64,000 nucleotides of DNA from Burkholderia cepacia ATCC 25416 (lineage in GTDB: Bacteria; Pseudomonadota; Gammaproteobacteria; Burkholderiales; Burkholderiaceae): NCBI RefSeq assembly GCF_001411495.1, contig NZ_CP012982.1, forward strand, positions 1,116,001-1,180,000. Direction: 5' to 3'. A program made the translations under genes and the position numbers. Below are positions 1 to 64,000 of this stretch, in pieces. Within the stretch, counting starts at the first letter, position 1. Each line of letters begins with the position of its first letter. Below the pieces are notes generated by a model. It was given only the letters and a program-made list of their open reading frames with translations. It had not been told where the DNA came from and ran no database searches.

Positions 1-2
1 TG

Positions 3-803
3 GTGGTCGGCGGGCTGCTGCATTCGGGGCCGCAGGCGGGCCCCGAGACGCTCGACTTCATCCGCCGCGCGGCGGCCGGCGGCGCAACGGTCGTCGGGAT
101 CTGCACCGGCGTGTTCACGCTGATGCGCGCAGGCGTGCTCGACGGCTACCGCACCTGCGTGAGCTGGTTCCATTACTGGGATTTCATCGAGCGCTTTCCG
201 GCGGCCGATCCCGACCTGCTGATCGCCGACCGGCTGTTCGTGATCGACCGGCGCCGCATCACCTGCTCGGGCGGCCGCGCGTCGATCGACGTCGCCGCCG
301 CGATCCTGCTGCGCCATTTCGATCACGCGACCGTGCAGAAGGCGCTGCGCATCCTGCTGGTCGGCGAGATGCAGAAAGGGAATGCGCCGCAGCCGCATCC
401 GCCGGGCCTCGAGCCGGCGACGCACCCGAAGGTCAAGCGCGCGATTCTCCTGATGGAACAGCATGTCGGGCGGGCGCTGTCGCTCGACGAGCTCGCGAAC
501 AAGCTCGACCTGTCGACGCGGCAGCTCGAACGGCTGTTCAAGGCCGAAACGGGCAAGAGCCCGCAGGCGTTCGCGAAACAGGTGCGGCTGCGCACGGCCG
601 CGTGGCTGCTGACCAGTTCCGACCGCACGGTGGCCGATATCGCGTCGAGCTGCGGGTTCGCCGATGCGTCGCACCTCGGACGCGAGTTCCGCAAGCAGTT
701 CGGCGTGCCGCCGGCGACTTATCGGGAGCGCGGCGGCGAAGTGGCGGAAGCCGGCGCGACGGCAGATGCGACGGACGACTCCGTCGAGGACATCGCCGAC
801 TGA
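3..803 (+). CDS. GlxA-family AraC transcriptional regulator (5' end outside window)
   Basis: This is a DNA-binding regulator with an N-terminal DJ-1/PfpI-like (GATase1-like) domain and a C-terminal AraC helix-turn-helix pair. The visible part has the nucleophile-elbow region GICTGVFTLMRAGVLDG near residue 35. It also has TCSGGRASIDVAAAIL, and from about residue 145 the AraC module (LSLDELANKLDLSTRQLERLF, then VADIASSCGFADASHLGREF). GlxA proteins are usually about 320-340 residues, so some 60 residues lie upstream of the window; the apparent GTG at base 3 is only the first complete codon. The ligand is unknown. It ends about 200 bp before the FadR-type gene, so it may be unrelated to the acid-sugar operon. 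Confidence 0.88.
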   Translation: MVGGLLHSGPQAGPETLDFIRRAAAGGATVVGICTGVFTLMRAGVLDGYRTCVSWFHYWDFIERFPAADPDLLIADRLFVIDRRRITCSGGRASIDVAAAILLRHFDHATVQKALRILLVGEMQKGNAPQPHPPGLEPATHPKVKRAILLMEQHVGRALSLDELANKLDLSTRQLERLFKAETGKSPQAFAKQVRLRTAAWLLTSSDRTVADIASSCGFADASHLGREFRKQFGVPPATYRERGGEVAEAGATADATDDSVEDIAD

Positions 804-968
804 CCGCCAACGCACCCGCACGGCTCTTTCCCGCCCGGTCGACCCACCGCGAAGCGATAGGCGATCGCGTCGATTTCCCTTCAAATGGAACCGGTTTCAG
901 TTGATTTGACCGACGTTGCCCTCCGTTGATCGAGGGTTATCCCGGATGCTTCATCACGCTCAAATTTG

Positions 969-983
969 TATGATGACCACATA
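969..983. promoter_or_regulatory. possible operator dyad upstream of the FadR-type regulator
   Basis: The 15-bp element has the imperfect symmetry TATGNNGNCNNCATA and lies about 20 bp before the start of the FadR-type gene. FCD-type GntR regulators commonly bind short palindromes near their own promoter. That this is the operator is inference. Confidence 0.3.
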
Positions 984-1003
984 ACCTTACAAGCCAGAGC
1001 ACC

Positions 1004-1708
1004 ATGTTCGAGAAAATTCCCGCCCGTGCGATGAGCGACCATGTCGCGCAGCAACTGCTCAAGCAGATCGAAGTCGGCAGCTTCTCGGCCACCGGCAAGC
1101 TGCCGACGGAGGCCGTGCTCGCGCAGGAATTCGGCGTGAGCCGCACCGTGATCCGCGAGGCGATCTCGCGGCTGAAGAACGAAGGCGTGGTCGAGCCGCG
1201 CCAGGGCAGCGGCGTGTACGTGAACCAGCACGGCGCGATCCGGCCGCTGCGGATCGACTATGCGGAAGCGGTCGAGGCCACCTCGCTGCCGCACCTGCTC
1301 GCGGTGCGCCGCGCGATCGAGGCCGAGGTCGCGGCCGAAGCGGCCCTGCACCACACCGACGAAGACATGGCCGACATCGACGAGGCGCTGCGCAAGATCG
1401 ACGATGCCGTGGCCGAAGGGCGCGACGGCGTCGCGGAAGACGTCGCGTTCCACCGCACGATCGCGGCCGTCACCGGCAACCCGTATTTCCTGAAGACGCT
1501 GCAGTTCCTGAACCAGTACCTCGAAGCCGGCGTGAAGGTCACGCGGCGCAACGAAGCGACGCGCGAGGACTTCTCGCGCCAGGTGCGCGAGGAACACGCG
1601 GCGATCGCCGACGCGATCCGCGCGCGCGACCCGATGGCCGCGCGCAACGCGGCACGCACGCATATGTACAACGCCGCCCGCCGTCTCGCGGAAGCCGGCA
1701 TCTGCTGA
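1004..1708 (+). CDS. FadR-subfamily (GntR/FCD) transcriptional regulator of the acid-sugar operon
   Basis: This 234-residue DNA-binding repressor has an N-terminal winged helix-turn-helix (residues about 10-75: EFGVSRTVIREAISRLKNEG, then the wing VEPRQGSGVYV). An all-helical FCD ligand-binding domain follows (about 90-225), with conserved His/Asp positions such as VAFHRTIAAVTGNPY. It lies 70 bp upstream of ltnD on the same strand. In related four-carbon acid-sugar clusters the local GntR/DeoR gene controls the catabolic operon, so an L-threonate/D-erythronate-derived inducer is likely but inferred. The ATG at 1004 fits the family N-terminus; its ribosome-binding site is weak. Confidence 0.9.
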   Translation: MFEKIPARAMSDHVAQQLLKQIEVGSFSATGKLPTEAVLAQEFGVSRTVIREAISRLKNEGVVEPRQGSGVYVNQHGAIRPLRIDYAEAVEATSLPHLLAVRRAIEAEVAAEAALHHTDEDMADIDEALRKIDDAVAEGRDGVAEDVAFHRTIAAVTGNPYFLKTLQFLNQYLEAGVKVTRRNEATREDFSRQVREEHAAIADAIRARDPMAARNAARTHMYNAARRLAEAGIC

Positions 1709-1778
1709 AGCCGGCGGCCGCGGCCGTTACAGGCGCCGCCGCTGTCACGAACCTCTTCCGAATCGATCAAGGTTGACC

Positions 1779-2669
1779 ATGTCACGAAATGTTGGAGTCA
1801 TCGGCCTCGGCGCGATGGGCCTCGGCGTCGCCCGCTCGCTGCTGCGCGCCGGCCTGCGCGTGCACGCATGCGACGTGCGCGACACCGTGCTGCAGGCATT
1901 CGCGGCCGAAGGCGGCGTCGCCTGCGCGACGCCGGCCGAACTCGGCGCGCAGTGCGACGTCGTCGTCACGCTCGTCGTGAATGCCGCGCAGACCGAAACG
2001 GTGCTGTTCGGCGAGCACGGCGCGGTCGCGGCGATGAAGCCGGGCGGCGTCGTGATCGCCAGCGCGACCGTCGCACCGGAATTCGCGGTCGCGCTCGGTG
2101 AACGCATCGAGGCCGCCGGCCTGCAGATGCTCGATGCGCCCGTGTCGGGCGGCGCCGCACGCGCGGCCTCCGGCGAGATGACGATGATGACGTCGGGCCC
2201 GGCCGCCGCGTACGCGGGCTGCGAGGACGTGCTCGCCGCGATCGCCGGCAAGGTCTATCGCCTCGGCGATGCGCACGGCATCGGCTCGAAGGTGAAGATC
2301 ATCAACCAGTTGCTGGCCGGCGTGCATATCGCCGCGGCGGCCGAGGCGATGGCGCTGGGCCTGCGCGAAGGCGTCGATGCCGACGCGTTGTACGACGTGA
2401 TCACGCACAGCGCCGGCAATTCGTGGATGTTCGAGAACCGCGTGCCGCACATCCTGAACGGCGACTACACGCCGCTGTCGGCCGTCGACATCTTCGTGAA
2501 GGATCTCGGCCTCGTGCTCGATACCGCGCGCCGCAGCAAGTTCCCGCTGCCGCTGTCGGCCACCGCGCACCAGATGTTCATGAGCGCGTCGAGCGCCGGC
2601 CACGGCGGCGAGGACGATTCCGCCGTGATCAAGACCTTCCCCGGCATCACGCTGCCGCCCGCCCGCTGA
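1779..2669 (+). CDS. ltnD: L-threonate dehydrogenase, 3-hydroxyacid dehydrogenase family
   Basis: The enzyme oxidises L-threonate at C2 to 2-oxo-tetronate with NAD+, the first step of cytoplasmic L-threonate catabolism. The protein is 296 residues. It shows the Rossmann motif VIGLGAMGLGVARSLL at the N-terminus, the substrate-binding signature LDAPVSGGAARAASGEMTMM at about residue 115, and the catalytic-lysine segment GSKVKIINQLL near residue 170. The ATG at 1779 is preferred over a TTG two codons earlier. The specific assignment rests on context: the next genes are the DUF1537 kinase, aldolase-type decarboxylase and isomerase of the published LtnD/DenD-OtnK-OtnC-OtnI pathway. By sequence alone it could be read as a tartronate semialdehyde reductase-type enzyme. 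Confidence 0.9.
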   Translation: MSRNVGVIGLGAMGLGVARSLLRAGLRVHACDVRDTVLQAFAAEGGVACATPAELGAQCDVVVTLVVNAAQTETVLFGEHGAVAAMKPGGVVIASATVAPEFAVALGERIEAAGLQMLDAPVSGGAARAASGEMTMMTSGPAAAYAGCEDVLAAIAGKVYRLGDAHGIGSKVKIINQLLAGVHIAAAAEAMALGLREGVDADALYDVITHSAGNSWMFENRVPHILNGDYTPLSAVDIFVKDLGLVLDTARRSKFPLPLSATAHQMFMSASSAGHGGEDDSAVIKTFPGITLPPAR

Positions 2670-2688
2670 TTCGAACGACGTACCCGCC

Positions 2689-3978
2689 ATGACCGCTCCC
2701 GTTTCCCGTCCCCTGCTCGGCTGCATCGCCGACGATTTCACCGGCGCGACCGATCTCGCGAACATGCTCGTGAAGAGCGGCATGCGCACCGTGCAGACGA
2801 TCGGCGTGCCCGCCGACGGCGCCACGCTTGATGCGGACGCGATCGTCGTCGCGCTGAAGTCGCGCACGATCCCCGCGGCCGACGCCGTCGCGCAATCGCT
2901 CGCCGCCTACGCATGGCTGCGCGAGCAAGGCTGCCGGCAATTCTTCTTCAAGTACTGCTCGACGTTCGATTCGACTGACGCGGGCAACATCGGGCCCGTC
3001 GCCGATGCGCTGCTCAATGCGGCCGGCGGCGGCTTCACGATCGCGTGCCCGGCGTTCCCCGAGAACGGCCGCACGATCTATCGCGGCCACCTGTTCGTCG
3101 GCGACGTGCTGCTGAACGAATCGGGCATGGAAAACCATCCGCTCACGCCGATGAAGGACGCGAACCTCGTGCGCGTGCTGCAGCGGCAAACGAAGTCGCC
3201 CGTCGGCCTGATCCGCTACGACACGATCGCGCTGGGCGCGGCCGCCGTGCGCACGCGGATCGACCAGTTGCGTGCGGAAGGCGCACGATTCGCGATCGCC
3301 GACGCGCTGTCGGACCGCGACCTCTACGTGCTCGGCGAGGCCTGCGCGGGCCTGCCGCTCGTCACCGGCGGCTCGGGCATCGCGCTCGGCCTGCCCGCGA
3401 ATTTCCGCCGCGCGGAGCAACTGCCCGAGCGCGACAACGCGGCGTCGCTGCCGCGTATCGACGGCCTGTCGGCGGTGCTCGCCGGCAGCGCATCGAAGGC
3501 CACCAACGCGCAGGTCGCCGCATGGCGCGCCACGCGGCCGAGCTTCCGCATCGATCCGCTCGCGGCATCGCGCGGCGAACCCGTCGTCGACCAGGCACTC
3601 GCGTTCGCGCGCACGCACCTGCCGCAGCCCGTGCTGATCTACGCGACCGCGACGCCTGACGAAGTGAAGGCCGTACAACAAGCGCTCGGCGTCGACGCGG
3701 CCGGCCATCTCGTCGAAGCCACGCTCGCGGCGATCGCGCGCGGGCTGCGCGATCTCGGCGTGCGCAAGTTCGTCGTCGCCGGCGGCGAGACGTCCGGCGC
3801 GGTCGTGCAGGCGCTCGACGTGAAGTCGCTGCAGATCGGCGCGCAGATCGATCCGGGCGTGCCGGCGACGGCCACCATCGACGCCCAGCCGCTCGGCCTC
3901 GCGCTGAAGTCCGGCAACTTCGGCACCACGGACTTTTTCGACAAGGCGCTGCGCGCGCTGGACGGAGCCGCACGATGA
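2689..3978 (+). CDS. otnK: 3-oxo-tetronate kinase, DUF1537 four-carbon acid sugar kinase
   Basis: The enzyme phosphorylates 3-oxo-tetronate with ATP to the 4-phosphate. At 429 residues it has the normal family length. The N-terminal substrate-binding domain begins CIADDFTGATDLANMLVKSG, with the family Asp-Asp motif. The C-terminal nucleotide-binding domain contains the glycine-rich segment FVVAGGETSGAVVQAL near residue 365. The gene follows ltnD by 19 bp and overlaps otnC by 4 bp (ATGA), so the three are translationally linked. The symbol is given because the whole neighbourhood matches the OtnK type of this kinase family rather than the D-threonate (DtnK) type. Confidence 0.93.
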   Translation: MTAPVSRPLLGCIADDFTGATDLANMLVKSGMRTVQTIGVPADGATLDADAIVVALKSRTIPAADAVAQSLAAYAWLREQGCRQFFFKYCSTFDSTDAGNIGPVADALLNAAGGGFTIACPAFPENGRTIYRGHLFVGDVLLNESGMENHPLTPMKDANLVRVLQRQTKSPVGLIRYDTIALGAAAVRTRIDQLRAEGARFAIADALSDRDLYVLGEACAGLPLVTGGSGIALGLPANFRRAEQLPERDNAASLPRIDGLSAVLAGSASKATNAQVAAWRATRPSFRIDPLAASRGEPVVDQALAFARTHLPQPVLIYATATPDEVKAVQQALGVDAAGHLVEATLAAIARGLRDLGVRKFVVAGGETSGAVVQALDVKSLQIGAQIDPGVPATATIDAQPLGLALKSGNFGTTDFFDKALRALDGAAR

Positions 3979-4613
3979 GCGACGAAGCGAAACTGCGCGA
4001 GGAGATCTGCGTCGTCGGCGCCAGCCTGTACGCGCGCGGCCACGCGGTCGGGAGCGCCGGCAACATCAGCGCGCGGCTGCCCGACGGCTGGCTGATCACG
4101 CCGACCGACGCGTGCCTCGGCCGGCTCGACCCGAACGACATCGCGAAGGTCGGCCTCGACGGCCAGCCCGTATCGGGCGGCAAGCCGTCGAAGACGCTCG
4201 CACTGCATCGCGGCATCTACGCGCGCAATGCCGAAGCGAACGGCGTCGTCCACACCCATTCGACGCACCTCGTCGCGCTGACGCTCGCGGGCGTATGGCG
4301 CGACACCGACGTGCTGCCGCCGATCACGCCGTACTACGTGATGAAGGTCGGCCACATTCCGCTGATCCGCTACCGCCGCCCCGGCGATCCGGGCGTCGCC
4401 GCGGAAGTCGCGGCGCTCGCCGACCAGGTGCGCGGCGTGCTGCTCGACCGCCTCGGCCCGGTGATGTGGGGGCCATCGGTGTCGCACGCGTCGTATGCGC
4501 TCGAAGAGCTCGAGGAAACGGCGCGGCTGTGGCTGATGACGAACCCGAAACCCGAACCGCTCGACGAAGCCGCGCTCGACGAATTGCGCGCCAGCTTCGG
4601 CGCGCGCTGGTAG
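3975..4613 (+). CDS. otnC: 3-oxo-tetronate 4-phosphate decarboxylase, class II aldolase/adducin fold
   Basis: The enzyme decarboxylates 3-oxo-tetronate 4-phosphate to dihydroxyacetone phosphate, delivering the carbon to glycolysis. It is 212 residues with the class II aldolase fold. GSAGNISARLPDGWLITPTD is the phosphate-binding region, and VVHTHSTHLVALT carries the HxxxH zinc ligands near residues 90-95. A C-terminal helix follows (YALEELEETARLW). It starts inside the stop region of otnK. Fuculose-phosphate aldolases look similar; partnership with the DUF1537 kinase selects the OtnC assignment. Confidence 0.93.
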   Translation: MSDEAKLREEICVVGASLYARGHAVGSAGNISARLPDGWLITPTDACLGRLDPNDIAKVGLDGQPVSGGKPSKTLALHRGIYARNAEANGVVHTHSTHLVALTLAGVWRDTDVLPPITPYYVMKVGHIPLIRYRRPGDPGVAAEVAALADQVRGVLLDRLGPVMWGPSVSHASYALEELEETARLWLMTNPKPEPLDEAALDELRASFGARW

Positions 4614-4681
4614 CGACGTACCCCGCAACGATTCCCATGCCCGCCGTGTGCGCGGGCCCTTCCGTCAGCACACACAATGAT

Positions 4682-4703
4682 CCGGCGGCGTACACGCCGC
4701 CGG
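4682..4703. repeat. perfect hairpin between otnC and the transporter gene
   Basis: Two 10-base arms (CCGGCGGCGT and its complement) are separated by 2 bases. There is no T-tract, so this is not a classical terminator. It may be an RNA-processing or stability element that sets the transporter level within the operon (inference). Confidence 0.5.
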
Positions 4704-4726
4704 CACACAACATCCTGGAGACGACG

Positions 4727-6052
4727 ATGACTGCTCTCGACGCGGCCGCTGGCCGCTCGCCCGCCGCGCCCGCCCATGCCGCGGAACTCGACCGCATCTA
4801 CAAGAAAGTGTTCTGGCGCATCGTGCCGTTCCTGATGCTCTGCTACGTGGTCGCGTATCTCGACCGCGTGAACGTCGGCTTCGCGAAGCTGCAGATGTCG
4901 CAGGATCTCGCGTTCAGCGAAACCGTGTTCGGGCTCGGCGCCGGCATCTTCTTTCTTGGCTACTTTCTGTTCGAACTGCCAAGCAACATGCTGATGCACC
5001 GCATCGGCGCACGCATCTGGATCGCGCGGATCATGATCACGTGGGGCCTGCTGTCCGGGCTGTTCGCATTCGTGCAGACGCCCACGCAGTTCTACGTGCT
5101 GCGCTTCCTGCTCGGCCTCGCGGAAGCCGGCTTCTATCCCGGCGTGATCCTGTATCTCACGTACTGGTTCCCGTCGCATCGCCGCGCGAAGATCATCGCG
5201 GTGTTCATGTCCGCGATTCCCGTGTCGGGCATCTTCGGCAACCCGCTGTCGGGCTGGATCATGGAACGCTTCCACGGCGGCTCGGGTTTCCACGGCTGGC
5301 AATGGATGTTCATGATCGAAGCCGTGCCGGCCGTGCTCGTCGGCATCGCGACGATCCTGTATCTCGACAACAGCATCCGCGGCGCGAAGTGGCTCGACGA
5401 ACGCGAGAAACAACTGCTGGAGGACGAGATCGCCGCGCAGCCGCAGGAACAGCAGCAGCACGGCCACTCGCTGAAGGCCGTGTTCGCCGACCCGCGCATG
5501 TGGTGGATGTCGCTGATCTACTTCGCGTTCGTCACGGGCCAGTACGGCCTCACGTTCTGGATGCCGACGCTCGTGAAGTCGACCGGCATCACCGATACGC
5601 TGCAGATCGGCCTGCTGTCCGCGATCCCGTTCCTCGTCGCGATCGTCGTGATGAACCTGTTCGGCCACAGCGCGGACAAGCGCCGCGAACGCCGCTGGCA
5701 CCTGATCGTGCCCGCGCTGATGGGCGCGGTCGGGTTTGCGGTCGCCGCGTCGTACTCGCACAATACGGCGGTGTCGATCGTGTTCCTGTCGCTCGCGGCG
5801 GGCGGCGTGCTGACCTGCGCACCGCTGTTCTGGTCGCTGCCGACCGCGTTCCTCGCGGGCTCAGCGGCCGCCGCCGGGATCGCGATCATCAACTCGGTCG
5901 GCAACCTCGCCGGGTTCGCGAGCCCGTACGTGATCGGCTACCTGAAGGACGTCACGCACAGCACGGCGTCCGGCATGTACGTGCTGGCGGCGATGCTCGT
6001 GATCGGCGCGATCGCCGTGTGGCTCACGCCCGCGAAACTCGTGAACCGCTGA
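4727..6052 (+). CDS. MFS transporter, anion:cation symporter family, likely four-carbon acid sugar importer
   Basis: This inner-membrane H+-coupled importer has 441 residues and about 12 predicted transmembrane helices. The N-terminus [23 protein letters not shown] and the [19 protein letters not shown] loop are typical of the ACS (phthalate/tartrate/hexuronate) family. A central hydrophilic loop with a Gln/His-rich run (residues about 240-255) separates the halves. The start at 4727 follows GGAG by about 7 bases; the reading frame remains open far upstream, overlapping otnC, but that part has no membrane character. Position between otnC and otnI implies L-threonate/D-erythronate uptake. The substrate is inferred. 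Confidence 0.9.
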
Positions 6053-6128
6053 ACCGCTGAACCGCCGAGTTGCCATTCGACGCGGGGCGACGTATGCCCC
6101 GCCCCATTCATTCACAGGACCCGCTGCC

Positions 6129-6908
6129 ATGCCACGCTTCGCCGCCAACCTCTCGATGATGTACACCGAGCACGCGTTCCTCGAACGCTTCGCCGCTGCC
6201 GCCTACGACGGCTTCAAGGCCGTCGAGTACCTGTTCCCGTACGACTTCGCCGCCGAGGACATCCGCGCGCGCCTCGACGCGCACACCCTCGAACAGGCGC
6301 TGTTCAACGCGCCGCCCGGCGACTGGGCCGCGGGCGAACGCGGCACCGCATCGCTGCCGGGCCGCGAGGACGAGTTCCGGCGCGGCATCGACCAGGCGCT
6401 CGACTATGCACGCGTGCTCGGCAACAGGAAGCTGCACGTGATGGCCGGGATGGTGCCGCCGGGCGCCGACCGCGCGCGCCATCGCGACACCTACCTGTCG
6501 AACCTGCGCCATGCCGCGCAGGCCGCTGCCGCGCACGGCATCACGATCCTGATCGAGCCGATCAACCAGCGCGACATGCCCGGCTATTTCCTGAGCCGCC
6601 AGGACGACGCGCAGGCGATCCGCGCGGAAGTCGGCGCGCCGAACCTGAAGGTGCAGTTCGACTGCTACCACTGCCAGATCGTCGAAGGCGATCTCGCGAC
6701 CAAGCTCCGGCGCGATTTCGCGGGCATCGGCCATATCCAGATCGCGGGCGTGCCCGACCGCCACGAGCCGGATCTCGGCGAACTCAACTACCCGTATCTG
6801 TTCGAGCTGATCGACACGCTCGGCTACGACGGCTGGATCGGTTGCGAGTACCGCCCGAAGGCCGGCACGTCGGAAGGGCTCGGCTGGCTCAGGGCCTGTT
6901 CCCGCTAA
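6129..6908 (+). CDS. otnI: 2-oxo-tetronate isomerase, hydroxypyruvate isomerase-like TIM barrel
   Basis: The enzyme interconverts 2-oxo- and 3-oxo-tetronate, linking LtnD to the OtnK kinase. It is 259 residues, a xylose-isomerase-like TIM barrel of the Hyi family. Metal and active-site motifs are visible: [16 protein letters not shown] (first Glu ligand, about residue 140), [16 protein letters not shown] (Asp/His), [20 protein letters not shown] (His) and [10 protein letters not shown] (final Glu). It lies 76 bp after the transporter gene and 28 bp before denD. Without context it would be called hydroxypyruvate isomerase. Confidence 0.92.
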
Positions 6909-6936
6909 TTCACGCATTCCTCGGAAGGTAACGAAC

Positions 6937-7908
6937 ATGAAAGTACTGATCACCGGCGGCGCCGGCTTTCTCGGCCAGCGCCTGGCGCGCAAGCTGCTCG
7001 AGCGCGGCGAACTGAGCGGCCCCGACGGCCGCAGCGAGAAGATCGACGAGCTGGTGCTGCTCGACGTCGTCGAAGGCAGCGATTTCGGCGATGCGCGCGT
7101 GACGTCGATCGTCGGCGACATCGCCGATCGCGCGGTGCTCGAACGCGCGATCGACACGCAAACCGGCGCGATCTTCCACCTCGCGGCAATCGTCAGCGGG
7201 CAGGCCGAGGCCGATTTCGATCTTGGCATGCGGATCAATCTCGACGCGTCGCGCGCGCTGCTCGAAGTGTGTCGCGCCCGTGGCCACCGGCCGCGCGTCG
7301 TGTTCACGAGCTCGGTCGCGGTGTATGGCGGCACGCTCCCCGACGTCGTGCAGGACGACACCGCGCTGAACCCGCAATCGTCGTACGGCGCCGAGAAGGC
7401 GATCGCCGAGCTGCTGCTGTGCGACTACGCGCGGCGCGGCTTCGTCGACGGCCGCGTGCTGCGGCTGCCGACGATCAGCGTGCGGCCGGGCCGCCCGAAT
7501 GCGGCCGCATCGTCGTTCGCGAGCGGCATCATCCGCGAGCCGCTGAACGGCGAGGAAAGCGTGTGCCCGGTGCCGGGTTCGACGCGGCTGTGGCTGCTGT
7601 CGCCGCGCGGCGCGATCGAAGCGCTCGTCGCGGGCTGCGAAATCGACAGCGCGAAGCTCGGCAACAAACGCGTGATCAATTTGCCCGGCCTGTCGGTATC
7701 GGTCGACGAAATGATCGCGGCGCTGCGCGAAGTCGCGGGCGACGAAGCCGTGAAGCTGATCCGCCATGTGCCCGACGAGCGCGTCGAGAAGATCGTCGGC
7801 AGCTGGCCGGGCCGCTGGGACACGTCGCGCGCGGAAGCCCTCGGATTGACGGGCGACACGTCGTTCGCGGACGTGATCCGCAGCCATCTCGCCGACGAAC
7901 GGCGCTGA
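6937..7908 (+). CDS. denD: D-erythronate dehydrogenase, extended SDR family
   Basis: The enzyme oxidises D-erythronate with NAD+ to a 2-oxo-tetronate, the second entry point to the pathway. It is 323 residues. The N-terminal NAD-binding motif is LITGGAGFLGQRLARKLLE; the active-site YxxxK is in SYGAEKAIAELLL at about residue 150, with the catalytic Ser/Thr in FTSSVAVYG. The family is the NAD-dependent epimerase/dehydratase-like SDRs. It is the last gene of the operon and converges on hpnL. Having both ltnD and denD means the operon can start from either acid. Confidence 0.92.
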   Translation: MKVLITGGAGFLGQRLARKLLERGELSGPDGRSEKIDELVLLDVVEGSDFGDARVTSIVGDIADRAVLERAIDTQTGAIFHLAAIVSGQAEADFDLGMRINLDASRALLEVCRARGHRPRVVFTSSVAVYGGTLPDVVQDDTALNPQSSYGAEKAIAELLLCDYARRGFVDGRVLRLPTISVRPGRPNAAASSFASGIIREPLNGEESVCPVPGSTRLWLLSPRGAIEALVAGCEIDSAKLGNKRVINLPGLSVSVDEMIAALREVAGDEAVKLIRHVPDERVEKIVGSWPGRWDTSRAEALGLTGDTSFADVIRSHLADERR

Positions 7909-7951
7909 TTCCCGCGCCGCCGGCCGCGCGGGCACGGCCTGCGTGGCCGCA

Positions 7952-9037
7952 TCAATGCGGCCGGGCGGATTCCCCGATGGGCAACGACGCGCGTTTCGTT
8001 CCGCCCGGCCGGTTCGCCGTACCGGCCGCCCACTGCCACGCGAGCAGGCCCGGCAGATAGAACAGCAGGTCGCGCACGCGGCGGGCGCCGGCCAGGGCGA
8101 GACACGTCGGCGGATCGAACCCGAGGAGCCCGCCGATCAGCACGAAGCCGCCCTCCTGCACGCCGAGGCCGCCCGGCATCAGGAACGCGATACTGCTCAC
8201 GAGCTGGATCAGCGCCTCGATCGCGAGCGCCTGCGCGAAGGTCGGCTCCGCGCCGAGAAAGACCAGCGCGAGCCAGATTTCCAGCGCGTAGCCCACGAAC
8301 TGCAGGGGCTGCCAGATCGCGAGGTAGCGCACGACGACGCCGGTCTTTCTCCAGATCATCCGGATCGACTGATCGGTACGCGCCGATTCACCGACGAGCG
8401 CCACCACCTTCCCGCTCGTGACGCGGTTGAGCACGCGCATCGCGCGCTCGAACGGCCGCGCGTGCTGCACCAGCGCGAACAGCAGCAGCACCGGCACCAG
8501 GGCGGCCATGCCGATCGCGAGGTTACCGGCCACCCGGGCGGCATCGGACGAGACGTGCCCGAGCACGTAGCCGATCGCGACCAGCGCGAACACCAGCTGG
8601 CTGATCAGCGTCAGCTGCATGTCGGCGACGAGGCTGGCCACGATCGTCGCCGGCCGCACGCCCGCTTGCCGCAGCAGGCCGAACGACACGATCTCGCCGC
8701 CGATGCGCGCGACCGGCAGCAGCCCGTTGATCGATTCGCGAATCCACACGAGTTTCAGCATCGTCGCGAACGACGGCCGGCTCGGGCCGCGGATCAGCAT
8801 CCGCCAGTCCCACGCATTCGCGAGCATCGGCAGAAGGTGAACCAGCGCCGCGAGCAGCAGCCCGGCGCCGGCAATCTGCAGGCGATGCAGGATGTCCAGC
8901 GGATGCTCGCGCCAGATCAGCCACACGGCGAGCGCCAGCCCGCCCAGCGCCGCTGCCTGCCCCGCGCGCCGAAGCCGCGCGTCGCTGCGCGTGGCGTTCC
9001 GGGCTGCGTCGCCGCCGGGGTTCGTCTGCGTCGTCAT
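7952..9037 (-). CDS. hpnL: HpnL-like polytopic membrane protein, hopanoid-linked, lysylphosphatidylglycerol-synthase TM superfamily
   Basis: This 361-residue inner-membrane protein has about 8-9 hydrophobic segments and belongs to the flippase-like UPF0104/LPG-synthase transmembrane superfamily. Typical motifs are WIRESINGLLPVARIGGEI and SSIAFLMPGGLGVQEGG. HpnL homologues are linked to hopanoid clusters, where a transport or tolerance role has been proposed; the reaction, if any, is not established. The ATG at 9037 overlaps the hpnI stop by 4 bases (ATGA). The open frame runs on upstream through hpnI, but that part has no membrane character. It faces denD convergently. Confidence 0.88.
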   Translation of the reverse strand: MTTQTNPGGDAARNATRSDARLRRAGQAAALGGLALAVWLIWREHPLDILHRLQIAGAGLLLAALVHLLPMLANAWDWRMLIRGPSRPSFATMLKLVWIRESINGLLPVARIGGEIVSFGLLRQAGVRPATIVASLVADMQLTLISQLVFALVAIGYVLGHVSSDAARVAGNLAIGMAALVPVLLLFALVQHARPFERAMRVLNRVTSGKVVALVGESARTDQSIRMIWRKTGVVVRYLAIWQPLQFVGYALEIWLALVFLGAEPTFAQALAIEALIQLVSSIAFLMPGGLGVQEGGFVLIGGLLGFDPPTCLALAGARRVRDLLFYLPGLLAWQWAAGTANRPGGTKRASLPIGESARPH

Positions 9038-10203
9038 GATTCGCTCGCCGCCGACAATCGCCCTTCCCGGTTCACGCGAAAGCGCGTGCCGCGCCACACG
9101 ACATGCGACGAGAAGAAGCTCGACACGAACACGAAGAACTGCAGGAGATCGACGAACGGCAGCCAGATTGCGCCGCGCAGCCCCGCGCCGGTTGCACGGC
9201 TGGTTTTCAGCATCAGCAGCACCCGCGCGGCGAGCGCCGCGACCGCCAGCGCGCACGCGGCGGCCGTGCCGCCCGAGAACAGCAGCGCCAGCAGCGCGAG
9301 CGGCACCGGGTGCATCAGCACCGAGCCCGCATGACCGAGGCGGTCCGCCGCGCGAATCGTGCAGCTCCAGCGCAACTCGTGGGCGTACAGCCTTGAGAAC
9401 GTCTCCTCGACGCACGCATGCCCGACGACGAACGGCGGAATGACGACCTGCGCGCCCGCCTGCCGCACCGCTTCGCCCAGCGCGTGATCCTCGGCCAGGT
9501 GATGCGCGAATCGCGCGAGGCCGCCGATACGTTCGAGCGTCGCGCGCGTGATCGCAATCGTCTGGCCAAAGCAGGGCCGCGCACGCCCGATGCAGAGCCC
9601 GGTGATCACGCCCGGCAGGAAATGGTAGTTCGTCATCGCGACGGCGATCCTGGGCCAGAAACCCGGCGATGCGACACCGCGGTACACGCTCGTCACGATG
9701 CCGACATCCGGCTGCTGCAGCGCGCCGACGACCGCGCGCAGATAATCGCGCTCGACCAGCACGTCGCTGTCGGCGAGGCACAGCACCGCATACTCCGCGT
9801 GTTCGAGCATGTTCACGAGATTGCCGATCTTGCGGTTCGGCCCGTACAGCCGCGCATCGGCGACGACCTTGATGTTCGCGTCAGGGTAGCGTGCACGCAG
9901 CGTCTCGACGGCCGCGAGTGCCGCGTCGCCTGCATCGTGCACGCCGAACAGGTGCTGGACGGGGCCCGGATAATTCTGCACGAAGAAGCTTTCGAGATGC
10001 TGTACGAGCTGCCACTCGTCGCCGTGCAGCGGCTTCGCGACGGTGACGCCCGGATACTCGCGCGGCTGCGCCGCCGGCCTGGAAAAGAACCGCCCGACCA
10101 GCACGCTGGCCGCGACCGTATACGCAATACCCAGCAATACGCCCAGCCCGCAGACGATCGACATCGCGCCGGCCAGCGCGTGCAGCACATGCAGCAACAC
10201 CAT
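9034..10203 (-). CDS. hpnI: HpnI, hopanoid (bacteriohopanetetrol) glycosyltransferase, GT2 family
   Basis: The protein is predicted to add N-acetylglucosamine to bacteriohopanetetrol, giving the precursor of glucosaminyl hopanoids. It is 389 residues: an N-terminal transmembrane anchor (VLLHVLHALAGAMSIVCGLG), then a ceramide-glucosyltransferase-like GT2 catalytic domain. Motifs visible are VTVAKPLHGDE, LCLADSDVLVERDYL (D-x-D-type nucleotide-sugar site), HLAEDHALGEAVRQAG (the ED base motif) and a R-Y-A-H-E-L-R-W segment corresponding to QxxRW. One or two further hydrophobic segments close the C-terminus. The start was chosen for the TM anchor. hpnK, hpnJ and the squalene-hopene cyclase genes are not in the window. 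Confidence 0.9.
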   Translation of the reverse strand: MVLLHVLHALAGAMSIVCGLGVLLGIAYTVAASVLVGRFFSRPAAQPREYPGVTVAKPLHGDEWQLVQHLESFFVQNYPGPVQHLFGVHDAGDAALAAVETLRARYPDANIKVVADARLYGPNRKIGNLVNMLEHAEYAVLCLADSDVLVERDYLRAVVGALQQPDVGIVTSVYRGVASPGFWPRIAVAMTNYHFLPGVITGLCIGRARPCFGQTIAITRATLERIGGLARFAHHLAEDHALGEAVRQAGAQVVIPPFVVGHACVEETFSRLYAHELRWSCTIRAADRLGHAGSVLMHPVPLALLALLFSGGTAAACALAVAALAARVLLMLKTSRATGAGLRGAIWLPFVDLLQFFVFVSSFFSSHVVWRGTRFRVNREGRLSAASES

Positions 10204-10268
10204 GCGATTCCCCAGTGGTGGCCCGGCGGGACCGTGGTGCGTCGGGGCGGGCACGCGCGAAGGCGGGC

Positions 10269-10619
10269 TCACCCGTGTGCGTAGCGGAACCGATTTCCGT
10301 TGAGCCGGATATGAAGGATGACCAACCGACGGTACGCGCAATCGGATGACACGGCTACCGTGTGACGATCGATTCCGGTCACGTGTACGAATCCGCAATC
10401 CAGCGCCGCTCTGAACGCCGCGCGGGCAAGCTTGCGGACCGAAAGGATCGCGGTGACGATCGCGACGACGGTCCACATGCGAAACGTCATCGTCGTGAAA
10501 AATGCCTCGGGTACGCGCAGCGCCAGCCATGAAACCAGCACGAAGCACTGGACGAACATGCCGGCCAGCGCGGCGATCAGCAGGTAGGCGCGCCATCGCT
10601 CGATCGTTGAGGGGGCCAT
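10269..10619 (-). CDS. small hypothetical membrane protein upstream of hpnI
   Basis: The frame gives 116 residues with two hydrophobic stretches (YLLIAALAGMFVQCFVLVSW and MWTVVAIVTAILSV) and a less hydrophobic C-terminal third. I do not recognise a family. It lies about 65 bp upstream of hpnI on the same strand and could be a small operon partner. The ATG at 10619 was preferred because the segment before it has no membrane or domain character. Moderate confidence that it is translated. Confidence 0.5.
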   Translation of the reverse strand: MAPSTIERWRAYLLIAALAGMFVQCFVLVSWLALRVPEAFFTTMTFRMWTVVAIVTAILSVRKLARAAFRAALDCGFVHVTGIDRHTVAVSSDCAYRRLVILHIRLNGNRFRYAHG

Positions 10620-10787
10620 GAGGAATGAATCTCCCGTACGGGCGACTCGCGTCGATCGGACGTCGATCGGCAAGGTCGCGGATTGACGGGCAAGCCTGAC
10701 AGGCGTGACCCGGTTCGGGATCAGGGGCAGCGGAAAATCCCCCTGGAAACGGTGTGGCCGATGGTAGCGGGATTGCCGCCGCCGAAC

Positions 10788-10804
10788 CTTAAGCGTTCTT
10801 CAGA
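10788..10804. promoter_or_regulatory. putative QseB/PmrA-type response-regulator box before the two-component genes
   Basis: CTTAAG-CGTTC-TTCAGA: one perfect TTAA half-site and one degenerate half-site, spaced 11 bp as in PmrA/QseB boxes. It sits about 95 bp upstream of the response-regulator start, which suggests autoregulation. A better copy lies before the cytochrome b561 gene. Confidence 0.4.
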
Positions 10805-10898
10805 ATCGGGAGAAGTTTGATCCAGCACAATTACATTCCGTTGCGCGGCAGGCGCGTCGCGCTCGTACAATCGCAGGCATCCTGCCCCCGAATCGACC

Positions 10899-11558
10899 AT
10901 GCGACTCCTCCTTGTTGAAGACGACGACCTGATCGGCAGCGGTCTCGAGATCAGCCTGACCCAGGCCGGCTATCACGTCGACTGGTTGCGCGACGGTCAC
11001 GCAGCGGCAGCCGCCCTCGCGACCACGCGCTTCGCGCTCGTCGTGCTCGATCTCGGCCTGCCCGGGAAATCGGGCACCGAGCTGCTGCGCGCGTTGCGCG
11101 ATGCGGGCGACACCGTCCCCGTGCTGGTCCTGACCGCGCGCGGCACCGTGGCCGACCGCGTCCGCGGCCTCGACGACGGCGCCGACGACTATCTCGCGAA
11201 ACCGTTCGAACTGACCGAAGTGCTCGCCCGCTGCCGCGCACTCGTGCGCCGCTCGCAGGGCCGCGCCGGCGACGAGATCGTGTGGCGCGACATCACGATC
11301 GACCTGACCGCCCACACGGTGACACGCGATGCGTCGCGCATCGCGCTCACGTCGCGCGAGTGGGCCATCCTGGTTCAGCTGGTCAGCCACCCGGGCGCGC
11401 CGCAGTCGCGCTCGCGCCTTGAGGACACCCTGTACGGCTGGCAGGAAGGTATCGAAAGCAATGCGATCGAGGTGCATGTGTCGAACCTGCGCAAGAAGCT
11501 CGGCGCGGAACTGATCCGCACCGTTCGAGGCGTCGGCTACGTCGTCGATCTCGCATGA
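10899..11558 (+). CDS. OmpR/QseB-like response regulator
   Basis: This 219-residue transcription factor has an N-terminal receiver domain: acidic pair EDDD at residues 7-10, phosphoacceptor Asp51 in VVLDLGLPGKSG, Thr79 and Lys101 in LAKPFE. The C-terminal OmpR winged helix has the LTSREWAILVQLV and NAIEVHVSNLRKKLG signatures. It overlaps the downstream histidine kinase by 4 bp (ATGA), so the two form one transcription and translation unit. The closest characterised types are QseB/PmrA/TctD. Signal and regulon are unknown; the boxes before this gene and the cytochrome b561 gene suggest at least two targets. Confidence 0.93.
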   Translation: MRLLLVEDDDLIGSGLEISLTQAGYHVDWLRDGHAAAAALATTRFALVVLDLGLPGKSGTELLRALRDAGDTVPVLVLTARGTVADRVRGLDDGADDYLAKPFELTEVLARCRALVRRSQGRAGDEIVWRDITIDLTAHTVTRDASRIALTSREWAILVQLVSHPGAPQSRSRLEDTLYGWQEGIESNAIEVHVSNLRKKLGAELIRTVRGVGYVVDLA

Positions 11559-13009
11559 CGTCCCGCTCGATACGGCGCCGCGTTTCGTCGATGGCGCTCG
11601 GCTGCGTGACGGTCGTATGGCTCGCCGCCGTGTTCGGCAGCTTCCGGTACGCGACGCGCGAGATCGGCGAATGGGAAGACGCCCGCCTCGTCGAATATGC
11701 ATCGCTGCTGGTCAATCTCTCGCCTGCCGACCTCGGCCGCCTCGCCCGTGTTCCGCCGGACGCGCGTGTCGAACTGGATCGCCGCGGCTCGAAACCCGGC
11801 CCCGAAACCGACGGCGATCGCCTTCCGCGCGACGTGCTGTTCGAGGTGCGCGACGCACGGGGCCAGGTCGTCGCGTCGAGCCTCCCGGCCGGCGCCGCCG
11901 GCCTGCCCGACGCGCACGACTCGCGCGGTATTCCTGAAACGATCGTCATCCGCGACGCGTCGTGGCGTACGCACACGCTGCGCGACGACGCGTCGGGGCG
12001 CTGGATCCGCGTGATGGAAATCGCGAACACGCGCAGCGACCTGGCGACCGGCACCGCGCGCGGCATCGTCCTGCCGTTGATCGTCGCGCTCCCGGTGCTG
12101 GCGCTGCTCCTCTGGTACCTGATCGGACGCGGTCTCGCGCCGTTGAAGACGCTGTCGACGCTGATCGGCGCGCGCGACGCGCGATCGCTCGAACCGCTCG
12201 GCATCGCGGCCGTGCCGGACGAAGTGCGTCCGCTGGTCGACGCGATCGACCGCCTGCTGGCCCGGCTGCGGCAATCGATCGTGCGCGAGCGCGCGTTCAC
12301 GTCCGACGCCGCGCACGAGCTCAAGACACCGCTTGCCGCGATCAAGGTCCAGGCCCAGGTGGCCATCGCGACCGACGATCCGGCACTCCAGCGGCTGGCG
12401 ATGCAGCGGGTCGTTCAAGGCGTCGACCGCAGTGCGCGTCTCGCCGAGCAGTTGCTGCTGCTCGCGCGGCTCGACGAATACGAACGCATTCCGACACGCG
12501 CGCTCGCCGTTCGCGAACTCGTCGACGCTGCCCTCGACCGCCATCTCGCGAAGGCGTCGGACAAGGCCATCGACCTCGTGGCCGGCCCCGTCTCCGGACG
12601 CGCGATCGACGCCGATCCGATCCTGATCGGCATCCTGCTCGACAACCTCGTCGACAACGCCGTGAAGTACGGCCGCCCGGGCGGCCGCATCGAGCTCGGC
12701 GTGCGCGACGACGGCGCACTGCAATGCATCGTCGTTCGCGACGACGGGCCCGGCGTCGCCCCCGGCGAGTACGAGCGGCTCGGCGACCGCTTCTATCGCG
12801 GCAGCGGCGCGCAGTCGCCCGGCAGCGGGCTCGGGTTGTCGATCGTCACGCGCATCGCGCAATACCTGGGCGGCACCGTGCAGTTCGGGCCCGGCATCGG
12901 CGGCCAGGGCCTCGGCGTCACGGTTGCACTGCCGTCGGCGGACGCGGGCGAAGCGCGGCCGGCAGGCTCACCCGACGACCGATCACCGCATGAGATGCCG
13001 CGTGCTTAA
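11555..13009 (+). CDS. QseC-like sensor histidine kinase
   Basis: This 484-residue inner-membrane kinase has a TM helix near residues 12-30, a periplasmic sensor loop of about 135 residues, and a second TM near 169-191. The dimerisation/H-box is TSDAAHELKTPLAAIK with phosphoacceptor His254. The ATPase domain shows an N-box (LVDNAVKYGRP), a G1 box (VRDDGPGVAP) and a G2 box (GSGLGLSIV). The periplasmic loop resembles the QseC/PmrB 2CSK_N type. Its stop codon lies inside the response-regulator box that precedes the cytochrome b561 gene. Confidence 0.93.
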   Translation: MTSRSIRRRVSSMALGCVTVVWLAAVFGSFRYATREIGEWEDARLVEYASLLVNLSPADLGRLARVPPDARVELDRRGSKPGPETDGDRLPRDVLFEVRDARGQVVASSLPAGAAGLPDAHDSRGIPETIVIRDASWRTHTLRDDASGRWIRVMEIANTRSDLATGTARGIVLPLIVALPVLALLLWYLIGRGLAPLKTLSTLIGARDARSLEPLGIAAVPDEVRPLVDAIDRLLARLRQSIVRERAFTSDAAHELKTPLAAIKVQAQVAIATDDPALQRLAMQRVVQGVDRSARLAEQLLLLARLDEYERIPTRALAVRELVDAALDRHLAKASDKAIDLVAGPVSGRAIDADPILIGILLDNLVDNAVKYGRPGGRIELGVRDDGALQCIVVRDDGPGVAPGEYERLGDRFYRGSGAQSPGSGLGLSIVTRIAQYLGGTVQFGPGIGGQGLGVTVALPSADAGEARPAGSPDDRSPHEMPRA

Positions 13010-13021
13010 CGTTTCGTTAAG
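13005..13021. promoter_or_regulatory. perfect TTAA-N7-TTAA dyad, putative response-regulator box before cytochrome b561
   Basis: CTTAACGTTTCGTTAAG is a perfect inverted repeat and also matches the HTTAAD-N5-HTTAAD layout of PmrA/QseB boxes (half-sites 11 bp apart). It overlaps the kinase stop codon and lies about 60 bp before the cytochrome gene. Confidence 0.5.
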
Positions 13022-13080
13022 CATGCGGTCGTAGAATCCACCCGTCCAATACCGTCCCCGTCGTACGCAGGAGCCTTCAT

Positions 13081-13606
13081 GTCCACACCCGCCCGTTATG
13101 ACACCGTTGCGCGTTTTCTTCACTGGCTGATCGTCGCGCTGATCGTCGCCCAATATGCGATCGGCTGGACGATGCCCGACGTGCATCGCGATACGCAACC
13201 CGTCGGCCTGATCGCCGCGCACCTGATCGTGGGCACCGCACTGCTCGCCGCGATGGCCTGCCGCGTGCTGTGGCGCGCGACGCATCGCCCGCCGGCGAAC
13301 GACCTGTCTCCCGCAATGCGTGCGCTGTCGGGCGTCACGCATTTCGCGCTCTACGCGCTGCTGATCGCCGTGCCGTTGCTCGGCTGGATCAACGCATCGT
13401 CGCGCGCGTGGGGCGTGACGCTGCTCGGGATCGTGCCGCTGCCCGAGCTGTCGGCGGCCGGTTCCGGATTCGGCCACGCGATGGGCGATGTGCACGGCGT
13501 CCTCGCCTGGGCGCTGTTCGCCGGCATTTGCCTGCACGTCGCAGCGGCGCTGGCGCACCGCTTCGTGCTGCGCGATCAGGTCCTGCAGCGCATGATGCCC
13601 TGGTAA
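13081..13606 (+). CDS. cytochrome b561-family membrane protein
   Basis: This is a four-helix dihaem-b inner-membrane protein of about 175 residues, predicted to exchange electrons between quinones and periplasmic partners or oxidants. Haem-ligand histidines sit at the expected places: RFLHWLIVALIVAQY (helix 1), IAAHLIVGTALLAAM (helix 2), and GDVHGVLAWALFAGICLHVA (helices 3-4). Homologues are often controlled by an adjacent QseBC-like system. That fits its position directly after the kinase and the TTAA dyad. The annotated start is the ATG at 13079-13081 preceded by AGGAG. Confidence 0.88.
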
Positions 13607-13873
13607 TCGCGCGATCGGCAGCACGGCATGCCATCGCGCGCATGAACCGGCCTGCCGCCAGCGCCGCACCCGTCGTCGCCCCGGCTCATCGCGCGATCGG
13701 CCTGCCCGACCATCGCGCGCCGCCGGCCAGATGATCGCGGCGCCGAGCGAAGCGGCGCACGATGACGGGCACGGCGGCCGGTGTCCTTCCACCGCGTCGG
13801 GCGGCACGAACGGCTGCCGGACGGCCGTGCCGCGAACACGACGGCCTGAAGTCGCACAAGACCATATCGACAC

Positions 13874-14152
13874 CTAGTTGCTGTTCTGCGCCGGCATACC
13901 GGCCGCCGGTGCATGCGCGGCGGCAGCCGCCATCCGGGCCCGGTCCTGTTCGGCAAGCTTCGCTTGCGCCGCCTGGATGTCCGCCGGATACTCGCCGTCG
14001 TCCCCTTTCGCCGGGTCGTACCCGGCTGCTTCCAGGCGCATCAATTCGTCGCGAACCTGCGCGCGCGTCAGCGGCGCGGCCGATTGCGCGAAGGCAGACT
14101 GACCGGCGATCGCGCCGATCATCATCAGTAGTGCGATATATGTTTTCATCAT
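13874..14152 (-). CDS. DUF4148-domain secreted small protein
   Basis: The protein has about 92 residues: a Sec signal peptide (MKTYIALLMMIGAIAGQSAFA) and a DUF4148 core LTRAQVRDELMRLEAAGYDP. A charged helix then ends in an Ala/Pro-rich tail. DUF4148 proteins are abundant in Burkholderia and of unknown function. Two ATGs are adjacent (14152 and 14149); AGGAG lies 6 bases before the second, so the real start may be 14149. It is followed on the same strand order by its paralogue at 14221-14565. Confidence 0.85.
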   Translation of the reverse strand: MMKTYIALLMMIGAIAGQSAFAQSAAPLTRAQVRDELMRLEAAGYDPAKGDDGEYPADIQAAQAKLAEQDRARMAAAAAHAPAAGMPAQNSN

Positions 14153-14220
14153 GAACTCCTTCAATGTTGGATCTCGATCAAGCTTGGGAAATGCGTGACC
14201 TGCGGATGCAGGCGGGTACG

Positions 14221-14565
14221 TCAGCTGCCGAAATAGATCGTGCAGAAACTCGCGGGGCCGACGCATGCGGCAGCGCGCGGACGGGGCGACATCGTCGCCG
14301 GCTTGCCGGCTTCGGATGAATCGGTCGGATCGCTGCCGACCGCCGTGCTCGCCTGGCGCTGCGGCATCTGTTCGGCCTGTTGCCGGAACAGCGGGCTCAC
14401 GTCCGGATACGACGTATCGGTCACGAAGCGCAACCCGTTGTTTTCCGCGTCGATCAGTTGTTGCGTAACCTGCGCGCGCGTCAGCGCCTGTGCCGACGCT
14501 TGCGTCGCGACACCCGCGACGGACATCGCCACCACCGTGGCGGCCACCAGCCAATGCGTGTTCAT
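14221..14565 (-). CDS. DUF4148-domain secreted small protein (paralogue)
   Basis: This 114-residue periplasmic or secreted protein has a signal peptide (residues 1-26, cleavage after ASA), then QALTRAQVTQQLIDAENNGL, the DUF4148 motif shared with the gene downstream. AAGGAG lies 6 bases before the ATG. The C-terminus contains two Cys, possibly a disulfide. It lies 68 bp upstream of the other DUF4148 gene on the same strand, so the pair is likely co-transcribed. Function unknown. Confidence 0.85.
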   Translation of the reverse strand: MNTHWLVAATVVAMSVAGVATQASAQALTRAQVTQQLIDAENNGLRFVTDTSYPDVSPLFRQQAEQMPQRQASTAVGSDPTDSSEAGKPATMSPRPRAAACVGPASFCTIYFGS

Positions 14566-14775
14566 GTTTCACTCCTTCAGAAGTCAACGAGACGACGTGC
14601 TACACCCGTATGACGACGGAGGGGCTGCGTTTATTCCCGGCCTTTCGATCCGCGAGCGCCGGGTGTTCATCAAGCTGTCATTCATTCGTCAGCGGGCGTA
14701 ACCTGACGTAACGCAGCGCCCGTTGCGGTTCGGGCAGACTGACGTCACCTCATACGGATCGCGTTCCGATCGACC

Positions 14776-15465
14776 ATGTCCGTCGCTTACGACTATGCAG
14801 CCGGCCTGCTTCGCAAGCTGTACGACCGCCATATCGATGGCGGCGCGGTGCTCGACACGGGCGCGTTCCCGGACGCCGAGCGTTTCGTGCGCGCCTGGCC
14901 CGCGATCCAGGCCGAAGCGCTCGCCGTCGCGCGCGACATGCCGCGCATCCCGCGCTTCCACGAGATCATGCGCGAGCAGTACGACATCTCGGCCAACGAT
15001 GCACGCGACTGGCGGATGTTCATCATGCAGGCGTACGGCCAGCCGTTCCCGCGCAACCTGTCGCGCTGCCCGACCGTCGCGTCGATCGTCGCGACGTCGC
15101 CGGACGTGCTGTCCGCATCGCTGTCGTTCCTCGCACCCGGCAAGCACATTCCACCGCATCGCGGGCCGTTTCGCGGCATCCTGCGCGGCTATCTCGTGCT
15201 GTCGATGCCGAAGCGCGCGGACGGCGTGCCGGCCGCCGTGCTGAAGGTGGACGGCCACGAATTCCGGCTCGACGAAGGCCGTTTCCTGCTGTGGGACGAT
15301 ACGTTCATGCACGAGGTGTGGAACGACAGCGACGCCGTGCGGATCGTGCTCCTGCTCGATATCCGCCGACGCGGGATGCCGCGCCTGCTCACGTGGCTGT
15401 CGAATGCGGTGATCGGCATCGTGCGGATCGGGATCAGGATTCGCGGGCGATCGATTCCGGTTTAG
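14776..15465 (+). CDS. aspartyl/asparaginyl beta-hydroxylase (LpxO/AspH-like) Fe(II)/2-oxoglutarate dioxygenase
   Basis: This 229-residue protein has the cupin-like double-stranded beta-helix of the AspH/LpxO family. The iron ligands are visible in GKHIPPHRGPFRGILRGYL and LLWDDTFMHEVWNDSDAVRI, and the 2-oxoglutarate-binding Arg in VRIVLLLDIRR. A hydrophobic C-terminal stretch (LLTWLSNAVIGIVRIGI) may anchor it at the membrane, as in LpxO, which hydroxylates lipid A acyl chains. Lipid A or another acyl substrate is therefore plausible. LpxO proteins are usually longer, so the substrate remains open. Confidence 0.85.
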   Translation: MSVAYDYAAGLLRKLYDRHIDGGAVLDTGAFPDAERFVRAWPAIQAEALAVARDMPRIPRFHEIMREQYDISANDARDWRMFIMQAYGQPFPRNLSRCPTVASIVATSPDVLSASLSFLAPGKHIPPHRGPFRGILRGYLVLSMPKRADGVPAAVLKVDGHEFRLDEGRFLLWDDTFMHEVWNDSDAVRIVLLLDIRRRGMPRLLTWLSNAVIGIVRIGIRIRGRSIPV

Positions 15466-15561
15466 CGCGGGCGGCGGGCACGCTCCGGGTGATCCTTCGT
15501 CTCGACTGCCCTCTCTTGTGTCGAAAGGGCGTTCGGCTCGCCCCTGATGCAGGCGAAATCA

Positions 15562-15927
15562 TCAGGATACCTTTCCGAAATCATCCGGCAACGCATAGAT
15601 GCCGCGCTTCGCGACGCACGGAACAGGCGGCGCGATCTGCCGAACGTTCTCCAGTTCCCAGCACACGTATCCGGCACACCATTGCTTGCCTTGCGAGCGG
15701 GCTTCGTCGGGCGTCCAATCGTGCACCCCCACGACATCGACCATCGCGAGCGCGATACCGTCGGGATCCTCCTGCCCGTCCTGTCGCAGGAAGATCGCGT
15801 TCTGCACCAGCACGAGATCGCGCAACGGGATGGCCGGCGGCGCCCACGAGCGGATTTCCACGCGTTTGCGGCCCGCGACGATATCGTCGACGGCCGGGTT
15901 GACGATCGACAGCGCGGATCGCGGCAT
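15562..15927 (-). CDS. ASCH-domain protein
   Basis: The 121-residue protein has an ASCH (PUA-like) fold, thought to bind RNA or modified nucleotides. Family features are an N-terminal strand ending in a Lys-Arg pair (DDIVAGRKRVEIRSW, residues 12-26) and the later segment AMVDVVGVHDWTPDEA. The ATG at 15927 is 9 bases after AAGGA and is preferred over the in-frame ATG at 15945. The frame remains open into an 8-bp tandem repeat upstream. Divergent from the MoaD-like gene. The target is unknown. Confidence 0.8.
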   Translation of the reverse strand: MPRSALSIVNPAVDDIVAGRKRVEIRSWAPPAIPLRDLVLVQNAIFLRQDGQEDPDGIALAMVDVVGVHDWTPDEARSQGKQWCAGYVCWELENVRQIAPPVPCVAKRGIYALPDDFGKVS

Positions 15928-15973
15928 GGCGGGGATTTCCTTCATCGGCAAGTGGAGAGCGTGCGACCGTCGA

Positions 15974-16029
15974 GCGGCACGGCGGCACGGCGGCACGGCG
16001 GCACGGCGGCACGGCGGCACGGCGGCACG
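15974..16029. repeat. seven exact tandem copies of an 8-bp unit (GCGGCACG)
   Basis: Seven head-to-tail copies without a mismatch occupy the divergent promoter region between the ASCH gene and the MoaD-like gene, 47 bp from the ASCH start. An 8-bp unit is not a multiple of three. Copy-number slippage would therefore change promoter spacing, or the reading frame of any N-terminal extension. Confidence 0.95.
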
Positions 16030-16179
16030 GGCAGGATTGTTGCCGATCCGCGTGATCGTGTCGACCGCAACGGATCGGCACGCCGGCGCACGGCGACTAC
16101 GAGACGCCGTCTTTGCGCCCCCGACGGATCGCCTAAACTAAAGACCGTCCCCTCCGCGCGGCTCCTGCCAGCCACCGCC

Positions 16180-16449
16180 ATGGCGCACCTCTTCTTCGCC
16201 GCCTCGATCCAGCGGCATATCGAAACGCCCGAGCGCGAAATCGACGCCCGCACGCTCGGCGAAGCATTCGACACCGTTTTCGGCGAGCAGCCGCGACTGC
16301 GCGGCTACATCCTCGACGACCAGGGCGCGCTGCGCAAACACCTGTCGGTATTCATCGACGGCCAGCCGATACGCGACCGTCAGCGCCTGTCCGACGTGCT
16401 CGGCAACGCGAGCCGGGTCTATGTCGTACAGGCGCTGACGGGCGGATAA
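16180..16449 (+). CDS. MoaD/ThiS-family ubiquitin-like small protein
   Basis: The 89-residue beta-grasp protein begins AHLFFAASIQRHIETPERE and ends QALTGG. The C-terminal Gly-Gly is the hallmark of MoaD/ThiS-type sulfur carriers that are adenylated and thiocarboxylated by E1-like enzymes. The body (VFIDGQPIRDRQRLSDVLGNASRVYVVQ) matches MoaD-like proteins. No E1-like enzyme, MoaE or ThiG is nearby. Its only partner is the BNR propeller protein 67 bp downstream, so a dedicated role outside molybdopterin synthesis is plausible. Confidence 0.85.
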   Translation: MAHLFFAASIQRHIETPEREIDARTLGEAFDTVFGEQPRLRGYILDDQGALRKHLSVFIDGQPIRDRQRLSDVLGNASRVYVVQALTGG

Positions 16450-16516
16450 AGGGACGCATGCACAAGCGCCGACCGCGTGCCGGAACGCCAGGTCGGGCCA
16501 TCAGGAGACATCGCAC

Positions 16517-17677
16517 ATGAACGATCGACTGCTCGTCGCCACCCGCAAGGGCCTGTTCGTCCTGCAGCCCGGCGGCAACGGCGGCTGGACGCTCGGCGAG
16601 CCGCATTTCGCCGGCGAGCCGGTCAGCATGGCGCTCGCCGACCCGCGCGACGGCACGCTGTATGCGGCGCTCAACCTGGGGCATTTCGGCGTGAAACTGC
16701 ATCGCAGGCGGGCCGGCGCCACCGACTGGGAAGAATGCGCGGTGCCTGTATATCCGCCGCAGCCTGCCGACGATCCGCCCGCGAGCGCCCCGTCGGGCAC
16801 GGGCGCCGCGAGTGACACGGGCGACACGGGCGACGCGCCGCCCGGCCCGCCGCAGCCGCCGTGGACGCTCCAGCAGATCTGGTCGCTCGAAGCCGGCGGC
16901 ACCGACGAGCCGGGCGTGCTGTGGGCGGGCACGATTCCCGGCGGGCTGTTCCGCTCCGACGACGGCGGCGGTTCCTGGGTGCTCAACCGGGCATTGTGGG
17001 ATCGCCCGGAGCGCGCCGAATGGGGCGGCGGCGGATACGATGCGCCGGGCATCCATTCGGTGATGGTCGATCCGCGAGACAGCCGGCACGTGACGATCGG
17101 CATCTCGTGCGGCGGCGTCTGGCAGACCGCCGACGGCGGCGCGACGTGGCGTGTGACGGCCGACGGCATGGAAGCCGACTACATGCCGCCCGAGCGACGC
17201 GGCGAACCCAACGCGCAGGACCCGCACCGCGTCGTGCAGTGCGCGGCCAACCCGGACGTGCTGTGGACGCAGCATCACTGCGCGATCTTCCGCTCGACCG
17301 ACGGCGCCGAACACTGGCGGAGGATCGAGGCACAGCCGTCGAGCTTCGGTTTCGCGGTGGCCGTGCATCCGCACGAGCCGGACACCGCGTGGTTCGTGCC
17401 GGCCGTGAAGGACGCGTGCCGGATTCCGGTGGACGGCCGGTTCGTCGTCACACGCACGCGCGACGGCGGGCGCAGTTTCGAGTCATTCACGAACGGGCTG
17501 CCGCCCGCACCCGCGTACGACCTCGTGTATCGGCACGGGCTCGCGGTGGACGATTCGGGCACGCGCCTCGCGATGGCGTCGACGACCGGCGGGTTGTGGA
17601 CGTCCGTTGACGGCGGGGAACACTGGCAGTTGGTGTCCGCGCATTTGCCGCCGGTGTATTGCGTCAGGTTCGGGTGA
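16517..17677 (+). CDS. BNR/Asp-box beta-propeller (sialidase-like) protein
   Basis: The protein has 386 residues without a signal peptide. Several Asp-box (SxDxGxTW) motifs are visible: RSDDGGGSWVL, QTADGGATWRV, RTRDGGRSFES and TSVDGGEHWQL. These form blades of a six- or seven-bladed propeller. It is often annotated exo-alpha-sialidase. No sialidase FRIP or catalytic triad is obvious, so enzymatic sialidase activity is not supported. A Pro/Gly/Asp-rich low-complexity insert lies around residues 80-115. It follows the MoaD-like gene closely and probably shares its operon. Confidence 0.85.
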   Translation: MNDRLLVATRKGLFVLQPGGNGGWTLGEPHFAGEPVSMALADPRDGTLYAALNLGHFGVKLHRRRAGATDWEECAVPVYPPQPADDPPASAPSGTGAASDTGDTGDAPPGPPQPPWTLQQIWSLEAGGTDEPGVLWAGTIPGGLFRSDDGGGSWVLNRALWDRPERAEWGGGGYDAPGIHSVMVDPRDSRHVTIGISCGGVWQTADGGATWRVTADGMEADYMPPERRGEPNAQDPHRVVQCAANPDVLWTQHHCAIFRSTDGAEHWRRIEAQPSSFGFAVAVHPHEPDTAWFVPAVKDACRIPVDGRFVVTRTRDGGRSFESFTNGLPPAPAYDLVYRHGLAVDDSGTRLAMASTTGGLWTSVDGGEHWQLVSAHLPPVYCVRFG

Positions 17678-17722
17678 CGGTGTACGGGCGCACCGTTCGC
17701 ACACGGCCCGCGCCGCCCCGCT

Positions 17723-17913
17723 TTAGCGCTCGACGCCCGCCCCCATCCGCGCCACCGCCGCCCGCGTCTGCGCGATCTCCGCTTCGAGCCAGTCGAGAAA
17801 CGACCTGACCTGCGGCTCGCGCTCACGCCCGGGCCGGCACAGCGCGGCGAAACGCGCGCCGTCGAGCCGCACCGACGGCTCGATCGGTGTCAGTGCGTCA
17901 CGTTCGACATGTT
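17723..17913 (-). pseudogene. 3'-end remnant of a LysR-family regulator (partial duplicate)
   Basis: On the minus strand this encodes only the C-terminal tail of a LysR effector domain (LTPIEPSVRLDGARFAALC, then VRSFLDWLEAEIAQTRAAVA). It is nearly identical to the 3' end of the intact LysR gene ending at 22376: about 170 bp align with only a few substitutions. Similarity stops at about 17913, where unrelated AT-richer DNA begins. The fragment has no start and no DNA-binding domain. It marks the left edge of the inserted vgrG module. Confidence 0.85.
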
Positions 17914-18276
17914 CGTCAACCCGTACTGAACTGTCCAGGTCGACGATCCCTCGACCGATGATCAATCCAGCCCGACAGCACGCGTCAGCGCGTCATCCCC
18001 CTTTCGCTTTCAAGCTCACTGCCTGACAAGAATACGCGGATGCAATCTCATTTTCGGCAGGACGGTGCCGCAAAGATTTTCACGGAACATTTCGAATATG
18101 TCTCATGGACATGAAGCACCGCGCTAGCGATTCTATCGATCTGAAAAATCCTCGGCGTGCCGACCGCACGCTATCGGCATTCACAGCACGGTGTCACGTC
18201 GTATGTCGTCTTTCATGAAACGGGGCGTGACAGGTCGCGCATCGGAGCGTGTTTTGTAGCCCGGAGAATCGTCACG
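17914..18276. other. intergenic region between the LysR remnant and vgrG
   Basis: About 360 bp of lower-GC DNA than its flanks, with no recognised gene. It presumably carries the vgrG promoter. The frame of vgrG is open back to 18157, but the extra 40 residues resemble no VgrG N-terminus. Confidence 0.5.
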
Positions 18277-20523
18277 ATGTCACAAGCATGCCAATTTAGC
18301 TTTACCTTCTCGATTCCAGACACAATGGATTTCGAAGTCGTCGCGTTCCGCCTGGAAGAGAAGTTATCCGAAACTTTCCGGCTCGAACTGGATCTGACGA
18401 GCGCCAATCCATCGGTGGACTTCGGCAAGGTTCTCGATCGCAGCGGCTTGCTTACCATATGGCAAGGCAATCAGCCGGTACGCTACGTTCACGGCGCCGT
18501 TTCGTCGTTTGTTCAAGGAGAGACGGGATTTCGCCGCACCCGCTATTCCGCCGTGGTCGAACCTCGCCTGGCGCGCTTGAAGCTCTCGTCTGATTGGCGC
18601 ATCTTCCAGACCCTGAGCGCGCCGGAGATCGCCACGGCCGTGCTCAAGGCACACCATCAAACGCTGGACTACGAGCAGCGTGTCACCAACGAGCACCTGG
18701 CGCGCGAGTATTGCGTGCAGGCCGGCGACACCGACTACGATTTCATCGAACGCGTTATGCGCGAGGAAGGTTTTTTCTACGCCTTCCAGCACAAGGCCGA
18801 CGGTCATCGGTTGATCCACTGCGATCGCCTGTTTATCTTCGGTCGTCAGCAGGGCGAGCCGGTGCTGTATAACCCCACGCCCGGTGGTGACCAGCCGCGG
18901 CCTTGCCTACGCACGTTCGCCTACACGGAGAACGTGCGTACCTCGCGCCAAGTGCAGCGCGACTACACGTTCAAGAGTCCACGCTATCCGCACGAATACC
19001 CGCGCGAGGGCACAGACCTCGATCACCAGGGCCGCAGCTACGCGCGCTACGACTATCCGGGCCGCTACAAGCACGAGGGCAGTGGCAAGGCGTTTACGCA
19101 GGATCGCCTGCGCGGCCACCGCCGCGATGCACGAATGGCCAGTGTGAGCGGCGACGATGCGCGCCTGCAACCCGGCATCGCGTTCGATCTCATCGGTCAC
19201 CCGCGCGAAGACATGAATCGCGGCTGGCGTCCGGTGAGCATCGTCCATTACGGCAAGCAATACACCAGCCAGGCGGAAGAGAGTGCCGATGCGCAGCAGG
19301 GCACGCATTACCGTTATGACGCCATGCTGGTGCCGGACGATGTCGAGTGGCGTGCCGAGCCGCTGCCGCGCCCGCGCATCGACGGCTTGCAGCCCGCGAC
19401 AGTAGTGGGCCCGGAAGGCGAGGAGATCTACACCGACGCGTACGGTCGGGTGAAAGTGCAGTTCCCGTGGGATCGCGAGGGCAAATACAACGAGCACAGC
19501 TCCTGCTGGATTCAGGTTGCGCAGAATTGGGCCGGTGCGCTCTGGGGACATATGGCGATCCCGCGCATCGGGCAAGAGGTGATCGTCGGCTACCTCGACG
19601 GGGATGCTGACCAGCCACTCGTCCTGTCAAGGGCCTACAACCGCCTACAACTGCCGCCGTACGAATTACCCAGGCACAAGACGCGGATGACGATCAAAAG
19701 CCAGACGCACAAGGGTGAAGGCTTCAACGAACTGCGTTTCGAGGATGAAGCCGGCCAAGAGGAAATTTACGTCCACGCGCAGCGCGATCAGAACATTCAT
19801 GTCAATCACGACGAAACCACGTTCGTCGGACATGACCGCAGCGAGCAGGTCGAACACGACGAAACCGTAGCTATCGGGAACGACCAGAGACTTGCGATAG
19901 GTCGGGACCGTCGTGAACGAGTGGGACAGGACGAAGAACTCACCATCGTACGGCACCGTACGATTCATACCGGCATGAATCACACGGAGACCGCAGGCAA
20001 CAATCGTCACGACACCATTGTGGTCAACCATCGCGTCGATGTCGGCGGCCATGCGGAGCATCTCGTTCACGGCAGCCACCGCCTGGAAGCCGGACAGCGC
20101 ATCGAACGGAGAACCCTTCACTACCAGTTGCAGGCGGCGGAGCGTGTGGTTCTGCAAGGCCCGGGAGGCGGCATTGTCATCGACAGTTCGGGTATCACGC
20201 TCGATGCCGTTGCCATTCGCTTCAAGGGGCCGATACAGCAGCAGACCGGCGGCAAGGGCAACCTGCTCGACCTGTTGTCACGGACTATCAACAACCCCGA
20301 AACCAGGTTCAGCGAGCAGTTTCTCGTCAAGCACGCGCGCACCGGGGAGGTGTTGGCCAATGTCCTGTATTGCGTGGAAACAGCAGAAGGTCAGCGCTTC
20401 GTCGGGCGTACCGATTCGCGAGGGCTGACGGCGCGCATCTATACGGGCCAGCCTGACGTCGCGACGTTGCGTTGGGGAAGAGAGGCGGCTGTGCACTTGC
20501 GCAAACAGAACATCAGCTACTGA
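18277..20523 (+). CDS. vgrG: VgrG, type VI secretion spike protein with C-terminal extension
   Basis: This 748-residue trimeric T6SS tip protein starts SQACQFSFTFSIPDTMDFEV. It has the gp27-like domain (YCVQAGDTDYDFIERVMREEGFFYAF), then the gp5-OB segment (YTDAYGRVKVQFPWDREGKY, then QNWAGALWGHMAIPRIGQEV). A beta-helical needle follows, rich in HDETVAIGNDQRLAIGRD-type repeats (residues about 490-620). The last 90 residues (after GKGNLLDLL) form a compact domain resembling transthyretin-like effector-binding tails of other VgrGs. GGAG precedes the ATG at 18277. It is immediately followed by a candidate effector/immunity pair. No other T6SS structural gene is in the window. Confidence 0.95.
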   Translation: MSQACQFSFTFSIPDTMDFEVVAFRLEEKLSETFRLELDLTSANPSVDFGKVLDRSGLLTIWQGNQPVRYVHGAVSSFVQGETGFRRTRYSAVVEPRLARLKLSSDWRIFQTLSAPEIATAVLKAHHQTLDYEQRVTNEHLAREYCVQAGDTDYDFIERVMREEGFFYAFQHKADGHRLIHCDRLFIFGRQQGEPVLYNPTPGGDQPRPCLRTFAYTENVRTSRQVQRDYTFKSPRYPHEYPREGTDLDHQGRSYARYDYPGRYKHEGSGKAFTQDRLRGHRRDARMASVSGDDARLQPGIAFDLIGHPREDMNRGWRPVSIVHYGKQYTSQAEESADAQQGTHYRYDAMLVPDDVEWRAEPLPRPRIDGLQPATVVGPEGEEIYTDAYGRVKVQFPWDREGKYNEHSSCWIQVAQNWAGALWGHMAIPRIGQEVIVGYLDGDADQPLVLSRAYNRLQLPPYELPRHKTRMTIKSQTHKGEGFNELRFEDEAGQEEIYVHAQRDQNIHVNHDETTFVGHDRSEQVEHDETVAIGNDQRLAIGRDRRERVGQDEELTIVRHRTIHTGMNHTETAGNNRHDTIVVNHRVDVGGHAEHLVHGSHRLEAGQRIERRTLHYQLQAAERVVLQGPGGGIVIDSSGITLDAVAIRFKGPIQQQTGGKGNLLDLLSRTINNPETRFSEQFLVKHARTGEVLANVLYCVETAEGQRFVGRTDSRGLTARIYTGQPDVATLRWGREAAVHLRKQNISY

Positions 20524-20531
20524 GGTCCGTC

Positions 20532-21563
20532 ATGGAACAACAAAAGCAAAGTCGGACCGGCCCGAATAATCCGACGACAGAAGTGGCGGCGATTGCCGAT
20601 CTTGATTATGTAACGGTGGTTGGTTGTTCTAACCCTGCTTTCTATGTGCGTGCCAGGAAGGGCAACAGGATGATGTTCATCAATCAAGGGATACGGCAGT
20701 TGCGCCAATACCCGGAGGCGATGCCGGACTACGCGATACAACGTGTTTTTCTGATTTTCGCAAAGAACTATCCTCGCAAGCTTCTGGACAAGCTTAAGAA
20801 AATTGTAGAGGTTGACTATTGCGCCAGCTATCGAGAACTGACCGATGTTGCCGATCTCGTCACATTCATTGCTGCACGTCGGAGCAAGAAGCGGCTGATC
20901 AAGCAACTTGATATCTTCTCGCACGGCCTCGTGCACAACATCGAATTCGGGTACGACGTCGGCGAGTCTTGGCAGATCCGCTACGGGTTGAATCAGGCGC
21001 GCATGCTGGCGCCATTGGCGTTCGATGATGACGCAACCATATTCTCGTACGCGTGCCGTACGGGGCTTGGACACGACATCGGTACAAAGCTCGATCCGGG
21101 GGAAGATCCCAAATATCAAGAGAGCCTCGCGCAGGTCATGGCTGATGCGGGCGATGTCGAAGTGCGAGCTTTCCCTCGAAGGTCCAACTATGACGAAACC
21201 TATGGGACCCGGGAGGAACTCATCGCGGCACAAAAGACGCAGCCGAAGATTGACGAATACAGGCGCGAGGTTGAAGCCTACCACCGTCAGATGGTCGCCT
21301 ACCGGAAACGGACATTGGCACTGGGAAAAGGACCGATGAATGAAATTCCGGGGGAACCGCCGCCCAAGGCACCCGTTAGACCATACACCGAACGGGAATT
21401 TCAGTTGGCAAAGCATATGGAGGCGCGCCGAATATACGAAGAAGATTCGGATATTGACTTGCCTCTAGACCCGTTGGGTGCCGTGAATCCGGTCAGGTCG
21501 GGTAGTACGCCAGAAGGGTTACCCATGGGGCTTTGCATTTTCAGACCAAAGGATCGCACATGA
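20532..21563 (+). CDS. candidate T6SS effector, possible caspase-like cysteine peptidase (His131/Cys175)
   Basis: The 343-residue protein lacks a signal peptide and starts 8 bp after the vgrG stop; its GC content is lower than that of the flanks. I do not recognise a named family. Two motifs resemble clan CD peptidases: a hydrophobic strand ending in His-Gly (LIKQLDIFSHGL, His131) and, 44 residues later, another strand ending in Ala-Cys-Arg (ATIFSYACRTGLG, Cys175). This is the order seen in caspase, gingipain and MARTX CPD folds. Residues 235-300 are charged, helical and Pro-rich. Its position between vgrG and a coupled exported protein is typical of secreted toxins. The enzymatic role is inference; a non-peptidase toxin is possible. 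Confidence 0.8.
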   Translation: MEQQKQSRTGPNNPTTEVAAIADLDYVTVVGCSNPAFYVRARKGNRMMFINQGIRQLRQYPEAMPDYAIQRVFLIFAKNYPRKLLDKLKKIVEVDYCASYRELTDVADLVTFIAARRSKKRLIKQLDIFSHGLVHNIEFGYDVGESWQIRYGLNQARMLAPLAFDDDATIFSYACRTGLGHDIGTKLDPGEDPKYQESLAQVMADAGDVEVRAFPRRSNYDETYGTREELIAAQKTQPKIDEYRREVEAYHRQMVAYRKRTLALGKGPMNEIPGEPPPKAPVRPYTEREFQLAKHMEARRIYEEDSDIDLPLDPLGAVNPVRSGSTPEGLPMGLCIFRPKDRT

Positions 21564-22381
21564 ACAAAAGAACAGCAGTGTTGATTCCGGTGATATTACT
21601 GGCTGCTTTTTCCTTGAACTGGACGGCAAGCAGAGGAAGCGAAATGAACGAAAAAATCATGATGCGAACATCTGAGGACGATCCGCCATTTGACGCCACC
21701 CATTGGTTTTCCAACGGCATGTATCAACGCATTCCTCTCAAGAAAGAGGACAAGATCTACTATCCGGCGGAGACACACTATAACGAAATATTAATGCGTC
21801 GAATATCCCCACCCCCATTCACCGATGAGCAGGTTGAGAGTCTCCAAATCAACATCGTCATGGCCCTCAAAGGTGAAATTTTCCCCGCTGACTTTCCTCC
21901 GAAAGTCCCTCCCTCGGTTGAGGACATCGGTTTGGGTTCCGGTTTCGATCCCAGGCCGCAAATCGTATATATCAGTAGTAGATTCAACGACTATGTGGGC
22001 GCCGAGTCTAAATTTCCGATCGATAACTACATCTTCTACACCTTGCTGGAGGGTAAGCGCTTTTTCGTTTACATCAGGCGAAATGGTGAGACTGGAGAGA
22101 TTTTTCGTACATCCCGCGTACGCAGCAGCCATATCCCCTACGACGAAGAAGAGCGTCGGTTCCAGTCGTTGCAATCCAAAGCGGATCTCCAGTCCAGGCT
22201 GGACGAGCCCGGCTGGAAACAGCGTTCCGGCGCACTCTGCCCGTGGCCCGGCGCATGGGAATGCCTGGAGTTTCCTGTAGGCAAGCAGACGTTTGCTCAT
22301 AACATGCCGTTTCCAAAGATCAATGCGCAGGATGTAACGTGGCGCTTCGTTCCACCCACACATAGAGCCCGGCTTTCATAG
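21560..22381 (+). CDS. candidate periplasmic immunity protein for the adjacent T6SS effector
   Basis: This 273-residue protein has an N-terminal hydrophobic segment (VLIPVILLAAFSLNW) serving as a signal or anchor, so the mature part is periplasmic. Its ATG overlaps the effector stop by 4 bp (ATGA), giving translational coupling as expected for toxin-antidote pairs. No family is recognised. Two Cys near residue 230 (ALCPWPGAWECLEF) could form a disulfide. GC content is low, like the effector. Periplasmic location implies that the effector acts in the periplasm. The 3' end overlaps the convergent LysR stop by 6 bp. Confidence 0.75.
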   Translation: MNKRTAVLIPVILLAAFSLNWTASRGSEMNEKIMMRTSEDDPPFDATHWFSNGMYQRIPLKKEDKIYYPAETHYNEILMRRISPPPFTDEQVESLQINIVMALKGEIFPADFPPKVPPSVEDIGLGSGFDPRPQIVYISSRFNDYVGAESKFPIDNYIFYTLLEGKRFFVYIRRNGETGEIFRTSRVRSSHIPYDEEERRFQSLQSKADLQSRLDEPGWKQRSGALCPWPGAWECLEFPVGKQTFAHNMPFPKINAQDVTWRFVPPTHRARLS

Positions 22382-23296
22382 TCCAGCCATCCGCGCCACC
22401 GCCACCCGCGTCTGCGCGATCTCCGCTTCGAGCCAGTCGAGAAACGACCTGACCTGCGGCTCGCGCTCACGCCCGGGCCGGCACAGCGCGACGAAACGCG
22501 CGCCGTCGAGCCGCACCGACGGCTCGATCGGCGTCAGTGCCCCGTGTGCGACATGCTCGGCAGCCAGCACCGAGCTGAGCAACGCGATGCCCTGCCCGTG
22601 CAGCACGGCCTGCAACGCGTAATGCTCGTCGTCGTAATGGCGAAACACCGCGCGTTCGAGCCACGTGTCGCGGCCTGCCGCACGGCACCACGACGCCCAG
22701 TCGACCGACACCGGCAACGGCGTATCCCACACGGTCTCGATCAGGTCGAGCGGCTCGTCCGTGCGGTGCGCGTCGAACCCGGCGGCCGCATAGGCGCCGA
22801 AATACTCGTCGATCAGCGCAATCTCGTGCAGCGCCGGAAACGTGCGCGACGTTGCGCGAATCGCAAGATCGATCCGCGCGTCGCGTTCGAGATCGGCGAG
22901 CGTGTTGCCGGTTTCGACCTTGATGTGCAGTTGCGGATCGATGCGACGAAACCGCCCGAGACGCGGAATCAGCCACATCGCGGCGAATGCGGGCGTGGTG
23001 GTCAGCACGAGCGTGCGCTCGCCGGTCGCTTCCGGCCGCACCGCATCGAGCCCGCGGCTCAGCGCCAGCAATGCATCGTGACTCGCGCGAAACAGTTGCT
23101 CGCCCTCCTCCGTGAGCCGCACGCCGCTCGCGCCGCGCTCGAACAGCAGCACGCCGAGCCGGCTTTCGAGCGACTTGATCTGATGCGACACGGCGGCCGG
23201 CGTCACGGACAGCTCGTCCGCGGCAGCCTTGAACGCGCCAAGCCGCGCCGACGCTTCGAATACACGCAATGCGGTCAGGGGAAGTTTCGAGAACAC
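22376..23296 (-). CDS. LysR-family transcriptional regulator (GcvA-like), divergent from the PACE pump gene
   Basis: This 306-residue regulator has an N-terminal winged HTH (LTALRVFEASARLGAFKAAA, then LSVTPAAVSHQIKSLESRLG) and a periplasmic-binding-like effector domain (about 90-300). The N-terminus matches the GcvA/AmpR subgroup. It is divergent from the PACE efflux gene, with about 150 bp between starts, so it probably regulates that gene. Its last 55 codons are duplicated at 17723-17913. The C-terminal residues differ between the copies (ARMAGL here, ARMGAGVER there). Confidence 0.92.
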   Translation of the reverse strand: MFSKLPLTALRVFEASARLGAFKAAADELSVTPAAVSHQIKSLESRLGVLLFERGASGVRLTEEGEQLFRASHDALLALSRGLDAVRPEATGERTLVLTTTPAFAAMWLIPRLGRFRRIDPQLHIKVETGNTLADLERDARIDLAIRATSRTFPALHEIALIDEYFGAYAAAGFDAHRTDEPLDLIETVWDTPLPVSVDWASWCRAAGRDTWLERAVFRHYDDEHYALQAVLHGQGIALLSSVLAAEHVAHGALTPIEPSVRLDGARFVALCRPGREREPQVRSFLDWLEAEIAQTRVAVARMAGL

Positions 23297-23443
23297 GGGG
23301 CCTCGCGGGCCGGATCGGGCCGGGTTGAATTCGATTGAATCGGGGTGAGATTAGGTGAATTGAAGCAGGCGTGCAACGCGCATAGCCTTGCGGGACGTCA
23401 CGGCAGGGTGCCGCGGCGAATGACGTCGAACCGGAGAAACAAC

Positions 23444-23869
23444 GTGCAAGGCCTATCGCGCAGGATCACGCAGGCGGTGCTCTACGAAGCGATCGCGATT
23501 TCCTGCATCTCGCCCGTGATCGCGGCGCTCTTCAAGCAGGGCCTCGTCTATTCGGGCGCGCTGTCGGCGACGATGTCGGCGATCGCGATGCTGTGGAACA
23601 TGATCTTCAACGCGCTGTTCGAGCGCTGGGAAGCGTCGCGCCGGCAGCCGGCACGCACGCTCGGGCGGCGGATCCTGCACGCCACCGGATTCGAAGGCGG
23701 GCTCATCTTCATCCTGGTGCCCGTCGTGTCGTGGTGGCTCGACATCTCGTGGTTCGACGCGTTCGTCGTCGACATCGGGCTGTTTGCGTTCTTCTTCTGT
23801 TACGCGTTCGCCTTCCAGTGGGCGTTCGATCGCGTGTTCGACGTGCCCGCGGCGACCAAGGGGGAATGA
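23444..23869 (+). CDS. PACE-family multidrug/biguanide efflux transporter
   Basis: This inner-membrane pump of about 141 residues has four TM helices in two bacterial transmembrane pair (BTP) repeats. The AceI-type signatures are QAVLYEAIAI (membrane-embedded Glu), MLWNMIFNALFERWE, HATGFEGGLIFILVPV and FFCYAFAFQWAFDRVFD. Family members export chlorhexidine, acriflavine and short diamines by proton antiport. The GTG at 23444 is chosen because GGAG precedes it by 7 bases and the length then matches AceI; an ATG at 23420 in the same frame is the alternative. The divergent LysR gene is the likely activator. Confidence 0.9.
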   Translation: MQGLSRRITQAVLYEAIAISCISPVIAALFKQGLVYSGALSATMSAIAMLWNMIFNALFERWEASRRQPARTLGRRILHATGFEGGLIFILVPVVSWWLDISWFDAFVVDIGLFAFFFCYAFAFQWAFDRVFDVPAATKGE

Positions 23870-24092
23870 AACGAGTGCCCGGTAATCAAGTAGTCGAAAT
23901 CGACATCAATCGGTGCGTTTATTCCCATTTCAAAACGCACCCCGTTTCATTTTTTCGACATTCAAACAATACCGCCACCAGCATTCACAAAACCAAAACA
24001 ACCCTAGGGTTTACGTTACATTGTCCCTCCGCAAATTCGAATGCTAATGTTGTCTGACGATTAACAGAAAGCAATCATTCACACCCACCCCA
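23870..24092. other. AT-rich intergenic region before the peptide locus
   Basis: About 220 bp without a recognisable gene and with clearly lower GC than the surrounding DNA. It contains A/T tracts and several direct CAAAACA-like stretches. It leads into the promoter of the 42-codon gene. Confidence 0.6.
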
Positions 24093-24098
24093 TATAAT
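24093..24098 (+). promoter_or_regulatory. -10 element (TATAAT) of the small-peptide gene
   Basis: A perfect TATAAT lies about 100 bp upstream of the peptide start codon. The -35 region is poorly conserved. It predicts a 5' untranslated leader of about 95 bases carrying one hairpin. Confidence 0.55.
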
Positions 24099-24134
24099 CG
24101 GCGCAACCCCATGCGCCCACTCAATCGCTAAATC

Positions 24135-24156
24135 CGCCCTCGAATTTTCGGGGGCG
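24135..24156 (+). repeat. hairpin in the leader of the peptide gene
   Basis: CGCCCTCG pairs with CGGGGGCG (one G-U pair) around a 6-base AATTTT loop, 44 bases upstream of the peptide start. A T-rich run does not follow directly. It may be a leader stability or regulatory element. Confidence 0.45.
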
Positions 24157-24199
24157 ATTTGCGATGTTCGCAGTTCAATTCCTAAACAAGGAAATCATC

Positions 24200-24328
24200 A
24201 TGAACGAAAATCAGGAAAAGCAGGATCTCCCGCTGATCGAATGGATGCAGGAAGATCAGCATGAAGACTGGGTCGAGATGATGAAGGACAGCGCAGTCAT
24301 TCCATTCGCAACGGCTCTGTGGGCCTAA
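24200..24328 (+). CDS. 42-residue acidic peptide, candidate precursor or carrier peptide
   Basis: The peptide has 42 codons after a good ribosome-binding site (AAGGAAA, 6 bases before ATG). It is strongly acidic in its first 30 residues (MNENQEKQDLPLIEW, then MQEDQHEDWVEMMKD) and ends in a neutral hydrophobic tail SAVIPFATALWA. It has no Cys and no signal peptide. It has its own -10 box upstream and an intrinsic terminator 17 bases after the stop. The acidic leader plus short hydrophobic core, followed by an enzyme gene, is the layout of RiPP precursors or small carrier peptides. I recognise no known precursor class. It could instead be an expressed regulatory leader peptide. Confidence 0.65.
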   Translation: MNENQEKQDLPLIEWMQEDQHEDWVEMMKDSAVIPFATALWA

Positions 24329-24344
24329 GCAGGCAGCCCGAACG

Positions 24345-24375
24345 ATGGCGGATCGCAATGACCCGCCATTTTTTT
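24345..24375 (+). terminator. intrinsic terminator between the peptide gene and the M29-like gene
   Basis: ATGGCGG and CCGCCAT form a perfect 7-bp stem with an 11-base loop, followed by seven T. It lies 17 bases after the peptide stop and 32 bases before the next start. Partial read-through would give far more peptide mRNA than enzyme mRNA. Confidence 0.85.
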
Positions 24376-24406
24376 GATCCAGAAACTGGATACCCCGGAG
24401 ATAATC

Positions 24407-25363
24407 ATGGAAAAAAGTGTCGAAAATTTCTTTTCGTGTGTCCGCGGTCATCCAGCCATGGTGCAGAAACATTCAGCCGGCGCCAACATCCTGGTCGGCT
24501 CGGATCAAAGCCAGAGAAATACCGCGCAATCGATTATCCGGCACTGCCCGAAAAAACTCGAATATTCGTTCACCTACGTCGAGCTTGACACGGAAAATCA
24601 CGAACAGGTCATAAAGGAAATCGACCGGTGTGACATGTTCATCTTCATGTACGACTCGTCCATACGTTCCGACATCAACCCGCATGGGCCGTCGTTCATC
24701 CCGCCCCTCAAGCCGAAAATGGCCGAGCACTGGAAGAAGTCGGTATTGCTGCGGGAATACGGCGAATTCTTCAAGGAGGCTTTTTCCGAGAGCATCGACG
24801 ACATTGCCGCCCGCAACGAACGCATCATTGCGGCGGCACAACGCGCTCGACGCGTGCAATTTCACGACGGCTTCGGTGGTTCGCTGCATGGAACGCTGGA
24901 TCAGACATGGAAAAGCCTCGATGGCCGCAACCACTACGACCTGATGCCCGGCGAAGTGGCGACCCGCGTACTCGACCTGACCGGAAGCGTCTTGTTCGGC
25001 GGCACCTTCCTGAGCACGGTGCCCTTTGCCATCAAGTACGGTGTCATCGACCCGATATTGAAGATCGGGATCGAGCGGAGCCATGTGGTCAGCGTCGAAT
25101 CGGCCAATCGACAGCTCGAGGACGATTTCAGGTTGTATCTCGACAAATGCGCGGGAAACAGGATCGTCGAGGAGTTCGGGATCGGGACGAACCTGAACGT
25201 CAGGCTGCATGGACGAAATGCAAGTTTCGAAGAACGCCATCCCGGGTTGCACCTTGGCCTCGGCGGCGGTGAACGCGGCAGCCATCATCTGGATCTGGTG
25301 TTTTCGTCCGGAAAGATCCTGTTCGACGACACCGTCATCTTCGACGGCGCATTCCGTGTGTAG
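24407..25363 (+). CDS. M29 (aminopeptidase T)-like metallopeptidase-related protein
   Basis: The protein has 318 residues without a signal peptide; GGAG lies 6 bases before the ATG. The C-terminal half follows the M29 pattern. It includes DLMPGEVATRV (Glu183), NRIVEEFGIGTNLN (Glu255/256), GLHLGLGGGERGSHHLD (His282, His294, Asp296) and a final KILFDDTVIFDGAF strand. These correspond to the dimetal ligands of aminopeptidase T. The Tyr expected about seven residues after the first His is not present, so catalysis may differ. The N-terminal half is divergent from classical M29 enzymes. Position after the 42-residue peptide suggests that it processes or modifies it (inference). Confidence 0.8.
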   Translation: MEKSVENFFSCVRGHPAMVQKHSAGANILVGSDQSQRNTAQSIIRHCPKKLEYSFTYVELDTENHEQVIKEIDRCDMFIFMYDSSIRSDINPHGPSFIPPLKPKMAEHWKKSVLLREYGEFFKEAFSESIDDIAARNERIIAAAQRARRVQFHDGFGGSLHGTLDQTWKSLDGRNHYDLMPGEVATRVLDLTGSVLFGGTFLSTVPFAIKYGVIDPILKIGIERSHVVSVESANRQLEDDFRLYLDKCAGNRIVEEFGIGTNLNVRLHGRNASFEERHPGLHLGLGGGERGSHHLDLVFSSGKILFDDTVIFDGAFRV

Positions 25364-25498
25364 CCCCTGCGACGACACGGCCGGCATCGACGCCCCGGCG
25401 AGGTGCCGGCATCGTGACGCCCACCTCCGGCACCCTGCTCGCGCCGGTTCCCGTTGCGCCCGCCCCGCACGGTGACCGCGCCGGCCGGAACCGCACTC

Positions 25499-26917
25499 AT
25501 GGTCGACCTCGAACAGCAACTGCATGCCGCGCAGACGCAATACGCCGGCGATTCACGTGATCCCGCGATCCTGCATCGGATCTGCGAACTGTTGACGGCC
25601 CTCCGGCGAGAGGAGGAAATGCTCCCCTGGGCCGATCTGGCGCTGGCGCTCGACCCGCACGACGCCGTCTCCATGACACGGCGTGCCGATGCGCTCTACC
25701 TGCTGGGCCGCTACGTCGAAGCCGCCGAAGCCTGGAAACGCGATCCGTCGCGGCACAGCCGGCCCGAACTCCACCGCTTGCGACTGGGCATGAGCCTGAT
25801 GATGGCCGGCGATCTCGCGCAGGCCATCGCGTTGCTCGACGAAGCCTTCCGGATGGCGGCAACCGGTCCTGCCGAGATGAGCGCATCGATCGGATTCGCG
25901 ATGGGAGAAGCGATGCTCAAGGCGGGCGATCCGCGCGGCTTCGCCTATTGGCGAATGCGTGACGACGTTCCGCGACTGTCCGCCAATTACCGCCCGGTCG
26001 ACCTCCCGACATGGGACGGCGAATCGGATGTGCGCGGCAGGCGTGTCCTGATCACGCATGAACACGGCTTCGGCGACAACTTTCTCCTCTCGGCCTGCGT
26101 GGCCGACTGGCTGGACGAAGGCGCGCACGTCATGCTCACCTGCCATCCGCAGAGCCACGCGCTCATGCAGGCGTCACTGCCGCGGTGCGAGGTCGTCGCC
26201 GCGCCCAATCCGGTGCAGTTTCATGCGCCGTTGCCCGATGAACTGCAGGCACGCGTCGACAGTTTCGCGCCGGACCTGCATGCCTCGCTGCTTCATTTGC
26301 CGATGCTGAAAGCCCGGCGGACACGCCTGCCGGAACGATGGTTCGCGCCCTACATCAAGACGCCGCCGCACAAGCAGCGGATCGCTGCCGAATGGGCCGC
26401 GCAAGTGCGCGAGCAACATCCGGGCAAGAAGCTGATCGGACTGTTCTGGGATTGCGTCCAACGGCATTGGCCCGAAAAAGGCGCCATCGTCAGGTGCTGG
26501 GCCAGCCGCCGCAGCCTGCCGCTCGATGCGATCGACGCGATCGTGGCACACCCCGCCATTGCGGAAAGCATGCATTTCGTGAATCTGCATCACCCCGCTG
26601 CCGCGGCGCTGGCGGGCACGCCGGCCGGCAATGTTAGTCAGTACCGGCCCGGGATTCGGGATTTCGGCGACACGGCTGCATGCATGGCCCAACTGGATGC
26701 CGTGGTCGCGGTCGATTCGGGCGTCGCCAACCTCGCGGCCATGATGGGGATGCGGACTTGCGTACCGACCCACGTCTGTGGCGACTGGCGCTGGGGCGTC
26801 GAGGGTACCGCGAGCCCCTGGATCGCGCATGCGAACGCCGTGCGGCAAACCCGCGAAGGCGACTGGAGCGACGTGATTCGACGCATCAACGCGTGGCTCA
26901 TGCAAGTCTTGGCCTGA
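25499..26917 (+). CDS. TPR protein with C-terminal GT9/heptosyltransferase-like domain
   Basis: The protein has 472 residues. Residues about 1-170 are TPR-like helical hairpins (ILHRICELLTALRREEEMLP, WADLALALDPHDAVSMTRRA). From about 180 the sequence turns into a GT-B fold of the ADP-heptose/GT9 type: VLITHEHGFGDNFLLSACV (N-terminal nucleotide-binding loop) and, near the end, LDAVVAVDSGVANLAAMMG and CGDWRWGVEG. The C-terminal half of the FkbM protein at 55306 has the same layout. TPR-GT proteins often glycosylate proteins. It is the third gene of the peptide locus, 135 bp after the M29-like gene. The substrate is unknown. Confidence 0.8.
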   Translation: MVDLEQQLHAAQTQYAGDSRDPAILHRICELLTALRREEEMLPWADLALALDPHDAVSMTRRADALYLLGRYVEAAEAWKRDPSRHSRPELHRLRLGMSLMMAGDLAQAIALLDEAFRMAATGPAEMSASIGFAMGEAMLKAGDPRGFAYWRMRDDVPRLSANYRPVDLPTWDGESDVRGRRVLITHEHGFGDNFLLSACVADWLDEGAHVMLTCHPQSHALMQASLPRCEVVAAPNPVQFHAPLPDELQARVDSFAPDLHASLLHLPMLKARRTRLPERWFAPYIKTPPHKQRIAAEWAAQVREQHPGKKLIGLFWDCVQRHWPEKGAIVRCWASRRSLPLDAIDAIVAHPAIAESMHFVNLHHPAAAALAGTPAGNVSQYRPGIRDFGDTAACMAQLDAVVAVDSGVANLAAMMGMRTCVPTHVCGDWRWGVEGTASPWIAHANAVRQTREGDWSDVIRRINAWLMQVLA

Positions 26918-27032
26918 TGCCTGCTCACGCCGGACAGGCATGCCGACGCCCCCGGCTACCGGAATCTTCCCGGAACGGGGGCGCGAATCCGTCAAGCCGC
27001 TTGCGGGCCGGGCGAACGCCCGGCCGCGTCGC

Positions 27033-27980
27033 TCAATGCACGCCGAGATACGCCTTCACCGCCGGCAGGCCCGGCTTGCCGTCGAGCGTCGTCACGCCCG
27101 CGAGCCACTTGTCGAGCGCCTGCGGGTTCGCCTTCAGCCACTCGGCGGCCGCCTTGTTCGGCTCTACCTTGTTCATGATCGGCACCATCACGTGGTTCTC
27201 GATCGTCGTCGTGAACTGCAGGTTCGACACGAACTTCGCGACGTTCGGGCAGCGCTGCGCGTAGTCGGGCGGCGTCGCCGTCAGCACCTTCGCTTCGCCG
27301 TAGTTCGGGCCGAACACGTCGTCGCCGCCGCTCAGGTAGTCGATCTTCATCTGCACGTTCATCGGATGCGGCTCCCAGCCGAGGAACACGATCCACTGCT
27401 TGTCGCGGATCGCGCGATTCACCTCGACCAGCATCCCGGCCTCGCTCGACTCGACCATCTTGAACTTGCCGAGGCCGAACTGGTTGCCGTCGATCATCTT
27501 CTTGATCAGCAGGTTGCCGTCGTTGCCCGGCTCGATCCCGTAGATCTTGCCGTTCAGCTTGTCCGCGTATTTCTGGATGTCCGCGAACGACTTCAGGCCG
27601 CCCTGATAGACGTAGTCGGGCACCGCGAGCGTGTATTTCGCGCCGGTCAGGTTGGGCGTGGAGAGCACCTTGATCGTGCCGGCCTTCGTGAACGGCTGGA
27701 TGATCGGGTCCATCGTCGGCGACCAGTAGCCGAGGAACACGTCGATCTGCTTGCTCTTGATCCCCGCGAACGTGATCGGCACCGACGCGATCGTCTTCGT
27801 CGGGTTGTAGCCGAGCCCCTGCAGCATCGTCGTGGCGAGGCCCGTGGTCGCCGCGATGTCGGACCAGCCGACATCCGCGAAGCGCACGTTCTTGCACACG
27901 GGCGGATCGGCTGCATAAACGGCCGACATCGGCGCGGTTACCCCGATCCCGCACACCGCTGCGATCAATAGGCGCTTCAT
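27033..27980 (-). CDS. choX: choline ABC transporter, periplasmic substrate-binding protein
   Basis: This 315-residue periplasmic protein has a signal peptide (MKRLLIAAVCGIGVTAPMSA, cleaved near YAA). The OpuAC-type ligand-binding fold is recognisable from VRFADVGWSDIAATTGLATT, IDVFLGYWSPTMDPI and FLGWEPHPMNVQMKIDYLSG. These contain the Trp/Tyr residues that cage the quaternary amine in ChoX. The ATG at 27980 has GGAG upstream. It is the last gene of choV-choW-regulator-choX. Glycine betaine binding is the alternative, but the aromatic motifs favour choline. Confidence 0.92.
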   Translation of the reverse strand: MKRLLIAAVCGIGVTAPMSAVYAADPPVCKNVRFADVGWSDIAATTGLATTMLQGLGYNPTKTIASVPITFAGIKSKQIDVFLGYWSPTMDPIIQPFTKAGTIKVLSTPNLTGAKYTLAVPDYVYQGGLKSFADIQKYADKLNGKIYGIEPGNDGNLLIKKMIDGNQFGLGKFKMVESSEAGMLVEVNRAIRDKQWIVFLGWEPHPMNVQMKIDYLSGGDDVFGPNYGEAKVLTATPPDYAQRCPNVAKFVSNLQFTTTIENHVMVPIMNKVEPNKAAAEWLKANPQALDKWLAGVTTLDGKPGLPAVKAYLGVH

Positions 27981-28084
27981 CTTGCTTCTCCTCAAAGTGA
28001 TGTCGTTTGCTTGAATGCGGGATCGTTTATTGAAGCCGCGCGCCGCGATCCCGGCGACGTCGCGGACTGGATGATTCTCGACAG

Positions 28085-29083
28085 TCAGCGCCCCGGCAGC
28101 CTGCGCTCGTAGCTCGGCGCATGGCCGAACTGCGCGCGGTAGGCCTTGCTGAAATGGCACGGCGAATGGAAACCGCAGACCGTCGTCACGCGTGCGATCG
28201 ACGCATCGGTCGTGCGCAGCAGGTCGCGCGCGCGTTTCAGGCGCAGCGTCAGGTAATAGTGGGTCGGCGACACGTTCAAATACACCTTGAACATCCGCTG
28301 CAGGTGCCGCTGCGACAGCCGCACGAGCCGAGCGAGTTCCTCGAGCGACAGCGGCTCCTCGATGTTCGCCTCCATCAGCCGCACGACCTCGATCAGCTCC
28401 GCGCGCGAGAAGCCGACGCGCGCATCGACCGGAATCGGCTGCGTATCGGTCGAGCTGCGGATGCGCTCCAGGATGAACTGCTCGGATACCTGCGCGGCCA
28501 GTTGCTGGCCGAACCGCATGCCGACGAGGTTCAGCATCAGGTCGAGCGGCGCGGTGCCGCCGGTGCAGGTCAGCCGGTCGCGGTCGACGACGAACAGTTC
28601 GTCGGCGAACCCGACCTGCGGGAACTCGGCATGCAGCGACGACAGGTTCTCCCAGTGCACGGTGCAGCGATAGCCGTCGAGCAGCCCGCTCGACATCAGC
28701 GCATACGCGCCCGTGCAGATGCCGCCGAGCGGCAGCCCGCGTTCGGCAAGCGCCGCGAGCGTATCGCGCGCCTCTTCGTCGACCACGTCGCGGATGCGGA
28801 TGCCGCCGCATACGATCATCACGTCGGGCAGCTTCGTGTAGTCGAGCGCCTGCGTCGGCCGTACCGCGATGCCGTTGCTGGCATGCACCGGGCTGCCGTC
28901 GAGCGAGTAGATTGACCACTGGTAGTGATCGGCCCGCCCGACGTAATTCGCCATCCGAAGCACTTCGACGGCGCTCGAGAACGCGATCATCGAGAAGTTC
29001 GGCAGCGTCAGGAAGCCGAAATGGGCGAGGGACGAAACCGGTGAAACGCAGGCGGCGGGCGCGACAGCGACGGCGGACGTCAC
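28085..29083 (-). CDS. GlxA-family AraC regulator inside the choline transport operon
   Basis: The 332-residue regulator has an N-terminal DJ-1/PfpI-like domain (residues 20-190; VMIVCGGIRIRDVVDEEARD, GGICTGAYALMSSGLLDGYR, TCTGGTAPLDLML) and a C-terminal AraC HTH pair (LSLEELARLVRLSQRHLQRM, VTTVCGFHSPCHFSKAYRAQ). It resembles GbdR/CdhR-type regulators of choline, betaine and carnitine catabolism. The start is a GTG at 29083, preceded by AGGAG at 6 bases. It is co-directional with, and sits between, the permease and binding-protein genes, so quaternary amines are the likely signal. Confidence 0.92.
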   Translation of the reverse strand: MTSAVAVAPAACVSPVSSLAHFGFLTLPNFSMIAFSSAVEVLRMANYVGRADHYQWSIYSLDGSPVHASNGIAVRPTQALDYTKLPDVMIVCGGIRIRDVVDEEARDTLAALAERGLPLGGICTGAYALMSSGLLDGYRCTVHWENLSSLHAEFPQVGFADELFVVDRDRLTCTGGTAPLDLMLNLVGMRFGQQLAAQVSEQFILERIRSSTDTQPIPVDARVGFSRAELIEVVRLMEANIEEPLSLEELARLVRLSQRHLQRMFKVYLNVSPTHYYLTLRLKRARDLLRTTDASIARVTTVCGFHSPCHFSKAYRAQFGHAPSYERRLPGR

Positions 29084-29190
29084 ATCGGTCTCCTGGCGAG
29101 GAGGTTGCAGGGGGCCACCCCCGCGGCCGAAGCCGCGGAAGTCGTTTTCTATCGTCAAGGTAAGCGGCCGGGGCTTCCGGCCGCCGGAGG

Positions 29191-30087
29191 TCAGGCCTGT
29201 GCGGGTGAGGCCTTCACGCGAAACAGCTGCTTGAGGCCCGAGAACAGCGGCGCCTTCACGGTGCCCGGCGCGCGGCCGAAGCTTTCGGTGATGCGGTCGA
29301 GAATGATCGCGAGCAGCACGACCGACAGGCCGCTTTCGAAACCGAGGCCGATGTCGAGGCGCTGGATACTGGCGAGCACGTCGTTGCCGAGGCCGCCCGC
29401 GCCGACCATCGACGCGATGATCACCATCGACAGCGCCATCATGATCGTCTGGTTCACGCCCTGCATGATCGACGGCAGCGCATTCGGGAACTGCACCTTG
29501 TACAGCAGCTGCCACGGCGTGCAGCCGAAGGCCTGGCCGGCTTCGACGATCTCGCGGTTCACGTGCCGGATACCGAGGCTCGTCAGGCGCACCGCCGGCG
29601 GCATCGCGAAGATCACCGTCGACAGGATCCCCGGCACGCGGCCGAGACCGAACAGCATCGCGGCCGGAATCAGGTAGACGAACGCGGGCATCGTCTGCAT
29701 CAGGTCGAGGATCGGGCGCACGATCGCGGCGACCCACTTGCTCTTCGCGGCCCAGATGCCGAGCGGGATGCCGAGCACGAGGCTGATGATCGTCGACGAC
29801 AGCGTGAGGCCGAGCGTGATGACGGTCTGGTCCCAGAAGCCGGTCGCGAAAATCAGCAGCAGCGACGCGGTGGTGAACAGCGCGAAGCGCCAGCCCACCC
29901 GCCACAGCCCGACGCCGATGAAGATCGCCATCATCAGCCACATCGGGATCGCCTGCAGGCCATGCTCGACGAAGGCCGCGAGCCCCTCGATCGCTTGACC
30001 GATCGCGTCGAACGTCTTGGCGTCATGGTCGAGCAGGTAGTGAACGGACTGGTCGACCCAGGTACCGAGCGGAATCATTTCAGACAT
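29191..30087 (-). CDS. choW: choline ABC transporter, permease
   Basis: This 298-residue inner-membrane permease of the OpuAB/ProW type has 6-7 TM helices. The EAA loop is REIVEAGQAFGCTPWQLLYK, the coupling site for the ATPase. It starts 8 bp before the end of choV, so the two are translationally coupled. Partners are ChoV and the binding protein ChoX. Confidence 0.94.
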   Translation of the reverse strand: MSEMIPLGTWVDQSVHYLLDHDAKTFDAIGQAIEGLAAFVEHGLQAIPMWLMMAIFIGVGLWRVGWRFALFTTASLLLIFATGFWDQTVITLGLTLSSTIISLVLGIPLGIWAAKSKWVAAIVRPILDLMQTMPAFVYLIPAAMLFGLGRVPGILSTVIFAMPPAVRLTSLGIRHVNREIVEAGQAFGCTPWQLLYKVQFPNALPSIMQGVNQTIMMALSMVIIASMVGAGGLGNDVLASIQRLDIGLGFESGLSVVLLAIILDRITESFGRAPGTVKAPLFSGLKQLFRVKASPAQA

Positions 30088-31249
30088 GGGAGCCTCGCGA
30101 ACGCGTGATGGCCTTCAGGATGAGCGCACGATCGACCGAGCCGCAGTAGCAGCCGTCGTCGTCGACGACAGGCAGCGCATTCGGGCTCGCGACCACGCGC
30201 GCGACGACATGTTCGAGCGACGCATCGCGCCGGATGCTTTCGATCGGGCTCACGGACGGGGTGTCCTGACCGATCGCATCGCGCGTGACGAAGCCGCGGA
30301 TCTTGCGTTGCGCGTCGAGCACGAACGCATAGTCGGCACTGCCGTTCAGCGTGGCCGCGACGTTTGCGGCATCGCACTTCGACACGATCGGCACGGCGCC
30401 CGTCTGCATCAGGTCGCCGGCCGTGAGGTAGCGGCTGGTGTCGATGCCGTCGAAGAACGCGCGCACGTAGTCGTCGGCCGGGTTCGCGATGATGTCCTGC
30501 GGCGTACCGACCTGCACGAGCCGGCCGCCTTCCATGATCGCGATGCGGTTGCCGATGCGCAACGCCTCTTCCAGATCGTGCGACACGAACATGATCGTGC
30601 GGCGCTGTTCCTTCTGCAGTTGCAGCAGCACATCCTGCATTTCGCGGCGCTTGAGCGGATCGAGCGCAGAGAACGCCTCGTCCATGATCATCAGCGACGG
30701 GTTCACGGCCAGCGCACGGGCGAGGCCCACGCGCTGCTGCATGCCGCCCGACAGCTCGGACGGCAGCTTGTGCGAGAACGGCGCAAGGCCGACCTGCTCG
30801 AGCACTTCCATCGCGCGGCGCTCGCGTTCCTTCTTGCCGACGCCCGCGACTTCCAGGCCGAACGCGGCGTTCGACACCACGGAGCGATGCGGCATCAGCG
30901 CGAACGACTGGAACACCATGCTCATGTCCTTGCGGCGCAGCGCGGTTAGCGCCGAGCGGCGCGCCGACGCGACGTCGAGCCCGTCGATCATCACCTTGCC
31001 GGCGCTCGGATCGACCAGCCGGTTCACGAGGCGGATCAGCGTGGATTTGCCGGAGCCGGACAGGCCCATCAGCACGAAAATTTCGCCTTCCTGCACATCG
31101 AAGGATACGTTGTGCACGCCGACGACCTGGCCGGTGCGCTTCAGCACGTCATCCTTCGTCGCGCCGGCGGCGAGCATGTCGAGCGCCTGCTGCGGGTTAC
31201 TACCAAACACCTTGCACAGACCTTCGACCACGACCTTGGGGGCATCCAT
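30080..31249 (-). CDS. choV: choline ABC transporter, ATP-binding protein with CBS domains
   Basis: This 389-residue ATPase has Walker A GLSGSGKSTLIRLVNRL, signature LSGGMQQRVGLARALA, Walker B LMIMDEAFSALDPL and H-loop VSHDLEEALRIGNRIA. The C-terminal 110 residues are a tandem CBS module (ending ALPVVDDDGCYCGSVDRALI). In OpuA-type transporters that module senses ionic strength or c-di-AMP. It is the first gene of the operon. The 5' leader region is 31250-31855. Confidence 0.95.
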   Translation of the reverse strand: MDAPKVVVEGLCKVFGSNPQQALDMLAAGATKDDVLKRTGQVVGVHNVSFDVQEGEIFVLMGLSGSGKSTLIRLVNRLVDPSAGKVMIDGLDVASARRSALTALRRKDMSMVFQSFALMPHRSVVSNAAFGLEVAGVGKKERERRAMEVLEQVGLAPFSHKLPSELSGGMQQRVGLARALAVNPSLMIMDEAFSALDPLKRREMQDVLLQLQKEQRRTIMFVSHDLEEALRIGNRIAIMEGGRLVQVGTPQDIIANPADDYVRAFFDGIDTSRYLTAGDLMQTGAVPIVSKCDAANVAATLNGSADYAFVLDAQRKIRGFVTRDAIGQDTPSVSPIESIRRDASLEHVVARVVASPNALPVVDDDGCYCGSVDRALILKAITRSRGSHV

Positions 31250-31855
31250 CGAAACCTTCTCCTCGTGTAGCGGGGACTCACGTGTGTCATAGCGTGCCTA
31301 CATAGTTGCCAGAAAAAACCCCGACCTGCCGACGAATTACGACAAACGCTTGCGCAAATACGACACGGCCTCCAGCCCCGCCCGGCGGGCCACGGCGCGC
31401 GGCGGCACGCGATTGCGGCGGCGCAATACGCGCACGGCCAGCAACGGCGGGCATCACGCGCCGGACTTGTGCGCGGCAGCGTGGCGCATATCGCGTCGTT
31501 TTATGCGCGAATTCGCATCGGGCGCGCGTCGCTTTACGACAATTCCGCGTCCGATCCCGCGGCCAACTAGCCTGACAAATGCACGCGCGGCATTCACCGA
31601 TAAAAAGCATGACCGTGCAAAAAGCCGCACGACGACACCGGAAGGTGCACGCCGCGATACCGCGCCGACCCGGAAAATCCCCGACAGCCGCTGTGATACA
31701 TTCCCCGCCAACAGGCTGATTGCGACGCAGGCCGCCATGCGGCGGCCGCCTTCAGCCGTGCATGCCGGTTCGCCTGCCGGCCATGCCGACACCGCCTCGA
31801 CCGGCATAGGTCCGATCGCAGGCCGATAACGATACGAGAGAGGGAGCAAGGCGAG
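31250..31855. other. divergent intergenic region between choV and the DUF2339 gene
   Basis: About 600 bp with no ORF of convincing codon use; frames that stay open here are Arg/Pro-rich noise. It must hold promoters for both divergent units. GAGGGAG lies just before the DUF2339 start. Confidence 0.6.
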
Positions 31856-35346
<3,491 letters not shown>

Positions 35347-35350
<4 letters not shown>

Positions 35351-36690
35351 AACGACTCGCCGCGCTGCTCGGGCTGAGCCTGCTCGCGTCGTTCGCGGCG
35401 GCCGACGGCCCGCCCGCGCAGCGCTTCTCGCTCGACCTCGACGGCACCGCCGCGTATTACCAGCTCACCGTGCCGCAGCCTGTTTATGCGGCGAGCCGGC
35501 GCGACGATCTCGGCGACGTGCGCATCTTCAACGGCGCGGGCGAGCCGGTGCCGTATTCGCTCGACGCGCCCGCGGCTGCCGCGCCCGCCGTACCGCCGGC
35601 GCGCACGCCGGTGCACTGGTTCCCGCTGCCGCCCGCCCGCGCCGACAACGGCAGCGCGCCGCTCGGCGTGACGGTCGGCCCGGACGGCGCGCTGCGCGCG
35701 GGCGTCGCCGCACCGGCACGCGCAAAGCACGGCGCGGATCTCGTCGACCTGTCGCATGCGGACGGCGACATCGACGCGCTGCTCGTACACGTGGGCGACG
35801 ACAGCTACCAGGGGCGTGTCGCCGTCGAAGCCAGCGACGACCTGCGCAGCTGGCGCTCGCTCGGCAGCACGCAGTTGCTGAAAGTCGGCCACGGCGTCGA
35901 CATGCTCGTGCAGGAACGCATCGCACTCGAAGGCGCGGCGCCGCGCTACCTGCGGCTCGACTGGCTCGACGGCGCGCCCGCGATCGCGTCGATCGACGTC
36001 GAGACGCACCCGCGCGATGCGCGCGGAACCGACACGGCATCCGTGCCGCGCCAATGGCGCGACGCCGTGCGCGTGCGGGCCGGCGGCACGCCCGGCGAGT
36101 ACCTGTTCGACACCGACGGCGCGTATCCGGTCGACCGCGTGCGCATCGACCTGCCGCAACCGAATACCGTCGCGCGCGCGACGCTGCAGAGCCGCGCGGA
36201 CGCGCAGGCGCCGTGGCGCGACGTCGCGGGCGCCGTGCTGTTCCGGCTGCAGGGCAAGGCCGGCGAGCAGCGCAATCCGCCGCTCGAGTTCGCGGCGAAT
36301 ACGGATCGCGCGTGGCGAATCGTCGTCGACATGCGCAACGGCGGATTCGGCAGCGGCCAGCCGGCCGTCGTGATCGGCTGGCATCCGGCCGCGCTGACTT
36401 TCGTGGCGCGCGGCGCACCGCCGTTTACGCTCGGCGTCGGCGATGCGTCGCTCGTATCGTCGGCCGTCGGCCGTGACGCGCTGCTGGTCGGCATGGCCCC
36501 CGAAGTGCGGCCCGCGCGCGTCGGCGCGGCGTTGCCGGTATCGGCGGTCACGCCGGCGCCGGCCGCCGACACGGACGCACCGCGCCGCTACGTGCTGTGG
36601 GGCGCGCTGGTCGTCGCGGTCGGCGTGCTCGGCACGATCGCGTGGCGCCTCGCGAAAGGCGGCGGCGAGTCGAGCGGCCGCGACGAGTGA
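35347..36690 (+). CDS. DUF3999 exported protein, partner of the DUF2339 protein
   Basis: The protein has 447 residues: a Sec signal peptide (MKRLAALLGLSLLASFAAA), an extended beta-rich periplasmic domain with discoidin-like segments (VAVEASDDLRSWRSLGSTQL, PRYLRLDWLDG) and a single C-terminal TM helix (YVLWGALVVAVGVLGTIAW) with a short cytoplasmic tail. Overlap with the DUF2339 gene indicates stoichiometric coupling. The domain architecture suggests ligand or glycan sensing at the periplasmic face. No activity is known to me. Confidence 0.88.
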
Positions 36691-36691
36691 T

Positions 36692-36853
36692 ATGGTGCGG
36701 CCGAGCCGGGCTTCGATCGCCGCGCAGCCAGTGTGCGCCGGCGCACGCGGGTTGATGCAGGTGCGGCCCGCCGCCGAACGCAATCTCGTCGCGCAAGTGA
36801 AGAACCTGTCCGATCCGGCCACCAACGTGCGGATCGGTGCGGCCATCTCATGA
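36692..36853 (+). pseudogene. remnant of a soluble lytic transglycosylase (SLT) gene
   Basis: The short frame contains GARGLMQVRPAAERNLVAQV and then LSDPATNVRIGAAIS before a stop. These are the conserved GxxGLMQxxP and DPxxNxxxGxxY segments of SLT lytic transglycosylases. The catalytic-Glu region before it and the rest of the domain are missing. The alignment is compressed between the two motifs. It is a decayed fragment, not a functional enzyme. Confidence 0.65.
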
Positions 36854-37004
36854 AGGTGCGCGTCAGGACATAAAAAGCGCGTAAACGTCCGTTTCGCCGC
36901 GGCGCGGCGGGGGTGTCTCGAGGGCCGTACACGAGCGGGAGCGCCACACTCCGCTCATCCGGCGTTTACGCGGCAAAACAGGAGCAGGAACCGGAGCACG
37001 GCGT

Positions 37005-37802
37005 TCAGCCGAAGGTGTAGCGCCCGTGCTGGCGCGGGCGCCACGGCGACGAGCGGCAACTCGCGGCACCGGCCGCGCGTCGCGCCGCCCAGCCTGGGCC
37101 ACGCCGCACGTACCGATCGCGCCGGACCACCGCGGCCACGCGCGACGGCAACGCATGAGCAACACGCCGCACGGCCGCCATGCGCGCGGCCATTCGCGAC
37201 GCCGGCGATGCCGACGACACCCGGCGCACGACATGCGCGACGGGCCGCTTGCAGAGGATCGCGCTGTCGTAGCGCTTGCCGTCGAAGCGCATCACGTCGA
37301 CGACGTCGAAACCCTGCGAGCCGTAGAACGCGAGCAGGTGCGAAGCGGGATGCGGCGTGTCAAGCGCGAGCAGCGTGTAGCCGCGCAACGCGGCCCACCG
37401 CTCGGCGAACGACAGCAGCAACGCGCCGATCCCGCGGCTCTGGCAATCCGGGTCCACCGCCACCTGCCGCACGCTCGCGACGCCTTCGCGCCGGTACAGC
37501 GGGCAGGCCGACGACGGATCGGTCGCATACAGCGTGGCCGTGCCGATCACGCGCCCGCCGCACACGGCGACGTAGCACTCGCCCGCTTCCGCGCGACGGC
37601 GCGTGACGGCCTCATCCTGGTCGACACACGTACAGTTGAGCCCCATCGCGCCGAGCCGCGCGAACGCGCGATGCAGCATCGGCGTGAGTTGGGCATAGCT
37701 GTCGAAGGCCGGATCGAAACGCCGCACGATCACCCGGTCGGCGCACGCGGAAGGCGGCGCGGCAGGCGTGTGTCCGGCGATCGCGTTCCAGGGTATCGAC
37801 AT
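37005..37802 (-). CDS. GNAT-family N-acetyltransferase with a basic C-terminal tail
   Basis: The protein has about 265 residues. The GNAT core (residues about 25-185) shows acetyl-CoA pyrophosphate-loop motif QVAVDPDCQSRGIGALLLSF, then LLALDTPHPASHLLAFYGSQGF. After the core (ending ILCKRP) comes an unusual tail of about 70 residues very rich in Arg and Ala. The gene may normally end earlier, or the tail may bind nucleic acid or membrane. The second of two close ATGs (37802) is chosen because GGAG lies 7 bases before it. The acetyl acceptor is unknown. Confidence 0.8.
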   Translation of the reverse strand: MSIPWNAIAGHTPAAPPSACADRVIVRRFDPAFDSYAQLTPMLHRAFARLGAMGLNCTCVDQDEAVTRRRAEAGECYVAVCGGRVIGTATLYATDPSSACPLYRREGVASVRQVAVDPDCQSRGIGALLLSFAERWAALRGYTLLALDTPHPASHLLAFYGSQGFDVVDVMRFDGKRYDSAILCKRPVAHVVRRVSSASPASRMAARMAAVRRVAHALPSRVAAVVRRDRYVRRGPGWAARRAAGAASCRSSPWRPRQHGRYTFG

Positions 37803-38083
37803 TGCCATGCTCCGTGGTTGGGATGCCCGAAGTCTATGAGCGCGCCGATGGCCCCCGCAAGAAAAAATGTCGTAAAAGTTTGGGGACGTGCGTGCGGGAG
37901 AAACGGTCGCGACGGTGCACGCCGCGGCGTCGCGTGCGTCATTGCGAACGCATGACGGCACACCGATCGTTGCGCACGCAAGCAATGCATCGAGCGCGAC
38001 GGCGTCGATCGCCGGCGCGCGCCGTTGACACATGCTGCAGCGCCATCCACACTCGCCGGATCCTTTCCGCTCCAGGCGCGCCC

Positions 38084-38389
38084 ATGATCACCTGCTTCCT
38101 TCGCTACGTCATCGATCCGTACAAGCTCGACCAGTTCGAAACCTACGGCAAGATGTGGATTCCGCTCGTCGAGCAGTTCGGCGGCACGCATCACGGCTAC
38201 TTCCTGCCGTCCGAAGGGGCAAACAACATTGCGCTCGCGATGTTCTCGTTCCCGAGCCTCGCCGAATACGAGCGCTACCGCGAACGCTCGATGGACGATC
38301 CGGCCTGCCAGGCCGCGTTCCACTACGCCGAGGAAACGCGCTGCATCGTCAGCTACGAGCGCAGCTTCTTCCGGCCGGTGTTCGACTGA
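38084..38389 (+). CDS. NIPSNAP-family protein
   Basis: This 101-residue ferredoxin-like (dimeric alpha-beta barrel) protein begins MITCFLRYVIDPYKLDQFET. The core YFLPSEGANNIALAMFSFPS and the ending SYERSFFRPVF are typical of bacterial NIPSNAP proteins. The family has no defined catalytic role; some members bind small metabolites. It is a single gene, divergent from the GNAT gene. Confidence 0.88.
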   Translation: MITCFLRYVIDPYKLDQFETYGKMWIPLVEQFGGTHHGYFLPSEGANNIALAMFSFPSLAEYERYRERSMDDPACQAAFHYAEETRCIVSYERSFFRPVFD

Positions 38390-38701
38390 CGGGCCACGGC
38401 CCGGTGCATCGCACCCCTTTTCCTGACCGGGACCAAAAAAAAGCCCCGCCTGCATCCGCGCGGCGGGGCCAACCCATGTCAGTAGAGACATCATGGAGGA
38501 GACGGGCCCATCTTATCGACCGCGGCCGGCCAGCCCAACCAAGCATTTCTGCTATCGATCCGTGCGGCCGCGCGCACGATTGCCCGTGCCTCCCGGCATA
38601 TCGATAGAACGAAAAGTCGTTTTCAGAGTGGCGGCGGGGTCGTTACCATCTGGTTTTTAAGCCTGTGCTTAGCCGGGCAAGCCATCCCCAAGGAGCGCCC
38701 C
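38390..38701. other. intergenic region with a minus-strand terminator
   Basis: About 310 bp without a convincing protein gene. It contains the strong minus-strand hairpin at 38435-38469 and the promoter and ribosome-binding site of the FMN reductase gene at its right end. Confidence 0.6.
38435..38469 (-). terminator. intrinsic terminator on the minus strand, possible small-RNA 3' end
   Basis: On the minus strand GCCCCGCC/GGCGGGGC forms an 8-bp GC stem with an 11-base loop, followed by eight T. No minus-strand protein gene lies upstream within several kb (38.5-59 kb is plus-strand). It may therefore end a small RNA, or act against antisense transcription. Confidence 0.75.
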
Positions 38702-39352
38702 TTGACTGCATTCGATCAACACCGCCGCCCGTTCGTCGTCGGCATTGGCGGTACCACCCGGGCAGCGTCGTCGACCGAACGCGCGCTGTCGTTCGCGTTG
38801 CGCGGCGCGCAGGCAGCCGGCGCACGCACGCGCCTGTTCGACGGCCCGTTCCTGCATACGCTGCCGCACTACGCCCCCGAACACAAAACGCTGACCGACG
38901 CGCAGCGCGAACTGATCGACGCCGTGCGCCAGGCCGACGCGATCATCATCGCGACGCCCGGCTATCACGGCGGCGTCTCCGGCCTCGTGAAGAACGCGCT
39001 CGATACGCTCGAGGAACTGCGTGCGGACGATCGGCCCTATCTCGACGGACGCGCGGTCGGCCTGATCGTCACCGCGTACGGCTGGCAGGCGGCGGGCACC
39101 GTGCTGACGTCGCTGCGTTCGATCGTGCATGCGCTGCGCGGCTGGCCGACGCCGTTCGGCGCGACCGTGAACACGCTCGAAACGCGCTTCGACAGCGCCG
39201 ACAGCTGCTCGGATCCGAAGGTCGTCGCCCAGCTCGAGACGGTCGGCACGCAAGCGGCCGAGTTCGCGCTCGCGTTCGCGTCGCATCGCGCGGCCTCGCA
39301 TGCGGCGTCGGTCGATGCGCTCGCGCCTGTGCTGAAGATCGCCAACCAGTAA
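38702..39352 (+). CDS. NADPH-dependent FMN reductase family flavoprotein
   Basis: This 216-residue flavodoxin-like protein has an FMN-phosphate loop near residues 12-25 (VVGIGGTTRAASSTERALS) and the isoalloxazine-contact motif IIATPGYHGGVSGLVKNALD. Homologues reduce FMN, quinones or azo compounds with NAD(P)H. The start is TTG at 38702: AAGGAG stands exactly 6 bases before it, and no ATG is suitable. It appears monocistronic. Confidence 0.88.
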   Translation: MTAFDQHRRPFVVGIGGTTRAASSTERALSFALRGAQAAGARTRLFDGPFLHTLPHYAPEHKTLTDAQRELIDAVRQADAIIIATPGYHGGVSGLVKNALDTLEELRADDRPYLDGRAVGLIVTAYGWQAAGTVLTSLRSIVHALRGWPTPFGATVNTLETRFDSADSCSDPKVVAQLETVGTQAAEFALAFASHRAASHAASVDALAPVLKIANQ

Positions 39353-39365
39353 TTTCCCCGCCTTT

Positions 39366-39409
39366 CACCGCCCGCGCCCGGACGATCCCGTTCGCCGGCG
39401 CGGGCGGTG
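39366..39409 (+). repeat. long perfect hairpin downstream of the FMN reductase gene
   Basis: Two 13-base arms (CACCGCCCGCGCC and its complement) flank an 18-base loop, 14 bp after the stop codon. No T-tract follows. It may be a terminator-like or 3' stabilising structure. Confidence 0.55.
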
Positions 39410-39587
39410 CACATTCGGACGAACGGCCGCGCGCCGTGCACGCCGACGCTGCCCCCGGTTGCCCTTTCCCCGTACCCCGCGCCGATAACGATTCGGCCCG
39501 TCGCGTGATTTGCATTGGCCGAAAGATTGGTTCACGCGGCCGGCGGGTTTTCGTACGCTGAACATCCGAACTCTCTCCGCGCACGCC

Positions 39588-39806
39588 ATGAACCGTACGA
39601 TCCGCTACAAGGGCTACGAAGTCGCCCCCGCTGCCGCCCGGTTGCCGAACGGGCTGTTCGCCGCCAACCTGACGATCGCGAAGGCAAGCAGCGGCCCGTC
39701 GCCGCGCTCCGTCTCGTTCGACGCGATCGATTTCTTCTTCGAGGAAGAACACGCGCTTGCCTACGCGTCCCGCTGGGGCCGCCTCTGGGTCGACACGCAC
39801 GCGTGA
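39588..39806 (+). CDS. small conserved protein, CV_2116-like
   Basis: This 72-residue soluble protein runs MNRTIRYKGYEVAPAAARLP to ALAYASRWGRLWVDTHA. The layout (a basic strand, an amphipathic strand, then a helix ending in WGRxWVD) resembles small proteins annotated with the CV_2116 domain in beta-proteobacteria. Function unknown. The start is supported by length and composition rather than a strong ribosome-binding site. Confidence 0.65.
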   Translation: MNRTIRYKGYEVAPAAARLPNGLFAANLTIAKASSGPSPRSVSFDAIDFFFEEEHALAYASRWGRLWVDTHA

Positions 39807-39901
39807 CGCACGCCTGGCCGGCGTGCGCATGGCCGCTCGAAAATACGCAATTACGGAAGCTATGCAAGAATCTTTCGATCCGTAATCGCACAACAATAGC
39901 C

Positions 39902-40804
39902 ATGAGTGACACGCTGCAGGAACAGCACGCAGCCGCAGATCACGCAATGCGCAACTGGACCTTCGAGAGGCAAGGTCCGGTCCGGATCGGTTCCGATGCG
40001 CACATGCAGATGTTCTGCCGCATGCTGCTCGACACACACAACCCGTACAAGCCGGCGGTCATCGACTGGCCGGCGCTCAAGCCCGCCGAGCTCAAGCGGC
40101 TCACGTCGCTGCCGATCTGGGACATCGCGGTGCAAACCGAAGGTCGTGCATCGATCCGCGTCGCGACCTATGCGGCGACGGTCGGCGATCCGCTGCTGCA
40201 CCGCGCGCTCGAGATGGACGGCGGCGAGGAAGCGCGCCACAAGGTCGTGCTGTCGAAGCTCGTCGAGGCATACGGCATCCGGCTCGCCCCCGAGCCACCC
40301 TATCCGGCGCCGAAGGATCCCGAGTGGTCGTGGATGGTCACGGGCTTCAGCGAATGCATCGACAGCTTCTTCGCGTTCGGCCTGTTCCGTTCCGCGCAGC
40401 GCTCCGGTTATTTCCCGCCCGAACTCGTCGACACCTTCGAGCCCGTGATCCAGGAAGAAGGCCGCCACATCCTGTTCTTCGTGAACTGGTACGCGTGGTA
40501 CTGGCGCAGCCTGCCGTGGTGGCGCCGGCCCTGGTTCTTCGCGCGGGTCGCGGCCGTGTGGGTGCATTTGATCCGCGAGCGCATCGGCATCGCGCGCGGG
40601 ATCGACGCCGACGGCGTCGCGCGCGACGCGAACTTCCCGGCGACGAACACCGCCGACATCGGCGAAGCGCTCAAGCCGCGCGAGCTGATCGAACTGTGTC
40701 TCGCCGAGAACGATCGGCGGATGGCCGGTTACGACAAGCGCCTGCTGCGCCCGTTGTTCGTGCCGCGTATGGCACGGCTCGCGCTGCGGTTTCTCAAGAA
40801 GTAA
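39902..40804 (+). CDS. ferritin-like diiron-fold protein
   Basis: This 300-residue protein is mostly helical. Two Glu/His pairs are spaced as in ferritin-like four-helix bundles: MDGGEEARHKVVLSKLV (about residue 105) and PVIQEEGRHILFFVNWYAW (about 185). Each gives a carboxylate plus ExxRH-type ligand for a dimetal site. A hydrophobic aromatic segment (WYWRSLPWWRRPWFF) follows. Diiron oxidase, hydroxylase or rubrerythrin-like roles are possible. No electron-transfer partner is adjacent. Confidence 0.8.
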   Translation: MSDTLQEQHAAADHAMRNWTFERQGPVRIGSDAHMQMFCRMLLDTHNPYKPAVIDWPALKPAELKRLTSLPIWDIAVQTEGRASIRVATYAATVGDPLLHRALEMDGGEEARHKVVLSKLVEAYGIRLAPEPPYPAPKDPEWSWMVTGFSECIDSFFAFGLFRSAQRSGYFPPELVDTFEPVIQEEGRHILFFVNWYAWYWRSLPWWRRPWFFARVAAVWVHLIRERIGIARGIDADGVARDANFPATNTADIGEALKPRELIELCLAENDRRMAGYDKRLLRPLFVPRMARLALRFLKK

Positions 40805-42017
40805 GGCAACCGCTCCGGGCAAGGGCCCGGTTGCCCGGTCGAGCATCCTGGCAACCGGGCCTCGGCCATCATCACGTCCGGGCCGGCTGCATGCCGGCCG
40901 GAGCCGGCCGGTGGCAATCGCATCGTCCGCATCCGGGCGCGCAGCAGCGCAATACGCTGTGATCGACGTATCCGTTCTGCTCCATGCCCCGCGTCCCGTT
41001 CACACCTCGATGCGCGTTCGTCACACTTTGCATGGCGAGCCGCATCGCTCGGGCTGCCCGGCCCGCCGCCCGCTCGACGCCGCCACATCGCCACATCGCA
41101 TGCGGTGTGAAACCTCACCGGCCTGCATCCACCTGCCAGATGTGGCGCCCTCGACACATTCGCTCACGCCGTTTTTTCTTCGGCGCTTCGAGGCGCGCGG
41201 ACAAATTGTCACACCCAGGATTTGACAATTCAGGGGCGTCGGCCAGCGGCTTTAACAACCTGGCGCCAGCGCGCGCAAACCGGTAGCGGGTAATGCCTCC
41301 CGGACGGGCTCGCCTCGTCGTCAAACCCCACACGAATGTCAACATCAACGAAATAGTCAATAGGACAAATTCGAAATACGAATGACGACGGCCCTGACCA
41401 TCGCCCTGTAGCACTTTTTTACAAATTCGACGCGCCATCCCGCCCGGAACGCCCGTCACACGGGCCATCGCAGCGAACGAAATGCGCATATCAGCACAGC
41501 CCGACATTCTTAATTTTTAATTAAATTGATTTAAAGATAATCCAGTAAATCAATAAGAAATCGAAAACCAAATCTCGAATTAACAAATTAACGAGGTGGA
41601 TATCCCATTATCGCAAAACACGCCGCCAAACATTACAGATTAGAAAGGAATGCCTCGCTCGCAAACGTTTGCTATTTCACTTTCCTTACTTTTGCTCCCA
41701 AAGCATCTGTAACCTACCGCACAAAACAAACATAACTCATTGATTTTTATAGATAAAATGAGATACGCACCGAGGGATCGCGATCCTACATTTTTCATTC
41801 TTACATCTTACAAATTCATTCCTCATTGACGCATCAAAACACGGCTTATTAACCATCCTTTAACTTTTCAAACTCGATATTTATCACTTTTTAGCAATCT
41901 GAAAAATCCTCCTCCAATAAACTCCGCCCATCAATTTTGAGATTCGCGCGAGCGCACGGAGCATTCCTCTAACAAAAGAGACCGGTGTGTGGCGTGCACA
42001 TTTGGAGGTAGCAGGAC
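40805..42017. other. long intergenic region with an AT-rich promoter zone for the adhesin
   Basis: About 1.2 kb. The first part has normal high GC and a perfect 12-bp hairpin at 40824-40861 (GGCCCGGTTGCC arms). From about 41500 to 41990 the DNA becomes extremely AT-rich, with many A/T tracts, just before the autotransporter gene. GGAGGTAG lies 9 bases before its ATG. I see no convincing protein gene. The AT-rich stretch is a probable target for H-NS-type silencing proteins and the likely promoter. Confidence 0.7.
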
Positions 42018-45000
42018 ATGAACCGCACATACCGCTCGATCTGGAACGAAGCCCTCGGCGCCTGGGTCGCTGCATCCGAACACGATTCGGCACGGGGCAA
42101 GCCGAACAAGTCGGCTGTCATGGTCGCAGCCGTCGCGGCCCTGGTGATCAGCCTGCCCGGACTCGCCGAGGCCAATACGATCAACACACAGCAGACCTGC
42201 CTTACGGGAAGCAACGGCGCGGTCGGCCGCGTGAACCCGGGGGGCACGCAAAACCAGGCCGGCGACGGCTCCGGTACGTACTCGGTCGTGGCCGGGTGTA
42301 ACTCCAACGGCAACGGTTTCACGGGTGTCACGGTCTATGGCGCGTTCGCACAAGCAAACGGCAACGGCGCCGTCGCCATGGGCATCCAGTCATCTGCCGC
42401 CTTGTGGGGTGTGGCAACCGGCCTTGAAACGACCGCCAGCGGCATCGGCGCGACCGCCCTCGGCTTCGGCTCGACGGCAGCCGCGCTGAACTCCGTCGCA
42501 ATCGGCGGCGCGGGCGGCAACGGTACGACGCCGCTGTCGCAGGCAAACTCGACCATCGCATCGGGTGCGGGCTCGATCGCAATCGGCAGCAACGCAACGA
42601 AGGGCGCGCAGTCGGCCGCTTCGGACAGCATCGCGGTCGGCGGCCAGTCATCCGTCGCATCGGCCGCCACGTCGGGGATCGCACTCGGCCGCGGCGCGAC
42701 CGTCAACGGCGCGTACGGCATCGCTCAGGGCGACGGCATCGTCTCCGGCGCAACCGGCCAGAACGTCGCGATCGGTTCGTCGGGTACGACGGCCAACAGT
42801 GGTAGCGCGAACGGCGGCGCGGTGGCAATCGGCCGCGCGCAAACGGCCAGCGGCGACGGCGCGGTCGCGCTCGGCACCAGCAACTCGGCGAACGGCACGG
42901 GCGCGGTCGCGCTCGGCAACGGCAACTCGGCGAACGGCACCGGTGCGGTTGCGCTGGGCAGTGGCAACAGCGTGACGGGGACGGGTTCGGTCGGTATCGG
43001 CAGCGGCGCCAAGGCGACCTATGCGGGTTCGAGCGCAATCGGTGCCTCGTCGTATGCGGGCGGGACTTCGGCGCCTGCCTCCGCTTTCGGGAACGGGAGT
43101 TCCGCGACGGCGAACTATGCAACCGCGATCGGCGTCAACGCCAGCGCTGCCGGCGGCGGCAGCGTTGCGCTGGGCGTGGCCACTGCGAGTGCGCTCCAGA
43201 GCGTTGCAATCGGCCAGCAATCCAATGCTTCTCAAGCCGGCAACATTTCGATCGGCTCGTTTGCGACGGCCAGCGGCAACGGCAATGCGGTCGCCATGGG
43301 CTATCAATCGACCGCTTCCGCCGGCAACGCGATGGCGCTCGGCTACCTGTCGACGGCCAACGTTGCAAACTCCGTCGCCCTTGGCAACAACTCGGCGACG
43401 ATTGGTGCGGCGGACACGGCGACGGGCGGCACCGGTTCGGTCAACTCCGCCACGATCGGTGGCCAGACGTTCGGTAACTTTGCAGGCGCAAGCGCCGCCA
43501 ACGGCGTCGTCAGCGTGGGTACGGCGGGCAACGAGCGTCGCATCCAGAACGTCGCAGCGGGTCTCGTCACGTCGACCAGCACCGATGCGATCAACGGTAG
43601 CCAGCTCTACTCGGTCGCGAGCACGACGACGTCGAGCATCACGAGCCTGTCGACGTCGGCTTCGACCGGCCTGTCGTCGGCGAATAGCTCGATCACGTCG
43701 CTCTCGACCTCCACGTCGACGGGTCTGTCGTCGGCCAACAGCTCGATCGGCTCGCTGTCGACCGGTCTCTCGTCGACCAATAGCTCGGTCACGTCGCTGT
43801 CGTCCTCCACGTCGACGGGTCTCTCGTCGGCCAACAGCTCGATCGGTTCGCTGTCGACCGGTCTCTCGTCGACCAAGAGCTCGGTCACTTCGCTGTCGTC
43901 CTCCACGTCGACCGGCCTGTCGTCGGCCAACAGCTCGATCGGCTCGCTTTCGACCGGCCTCTCGTCGACCAATAGCTCGGTCACTTCGCTGTCGTCCTCC
44001 ACGTCGACCGGCCTGTCGTCGGCCAACAGCTCGATCGGCTCGCTTTCGACCGGCCTCTCGTCGACCAATAGCTCGGTCACTTCGCTGTCGTCCTCCACGT
44101 CGACCGGTCTGTCGTCGGCTAATAGCTCGATCACGTCCCTGTCGACTTCGACCTCGACTGGCTTGTCGTCGGCCACCAGTTCGATCGGCTCGCTGTCCAC
44201 CGGCCTCTCGTCGACGAACAGCTCGGTCACCTCGCTGTCGTCCTCCACGTCGACGGGTCTGTCGTCGGCTAATAGCTCGATCACGTCCCTGTCGACTTCG
44301 ACCTCGACTGGCTTGTCGTCGGCCAACAGCTCGATCGGCTCGCTGTCCACCGGCCTCTCGTCGACGAACAGCTCGGTCACTTCGCTGTCGTCCTCCACGT
44401 CGACTGGCCTCTCGTCGGCTAATAGCTCGATCACGTCCCTGTCGACGTCGACCTCGACCGGTCTGTCGTCGGCCACCAGCTCGATCGGCTCGCTCTCGAC
44501 CGGCCTCTCGTCGACCAATAGCTCGGTCACCTCGCTGTCGTCCTCCACGTCGACCGGCCTGTCGTCGGCTAATAGCTCGATCACGTCCCTGTCGACTTCG
44601 ACCTCGACTGGCTTGTCGTCGGCCACCAGTTCGATCGGCTCGCTCTCGACCGGTCTCTCGTCGACCAACAGCTCGATCACTTCGCTGTCGACGTCGACCT
44701 CGACCGGCCTCTCGTCGGCCAACAGCTCGATCGGCTCGCTGTCCACCGGCTTGAGCACGGTCTCGACGAAGACAGACAACCTCGGTAGCAGCACGGCCTC
44801 GGCACTTGGCGGTGGCTCGACGTATGACCCGACAACCGGCAAGGTCTCGGCCCCGTCGTACACCACGTACAACGCGAACGGCACGACGTCGACCGCCAAC
44901 AGCGTCGGCTCGGCAATCGACAGCATCAACAGCCAGGGCATCAAGTACTTCCACGCGAACTCGACCGGCGCCGACAGCACCGCGACGGGCACCGACGCCG

Positions 45001-48000
45001 TCGCCATCGGCAGCGGCGCCATCGCCAGCACGAACAATTCCGTCGCGCTGGGCGCCGGCTCGAAGGCCGACACCGCGCCCGTCGACACGAGCAGCGCAAC
45101 CGTCGGCGGCGTCACGTTCGGCGGATTCGCAGGCACCAAGCCGGTTGGCACCGTTAGCGTCGGCAGCGCCAACAACGAGCGGCAAATCACCAATGTCGCC
45201 GCCGGCCAGGTAACGTCGACCAGTACCGACGCGATCAACGGTAGCCAGCTTTATTCCGTCGCCCAACAGGTCGGTACCGCGACCAGTGCCATTTCGTCGC
45301 TGTCGACTTCGACGTCGACCGGTCTGTCGTCGGCCAACAGCTCGATCACCTCGCTGTCGACTTCCACGTCGACGGGTCTGTCGTCGGCTAACAGCTCGAT
45401 CACGTCGCTGTCGACCTCGACCTCGACGGGTCTGTCGTCGGCTAACAGCTCGATCACGTCGCTGTCGACCTCGACCTCGACGGGTCTGTCGTCGGCTAAC
45501 AGCTCGATCACGTCGCTGTCGACCTCGACCTCGACGGGCTTGTCGTCGGCCAACAGCTCGATCACGTCGTTGTCGACTTCGACCTCGACGGGTCTGTCGT
45601 CGGCTAACAGCTCGATCACGTCCCTGTCGACTTCGACCTCGACCGGTTTGTCGTCGGCTAACAGCTCGATCACTTCGCTGTCGACTTCGACCTCGACGGG
45701 TCTGTCCTCGGCTAACAGCTCGATCACCTCGCTGTCGACGTCGACCTCGACCGGCCTCTCGTCGGCCAACAGCTCGATCACTTCGTTGTCGACTTCGACC
45801 TCGACGGGCCTGTCGTCGGCCAACAGCTCGATCACGTCGCTGTCGACCTCGACCTCGACGGGTCTGTCGTCGGCTAACAGCTCGATCACTTCGCTGTCGA
45901 CCTCGACCTCGACCGGTCTGTCGTCGGCTAACAGCTCGATCACTTCGCTGTCGACCTCGACCTCGACCGGTCTGTCGTCCGCGAATAGCTCGATCACGTC
46001 GCTGTCGACTTCGACCTCGACCGGTTTGTCGTCGGCTAACAGCTCGATCACTTCGCTGTCGACTTCGACCTCGACGGGTCTGTCCTCGGCTAACAGCTCG
46101 ATCACCTCGCTGTCGACGTCGACCTCGACCGGCCTCTCGTCGGCCAACAGCTCGATCACTTCGTTGTCGACTTCGACCTCGACGGGCCTGTCGTCGGCCA
46201 ACAGCTCGATCACGTCGCTGTCGACCTCGACCTCGACGGGTCTGTCGTCGGCTAACAGCTCGATCACTTCGTTGTCGACCTCGACCTCGACCGGTCTGTC
46301 GTCCGCGAATAGCTCGATCGATTCGCTGTCGACCTCGACCTCGACCGGCCTCTCATCGGCCAACAGCTCGATCACCTCGCTCTCGACCTCGACGTCGACC
46401 GGTTTGTCGTCGGCTAATAGCTCGATCACCTCGCTGTCGACTTCGACCTCGACCGGCCTGTCGTCGGCTAACAGCTCGATCACTTCGCTGTCGACCTCGA
46501 CCTCGACCGGTCTGTCGTCCGCGAATAGCTCGATCACGTCGCTGTCGACTTCGACCTCGACCGGTTTGTCGTCGGCTAACAGCTCGATCACTTCGCTGTC
46601 GACTTCGACCTCGACGGGTCTGTCCTCGGCTAACAGCTCGATCACCTCGCTGTCGACGTCGACCTCGACCGGCCTCTCGTCGGCCAACAGCTCGATCACT
46701 TCGTTGTCGACTTCGACCTCGACGGGCCTGTCGTCGGCCAACAGCTCGATCACGTCGCTGTCGACCTCGACCTCGACGGGTCTGTCGTCGGCTAACAGCT
46801 CGATCACTTCGTTGTCGACCTCGACCTCGACCGGTCTGTCGTCCGCGAATAGCTCGATCGATTCGCTGTCGACCTCGACCTCGACCGGCCTCTCATCGGC
46901 CAACAGCTCGATCACCTCGCTCTCGACCTCGACGTCGACCGGTTTGTCGTCGGCTAATAGCTCGATCACCTCGCTGTCGACGTCGACCTCGACCGGCCTG
47001 TCGTCGGCCAACAGCTCGATCACTTCGCTCTCGACCTCGACCTCGACCGGCCTCTCGTCGGCGAATAGCTCGATCACGTCGCTGTCGACCTCGACCTCGA
47101 CGGGTCTGTCGTCGGCTAACAGCTCGATCACTTCGCTCTCGACCTCGACCTCGACCGGTCTGTCGTCCGCGAATAGCTCGATCGATTCGCTGTCGACCTC
47201 GACCTCGACGGGCCTCTCGTCGGCTAACAGCTCGATCACGTCGTTGTCGACTTCGACCTCGACGGGCCTCTCGTCGGCTAACAGCTCGATCACTTCGCTG
47301 TCGACTTCGACCTCGACGGGTCTGTCGTCGGCCAACAGCTCGATCACCTCGCTGTCGACCTCGACGTCGACCGGTTTGTCGTCGGCTAATAGCTCGATCA
47401 CCTCGCTGTCCACTTCGACCTCGACCGGCCTCTCGTCGGCCAACAGCTCGATCACGTCGCTGTCCACTTCGACCTCGACCGGCCTCTCGTCGGCCAACAG
47501 CTCGATCACTTCGCTGTCGACCTCGACGTCGACCGGCCTGTCGTCGGCCAACAGCTCGATCACTTCGCTGTCGACGTCGACCTCGACCGGCTTGTCGTCG
47601 GCCACCAGTTCGATCGGCTCGCTGTCGACCGGCCTCTCGTCGACCAATAGCTCGGTCACCTCGCTGTCGTCCTCCACGTCGACCGGCCTCTCGTCGGCCA
47701 ACAGCTCGATCACTTCGCTGTCGACGTCGACCTCGACTGGCTTGTCGTCGGCCACCAGCTCGATCGGCTCGCTGTCGACCGGCCTCTCGTCGACCAATAG
47801 CTCGGTCACCTCGCTGTCGACCTCCACGTCGACGGGCCTCTCGTCGGCCAACAGCTCGATCACGTCGCTGTCGACTTCGACCTCGACCGGCCTCTCCTCG
47901 GCGAATAGCTCGATCACGTCATTGTCCACGTCGACCTCGACGGGTCTGTCGTCGGCTAACAGCTCGATCACCTCGTTGTCGACCTCGACCTCGACGGGCT

Positions 48001-50114
48001 TGTCGTCCGCGACTAGCTCGATCGATTCGCTGTCGACTTCGACCTCGACGGGCCTGTCCTCGGCGAACAGCTCGATCGATTCGCTGTCGACCTCGACCTC
48101 GACCGGCCTGTCCTCGGCCAACAGCTCGATCACCTCGCTGTCGACTTCCACGTCGACGGGCCTCTCGTCGGCCAACAGCTCGATCACCTCGCTGTCCACG
48201 TCGACCTCGACCGGCATCACCTCGTTGTCCACCGGCCTGAGCAGCACGAACAGCTCGGTGTCGTCGCTGTCGACCTCGACCTCGACGGGCCTGTCCTCGG
48301 CGAACAGCTCGATCACCTCCCTGTCCACGTCGACCTCGACCGGCATCAGTTCGCTGTCCACTGGCCTGAGCAGCACGAACAGCTCGGTGTCGTCGCTGTC
48401 GACCTCGACTTCGACGGGCCTGTCCTCGGCGAACAGCTCGATCAGCTCGCTGTCGACTTCGACCTCGACCGCGATCAACGCCGCGAAGACGCACTACTAC
48501 AGCGTCAACGACAACGGCACGCAGCAGGCCAACTATGACAACACGGGCGCCACCGGCACCAACGCACTCGCCGCCGGCGTGAACGCCAGCGCGGCAGGCG
48601 CGAGCAGCGTGGCAGTCGGCGACGGTTCGAACGCGCAGTCGGCGGGCGCGGTCGCGATCGGCCAGAACGCATCGGCCACGGGCGGCAAGGCCGTGTCGAT
48701 CGGCTCCGGCAACACGGCAACCGGCGACGGCGCAGTCGCGATCGGCGACCCGAGCATCGCGACGGGCACCGGCGCGGTCGCACTGGGCGCGAACGACACG
48801 GCGACCGGCAACGGCGCAGTGGCGCTCGGCAACGCGAACACCGCAACCGGTGCCAGCGCACTCGCCCTCGGCAGCTCGAACCAGGCCACCGCGGACAACA
48901 CGATCGCGCTGGGCAACCAGTCCACGGCCAGCGCCGTCGGTGCGCAGGCCTACGGCTCGAGCGCCACGGCCAGCGCCGCCAACGCGCTCGCCCTGGGTTC
49001 GAACGCCACCGCGAACGTCGCAAACTCGATCGCACTCGGCGCGAACTCGGTCACGGGTGCCGCAGTCGGCACGTCGAGCGCCACGATCGGCGGCGTCACG
49101 TACTTCTTCGCGGGCAGCTCGCCGGTCGGCGTGGTGAGCGTCGGCGCACCGGGCCAGGAACGCCAGATCACGAACGTCGCCGCCGGCCGGATCTCGGCCA
49201 GCAGCACGGACGCGATCAACGGCAGCCAGCTCAACGCGACGAACAACGCGGTCAACGCGCTGTCGACGTCCACCGCATCGAACGTCGCATCGCTGTCGAC
49301 CGGCATCAACTCGCTGTCGACGGGCCTGAGCACGACGAACAGCAACGTGGCCTCGCTGTCCACGTCGACCTCGACCGCGATCAACTCGCTGTCGACCGGC
49401 CTGAGCACGACGAACAGCAACGTCAACTCGCTGTCGACGTCGACCTCGACGGGCATCGGTTCGCTGTCCACCGGCCTGAGCACGACGAACAGCAACGTGG
49501 CCTCGCTGTCGACCGGCGTGACCAACATCAACAATCAGTTGAACCAGCTGTCGACGTCGATCAACAACAACACGACGCGCGCCGCCAACAACAACGGCAT
49601 CGCGGCCGACATGAACGGCAAGGGCACCGACGTCCCGACCGTCACCGCGGGTTCGAACTCGGTGGCGATCGGCGCGAATTCGAACGACGGCGGTCGCTCG
49701 AACGTGGTGTCGGTCGGCAACGACCAGCAGCAGCGCCAGATCACGAACGTCGCGCCGGGTACGCAAGGCACCGACGCGGTGAACGTGAACCAGTTGACGC
49801 AGGTGCAGACGACGCTGTCGACGGCACTGTCGGGCCAGCAGGCGCAGATCAACTCGCTGGGTTCGCAACTGCAGCAGACCGACCAGATGGCGAAGCAGGG
49901 TATCGCGGCCGTCGGCGCGATGGCGTCGATCCCGCAGCTCGATCGCGACGCCAACTTCGGGATGGGTGTGGGCACGTCGACCTTCCTCGGCCAGAAGGCG
50001 ATGGCGGTCAACATGCAGGCGCGCATTACCGAGAACCTGAAGGCGTCGATCAACGGCGGTTTCAGCGGCGGTCAGAAGGTGATCGGCGCCGGCATGCTGT
50101 ACCAGTGGAAGTAA
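42018..50114 (+). CDS. giant trimeric autotransporter adhesin (YadA/BpaA-type, type Vc secretion)
   Basis: This 2698-residue surface adhesin has an ESPR-extended signal peptide (residues 1-53: NRTYRSIWNEALGAWVAASE, cleavage near LAEA). A YadA-like head with left-handed beta-roll repeats (for example GAVALGNGNSANGTGAVALG) reaches to about 500. Neck/HIM motifs of the DAINGSQL type occur near 520, 1070 and 2390. Stalk segment 1 spans about 538-914 and stalk segment 2 about 1090-2150, built of an 18-residue Ser/Thr repeat. A second head spans about 2155-2385. The membrane anchor is the last 75 residues (ANFGMGVGTSTFLGQKAMAV to GAGMLYQWK), ending in an aromatic/Lys as usual. The stalk is over 60% Ser/Thr, which suits O-glycosylation. 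Confidence 0.96.
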   Translation: MNRTYRSIWNEALGAWVAASEHDSARGKPNKSAVMVAAVAALVISLPGLAEANTINTQQTCLTGSNGAVGRVNPGGTQNQAGDGSGTYSVVAGCNSNGNGFTGVTVYGAFAQANGNGAVAMGIQSSAALWGVATGLETTASGIGATALGFGSTAAALNSVAIGGAGGNGTTPLSQANSTIASGAGSIAIGSNATKGAQSAASDSIAVGGQSSVASAATSGIALGRGATVNGAYGIAQGDGIVSGATGQNVAIGSSGTTANSGSANGGAVAIGRAQTASGDGAVALGTSNSANGTGAVALGNGNSANGTGAVALGSGNSVTGTGSVGIGSGAKATYAGSSAIGASSYAGGTSAPASAFGNGSSATANYATAIGVNASAAGGGSVALGVATASALQSVAIGQQSNASQAGNISIGSFATASGNGNAVAMGYQSTASAGNAMALGYLSTANVANSVALGNNSATIGAADTATGGTGSVNSATIGGQTFGNFAGASAANGVVSVGTAGNERRIQNVAAGLVTSTSTDAINGSQLYSVASTTTSSITSLSTSASTGLSSANSSITSLSTSTSTGLSSANSSIGSLSTGLSSTNSSVTSLSSSTSTGLSSANSSIGSLSTGLSSTKSSVTSLSSSTSTGLSSANSSIGSLSTGLSSTNSSVTSLSSSTSTGLSSANSSIGSLSTGLSSTNSSVTSLSSSTSTGLSSANSSITSLSTSTSTGLSSATSSIGSLSTGLSSTNSSVTSLSSSTSTGLSSANSSITSLSTSTSTGLSSANSSIGSLSTGLSSTNSSVTSLSSSTSTGLSSANSSITSLSTSTSTGLSSATSSIGSLSTGLSSTNSSVTSLSSSTSTGLSSANSSITSLSTSTSTGLSSATSSIGSLSTGLSSTNSSITSLSTSTSTGLSSANSSIGSLSTGLSTVSTKTDNLGSSTASALGGGSTYDPTTGKVSAPSYTTYNANGTTSTANSVGSAIDSINSQGIKYFHANSTGADSTATGTDAVAIGSGAIASTNNSVALGAGSKADTAPVDTSSATVGGVTFGGFAGTKPVGTVSVGSANNERQITNVAAGQVTSTSTDAINGSQLYSVAQQVGTATSAISSLSTSTSTGLSSANSSITSLSTSTSTGLSSANSSITSLSTSTSTGLSSANSSITSLSTSTSTGLSSANSSITSLSTSTSTGLSSANSSITSLSTSTSTGLSSANSSITSLSTSTSTGLSSANSSITSLSTSTSTGLSSANSSITSLSTSTSTGLSSANSSITSLSTSTSTGLSSANSSITSLSTSTSTGLSSANSSITSLSTSTSTGLSSANSSITSLSTSTSTGLSSANSSITSLSTSTSTGLSSANSSITSLSTSTSTGLSSANSSITSLSTSTSTGLSSANSSITSLSTSTSTGLSSANSSITSLSTSTSTGLSSANSSITSLSTSTSTGLSSANSSIDSLSTSTSTGLSSANSSITSLSTSTSTGLSSANSSITSLSTSTSTGLSSANSSITSLSTSTSTGLSSANSSITSLSTSTSTGLSSANSSITSLSTSTSTGLSSANSSITSLSTSTSTGLSSANSSITSLSTSTSTGLSSANSSITSLSTSTSTGLSSANSSITSLSTSTSTGLSSANSSIDSLSTSTSTGLSSANSSITSLSTSTSTGLSSANSSITSLSTSTSTGLSSANSSITSLSTSTSTGLSSANSSITSLSTSTSTGLSSANSSITSLSTSTSTGLSSANSSIDSLSTSTSTGLSSANSSITSLSTSTSTGLSSANSSITSLSTSTSTGLSSANSSITSLSTSTSTGLSSANSSITSLSTSTSTGLSSANSSITSLSTSTSTGLSSANSSITSLSTSTSTGLSSANSSITSLSTSTSTGLSSATSSIGSLSTGLSSTNSSVTSLSSSTSTGLSSANSSITSLSTSTSTGLSSATSSIGSLSTGLSSTNSSVTSLSTSTSTGLSSANSSITSLSTSTSTGLSSANSSITSLSTSTSTGLSSANSSITSLSTSTSTGLSSATSSIDSLSTSTSTGLSSANSSIDSLSTSTSTGLSSANSSITSLSTSTSTGLSSANSSITSLSTSTSTGITSLSTGLSSTNSSVSSLSTSTSTGLSSANSSITSLSTSTSTGISSLSTGLSSTNSSVSSLSTSTSTGLSSANSSISSLSTSTSTAINAAKTHYYSVNDNGTQQANYDNTGATGTNALAAGVNASAAGASSVAVGDGSNAQSAGAVAIGQNASATGGKAVSIGSGNTATGDGAVAIGDPSIATGTGAVALGANDTATGNGAVALGNANTATGASALALGSSNQATADNTIALGNQSTASAVGAQAYGSSATASAANALALGSNATANVANSIALGANSVTGAAVGTSSATIGGVTYFFAGSSPVGVVSVGAPGQERQITNVAAGRISASSTDAINGSQLNATNNAVNALSTSTASNVASLSTGINSLSTGLSTTNSNVASLSTSTSTAINSLSTGLSTTNSNVNSLSTSTSTGIGSLSTGLSTTNSNVASLSTGVTNINNQLNQLSTSINNNTTRAANNNGIAADMNGKGTDVPTVTAGSNSVAIGANSNDGGRSNVVSVGNDQQQRQITNVAPGTQGTDAVNVNQLTQVQTTLSTALSGQQAQINSLGSQLQQTDQMAKQGIAAVGAMASIPQLDRDANFGMGVGTSTFLGQKAMAVNMQARITENLKASINGGFSGGQKVIGAGMLYQWK
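43630..44757 (+). repeat. first adhesin repeat block (mixed 54-bp and 96-bp units)
   Basis: This block encodes alternating GLSSANSSITSLSTSTST (18-residue) and GLSSANSSIGSLSTGL plus SSTNSSVTSLSSSTST (32-residue) units. Copies differ mainly at third codon positions. Confidence 0.9.
45286..48475 (+). repeat. second adhesin repeat block, roughly 58 copies of a 54-bp unit
   Basis: The unit encodes SSITSLSTSTSTGLSSAN with rare Ile-Thr to Ile-Asp or Ile-Gly changes. Higher-order copies exist: 45918-46441 is identical base for base to 46458-46981, a 540-bp (ten-unit) duplication. Such length and identity predict strain-to-strain length change and assembly error. Confidence 0.95.
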
Positions 50115-50238
50115 CGCGTCGCGCCGCCAGGCCGCCCGGCTCGCCAGCCGGACGGCTTGCGGCGGCCCCGACGGCCGGACGAGCCCGCCGCGCAACCCGT
50201 GGCGGGCTTCAGTCAACCCAAGTTTTGAGGATGTAACC

Positions 50239-50901
50239 GTGAACAAACTCGCTCTTGCGCTCGCACTTTCTGCTACGGCCCTCGCCGCGTGCTCGACCGC
50301 ATCCGGCCCGACCTTCAGCGCCTCCGAACTGCAGCCGCGCGACGGCGTGCGCACCTTCCAGGTGGACTGCCACGGCCTGCTGTCGGGCCCGGAGACCTGC
50401 ATGAAGGCCGCCCGCAAGATCTGCGGCGAAGAGCCCGTGCGCGCCGTCGATTCGGCCCGCGCGCTGCGCGACAAGTCCGATCCCGCAACGCTCGTGTTCC
50501 AGTGCGGCGCGGCGCCGGCCCAAGCGGCGCAGGCCGCCGCGCCGGCGACAGCCGTCGTCGAACAGGTCAACCTGTCGGGCGACGCGCTGTTCGCCACCGA
50601 CCACGCGACGCTCGCCCCGACCGCGCGCGAATCGCTCGACCGGTTGCTGAGCGAGCGCGCCGACCACACGTACTCGCAGGTGAGCGTCACCGGCTTTACG
50701 GATTCGGTGGGCAGCGACGACTACAATCTCGCGCTGTCGAAGCGCCGCGCCGAATCCGTCGCGGCCTATCTGAAGGCACACGGCGTGAAGACCGATTCGC
50801 TGACGGTCTCGGGTCGCGGCAAGGCCGACCCGGTCGCGTCGAACGCGACGCCCGAAGGCCGCGCCAGCAACCGCCGCGTCGAAATCCGCCTGCAGCACTG
50901 A
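50239..50901 (+). CDS. OmpA-family outer-membrane lipoprotein
   Basis: This 220-residue protein has a lipoprotein signal peptide with lipobox LAAC (lipid Cys18: ALSATALAACSTASGP) and a Cys-containing linker. The C-terminal OmpA/MotB peptidoglycan-binding domain carries SVTGFTDSVGSDDYNLALSK, then RRAESVAAYLKAHGV, with the diaminopimelate-binding Asp and Arg positions. It tethers the outer membrane to the wall. It starts 124 bp after the adhesin stop on the same strand. Small OmpA-type lipoproteins next to trimeric autotransporters (SadB-like) can help their assembly, which is plausible here. Confidence 0.92.
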   Translation: MNKLALALALSATALAACSTASGPTFSASELQPRDGVRTFQVDCHGLLSGPETCMKAARKICGEEPVRAVDSARALRDKSDPATLVFQCGAAPAQAAQAAAPATAVVEQVNLSGDALFATDHATLAPTARESLDRLLSERADHTYSQVSVTGFTDSVGSDDYNLALSKRRAESVAAYLKAHGVKTDSLTVSGRGKADPVASNATPEGRASNRRVEIRLQH

Positions 50902-51305
50902 GCGGGCCGCCGCCGCGCGCGGCGCCCCGATCCGGCCGGCCGTCAGCGCCGCGCCGGACCCGCACCCGCCCCCCGCCGGACGCCCCCGGGCGCCGCTTCG
51001 CCGGCGCCCTGCTCGCATTGACCGGCGGCTATGTCAAAGTTCGTCACGTCCCGCCAAAACCGGCGGTTTCCGTGCCACAATCGCCGCAGACAGTCGCCGG
51101 GGCAACCTGTCCGAATCACGCGCCGTGCCAGGCGTGCCCGATGACACGCCGGAAACCGGCTGCCGCCCTCGCGAACCAGGTCGCCCGATTCGCCCGCCGC
51201 GGCGCACCGGCGCAAATGCAACCATGACAATCCACGGCGCGCCGCTTCCGGGCCAGACGCTCGACGCGATGCCCGGACGCACGACGCCGCAGAGGAAACC
51301 AACCG
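50902..51305. other. intergenic region between the OmpA-like gene and the DUF2827 cluster
   Basis: About 400 bp without a convincing gene. A small CCGCC/GGCGG hairpin followed by TTT lies near 51047-51068 and may weakly terminate the upstream unit. Presumably it contains the promoter of the DUF2827 cluster. Confidence 0.5.
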
Positions 51306-52451
51306 GTGACGGACATCAATGAAGCCGCCTCGGGCGGCACCCGCAAGCAACGGCCGGCGGTCGGCATCTCGCTGTTTGCGCGCGACGGCCAGGCGATCTG
51401 GGAAAACGGCATCCACCAGAACATCGCGTTCCTCGCGATGATGCTCAAGCGCTCGGATCGCGTCGGCCCGGTCTACTTCCTGAACGGCGGCGACGCCAAC
51501 GCGCTGCCGGCCGGCCTCGAACTCGACGGCCTCGACATCCCGCTCGTGAAACCCTCCGACGTCACGCACGAACTCGACGTCGTGATCGAAATGGGCGCGC
51601 AGCTGCCGGTGGAGTGGCTCCGACACATGAAGGCGCTCGGCAAGAAAATCGCCGCGTTCTTCTGCGGGCACGTGTACGCCGGCCTGTGCGAAACCCCGAT
51701 CTTCGGGAAACCGTCGGGACACGTCTTCAACAGCGCGCCGTTCGACGAAGTCTGGCTGCTGCCGCAATACGACAAGACCGCGGCGCCTATGCTGCGGACC
51801 ATCCTGCGCGCGCCCGTCCATCTGATGCCGCACATCTGGTCGCCGTACTTCCTCGATCGGCGCATCGCCGCGCTCGCCGCGGAAGGCGCGACGTTCGGCT
51901 ATCGGCCCGGCCGCCGCCCGTGGTACCTCGCGATGCTCGAGCCGAACATCTCGGTCGCCAAGTCCTGCCACTATCCGATGCTCGCGTGCGACGCGTTCTA
52001 CCGTGCGCGTCCGGACGCGGTTCAGCACATGTTCGTCGTGAACTCGTTGCACATGAAGGAGCATCCGACCTTCGTGCACTTCGCGAACAGCCTCGATCTC
52101 GTGCGCCAGCACAAGGCGACCTTCGAGCCGCGCCTCGACCTGCCGGGCTTCATGGCGCGCCACGCGGATGCGGTCGTGTCGCACCACTGGGAAAACGGGC
52201 AGAACTATCTGTATTACGACGTGCTGTACGGCGGTTATCCGCTGATCCATAACTCGACGCTGATCGGCGACGCCGGTTATTACTACCCGGACTTCGATTC
52301 CGCCGCGGGCGGCCGTGCGCTGCTCGACGCGTGGCTGCATCACGACGAACGCCTCGACGACTACCGCGCGAAGGCCGGCCGGCTGCTACAGTCGGTCTCG
52401 ATCGACAACCCCGCGAACCTCGACGCGTTCGTCTCGCGTCTGGTCGCCTGA
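51306..52451 (+). CDS. DUF2827 protein 1, putative GT-B glycosyltransferase-like
   Basis: The 381-residue cytoplasmic protein begins with a GTG start (no in-frame ATG nearby; AGAGGAAA about 10 bases before). Family motifs shared by the four copies in this window are WENGIHQNIAFLAMMLKRS, the central MPHIWSPYFLDR, ISVAKSCHYPMLACDAFY and VVSHHWENGQNYLYYDVLYG, then the C-terminal GYPLIHN and YYYPDFD. The last two resemble the nucleotide-sugar-binding half of GT-B glycosyltransferases. DUF2827 has no assigned function that I know of. It is the first of a co-directional series following the Ser/Thr-rich adhesin. Confidence 0.85.
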   Translation: MTDINEAASGGTRKQRPAVGISLFARDGQAIWENGIHQNIAFLAMMLKRSDRVGPVYFLNGGDANALPAGLELDGLDIPLVKPSDVTHELDVVIEMGAQLPVEWLRHMKALGKKIAAFFCGHVYAGLCETPIFGKPSGHVFNSAPFDEVWLLPQYDKTAAPMLRTILRAPVHLMPHIWSPYFLDRRIAALAAEGATFGYRPGRRPWYLAMLEPNISVAKSCHYPMLACDAFYRARPDAVQHMFVVNSLHMKEHPTFVHFANSLDLVRQHKATFEPRLDLPGFMARHADAVVSHHWENGQNYLYYDVLYGGYPLIHNSTLIGDAGYYYPDFDSAAGGRALLDAWLHHDERLDDYRAKAGRLLQSVSIDNPANLDAFVSRLVA

Positions 52452-52465
52452 ACCGGAGAATACGC

Positions 52466-53620
52466 ATGTCGGACTCCAATGCCCGTCAAGCGCCCGGCGA
52501 GGGCAAGCGTCTCGTCGTCGGCGTGTCGCTGTTCGTGCGCGGCGCCGGCCAGTCGCTGTGGGAAAACGGCATTTTCCAGAACTGCCTGCTGCTGATCCTG
52601 CTGCTGCGCCAGTCGCCGCTCGTCGCGGAAGCCGTGATGGTGAACGGCGGCGAACAGGTCGCCGATCCGCAGATGATGCTCGGCGAATGGGACGTGCCGC
52701 TCCTGTCGATGGACGAAGCACTGCAGCGCTGCGACGTGCTGATCGAAATGAGCGCGCAGTTCGGCGCGGATTACCTGCGCGCGTTCCGCGAGCGCGGCGG
52801 CAAGGTCGTCACGATGCGGGTCGGCAACGACTACGTGATCGACATCGAGCGCGCGATGTTCAACAAGCCGTCGGGTTTCCTGTTCTCGGGCGCGCCGTAC
52901 GATGCCGTGTGGACGATTCCCGAATTCGAGCGCTCGTGCCTGCACTATTACCAGACGGGCCTGCGCGCGCCCGTCACGATCGTTCCGCACATCTGGCACC
53001 CGATGCTGTTCGACAAGGCGCGCGCGACGCTCGGTGCCGGGCTGTCGTTCGGCTATGAGCCCGGCAAGCCGCGCTGGCGCGTGACGATGTTCGAGCCGAA
53101 CATCTGCATGGTGAAGACGAGCGTCATCCCGATGCTGGTGACCGAGGAGGCGTATCGCGCGAAGCCCGATTTCCTCGAGTTCGTGCGCGTATGCAACACG
53201 CTGCACCTGAAGGAACATGCGACGTTCGTCCATTTCGCGAAGAGCCTCGACATCGTGAACCACGGAGTCACGACGTTCGAGAGCCGCTACGCGGTGTACG
53301 AGTTCATGGCCGCATTCGGCGACGCGGTGGTGTCGCACACGTGGGAAAACGCGCAGAACTACCTGTACTACGAGCTGCTGTACGGCGACTACCCGCTGAT
53401 CCACAACTCGCCGTTCCTCGGCAAGGCCGGGTATTTCTATCCGGACTTCGACTGCCAGGCCGGCGGCCGCGCGTTGCTGAAGGCGTTCGCCGAGCACGAC
53501 GCGAACCTGGAAGCGTACCGCGAGCAGTCGAAGCACGTGCTCAGCTCCGTGAGCATCTACAACCCCGAGAACGTCGCCGCCTATACGGACGCGATCGCCA
53601 CCCTCTATCGCGACGCGTGA
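52466..53620 (+). CDS. DUF2827 protein 2, putative GT-B glycosyltransferase-like
   Basis: This 384-residue paralogue lies 14 bp after copy 1, with GGAG before its ATG. Conserved blocks are LWENGIFQNCLLLILLLRQS, VPHIWHPMLFDK, VKTSVIPMLVTEEAY, VVSHTWENAQNYLYYELLYG and YPLIHNSPFLGKAGYFYPDF. It keeps the DUF2827 spacing throughout. The RVGNDYVIDIE segment is shared with copy 3 but differs from copy 1, so copies 2 and 3 are closer to each other. Function inferred from context only. Confidence 0.86.
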   Translation: MSDSNARQAPGEGKRLVVGVSLFVRGAGQSLWENGIFQNCLLLILLLRQSPLVAEAVMVNGGEQVADPQMMLGEWDVPLLSMDEALQRCDVLIEMSAQFGADYLRAFRERGGKVVTMRVGNDYVIDIERAMFNKPSGFLFSGAPYDAVWTIPEFERSCLHYYQTGLRAPVTIVPHIWHPMLFDKARATLGAGLSFGYEPGKPRWRVTMFEPNICMVKTSVIPMLVTEEAYRAKPDFLEFVRVCNTLHLKEHATFVHFAKSLDIVNHGVTTFESRYAVYEFMAAFGDAVVSHTWENAQNYLYYELLYGDYPLIHNSPFLGKAGYFYPDFDCQAGGRALLKAFAEHDANLEAYREQSKHVLSSVSIYNPENVAAYTDAIATLYRDA

Positions 53621-53646
53621 CGCACCGCCCTTTTCCTGACTCGGAC

Positions 53647-54114
53647 ATGACCGCACGCACGCCCCTCACCCGCGCCAAATGGCTGATCGGCTGCGCCGTC
53701 GCATCGATCGCGATCGGCGCGCATGCGCAAGCCGACGGCGAATCGGCCGACGCGCTGCTCCGCGACTCGGACGCCGTGTTCAAGCAGCTCGACGCCGGCC
53801 AGTACAACGCCGTGTGGACCGATGCCGCCGCGTTCGTGAAGGCGCGCATCAAGCAGGACCAGTTCGCGTCGGACATGCAGCGCGCGCGCCAGTCGGTCGG
53901 CGCGGTGCGTCATCGCGGCTGGGCGCAGATCACGCGCATCCGCTACACCAACGCGTCGACGACACCCGACGGGCTCTACGCGAACGTCGATTACGCGACG
54001 ACGCTGACGAGCGGCGCGACCATGTTCGAGAAGCTGAGCTTTCGCCGCGAGGATGACGGCCACTGGCGCCTGACCGGCTATGTGCCGCGCTCGTCGCAAA
54101 ACTACACGCCGTAA
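53647..54114 (+). CDS. DUF4019 secreted protein inside the DUF2827 cluster
   Basis: The protein has 155 residues: a signal peptide or N-terminal anchor (WLIGCAVASIAIGAHAQA), then a DUF4019 domain with VFKQLDAGQYNAVWTDAAAF and a final FRREDDGHWRLTGYVPRSS. The family is periplasmic and of unknown function. It sits between two DUF2827 genes, 26 and 30 bp from its neighbours, and is therefore probably co-transcribed. Confidence 0.85.
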   Translation: MTARTPLTRAKWLIGCAVASIAIGAHAQADGESADALLRDSDAVFKQLDAGQYNAVWTDAAAFVKARIKQDQFASDMQRARQSVGAVRHRGWAQITRIRYTNASTTPDGLYANVDYATTLTSGATMFEKLSFRREDDGHWRLTGYVPRSSQNYTP

Positions 54115-54144
54115 CCCGAGCAACGCCCGCACCACGGAGCCGTC

Positions 54145-55281
54145 ATGAAACTCAATGTCGCGATAACGATGAACGTGCAGCGCGACTCGACGCAGTCGAT
54201 CTGGTACAACGGCGCGAATCAGCACTGCGTGTACCTGTACATGCTGCTGAAGCAGTCGCCGCTGATCGGCGAGGTCTGGCTCGCGCACGACGAAGGCGTG
54301 ACCGAGTATCCGCAGGCGCTGATGATGGACGCGTTCGGCGACGCGCTGCGGCCGCTGTCCGCCGTCGTCCACCAGACCGACCTGCTGATCGAGATGAACG
54401 CGTTCGTCGACTCGACGCACACCGACGCCGTGCGCCGACGCGGCGGCAAGTGCGTGTCGTACCGCTTCGGCAACGACTACGTGATCGCCGTCGAGACGAT
54501 CAACTTCGAGAAGAACTCGTGGCGGCCGAACCCGCACCGCGTGCAGTTCGACGAGATCTGGACCAACCCGCAGCACATGCACACGTGCGCCGCGTATTTC
54601 CAGGCCGTGTACCGCGCGCCGGTGATCGAGCTGCCGCACATCTGGTCGCCGTATTTCATCGAGCGCAGCCTCGACGCCGATCCCGAACTGAAGGCGCGCT
54701 TCGGTTATCGAAACCACGGCCCCGCGAAACGCATCGCGTTCTTCGAGCCGAACCTGAACGTCGTGAAAAGCTCGATCGTGCCGATGCTCGCCGCCAACGC
54801 GTGCTACGTCGAGCATCCGGAACTCGTCGAGCACGTGTACATGACCAACACGTTCGACAAGAAGGAAAACGTCGCCTTCAAGCATCTCGCGCTCGGGCTC
54901 GAGATGGTGCGCGACGGCAAGGCGACCGCCGACGTGCGCGCGCCGTTCGTCGCGTGGGCCGCGCATCACACCGACATCGTCGTGTCCCACCACTGGGAAA
55001 ACGGCCTCAACTACCTGCTGTACGACGCGCTGTACGGCAACTACCCGCTCGTGCACAACTCGCCGTTCCTGCGCGACGTCGGCTATTACTATCCGGACTT
55101 CGAGATCTTCGACGCCGCGCGTGCGATCGCGACCGCCGCGCAGACGCACGACGCACGGCTCGACGAATACGCCGCCGCGGCACGCCGCTGCCTGCACCAG
55201 GTCGACACGCTCGCCGCGCACAACGTCCACGCGTATTCCGCGCAGATCCAGCACCTGTTCGCCGGCCGCGCACTCGGCTGA
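54145..55281 (+). CDS. DUF2827 protein 3, putative GT-B glycosyltransferase-like
   Basis: This 378-residue third copy has IWYNGANQHCVYLYMLLKQS, ELPHIWSPYFIERS, VVKSSIVPMLAANACYVEHP, VVSHHWENGLNYLLYDALYG and YPLVHNSPFLRDVGYYYPDF. CACGGAG precedes the ATG. It is 24 bp upstream of the FkbM fusion gene, so all five genes 51306-57276 look like one operon. Confidence 0.86.
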   Translation: MKLNVAITMNVQRDSTQSIWYNGANQHCVYLYMLLKQSPLIGEVWLAHDEGVTEYPQALMMDAFGDALRPLSAVVHQTDLLIEMNAFVDSTHTDAVRRRGGKCVSYRFGNDYVIAVETINFEKNSWRPNPHRVQFDEIWTNPQHMHTCAAYFQAVYRAPVIELPHIWSPYFIERSLDADPELKARFGYRNHGPAKRIAFFEPNLNVVKSSIVPMLAANACYVEHPELVEHVYMTNTFDKKENVAFKHLALGLEMVRDGKATADVRAPFVAWAAHHTDIVVSHHWENGLNYLLYDALYGNYPLVHNSPFLRDVGYYYPDFEIFDAARAIATAAQTHDARLDEYAAAARRCLHQVDTLAAHNVHAYSAQIQHLFAGRALG

Positions 55282-55305
55282 CCTCATTCGCCCCTGCTAC
55301 CGCCC

Positions 55306-57276
55306 ATGAATCAGACCGTCCGCAATTTCGTCGTGATCGATTCGATTCACGGTCCGTTCGTCATCAACCGGCACTGCGCGTACCAGGCCGAAGCATTGAT
55401 CAAGACCGGGCGGCCGCACATCCAGGATGAGCTCGACACGATCCTGAAGGTGATCGACCAGTTGCCGGACGATGCGATCGCCGTGGACGGCGGCGCGAAT
55501 GCGGGGCTCGTGTGCGTGCCGATCGCCCACCGGTTGCATGCGCGCGGCGGCCGCGTGTACGCGTTCGAGCCGCAGCGCACGCTGTTCCACGCGCTCGGCG
55601 GCACGGTCGCGCTCAACCAGCTCGACAACGTCCATCTGCTGAACATGGGGCTCGCCGGCGCCAACGGCACGATGAAGGTGCCCGACGTCGACTATGGGCA
55701 GGATGCCGACTTCGGCCAGGTGTCGCTCGTCGGCGCGCACGCGGAAGGCGGCACGCCGACGCCGGTTGTCAGGCTCGACGCGCTCGGCCTGCCGCGGCTG
55801 GATTTCCTGAAGCTCGACATCGAAGGCATGGAGATCGACGCGCTGCGCGGCGCGCGTCGTCTGATCGAGACGCACCTGCCCTGGTGCTGGGTCGAATACT
55901 GGAAAGTCGGCGAGGCGCCGATCATCGCCACCTTTGCCGGCCTCGACTACACGTTCTACCGGATGGACCCGCTGAACCTGCTTTGCGTGCCGAACGCGCG
56001 CTGGGACAGGCAGCGGCTGGTCATCTCGATCGAACCGATCGCCGTCGCGTCGCCGGCCGACGTCGATGCGCCCCCCGACGCAGCCGCCGACACCGACGCG
56101 CCTGAAACGCACTGGAACCGCGCACTCGACCATGAGTCGCGCTGCGAGTGGGGGCACGCGATCGACCGCTGGCAACGCGCGCGCGGCCGCGGGCTCGACG
56201 ACGACGCGATCGCGCTGCAACTCGCGTCGTGCTTCGGCTTTGCCGGGGCACCCGACGCCGGGCTCGCGGCGCTCGAACGCTTCGGCGATCCGGATGCGCT
56301 GCCCGACGCGACGCGCGGCCGCATCGAGCTGATGCGTTCGATGCTGCTGCTGCGCGCCGGCCGGCGCGACGAAGCGGCCCGCGCCACCATCGCGAGCGAA
56401 AACGTCCTGACGGCCGCGCAGTTCGGGCTGCCGACGGAGCGGCTCTACCAGGGCCAGCCGCTGCAGGGCAAGCGGCTGCTGGTGCTCAGCTACGGCGGTG
56501 TCGGCGATCAGCTCCAGTACGCACGCTACCTGCATGCGCTCGACACGCTCGGCTGCACGAGCGTGACCGTCGTCGTTCCGGACGCGCTGACGGGCCTGAT
56601 GCGTCACACGTTCCCGCACATCGAATTCATCGGCGCGCACGGCGCGTGGATCGACACGTCGCAGATCGCACACGACTACTGGTGTTCGTTCCTGGTGCTC
56701 GCCGCGCAGTTCGGCTATGCGCCGGCACCCAAGGGAGGATCGGCAGGCGCGTACCTGTCCTGCCCACCGGGGCATGCGGCGGCGTGGCGCGAGCGCGTGT
56801 CGCGCGACGGCCATGCCGCGGGCACGCGTCGCATCGGGCTCAACTGGCGCGGGCGCGACGAAAGCGACGCGCGCTTCCATCGCGCGGCCAGCCTGCGCGA
56901 CCTCGCGCCGCTGACGCGGCTGCACGGTCACGCCGCGTACTGCATCAACCGCGACCTGTCCGCGCAGTCCGAGCAATCGGACCTGCCGGTGACCTTCCCG
57001 CATCACGCGATCGGCGATTTCAGCGACCTGGCGGCGCTGATGCTCGCGCTCGACGCGGTGGTGACCACGTGCACCGCGCACGTCCATCTCGCCGGCGCGC
57101 TCGGCGTGCCGGCCGTGCTGCTGCTCAGCCCGAAAGCCGACGCGCGCTGGGAAACCGGCTCGCGCACCGCCCTCTATCCGGGCGTCCGGATCGTGCGCGC
57201 CGCGCACGTCGGCCGATGGGACGACGCGGTCGACCGCGCGATGGCGTTCGTGCTCGGCGGATTCGGGAAGGATTGA
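55306..57276 (+). CDS. FkbM-family methyltransferase fused to TPR and GT9-like glycosyltransferase domains
   Basis: The protein has 656 residues. Residues about 1-245 are a FkbM SAM-dependent methyltransferase (VDGGANAGLVCVPIAHRL, VYAFEPQRTLFHALG, LDFLKLDIEGMEIDALRGAR). Residues about 265-375 are TPR-like repeats. Residues about 380-656 are a GT9/heptosyltransferase-like GT-B domain (LLVLSYGGVGDQLQYARYLH, then VVTTCTAHVHLAGALGVPAV). A single protein could thus add a sugar and O-methylate a glycan. It is the last gene of the DUF2827 operon. The acceptor is unknown; the adjacent adhesin is a strong candidate (inference). Confidence 0.87.
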   Translation: MNQTVRNFVVIDSIHGPFVINRHCAYQAEALIKTGRPHIQDELDTILKVIDQLPDDAIAVDGGANAGLVCVPIAHRLHARGGRVYAFEPQRTLFHALGGTVALNQLDNVHLLNMGLAGANGTMKVPDVDYGQDADFGQVSLVGAHAEGGTPTPVVRLDALGLPRLDFLKLDIEGMEIDALRGARRLIETHLPWCWVEYWKVGEAPIIATFAGLDYTFYRMDPLNLLCVPNARWDRQRLVISIEPIAVASPADVDAPPDAAADTDAPETHWNRALDHESRCEWGHAIDRWQRARGRGLDDDAIALQLASCFGFAGAPDAGLAALERFGDPDALPDATRGRIELMRSMLLLRAGRRDEAARATIASENVLTAAQFGLPTERLYQGQPLQGKRLLVLSYGGVGDQLQYARYLHALDTLGCTSVTVVVPDALTGLMRHTFPHIEFIGAHGAWIDTSQIAHDYWCSFLVLAAQFGYAPAPKGGSAGAYLSCPPGHAAAWRERVSRDGHAAGTRRIGLNWRGRDESDARFHRAASLRDLAPLTRLHGHAAYCINRDLSAQSEQSDLPVTFPHHAIGDFSDLAALMLALDAVVTTCTAHVHLAGALGVPAVLLLSPKADARWETGSRTALYPGVRIVRAAHVGRWDDAVDRAMAFVLGGFGKD

Positions 57277-57368
57277 TCGGTTTGGCGCGCGTCCGGGCCG
57301 TTACGCGACGATGAGATCGACGCGGGCCACGCGCATCGCGCCGCGCCCGCGACCGGCGTGAACAGGCG

Positions 57369-57791
57369 CTAGACCAGCACCCGGTCGCCGCTCTGCGCGG
57401 CGAACACACGGCCATGCCGCCGGCCCGTCCGCGCGAGCACCGCGAAGCAGTGCGCGACCCGCCGGCTGGTGCCGCCGGATTGCTTGACGAGGCTGTCGGA
57501 CACGCCGCGCGCGATCGCCGAATCGTCGCCGCACGCGCCCGCGATGACACCCGCGTAATAGTGCCGTGCGGCCAGTTCGCGGCCGCCGGCGTCGAGCGGC
57601 GTCATCCGCTGGATGCGGCGCGCAATGGTTGTCAGTCCGTCGAGATACGGCGCGACGTCGATCGGCACTTCGGTCGATTCGGCGCCCAGTTGCCACAGCA
57701 TGTCGGCCAGCTCGGCGATCGCGACGAGTTCGCGCGCACCGGCTGCCTGCGTGCCCGTTCCGCTTCCGGCCTTCGTCCCCGCCATGCCCAT
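57369..57791 (-). CDS. hypothetical protein
   Basis: The frame gives about 140 residues, mainly helical, with VAIAELADMLWQLGAESTEV, ARRIQRMTPLDAGGRELAAR and HYYAGVIAGACGDDSAIARG. No family is recognised. It is co-directional with, and 87 bp downstream of, the EAL gene. Start is uncertain; two ATGs 6 bases apart (57791 and 57785) are possible. Confidence 0.5.
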   Translation of the reverse strand: MGMAGTKAGSGTGTQAAGARELVAIAELADMLWQLGAESTEVPIDVAPYLDGLTTIARRIQRMTPLDAGGRELAARHYYAGVIAGACGDDSAIARGVSDSLVKQSGGTSRRVAHCFAVLARTGRRHGRVFAAQSGDRVLV

Positions 57792-57878
57792 GCCCCTTTG
57801 CGATTCGTCCCGGCCACGCGCCGGCCACGCCCGACACCGGCGTGCGTCGTGCACGCCACCCCGCCTGTTTCCGCGCCG

Positions 57879-58754
57879 TCACGCGGCGGCCGGCGACCGC
57901 CATGAAAAACGGATGCCCTGCGCCCAGGCGACGCCGGCATCCACGATGATCTGCCGGTCGATCTCGCTCTCCACGCCTTCGACGACGACGTGCCGCGCAC
58001 CTTCATGCGCGAACGCGATCAGCCTGCGGAACTGGTAGCGGCCGATCGCGTTGCGCTTGATCATCGACAGGATCGACCGGTCAAGCTTCACGATGTCGGG
58101 ATTGCCGACCACCAGGTTGTTCAATGCGCTGAAGCCGACCCCGAAATCGTCGATCGCGATGCGGCATCCGGTCTGCCGAAAGCGGTTCACGAACGAACGA
58201 CCCGCGACGGGATTCAGCGGCCCCGTCTCCGTGATCTCGACCACCAGCCGCGCCGCGACCGACGGCTCGCGCTCGAGCCGCCTGAAGATGGCCAGCCACG
58301 CATCGTCGACGACCGCGCTCGCCGCCGCCACATTGCAGCCATAGACGGCAGCCGGATCGGCGCGCAGCGCGTCGATCGTCCGGCCGACCACGAGCCGGTC
58401 GAACCACCGCATCAGCCCGAGCGCCTCGAGGCGCGGCAGGAACGCGACCGGCGGCAGCGCATCGCGCTCGCCCCACCGCAATCGCGCCAGGCATTCCTGG
58501 TACAGCACACCGCCCGACAGGTCGGCCCGGCACACGGGCTCTTGCGCGAACGCGAGCCGGCTCTCCACGAAACTGCGTACCGACGCGAGGTCGGGATGAT
58601 CGTCGGGGGCGCCGAACACGAGATCGATTTCGTCACGATTCGCTTCCCGATTCGCCTCCTGGCGAGCTTCGACCGCATTCATCCGGCGCTCCGGCAAATG
58701 GCGAGCCGCCGATCGCGGCTCGACCTCAACAAACATGCGGAGCAAACCGATCAT
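57879..58754 (-). CDS. EAL-domain protein with altered EAL signature (ECL)
   Basis: This 291-residue putative cyclic-di-GMP phosphodiesterase lacks an N-terminal sensor domain. The EAL motif reads ECL (LYQECLARLRW, about residue 87). The remaining catalytic positions look intact: CNVAAAS (Asn), LVVEITETG (Glu), IAIDDFGVGFSALNN (DDFG), IVKLDRSIL (Lys) and VVEGVES (Glu). Activity is therefore possible. GGAG lies 6 bases before the ATG at 58754. Neighbouring adhesin genes suggest a role in surface attachment control. Confidence 0.87.
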   Translation of the reverse strand: MIGLLRMFVEVEPRSAARHLPERRMNAVEARQEANREANRDEIDLVFGAPDDHPDLASVRSFVESRLAFAQEPVCRADLSGGVLYQECLARLRWGERDALPPVAFLPRLEALGLMRWFDRLVVGRTIDALRADPAAVYGCNVAAASAVVDDAWLAIFRRLEREPSVAARLVVEITETGPLNPVAGRSFVNRFRQTGCRIAIDDFGVGFSALNNLVVGNPDIVKLDRSILSMIKRNAIGRYQFRRLIAFAHEGARHVVVEGVESEIDRQIIVDAGVAWAQGIRFSWRSPAAA

Positions 58755-59288
58755 GACGTGCTCCGCCGCCTACCCGGCCCATCCTGTTATGTCGATCTTT
58801 TCCGGGGAGCGTACTTTTCGCTTCGGCGCGCCGTCAAATTCGATATTTTCAACGATATTCAGTTACTGGAATACACCACGCATGCGCGATACCGATTGTG
58901 CGACAGGTCACACTAACGCAAATTACTTAAACCCGATCCGGATATTGTTTATTCAAACCACCTAAACATCCTTGCCCGAATCAATTCCCGCGTAATTTGC
59001 ATGCCTCGCAAATTCGAAAGCCTTCAATTAATCAGATAAATGCCAGCCCGCGAGGCAGCGCCCTCGCCCGTCGCCGAACTCGCCGTGAAGGCTGGTGGCC
59101 CGGCTTGCGCATCGCAACAAATCGGCTGCCGCACGTCATTCGATCATCGCAGCGCTCAATTTTCCCGTTTCAAACGAATTATTAAATTTCTACACAGAAT
59201 AGAACAACCGTTAATCGATAATATCAATTTAAATCATATGATGATTATCGATCAAACCATTTTTAACAATCTTAAATACTTGTTAACC
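58755..59288. other. AT-rich intergenic region upstream of a candidate small RNA
   Basis: About 530 bp with no convincing gene. GC content falls sharply, especially at 58900-59290, where A/T tracts dominate. The right end holds the promoter-like TATAAAAT of the candidate RNA. Confidence 0.6.
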
Positions 59289-59299
59289 TATAAAATGAT

Positions 59300-59380
59300 T
59301 TCCGACGGACTTCCCTCGGAGCCGTCAAATTCGTGCCTTCGAAAACCGTCGAACCGATCGGGTTCGGCGGTTTCTTTTTT
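59300..59380 (+). ncRNA. candidate small RNA with two hairpins and an intrinsic terminator
   Basis: TATAAAAT at 59289-59296 resembles a -10 box. Downstream is a first stem (GACGG 59304-59308 with CCGTC 59322-59326). A perfect 12-bp terminator stem follows (59344-59355 with 59361-59372, one G-U pair) and then TCTTTTTT. No plus-strand protein gene lies upstream to use this terminator. The predicted RNA is about 80 bases. Its 3' end is strong evidence; the promoter is weaker. Confidence 0.5.
59344..59380 (+). terminator. strong intrinsic terminator on the plus strand
   Basis: A 12-bp stem (AACCGTCGAACC with GGTTCGGCGGTT) and 5-base loop are followed by TCTTTTTT. It ends the candidate small RNA. 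It also lies about 90 bp from the 3' end of the convergent DUF2827 gene. Confidence 0.85.
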
Positions 59381-59467
59381 AACGGCATTATTTCGTCAGA
59401 CATTAGGGCGGGACAATCCCGATGGCGGGCCGCGGCGCAACATGTGCGCCGCGAGAAAAATCGGGCC

Positions 59468-60610
59468 TTATGCAGCCGATGCGCCGACCAGGTTCGCGAG
59501 CAGGGCGTCGTATTCGGCAATGAGCGCGGGATTCGCCGAGGTGTAGCGGCTCAGGATGTCGCGCTGGCGCCGCGTGTACGCCTCCCAGTCGTCATCGTGC
59601 GTATGCAGCGCGCGCAGCAGCGCATCGGCGCCCTGCTGCACGTCGTTGTCCGGATAGTAGTAGCCGAGATCGGGCGCGAGGCTCGCGTTGTGCACGAGCG
59701 GATAGCCCTGCCAGCACACGTCGAAATAGAAATAGTTGAGCGGGTTCGACCATTGGTGCGACACGACGATATCGGTCAGGTCGGCCAGGAACAGCGGCGT
59801 ATCGAAGCGCCCGACGAAACTCGCCTTGCCCGCGCGCACAATGTCCAGGTAGTTCATCAGCATCACGAACTCTGGGCTGTCGTGCGCGAGGCGATCGGCG
59901 TTCGTCACGTGCGTGAAGCAGATCGCATCCGGATCGCGGCGATACGCTTCGTCGATGATCAGCATCGGATACACGCAGAACTTCACGACGTCGTGGTTCG
60001 GCTCCATCACCGTCAGCCGCTTGCCCGGTTCGCTGCGCGGCCGGTATTCGCCGTGCTCCGGCAGCGACTGCGCGCGCGCGCTCAGGAACATCGGGTCCCA
60101 CACGAACGGCACGACGCGCCCGGGGCAGCGGCGCAGCGACTGCAGGAACGGCAGCGACGACGGCGCGATCTGCGGAATCGCCCACACCTCGTCGTAGCCG
60201 CGGTTGATGAACAGCGAATCCCACAGCCGGCGGCCGAACAGCATCGATTCCATCGCGTTGATGTACTCGACGCCGCAGCAGTAACTGACGAGCTTCGCGC
60301 CGCGCGCCTTCAGGTAGGCCGTCTGCTCGCCGTCGATCTGCCCGCCCAGCTCGATCACCACGTCGAGCGAATCCTTCATCTCGGCGAATGCGCGCGTGTC
60401 GTACACGCTGCGATCCCACGGCAATGCATCGGTGAGCGGTACGTCGGTGGTGTTGACCAGCGTCACGCGGTAGCCGTGCGGCGACGCCATCAGCAGCTTC
60501 GCGAGAAACAGCGCGTTCTGCTTGATGCCGTTGATCCACAGGCTTTCGTCAGGGGCACGCAGTCCGATCGTGATACCGATGCGCAGGCCGTTCAGGACAG
60601 GGGATGTCAT
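59468..60610 (-). CDS. DUF2827 protein 4, putative GT-B glycosyltransferase-like
   Basis: This 380-residue fourth and most divergent copy is on the opposite strand. Shared blocks are LWINGIKQNALFLAKLLMAS, VVPFVWDPMFLS, DVVKFCVYPMLIIDEAYR, IVVSHQWSNPLNYFYFDVCW and YPLVHNASLAPDLGYYYPDN. The ATG at 60610 is chosen because the preceding open frame lacks family similarity. It is transcribed separately from the other three copies. Confidence 0.85.
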   Translation of the reverse strand: MTSPVLNGLRIGITIGLRAPDESLWINGIKQNALFLAKLLMASPHGYRVTLVNTTDVPLTDALPWDRSVYDTRAFAEMKDSLDVVIELGGQIDGEQTAYLKARGAKLVSYCCGVEYINAMESMLFGRRLWDSLFINRGYDEVWAIPQIAPSSLPFLQSLRRCPGRVVPFVWDPMFLSARAQSLPEHGEYRPRSEPGKRLTVMEPNHDVVKFCVYPMLIIDEAYRRDPDAICFTHVTNADRLAHDSPEFVMLMNYLDIVRAGKASFVGRFDTPLFLADLTDIVVSHQWSNPLNYFYFDVCWQGYPLVHNASLAPDLGYYYPDNDVQQGADALLRALHTHDDDWEAYTRRQRDILSRYTSANPALIAEYDALLANLVGASAA

Positions 60611-60925
60611 CGTCGGCGGGATGGGAAGTTGGATGGGGATGGAATGGATGCAGTGTAGCGCGCGAAGCGCCGCCCGCGTCAAGCGGCGCACGCCGCCGGC
60701 AACCCGGCATTCTAGCGGAGTGCCCGCCGCATACTGTCAGGGATGGTCAGCGCCCGGCCGGCACGCGCAAGTCCGCGAGACGGTTGTGCGATACTCGTGC
60801 GACCCGCCGCGCCACCCGGGTTGCCGCGCGGTGTCGGCATCCAGGGTGGGCAGAAAACGACCTCGCAGCAACGCTGTGACATCGCTACGATCAATTTTTC
60901 AAACCAGCCTTGACGGGAGGTCAAA
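60611..60925. other. divergent intergenic region
   Basis: About 315 bp between the fourth DUF2827 gene and the methyltransferase gene. I see no gene or strong structure. It should contain both promoters. Confidence 0.5.
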
Positions 60926-61624
60926 GTGGAACAGATCGGGTATTCGTGGCCAACTTTCGATCAACTCACGCAGCATCTGGTCAAGTCGATCAACCCGGGC
61001 AGGATTCTGGATGTCGGGGCCGGGGGCGGGAAATACGGGCGCCTGCTCAGGAAGATCGTGCCCGATTGCCGTTTCACGGCGCTTGAATGTGATGAAGAGA
61101 CCCATCCGTTCCTGATCGAGAACGGCTACGACGACATCATTTCCGGCGTCAGCGACACGCTGTACGAACGATCCGGCGACTCGTACGACACGATCATCCT
61201 GGGCGATGTCATCGAGCACATGCGCCACTCCCACGGTCGCGATCTGCTGGAGTTTCTCAACTATCGATCGCGATACATCATCATCTCGACCCCCGAGTGC
61301 ATGCCGATGAGCAGCGCATCGTACTTCGAGAGCCACAACTCCGTGTGGCGGCCCGATTCATTCATGTGGCATGACTTCTGGGCCCATCAGCAATGCGGGA
61401 TCATGCACTTCTACTTGCTCAGGGGGCACCTCGACTGGAACGCACCGCGCCTCGATTCTCTCGTGAACTCCGCAAATGCTTCGAGCCTGTTCAATACGCG
61501 CGCCAGCAACGAACACGAGGCCGCCGACGAGAAATTTCTCCAGCCGGTCAACCTGACGCTCCATGATTCCCGGTACCTGGAAAAACTCGATGGCGATCAA
61601 TACACGGTTTTTCGCCCCATCTGA
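60926..61624 (+). CDS. class I SAM-dependent methyltransferase
   Basis: The protein has 232 residues. SAM-binding motif I is ILDVGAGGGKYGRLLRKIVP, the acidic residue after strand 2 is ALECDEETHPF, and the post-II motif is YDTIILGDVIEHMRHSHG. A less common C-terminal part follows (HNSVWRPDSFMWHDFWAHQQ). It starts with GTG 5 bases after GGAGG. Such methyltransferases often accompany glycan gene sets. The target is unknown. It ends at a bidirectional terminator shared with the phospholipase gene. Confidence 0.88.
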   Translation: MEQIGYSWPTFDQLTQHLVKSINPGRILDVGAGGGKYGRLLRKIVPDCRFTALECDEETHPFLIENGYDDIISGVSDTLYERSGDSYDTIILGDVIEHMRHSHGRDLLEFLNYRSRYIIISTPECMPMSSASYFESHNSVWRPDSFMWHDFWAHQQCGIMHFYLLRGHLDWNAPRLDSLVNSANASSLFNTRASNEHEAADEKFLQPVNLTLHDSRYLEKLDGDQYTVFRPI

Positions 61625-61641
61625 TTTCGCGCACCTGACTG

Positions 61642-61667
61642 AAAAAGGCGCCGCGCGGCGCCTTTTT
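61642..61667. terminator. bidirectional intrinsic terminator
   Basis: AAAAAGGCGCC and GGCGCCTTTTT form a perfect 11-bp stem with a GCGC loop, located between the convergent methyltransferase and phospholipase genes. Confidence 0.92.
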
Positions 61668-61724
61668 CGTTTCTGACATGCGCTCGTCGCGTGCCGGCGC
61701 GGAGCCTGCACGCATGGATTGCCG

Positions 61725-63839
61725 TCAGATCGCCGCGGTCGTCGGCGCCACGGCGGCCGGGTCGGTGATGCTGGCCTTGCCGGTTTCGACGTGCCCCGCG
61801 ATGCGGCGCGTCCAGCCGGCGTTCCCGGCCACCGCGAACTGCAGGTCGTACCAGTGGCTGCTGCACGACAGATCCCAGTTCGCTTCGACGCGCTGCCCCG
61901 CCGGAACCGTCAACGTGCGCGGTGCGCCGCCGTACGCGACATCGGTCGCCGTGACCGTGAGCGTGCCGGTGCCCGCGTTGGCGATCGTCACGTACACGTC
62001 GCCGTTGGCCGTGTCGTAACACGGCGTGATTTCAGGCTTCGCGCCGGCATCCGCGGCGGCCGATCCGGCGAAGCGCCGGAAATAGCCGTTCGGCCCCCAC
62101 ACGCTCACCAGGTAGTTGCCGCTCGCATCGAGCGCCCACGTGTCGGTCAGCTGCTTGCCCGCTTCGACCGTGTAGCGGCGCGGCATCGCGGTGGGGTCGC
62201 CCGTATAGACCCAGAAATGCGCGCCCTGCGTGCCGGTGTTCGCGAACGTCAGCGCGTAGCCTTGCGTCTGGAGCTGGCCGGTCACGTGCAATTCGTACGG
62301 CAGCGCTCGCGCCGGCCGCGTGCCGGGCTCCTGTGCCGTCACGACCTGCTGCGCGGTGCTGGCCGGTGCGGTCTGCGACGACGCGCGCGAACACTGCAGG
62401 TCCGCCTGCGCGACATACGCCTGCGTGCTCGGCAGGGTCGGCAGCGTCGCATCCGATTTCGAGAAGTCGAGCGCCGACGTCAGGTCGCCGCAGATCGCGC
62501 GGCGCCACGGCGAGATGTTCGTTTCCATCACGCCGAAGCGCTTCTCGATGAATTGCAGCACCGACGTGTGATCGAAGACCTGCGAGCACACGAAGCCGCC
62601 CTTCGACCACGGCGAGACCACGAACATCGGCACGCGCGGGCCGAGGCCGTACGGCAGGTTGTCGGCCGTGTACGTACCTGTCTGCGTCGAGGTCACGACG
62701 TTGTGCCGCTCGAGCGACACGTCCACGGTGCTCATGCCGGAGCCCGGCAGCGTCGGTGCCGACGGCGGCACGACGTGATCGAAGAAGCCGTCGTTCTCGT
62801 CGTACATGACGAGCAGGACGGTCTTGCTCCACACGTCCGGATTCGACGTCAGCGCATCGAGAATGGTCGACAGGTAATACGCGCCGTAGAGCGGCGTGAA
62901 CTTCGGATGCTCCGAATACGCGGCGGGCGGCAGCAGCCACGATACCTGCGGCAGCGCGTTCGCCTGCACGTCGGCCTTCAGCTGCGTGATCGGGCGCGTG
63001 CTCATCCCGCGCGTCTGCAGCGACGAACCGGCCGGCGCATTCACGAAGTTGTTGAAGCACGCGAGCATGTTCGTGCCGTAGTTGCCGGTGAAGTTGTCGA
63101 ACCCGGTGCCCTGCTGGTAGATCTGCCACGAGATGCCCGCTTTCTCGAGGCGCTCCGGATAAGTCGTCCAGCTGAAGGGCGGCAACTTGATCTTGTCGAA
63201 CTGGTTGTCGATGTAGTCGGTGTTGTCGAGCAGCGGGCCGCCGCCCGTGCCGAGCGGGTCGACCATGCCCGTCATCAGGTACATGCGGTTCGGGTGCGTG
63301 TTGCCCGGAATCGAGCAGAAGTAGTTGTCGCACACGGTGAACGCATCCGCGAGCGCGTAGTGGAACGGGATGTCGTCGCGAACGTGGTAGCCCATCGTCA
63401 TGTTGGACTTCTGCACCGCCCACTGGTCGGCGCGGCCGTTGTCGATCGCGCCGTGCGTCGTCGCCCACGTATGCGGCAGGCCGCCGATGCACTGCGCGTT
63501 GACGCCCGGGTCGGTCGTGTCGTAGCGGAACGGCGCGATCACGCTCGTCTTGTCCTCCTGCCGCGGCTGGAACCACACCGGCTTGCCGTTCGGCAGCGTG
63601 ACCGGGAAGCGGTCGTTGTAGCCGCGCACGCCGCTCAGGTGACCGAGGTAGTGGTCGAACGAGCGGTTTTCCTGCATGAACACGACGATGTGCTGCACAT
63701 CCTGGATCGTGCCCGTCACGGTATTCGGCTCGATCGCCAGCGCCTTGCGGATCGATTCGGGAAGCAGTGCGGTGGCGGCGGTCGCGCCGGCGAGGCCGGC
63801 GGAGAACTTCAGAAAATCGCGTCGCGAATGGGTGGCCAT
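61725..63839 (-). CDS. plcN: TAT-exported phospholipase C (phosphatidylcholine-type)
   Basis: This 704-residue secreted enzyme hydrolyses phosphatidylcholine to diacylglycerol and phosphocholine. The twin-arginine signal is SRRDFLKFSAGLAGATAATA. The acid-phosphatase-like catalytic domain shows VVFMQENRSFDHYLGHLSG, SIPGNTHPNRMYLMTG and VMYDENDGFFDHVVPP. Two C-terminal DUF756 repeats follow (from about residue 505). The length and lack of sphingomyelinase-specific features I could check fit the non-haemolytic PlcN type, but PlcH cannot be excluded by eye. The product phosphocholine would feed choline uptake by the choXWV genes in this window. Confidence 0.9.
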   Translation of the reverse strand: MATHSRRDFLKFSAGLAGATAATALLPESIRKALAIEPNTVTGTIQDVQHIVVFMQENRSFDHYLGHLSGVRGYNDRFPVTLPNGKPVWFQPRQEDKTSVIAPFRYDTTDPGVNAQCIGGLPHTWATTHGAIDNGRADQWAVQKSNMTMGYHVRDDIPFHYALADAFTVCDNYFCSIPGNTHPNRMYLMTGMVDPLGTGGGPLLDNTDYIDNQFDKIKLPPFSWTTYPERLEKAGISWQIYQQGTGFDNFTGNYGTNMLACFNNFVNAPAGSSLQTRGMSTRPITQLKADVQANALPQVSWLLPPAAYSEHPKFTPLYGAYYLSTILDALTSNPDVWSKTVLLVMYDENDGFFDHVVPPSAPTLPGSGMSTVDVSLERHNVVTSTQTGTYTADNLPYGLGPRVPMFVVSPWSKGGFVCSQVFDHTSVLQFIEKRFGVMETNISPWRRAICGDLTSALDFSKSDATLPTLPSTQAYVAQADLQCSRASSQTAPASTAQQVVTAQEPGTRPARALPYELHVTGQLQTQGYALTFANTGTQGAHFWVYTGDPTAMPRRYTVEAGKQLTDTWALDASGNYLVSVWGPNGYFRRFAGSAAADAGAKPEITPCYDTANGDVYVTIANAGTGTLTVTATDVAYGGAPRTLTVPAGQRVEANWDLSCSSHWYDLQFAVAGNAGWTRRIAGHVETGKASITDPAAVAPTTAAI

Positions 63840-63881
63840 GCTGGTTGCTCTTGATTGGATTTCTGGTGGAAACAGCCGGGA

Positions 63882-64000
63882 TCAGGAAGCGGGCGAGGAA
63901 GCAGGCGCGGTGAAACCGGGCGGGCAGTGCATCTGCGCGGTGGCGACCACGCCGCCGCCGCATGCGGCCTTCTGCTGCGCCACAGGTGCGGCGGGTGCGG
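63882..64000 (-). CDS. 3' end of a gene running out of the window
   Basis: The open frame on the minus strand ends in CGGGVVATAQMHCPPGFTA, then PASSPAS and a stop, 42 bp upstream of the phospholipase start. Two Cys and an Ala/Pro-rich tail suggest an exported protein. Too little is visible to name it. Confidence 0.3.
   Translation of the reverse strand, partial: APAAPVAQQKAACGGGVVATAQMHCPPGFTAPASSPAS

Follow-up and report, generated by a model that had tools for sequence, protein, structure and literature searches.

What does a 42-codon gene for an acidic peptide do immediately in front of genes for an M29-like protein and a TPR-glycosyltransferase (TPR-GT)? The question arises from one locus in the window, the 64,000-nucleotide stretch of Burkholderia cepacia ATCC 25416 DNA that was analysed. 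The three genes are co-directional, as originally predicted, and the two proteins that follow the peptide have 318 residues (M29-like, called CgnB-like below for reasons given there) and 472 residues. Together they make up an acquired cassette at 23864..27026 (unstranded), located between a gene for a PACE efflux transporter and a gene for the binding protein of a glycine-betaine-type (OpuAC) ABC transporter. Eight of the 60 Burkholderia genomes without the window type were checked for the corresponding empty site. In three of them (L151, L152 and L155) the same flanking genes are only 125, 125 and 142 bp apart, so the ~3.2 kb between them in the window is an island; the DNA of these three agrees with the window as far as 23862/23863 and resumes the match at 27027/27030, and the remaining five match on the binding-protein side only. 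The G+C contents of the peptide gene (0.50) and the CgnB-like gene (0.56) are far below that of the window (0.66), while that of the TPR-GT gene (0.66) equals it. In three named Burkholderia loci (L003-L005) the CgnB-like protein is 90-94% identical to that of the window.

The peptide gene lies at 24200..24328 on the plus strand and encodes a putative precursor with an acidic N-terminal part (9 D+E and 1 K+R among residues 1-28) and the tail SAVIPFATALWA. That this is a real gene, as the original prediction held, follows from dN/dS ratios of 0.06-0.16 and from a tail shared by its relatives. Across the 8 window-type loci dN/dS is 0.059, a rough value since synonymous sites approach saturation (pS 0.68). 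Among the last 38 codons, 31 third positions are variable, against 13 first and 4 second positions. The ratio is 0.163 for the peptide of a second Burkholderia type (27 loci) and 0.082 for the Pseudomonas-type peptide (37 loci), and the peptide is thus under purifying selection at the protein level in all three groups. A profile search gave 76 peptide proteins, from Serratia, Chania, Klebsiella, Vibrio, Photorhabdus, Chromobacterium, Paraburkholderia, Piscirickettsia and Pseudomonas among others; 74 carry the core, one of them with Ala in place of the core Pro, and two end before it. The core follows the pattern PF[GA]TA[LM]W, being PFAT in window-type peptides and PFGT in the others. Among the loci and peptides compared, the residue before the C-terminal Trp is Leu or Met, a Tyr-Trp core does not occur, and the Trp is followed by one or two residues (A, P, L, AV, AL, PV, PL, PF, PM, PS or SV). 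In a 14-row alignment W15, H21, M27, M28, A32, V33, P35, F36, T38, A39 and W41 are invariant, some of them differing in other family members.

The peptide goes together with one neighbouring protein. A search for small acidic open reading frames with the same tail beside distant M29-like homologues, which had been proposed as a check, found a core-bearing peptide gene ~27-93 bp upstream, on the same strand, of 104 of the 109 distinct proteins whose loci were fetched, the distances being approximate because starts were placed by profile. The tally, which took in the remaining Burkholderia places and the remaining strong Pseudomonas places, comprises 8 window-type, 49 second-type Burkholderia, 46 Pseudomonas-type and one Piscirickettsia-like protein; the peptide stands beside every full-length copy found in the window's genus (54 of 54) and every strong Pseudomonas-type copy (46 of 46). 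The five copies that lack it are L044, which is full length and a true exception, the distant relatives L045 and L090 (E about 1e-32), the contig fragment L150, and L097. The peptide is therefore tied to the CgnB-like gene, and the minimal unit consists of these two. As a separate observation, L097/L098 (G753:C9:42471-43296) is a decayed, frame-broken CgnB-like gene with no recognisable peptide in a 1.7-Mb genome.

At least one copy is present in 51 of 65 Burkholderia genomes, the window's own counted: the window type (>=90% identity) in 5, the second type (45-50% identity; one a fragment) in 50 and both in 4. Copies are found in 44 of 119 Pseudomonas genomes sampled, genome G350 being assigned to this genus on the strength of named peptides that share its sequence type. 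Wider samples, each counting its own genome or centre, gave 8 of 398 for the phylum, 3 of 369 for the class and 1 of 197 for the order of genome G360. Four of the six Pseudomonas-type neighbourhoods fetched (L084, L085, L087 and L088) share five neighbours, whose families were assigned from L084 and L085. On one flank these are MFS, RF-1-domain and amino-acid-permease genes; the opposite flank has a pseudouridine-synthase gene and a ScpB gene. In L086 another frame was called where the pseudouridine-synthase gene stands in its relatives, and L089 has only the permease and ScpB clusters in common with the rest.

The protein encoded next to the peptide (24407..25363, plus strand) has the M29 fold. 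Its metal ligands E183, E256, E276, H282, H294 and D296, an extension of the pattern noticed originally, are invariant in 105/105 homologues. Pfam PF26231, presumably the crocagin CgnE/B domain model, is carried by 50 of the 105, and UniRef calls five homologues crocagin biosynthetic protein CgnE/B domain, the names being partly incomplete. In fold comparison the protein matches CgnB (6zsv) and CgnE (6zsu), and the closest fold is that of NicX. A profile alignment, weak at E 0.39 and with one constant numbering offset, pairs E256, E276, H282, H294 and D296 with E252, E274, H280, H291 and D293 of CgnB, which are zinc ligands (PMC10070186). By its fold, by the Pfam label in about half of its homologues and by the six ligands, the protein belongs with the peptide-binding proteins CgnB and CgnE of crocagin biosynthesis. 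Window-type proteins form one clade with 100/100 support in 13 rows, some of them known as protein sequences alone with their genomic neighbours unseen. The only other copy in the window's genome, 274 kb away, has its own peptide and intact ligands.

This assignment bears on two other explanations of the pair. The M29-like protein might be a true metallopeptidase, releasing a short C-terminal signal peptide (PFATALWA or PFGTALWPV) by cleavage of the small protein, with no further chemistry taking place in the two-gene forms. We regard this as unlikely. Four proteins, that of the window included, gave no match to Peptidase_M29 in Pfam up to E 10, although HMMER filters discard most weak matches. 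The cassette carries no exporter gene, the PACE gene being part of the older flank, and aminopeptidase activity was not observed for CgnB or CgnE in the experiments reported in PMC10070186. Because these published relatives bind their precursor, binding or modification is favoured over simple trimming. Alternatively, the peptide could be a bound partner (a subunit, inhibitor or chaperone) of an M29-like enzyme that acts on another molecule, in the boldest form by NicX-like ring cleavage. The nearness of the NicX fold, the conservation of most of the peptide and its one fixed partner speak for such a role, but NicX uses fewer metal ligands, the CgnB family is reported to bind precursors (PMC10070186), and the accessory genes that join the cassette, the TPR-GT and in one locus (L007) an oxygenase-like gene, fit peptide tailoring better. 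This explanation is accordingly rather improbable.

With a precursor handled by a CgnB-family protein as the preferred reading, the locus can be set against known systems. A selected short precursor gene tied to a modifying or binding protein is what ribosomally synthesised modified peptides have in general, and a CgnB/CgnE-family protein beside a precursor gene is what crocagin loci have in particular. The crocagin precursor CgnA of Chondromyces crocatus is bound by both CgnB and CgnE, by CgnE mainly via the core, and for CgnB a metal-assisted elimination after hydroxylation has been proposed (PMC10070186). The window resembles this system in having a short Cys-free precursor adjoining an M29-fold protein, an intact CgnB-type ligand set, a Trp at or near the peptide's C terminus and a glycosyltransferase such as crocagin-like clusters contain (PMC10070186); crocagin biosynthesis also uses an oxygenase, and an oxygenase-like gene accompanies the relative in L007. 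It differs in other respects: there is one CgnB-like copy with no degenerate CgnE partner nearby, the leader is acidic rather than basic (Lys/Arg-rich), the Tyr-Trp core needed for the crocagin tetracycle is lacking and the Trp is followed by one or two residues. The three-gene cassette contains no 2OG-Fe(II) dioxygenase CgnC, and its neighbours are PACE and ABC transport genes instead of oxygenase, hydrolase or methyltransferase genes. The locus is thus not a crocagin locus. From the M29 aminopeptidases PepS, AmpT and AmpS and from the 2,5-dihydroxypyridine dioxygenase NicX the window protein differs in its identity of 11-16% and in having a small peptide gene as its partner.

A closer counterpart is found among the single-copy CgnB/CgnE homologues, with beta- and gammaproteobacteria among their hosts, beside which the 2023 paper places putative, RiPPER-predicted precursors (PMC10070186). 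The window shares with them the single copy, the intact metal site and the putative precursor nearby, and it is probably one of that set. The original prediction recognised no class in which a Cys-free precursor is paired with an M29-like enzyme; since the protein is a member of the CgnB/CgnE family, such a class is known, namely the single-copy CgnB-family locus reported in general terms in 2023 (PMC10070186). The interpretation given originally, that the M29-like protein trims or modifies the peptide or uses it as a carrier, is supported in part: its expectation of a conserved neighbouring peptide held, whereas its premise of an unrecognised class did not. The available text of PMC10070186 does not describe the PF[GA]TA[LM]W family, the two-gene module or the TPR-GT cassette, and a literature search that left supplements outside did not find the peptide family, the two-gene form or the cassette.

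Expression signals around the peptide gene were also considered. The perfect TATAAT hexamer (24093..24098, plus strand), noticed originally, is probably not significant; no sigma-70-type site was found, and it is not conserved in L003-L005. A minor RNA stem-loop 5' of the peptide gene (24135..24156, plus strand; z -4.1 for 24130-24199) is only partly kept in L004 and L005. Between the peptide and CgnB-like genes stands a stem-loop followed by a T-run (24344..24370, plus strand), which the terminator scan did not list and which may act as a partial terminator or 3'-end stabiliser. A stem after the peptide gene is seen in all 24 loci folded, judged by eye; over 30 loci its median z is -2.1, with 16 below -2, and covariation is weak. 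Such a stem-loop, together with the shortness of the reading frame and a Trp near its stop codon, is what a regulatory leader would show, the small frame encoding a ribosome-arrest or attenuator peptide that controls the downstream gene through the intergenic structure. Against this, the conserved residues are spread from W15 to W41, no run of five T follows the stem in seven of nine Pseudomonas-type loci looked at, and the homologous family is reported to bind its neighbouring peptide, so a leader is very improbable.

The third gene (25499..26917, plus strand) encodes an N-terminal TPR half and a C-terminal glycosyltransferase of the GT9-type GT-B fold, in agreement with the original description. 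Both halves are seen in its structural model (pLDDT 92.3), and the first whole-chain Foldseek matches are SPY, a GT9 protein and OGTs. Its sequence scores 12.0 bits against the GT9 Pfam profile, under the curated cut-off of 22 bits, which distinguishes it from the GT9 heptosyltransferases including TibC. TPR plus glycosyltransferase is the architecture of protein O-glycosyltransferases, and the TPR half of Caulobacter FlmG is by itself able to bind the flagellins that this enzyme glycosylates (PMC7591256). Compared with FlmG, OGT, SPY and the heptosyltransferases, the target proposed here is a peptide of 42 residues. The TPR-GT gene stands 3' of the CgnB-like gene in 8/8 window-type loci (Burkholderia, Paraburkholderia and two Enterobacterales) and in none of the 66 others that had >=900 bp of sequence beyond that gene. 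The TPR-GTs of the cassettes group together with 100/100 support, separate from six stand-alone relatives. The equivalent of peptide position 31 is Ser or Thr in 19/19 PFAT (window-type) peptides; in PFGT-type peptides it is Ser or Thr in 4/55 and Asp in 40/55. In the loci seen, the glycosyltransferase thus co-occurs strictly with the Ser/Thr-bearing form of the peptide. We infer Ser31 as the likely sugar acceptor, with Thr38 as the alternative, and the window peptide is probably O-glycosylated by the TPR-GT. One Enterobacterales strain, CwR94, has a four-gene form, the only one seen, in which an oxygenase-like gene of the 2OG-Fe(II) type, under the Pfam cut-off, directly follows the TPR-GT (L007:8514-9434). 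It occurs in this locus alone among those looked at, and its 34% relative in the window's genome lies on another contig than the cassette. Elsewhere, a stand-alone TPR-GT relative (L115:4915-11890) lies on one strand in a row with genes for a trimeric autotransporter adhesin of the YadA type, an OmpA-family protein and an FkbM methyltransferase, which suggests an adhesin glycosylation locus.

Taken with reasonable confidence, the small gene encodes the precursor of a modified peptide that is handled by a single-copy CgnB-family protein, and in the window clade the TPR-GT probably glycosylates Ser31 (or Thr38). We infer the steps from peptide binding and the type of modification, through glycosylation and its site, to release and export of a product and its role. 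The precursor would join an acidic leader to a C-terminal core that is nearly invariant (AVIPFATALWA), and it may outnumber the enzyme by virtue of the stem-loop after its gene. The CgnB-like protein would bind it, and its two-metal site would most likely act on the Pro-Phe-(Gly/Ala)-Thr-Ala-(Leu/Met)-Trp tail or close to it, performing or enabling chemistry in the region of the core. As the oxygenase-like gene was seen only in L007, the two-gene form would rely on a different metal-site reaction, on an unlinked oxygenase or on binding only. In the window clade the TPR half would probably recognise the peptide before the glycosyltransferase adds a sugar to Ser31 (or Thr38).

The close conservation of the peptide across genera suggests a shared physiological product and not a weapon. 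A more tentative extension, which we consider possible but doubtful, is a one-enzyme module of the RiPP type, in Burkholderia (as the second type) and Pseudomonas, in which a single metal-dependent CgnB-family protein matures the near-invariant peptide into a conserved peptide-derived signal or cofactor. The Pseudomonas pair would then be ordinary physiological genes among housekeeping genes, not an antibiotic cluster, and the window would hold an additional, mobile form, its product glycosylated as well. A tiny acidic peptide gene with one metal-binding protein looks like a minimal and so far unstudied modified-peptide system, and since the two-gene form is common in tractable Pseudomonas, it offers a direct test of how one CgnB-type protein acts on a single peptide.

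Other features of the window were noted in passing. A direct repeat of 191 nt (92% identical) occurs at 17743-17933 and 22387-22577; its second copy falls within a LysR-family gene that is intact (22376-23296). The repeats bracket a VgrG-type gene (18157-20523) and two later genes (20472-21563 and 21533-22381) for which Pfam gave no clear family; the region appears to be a type VI secretion cargo module whose insertion duplicated the LysR end. A perfect 8-bp tandem repeat of 7.1 copies (GCGGCACG; 15974-16030) lies over the start of an ASCH-domain open reading frame (15562-16020, minus strand) and is a possible phase-variable switch. A perfect 6-bp repeat of 11.3 copies (32327-32394) lies within the gene of a DUF2339 membrane protein (31856-35350), where it encodes an Ala-Pro stretch.
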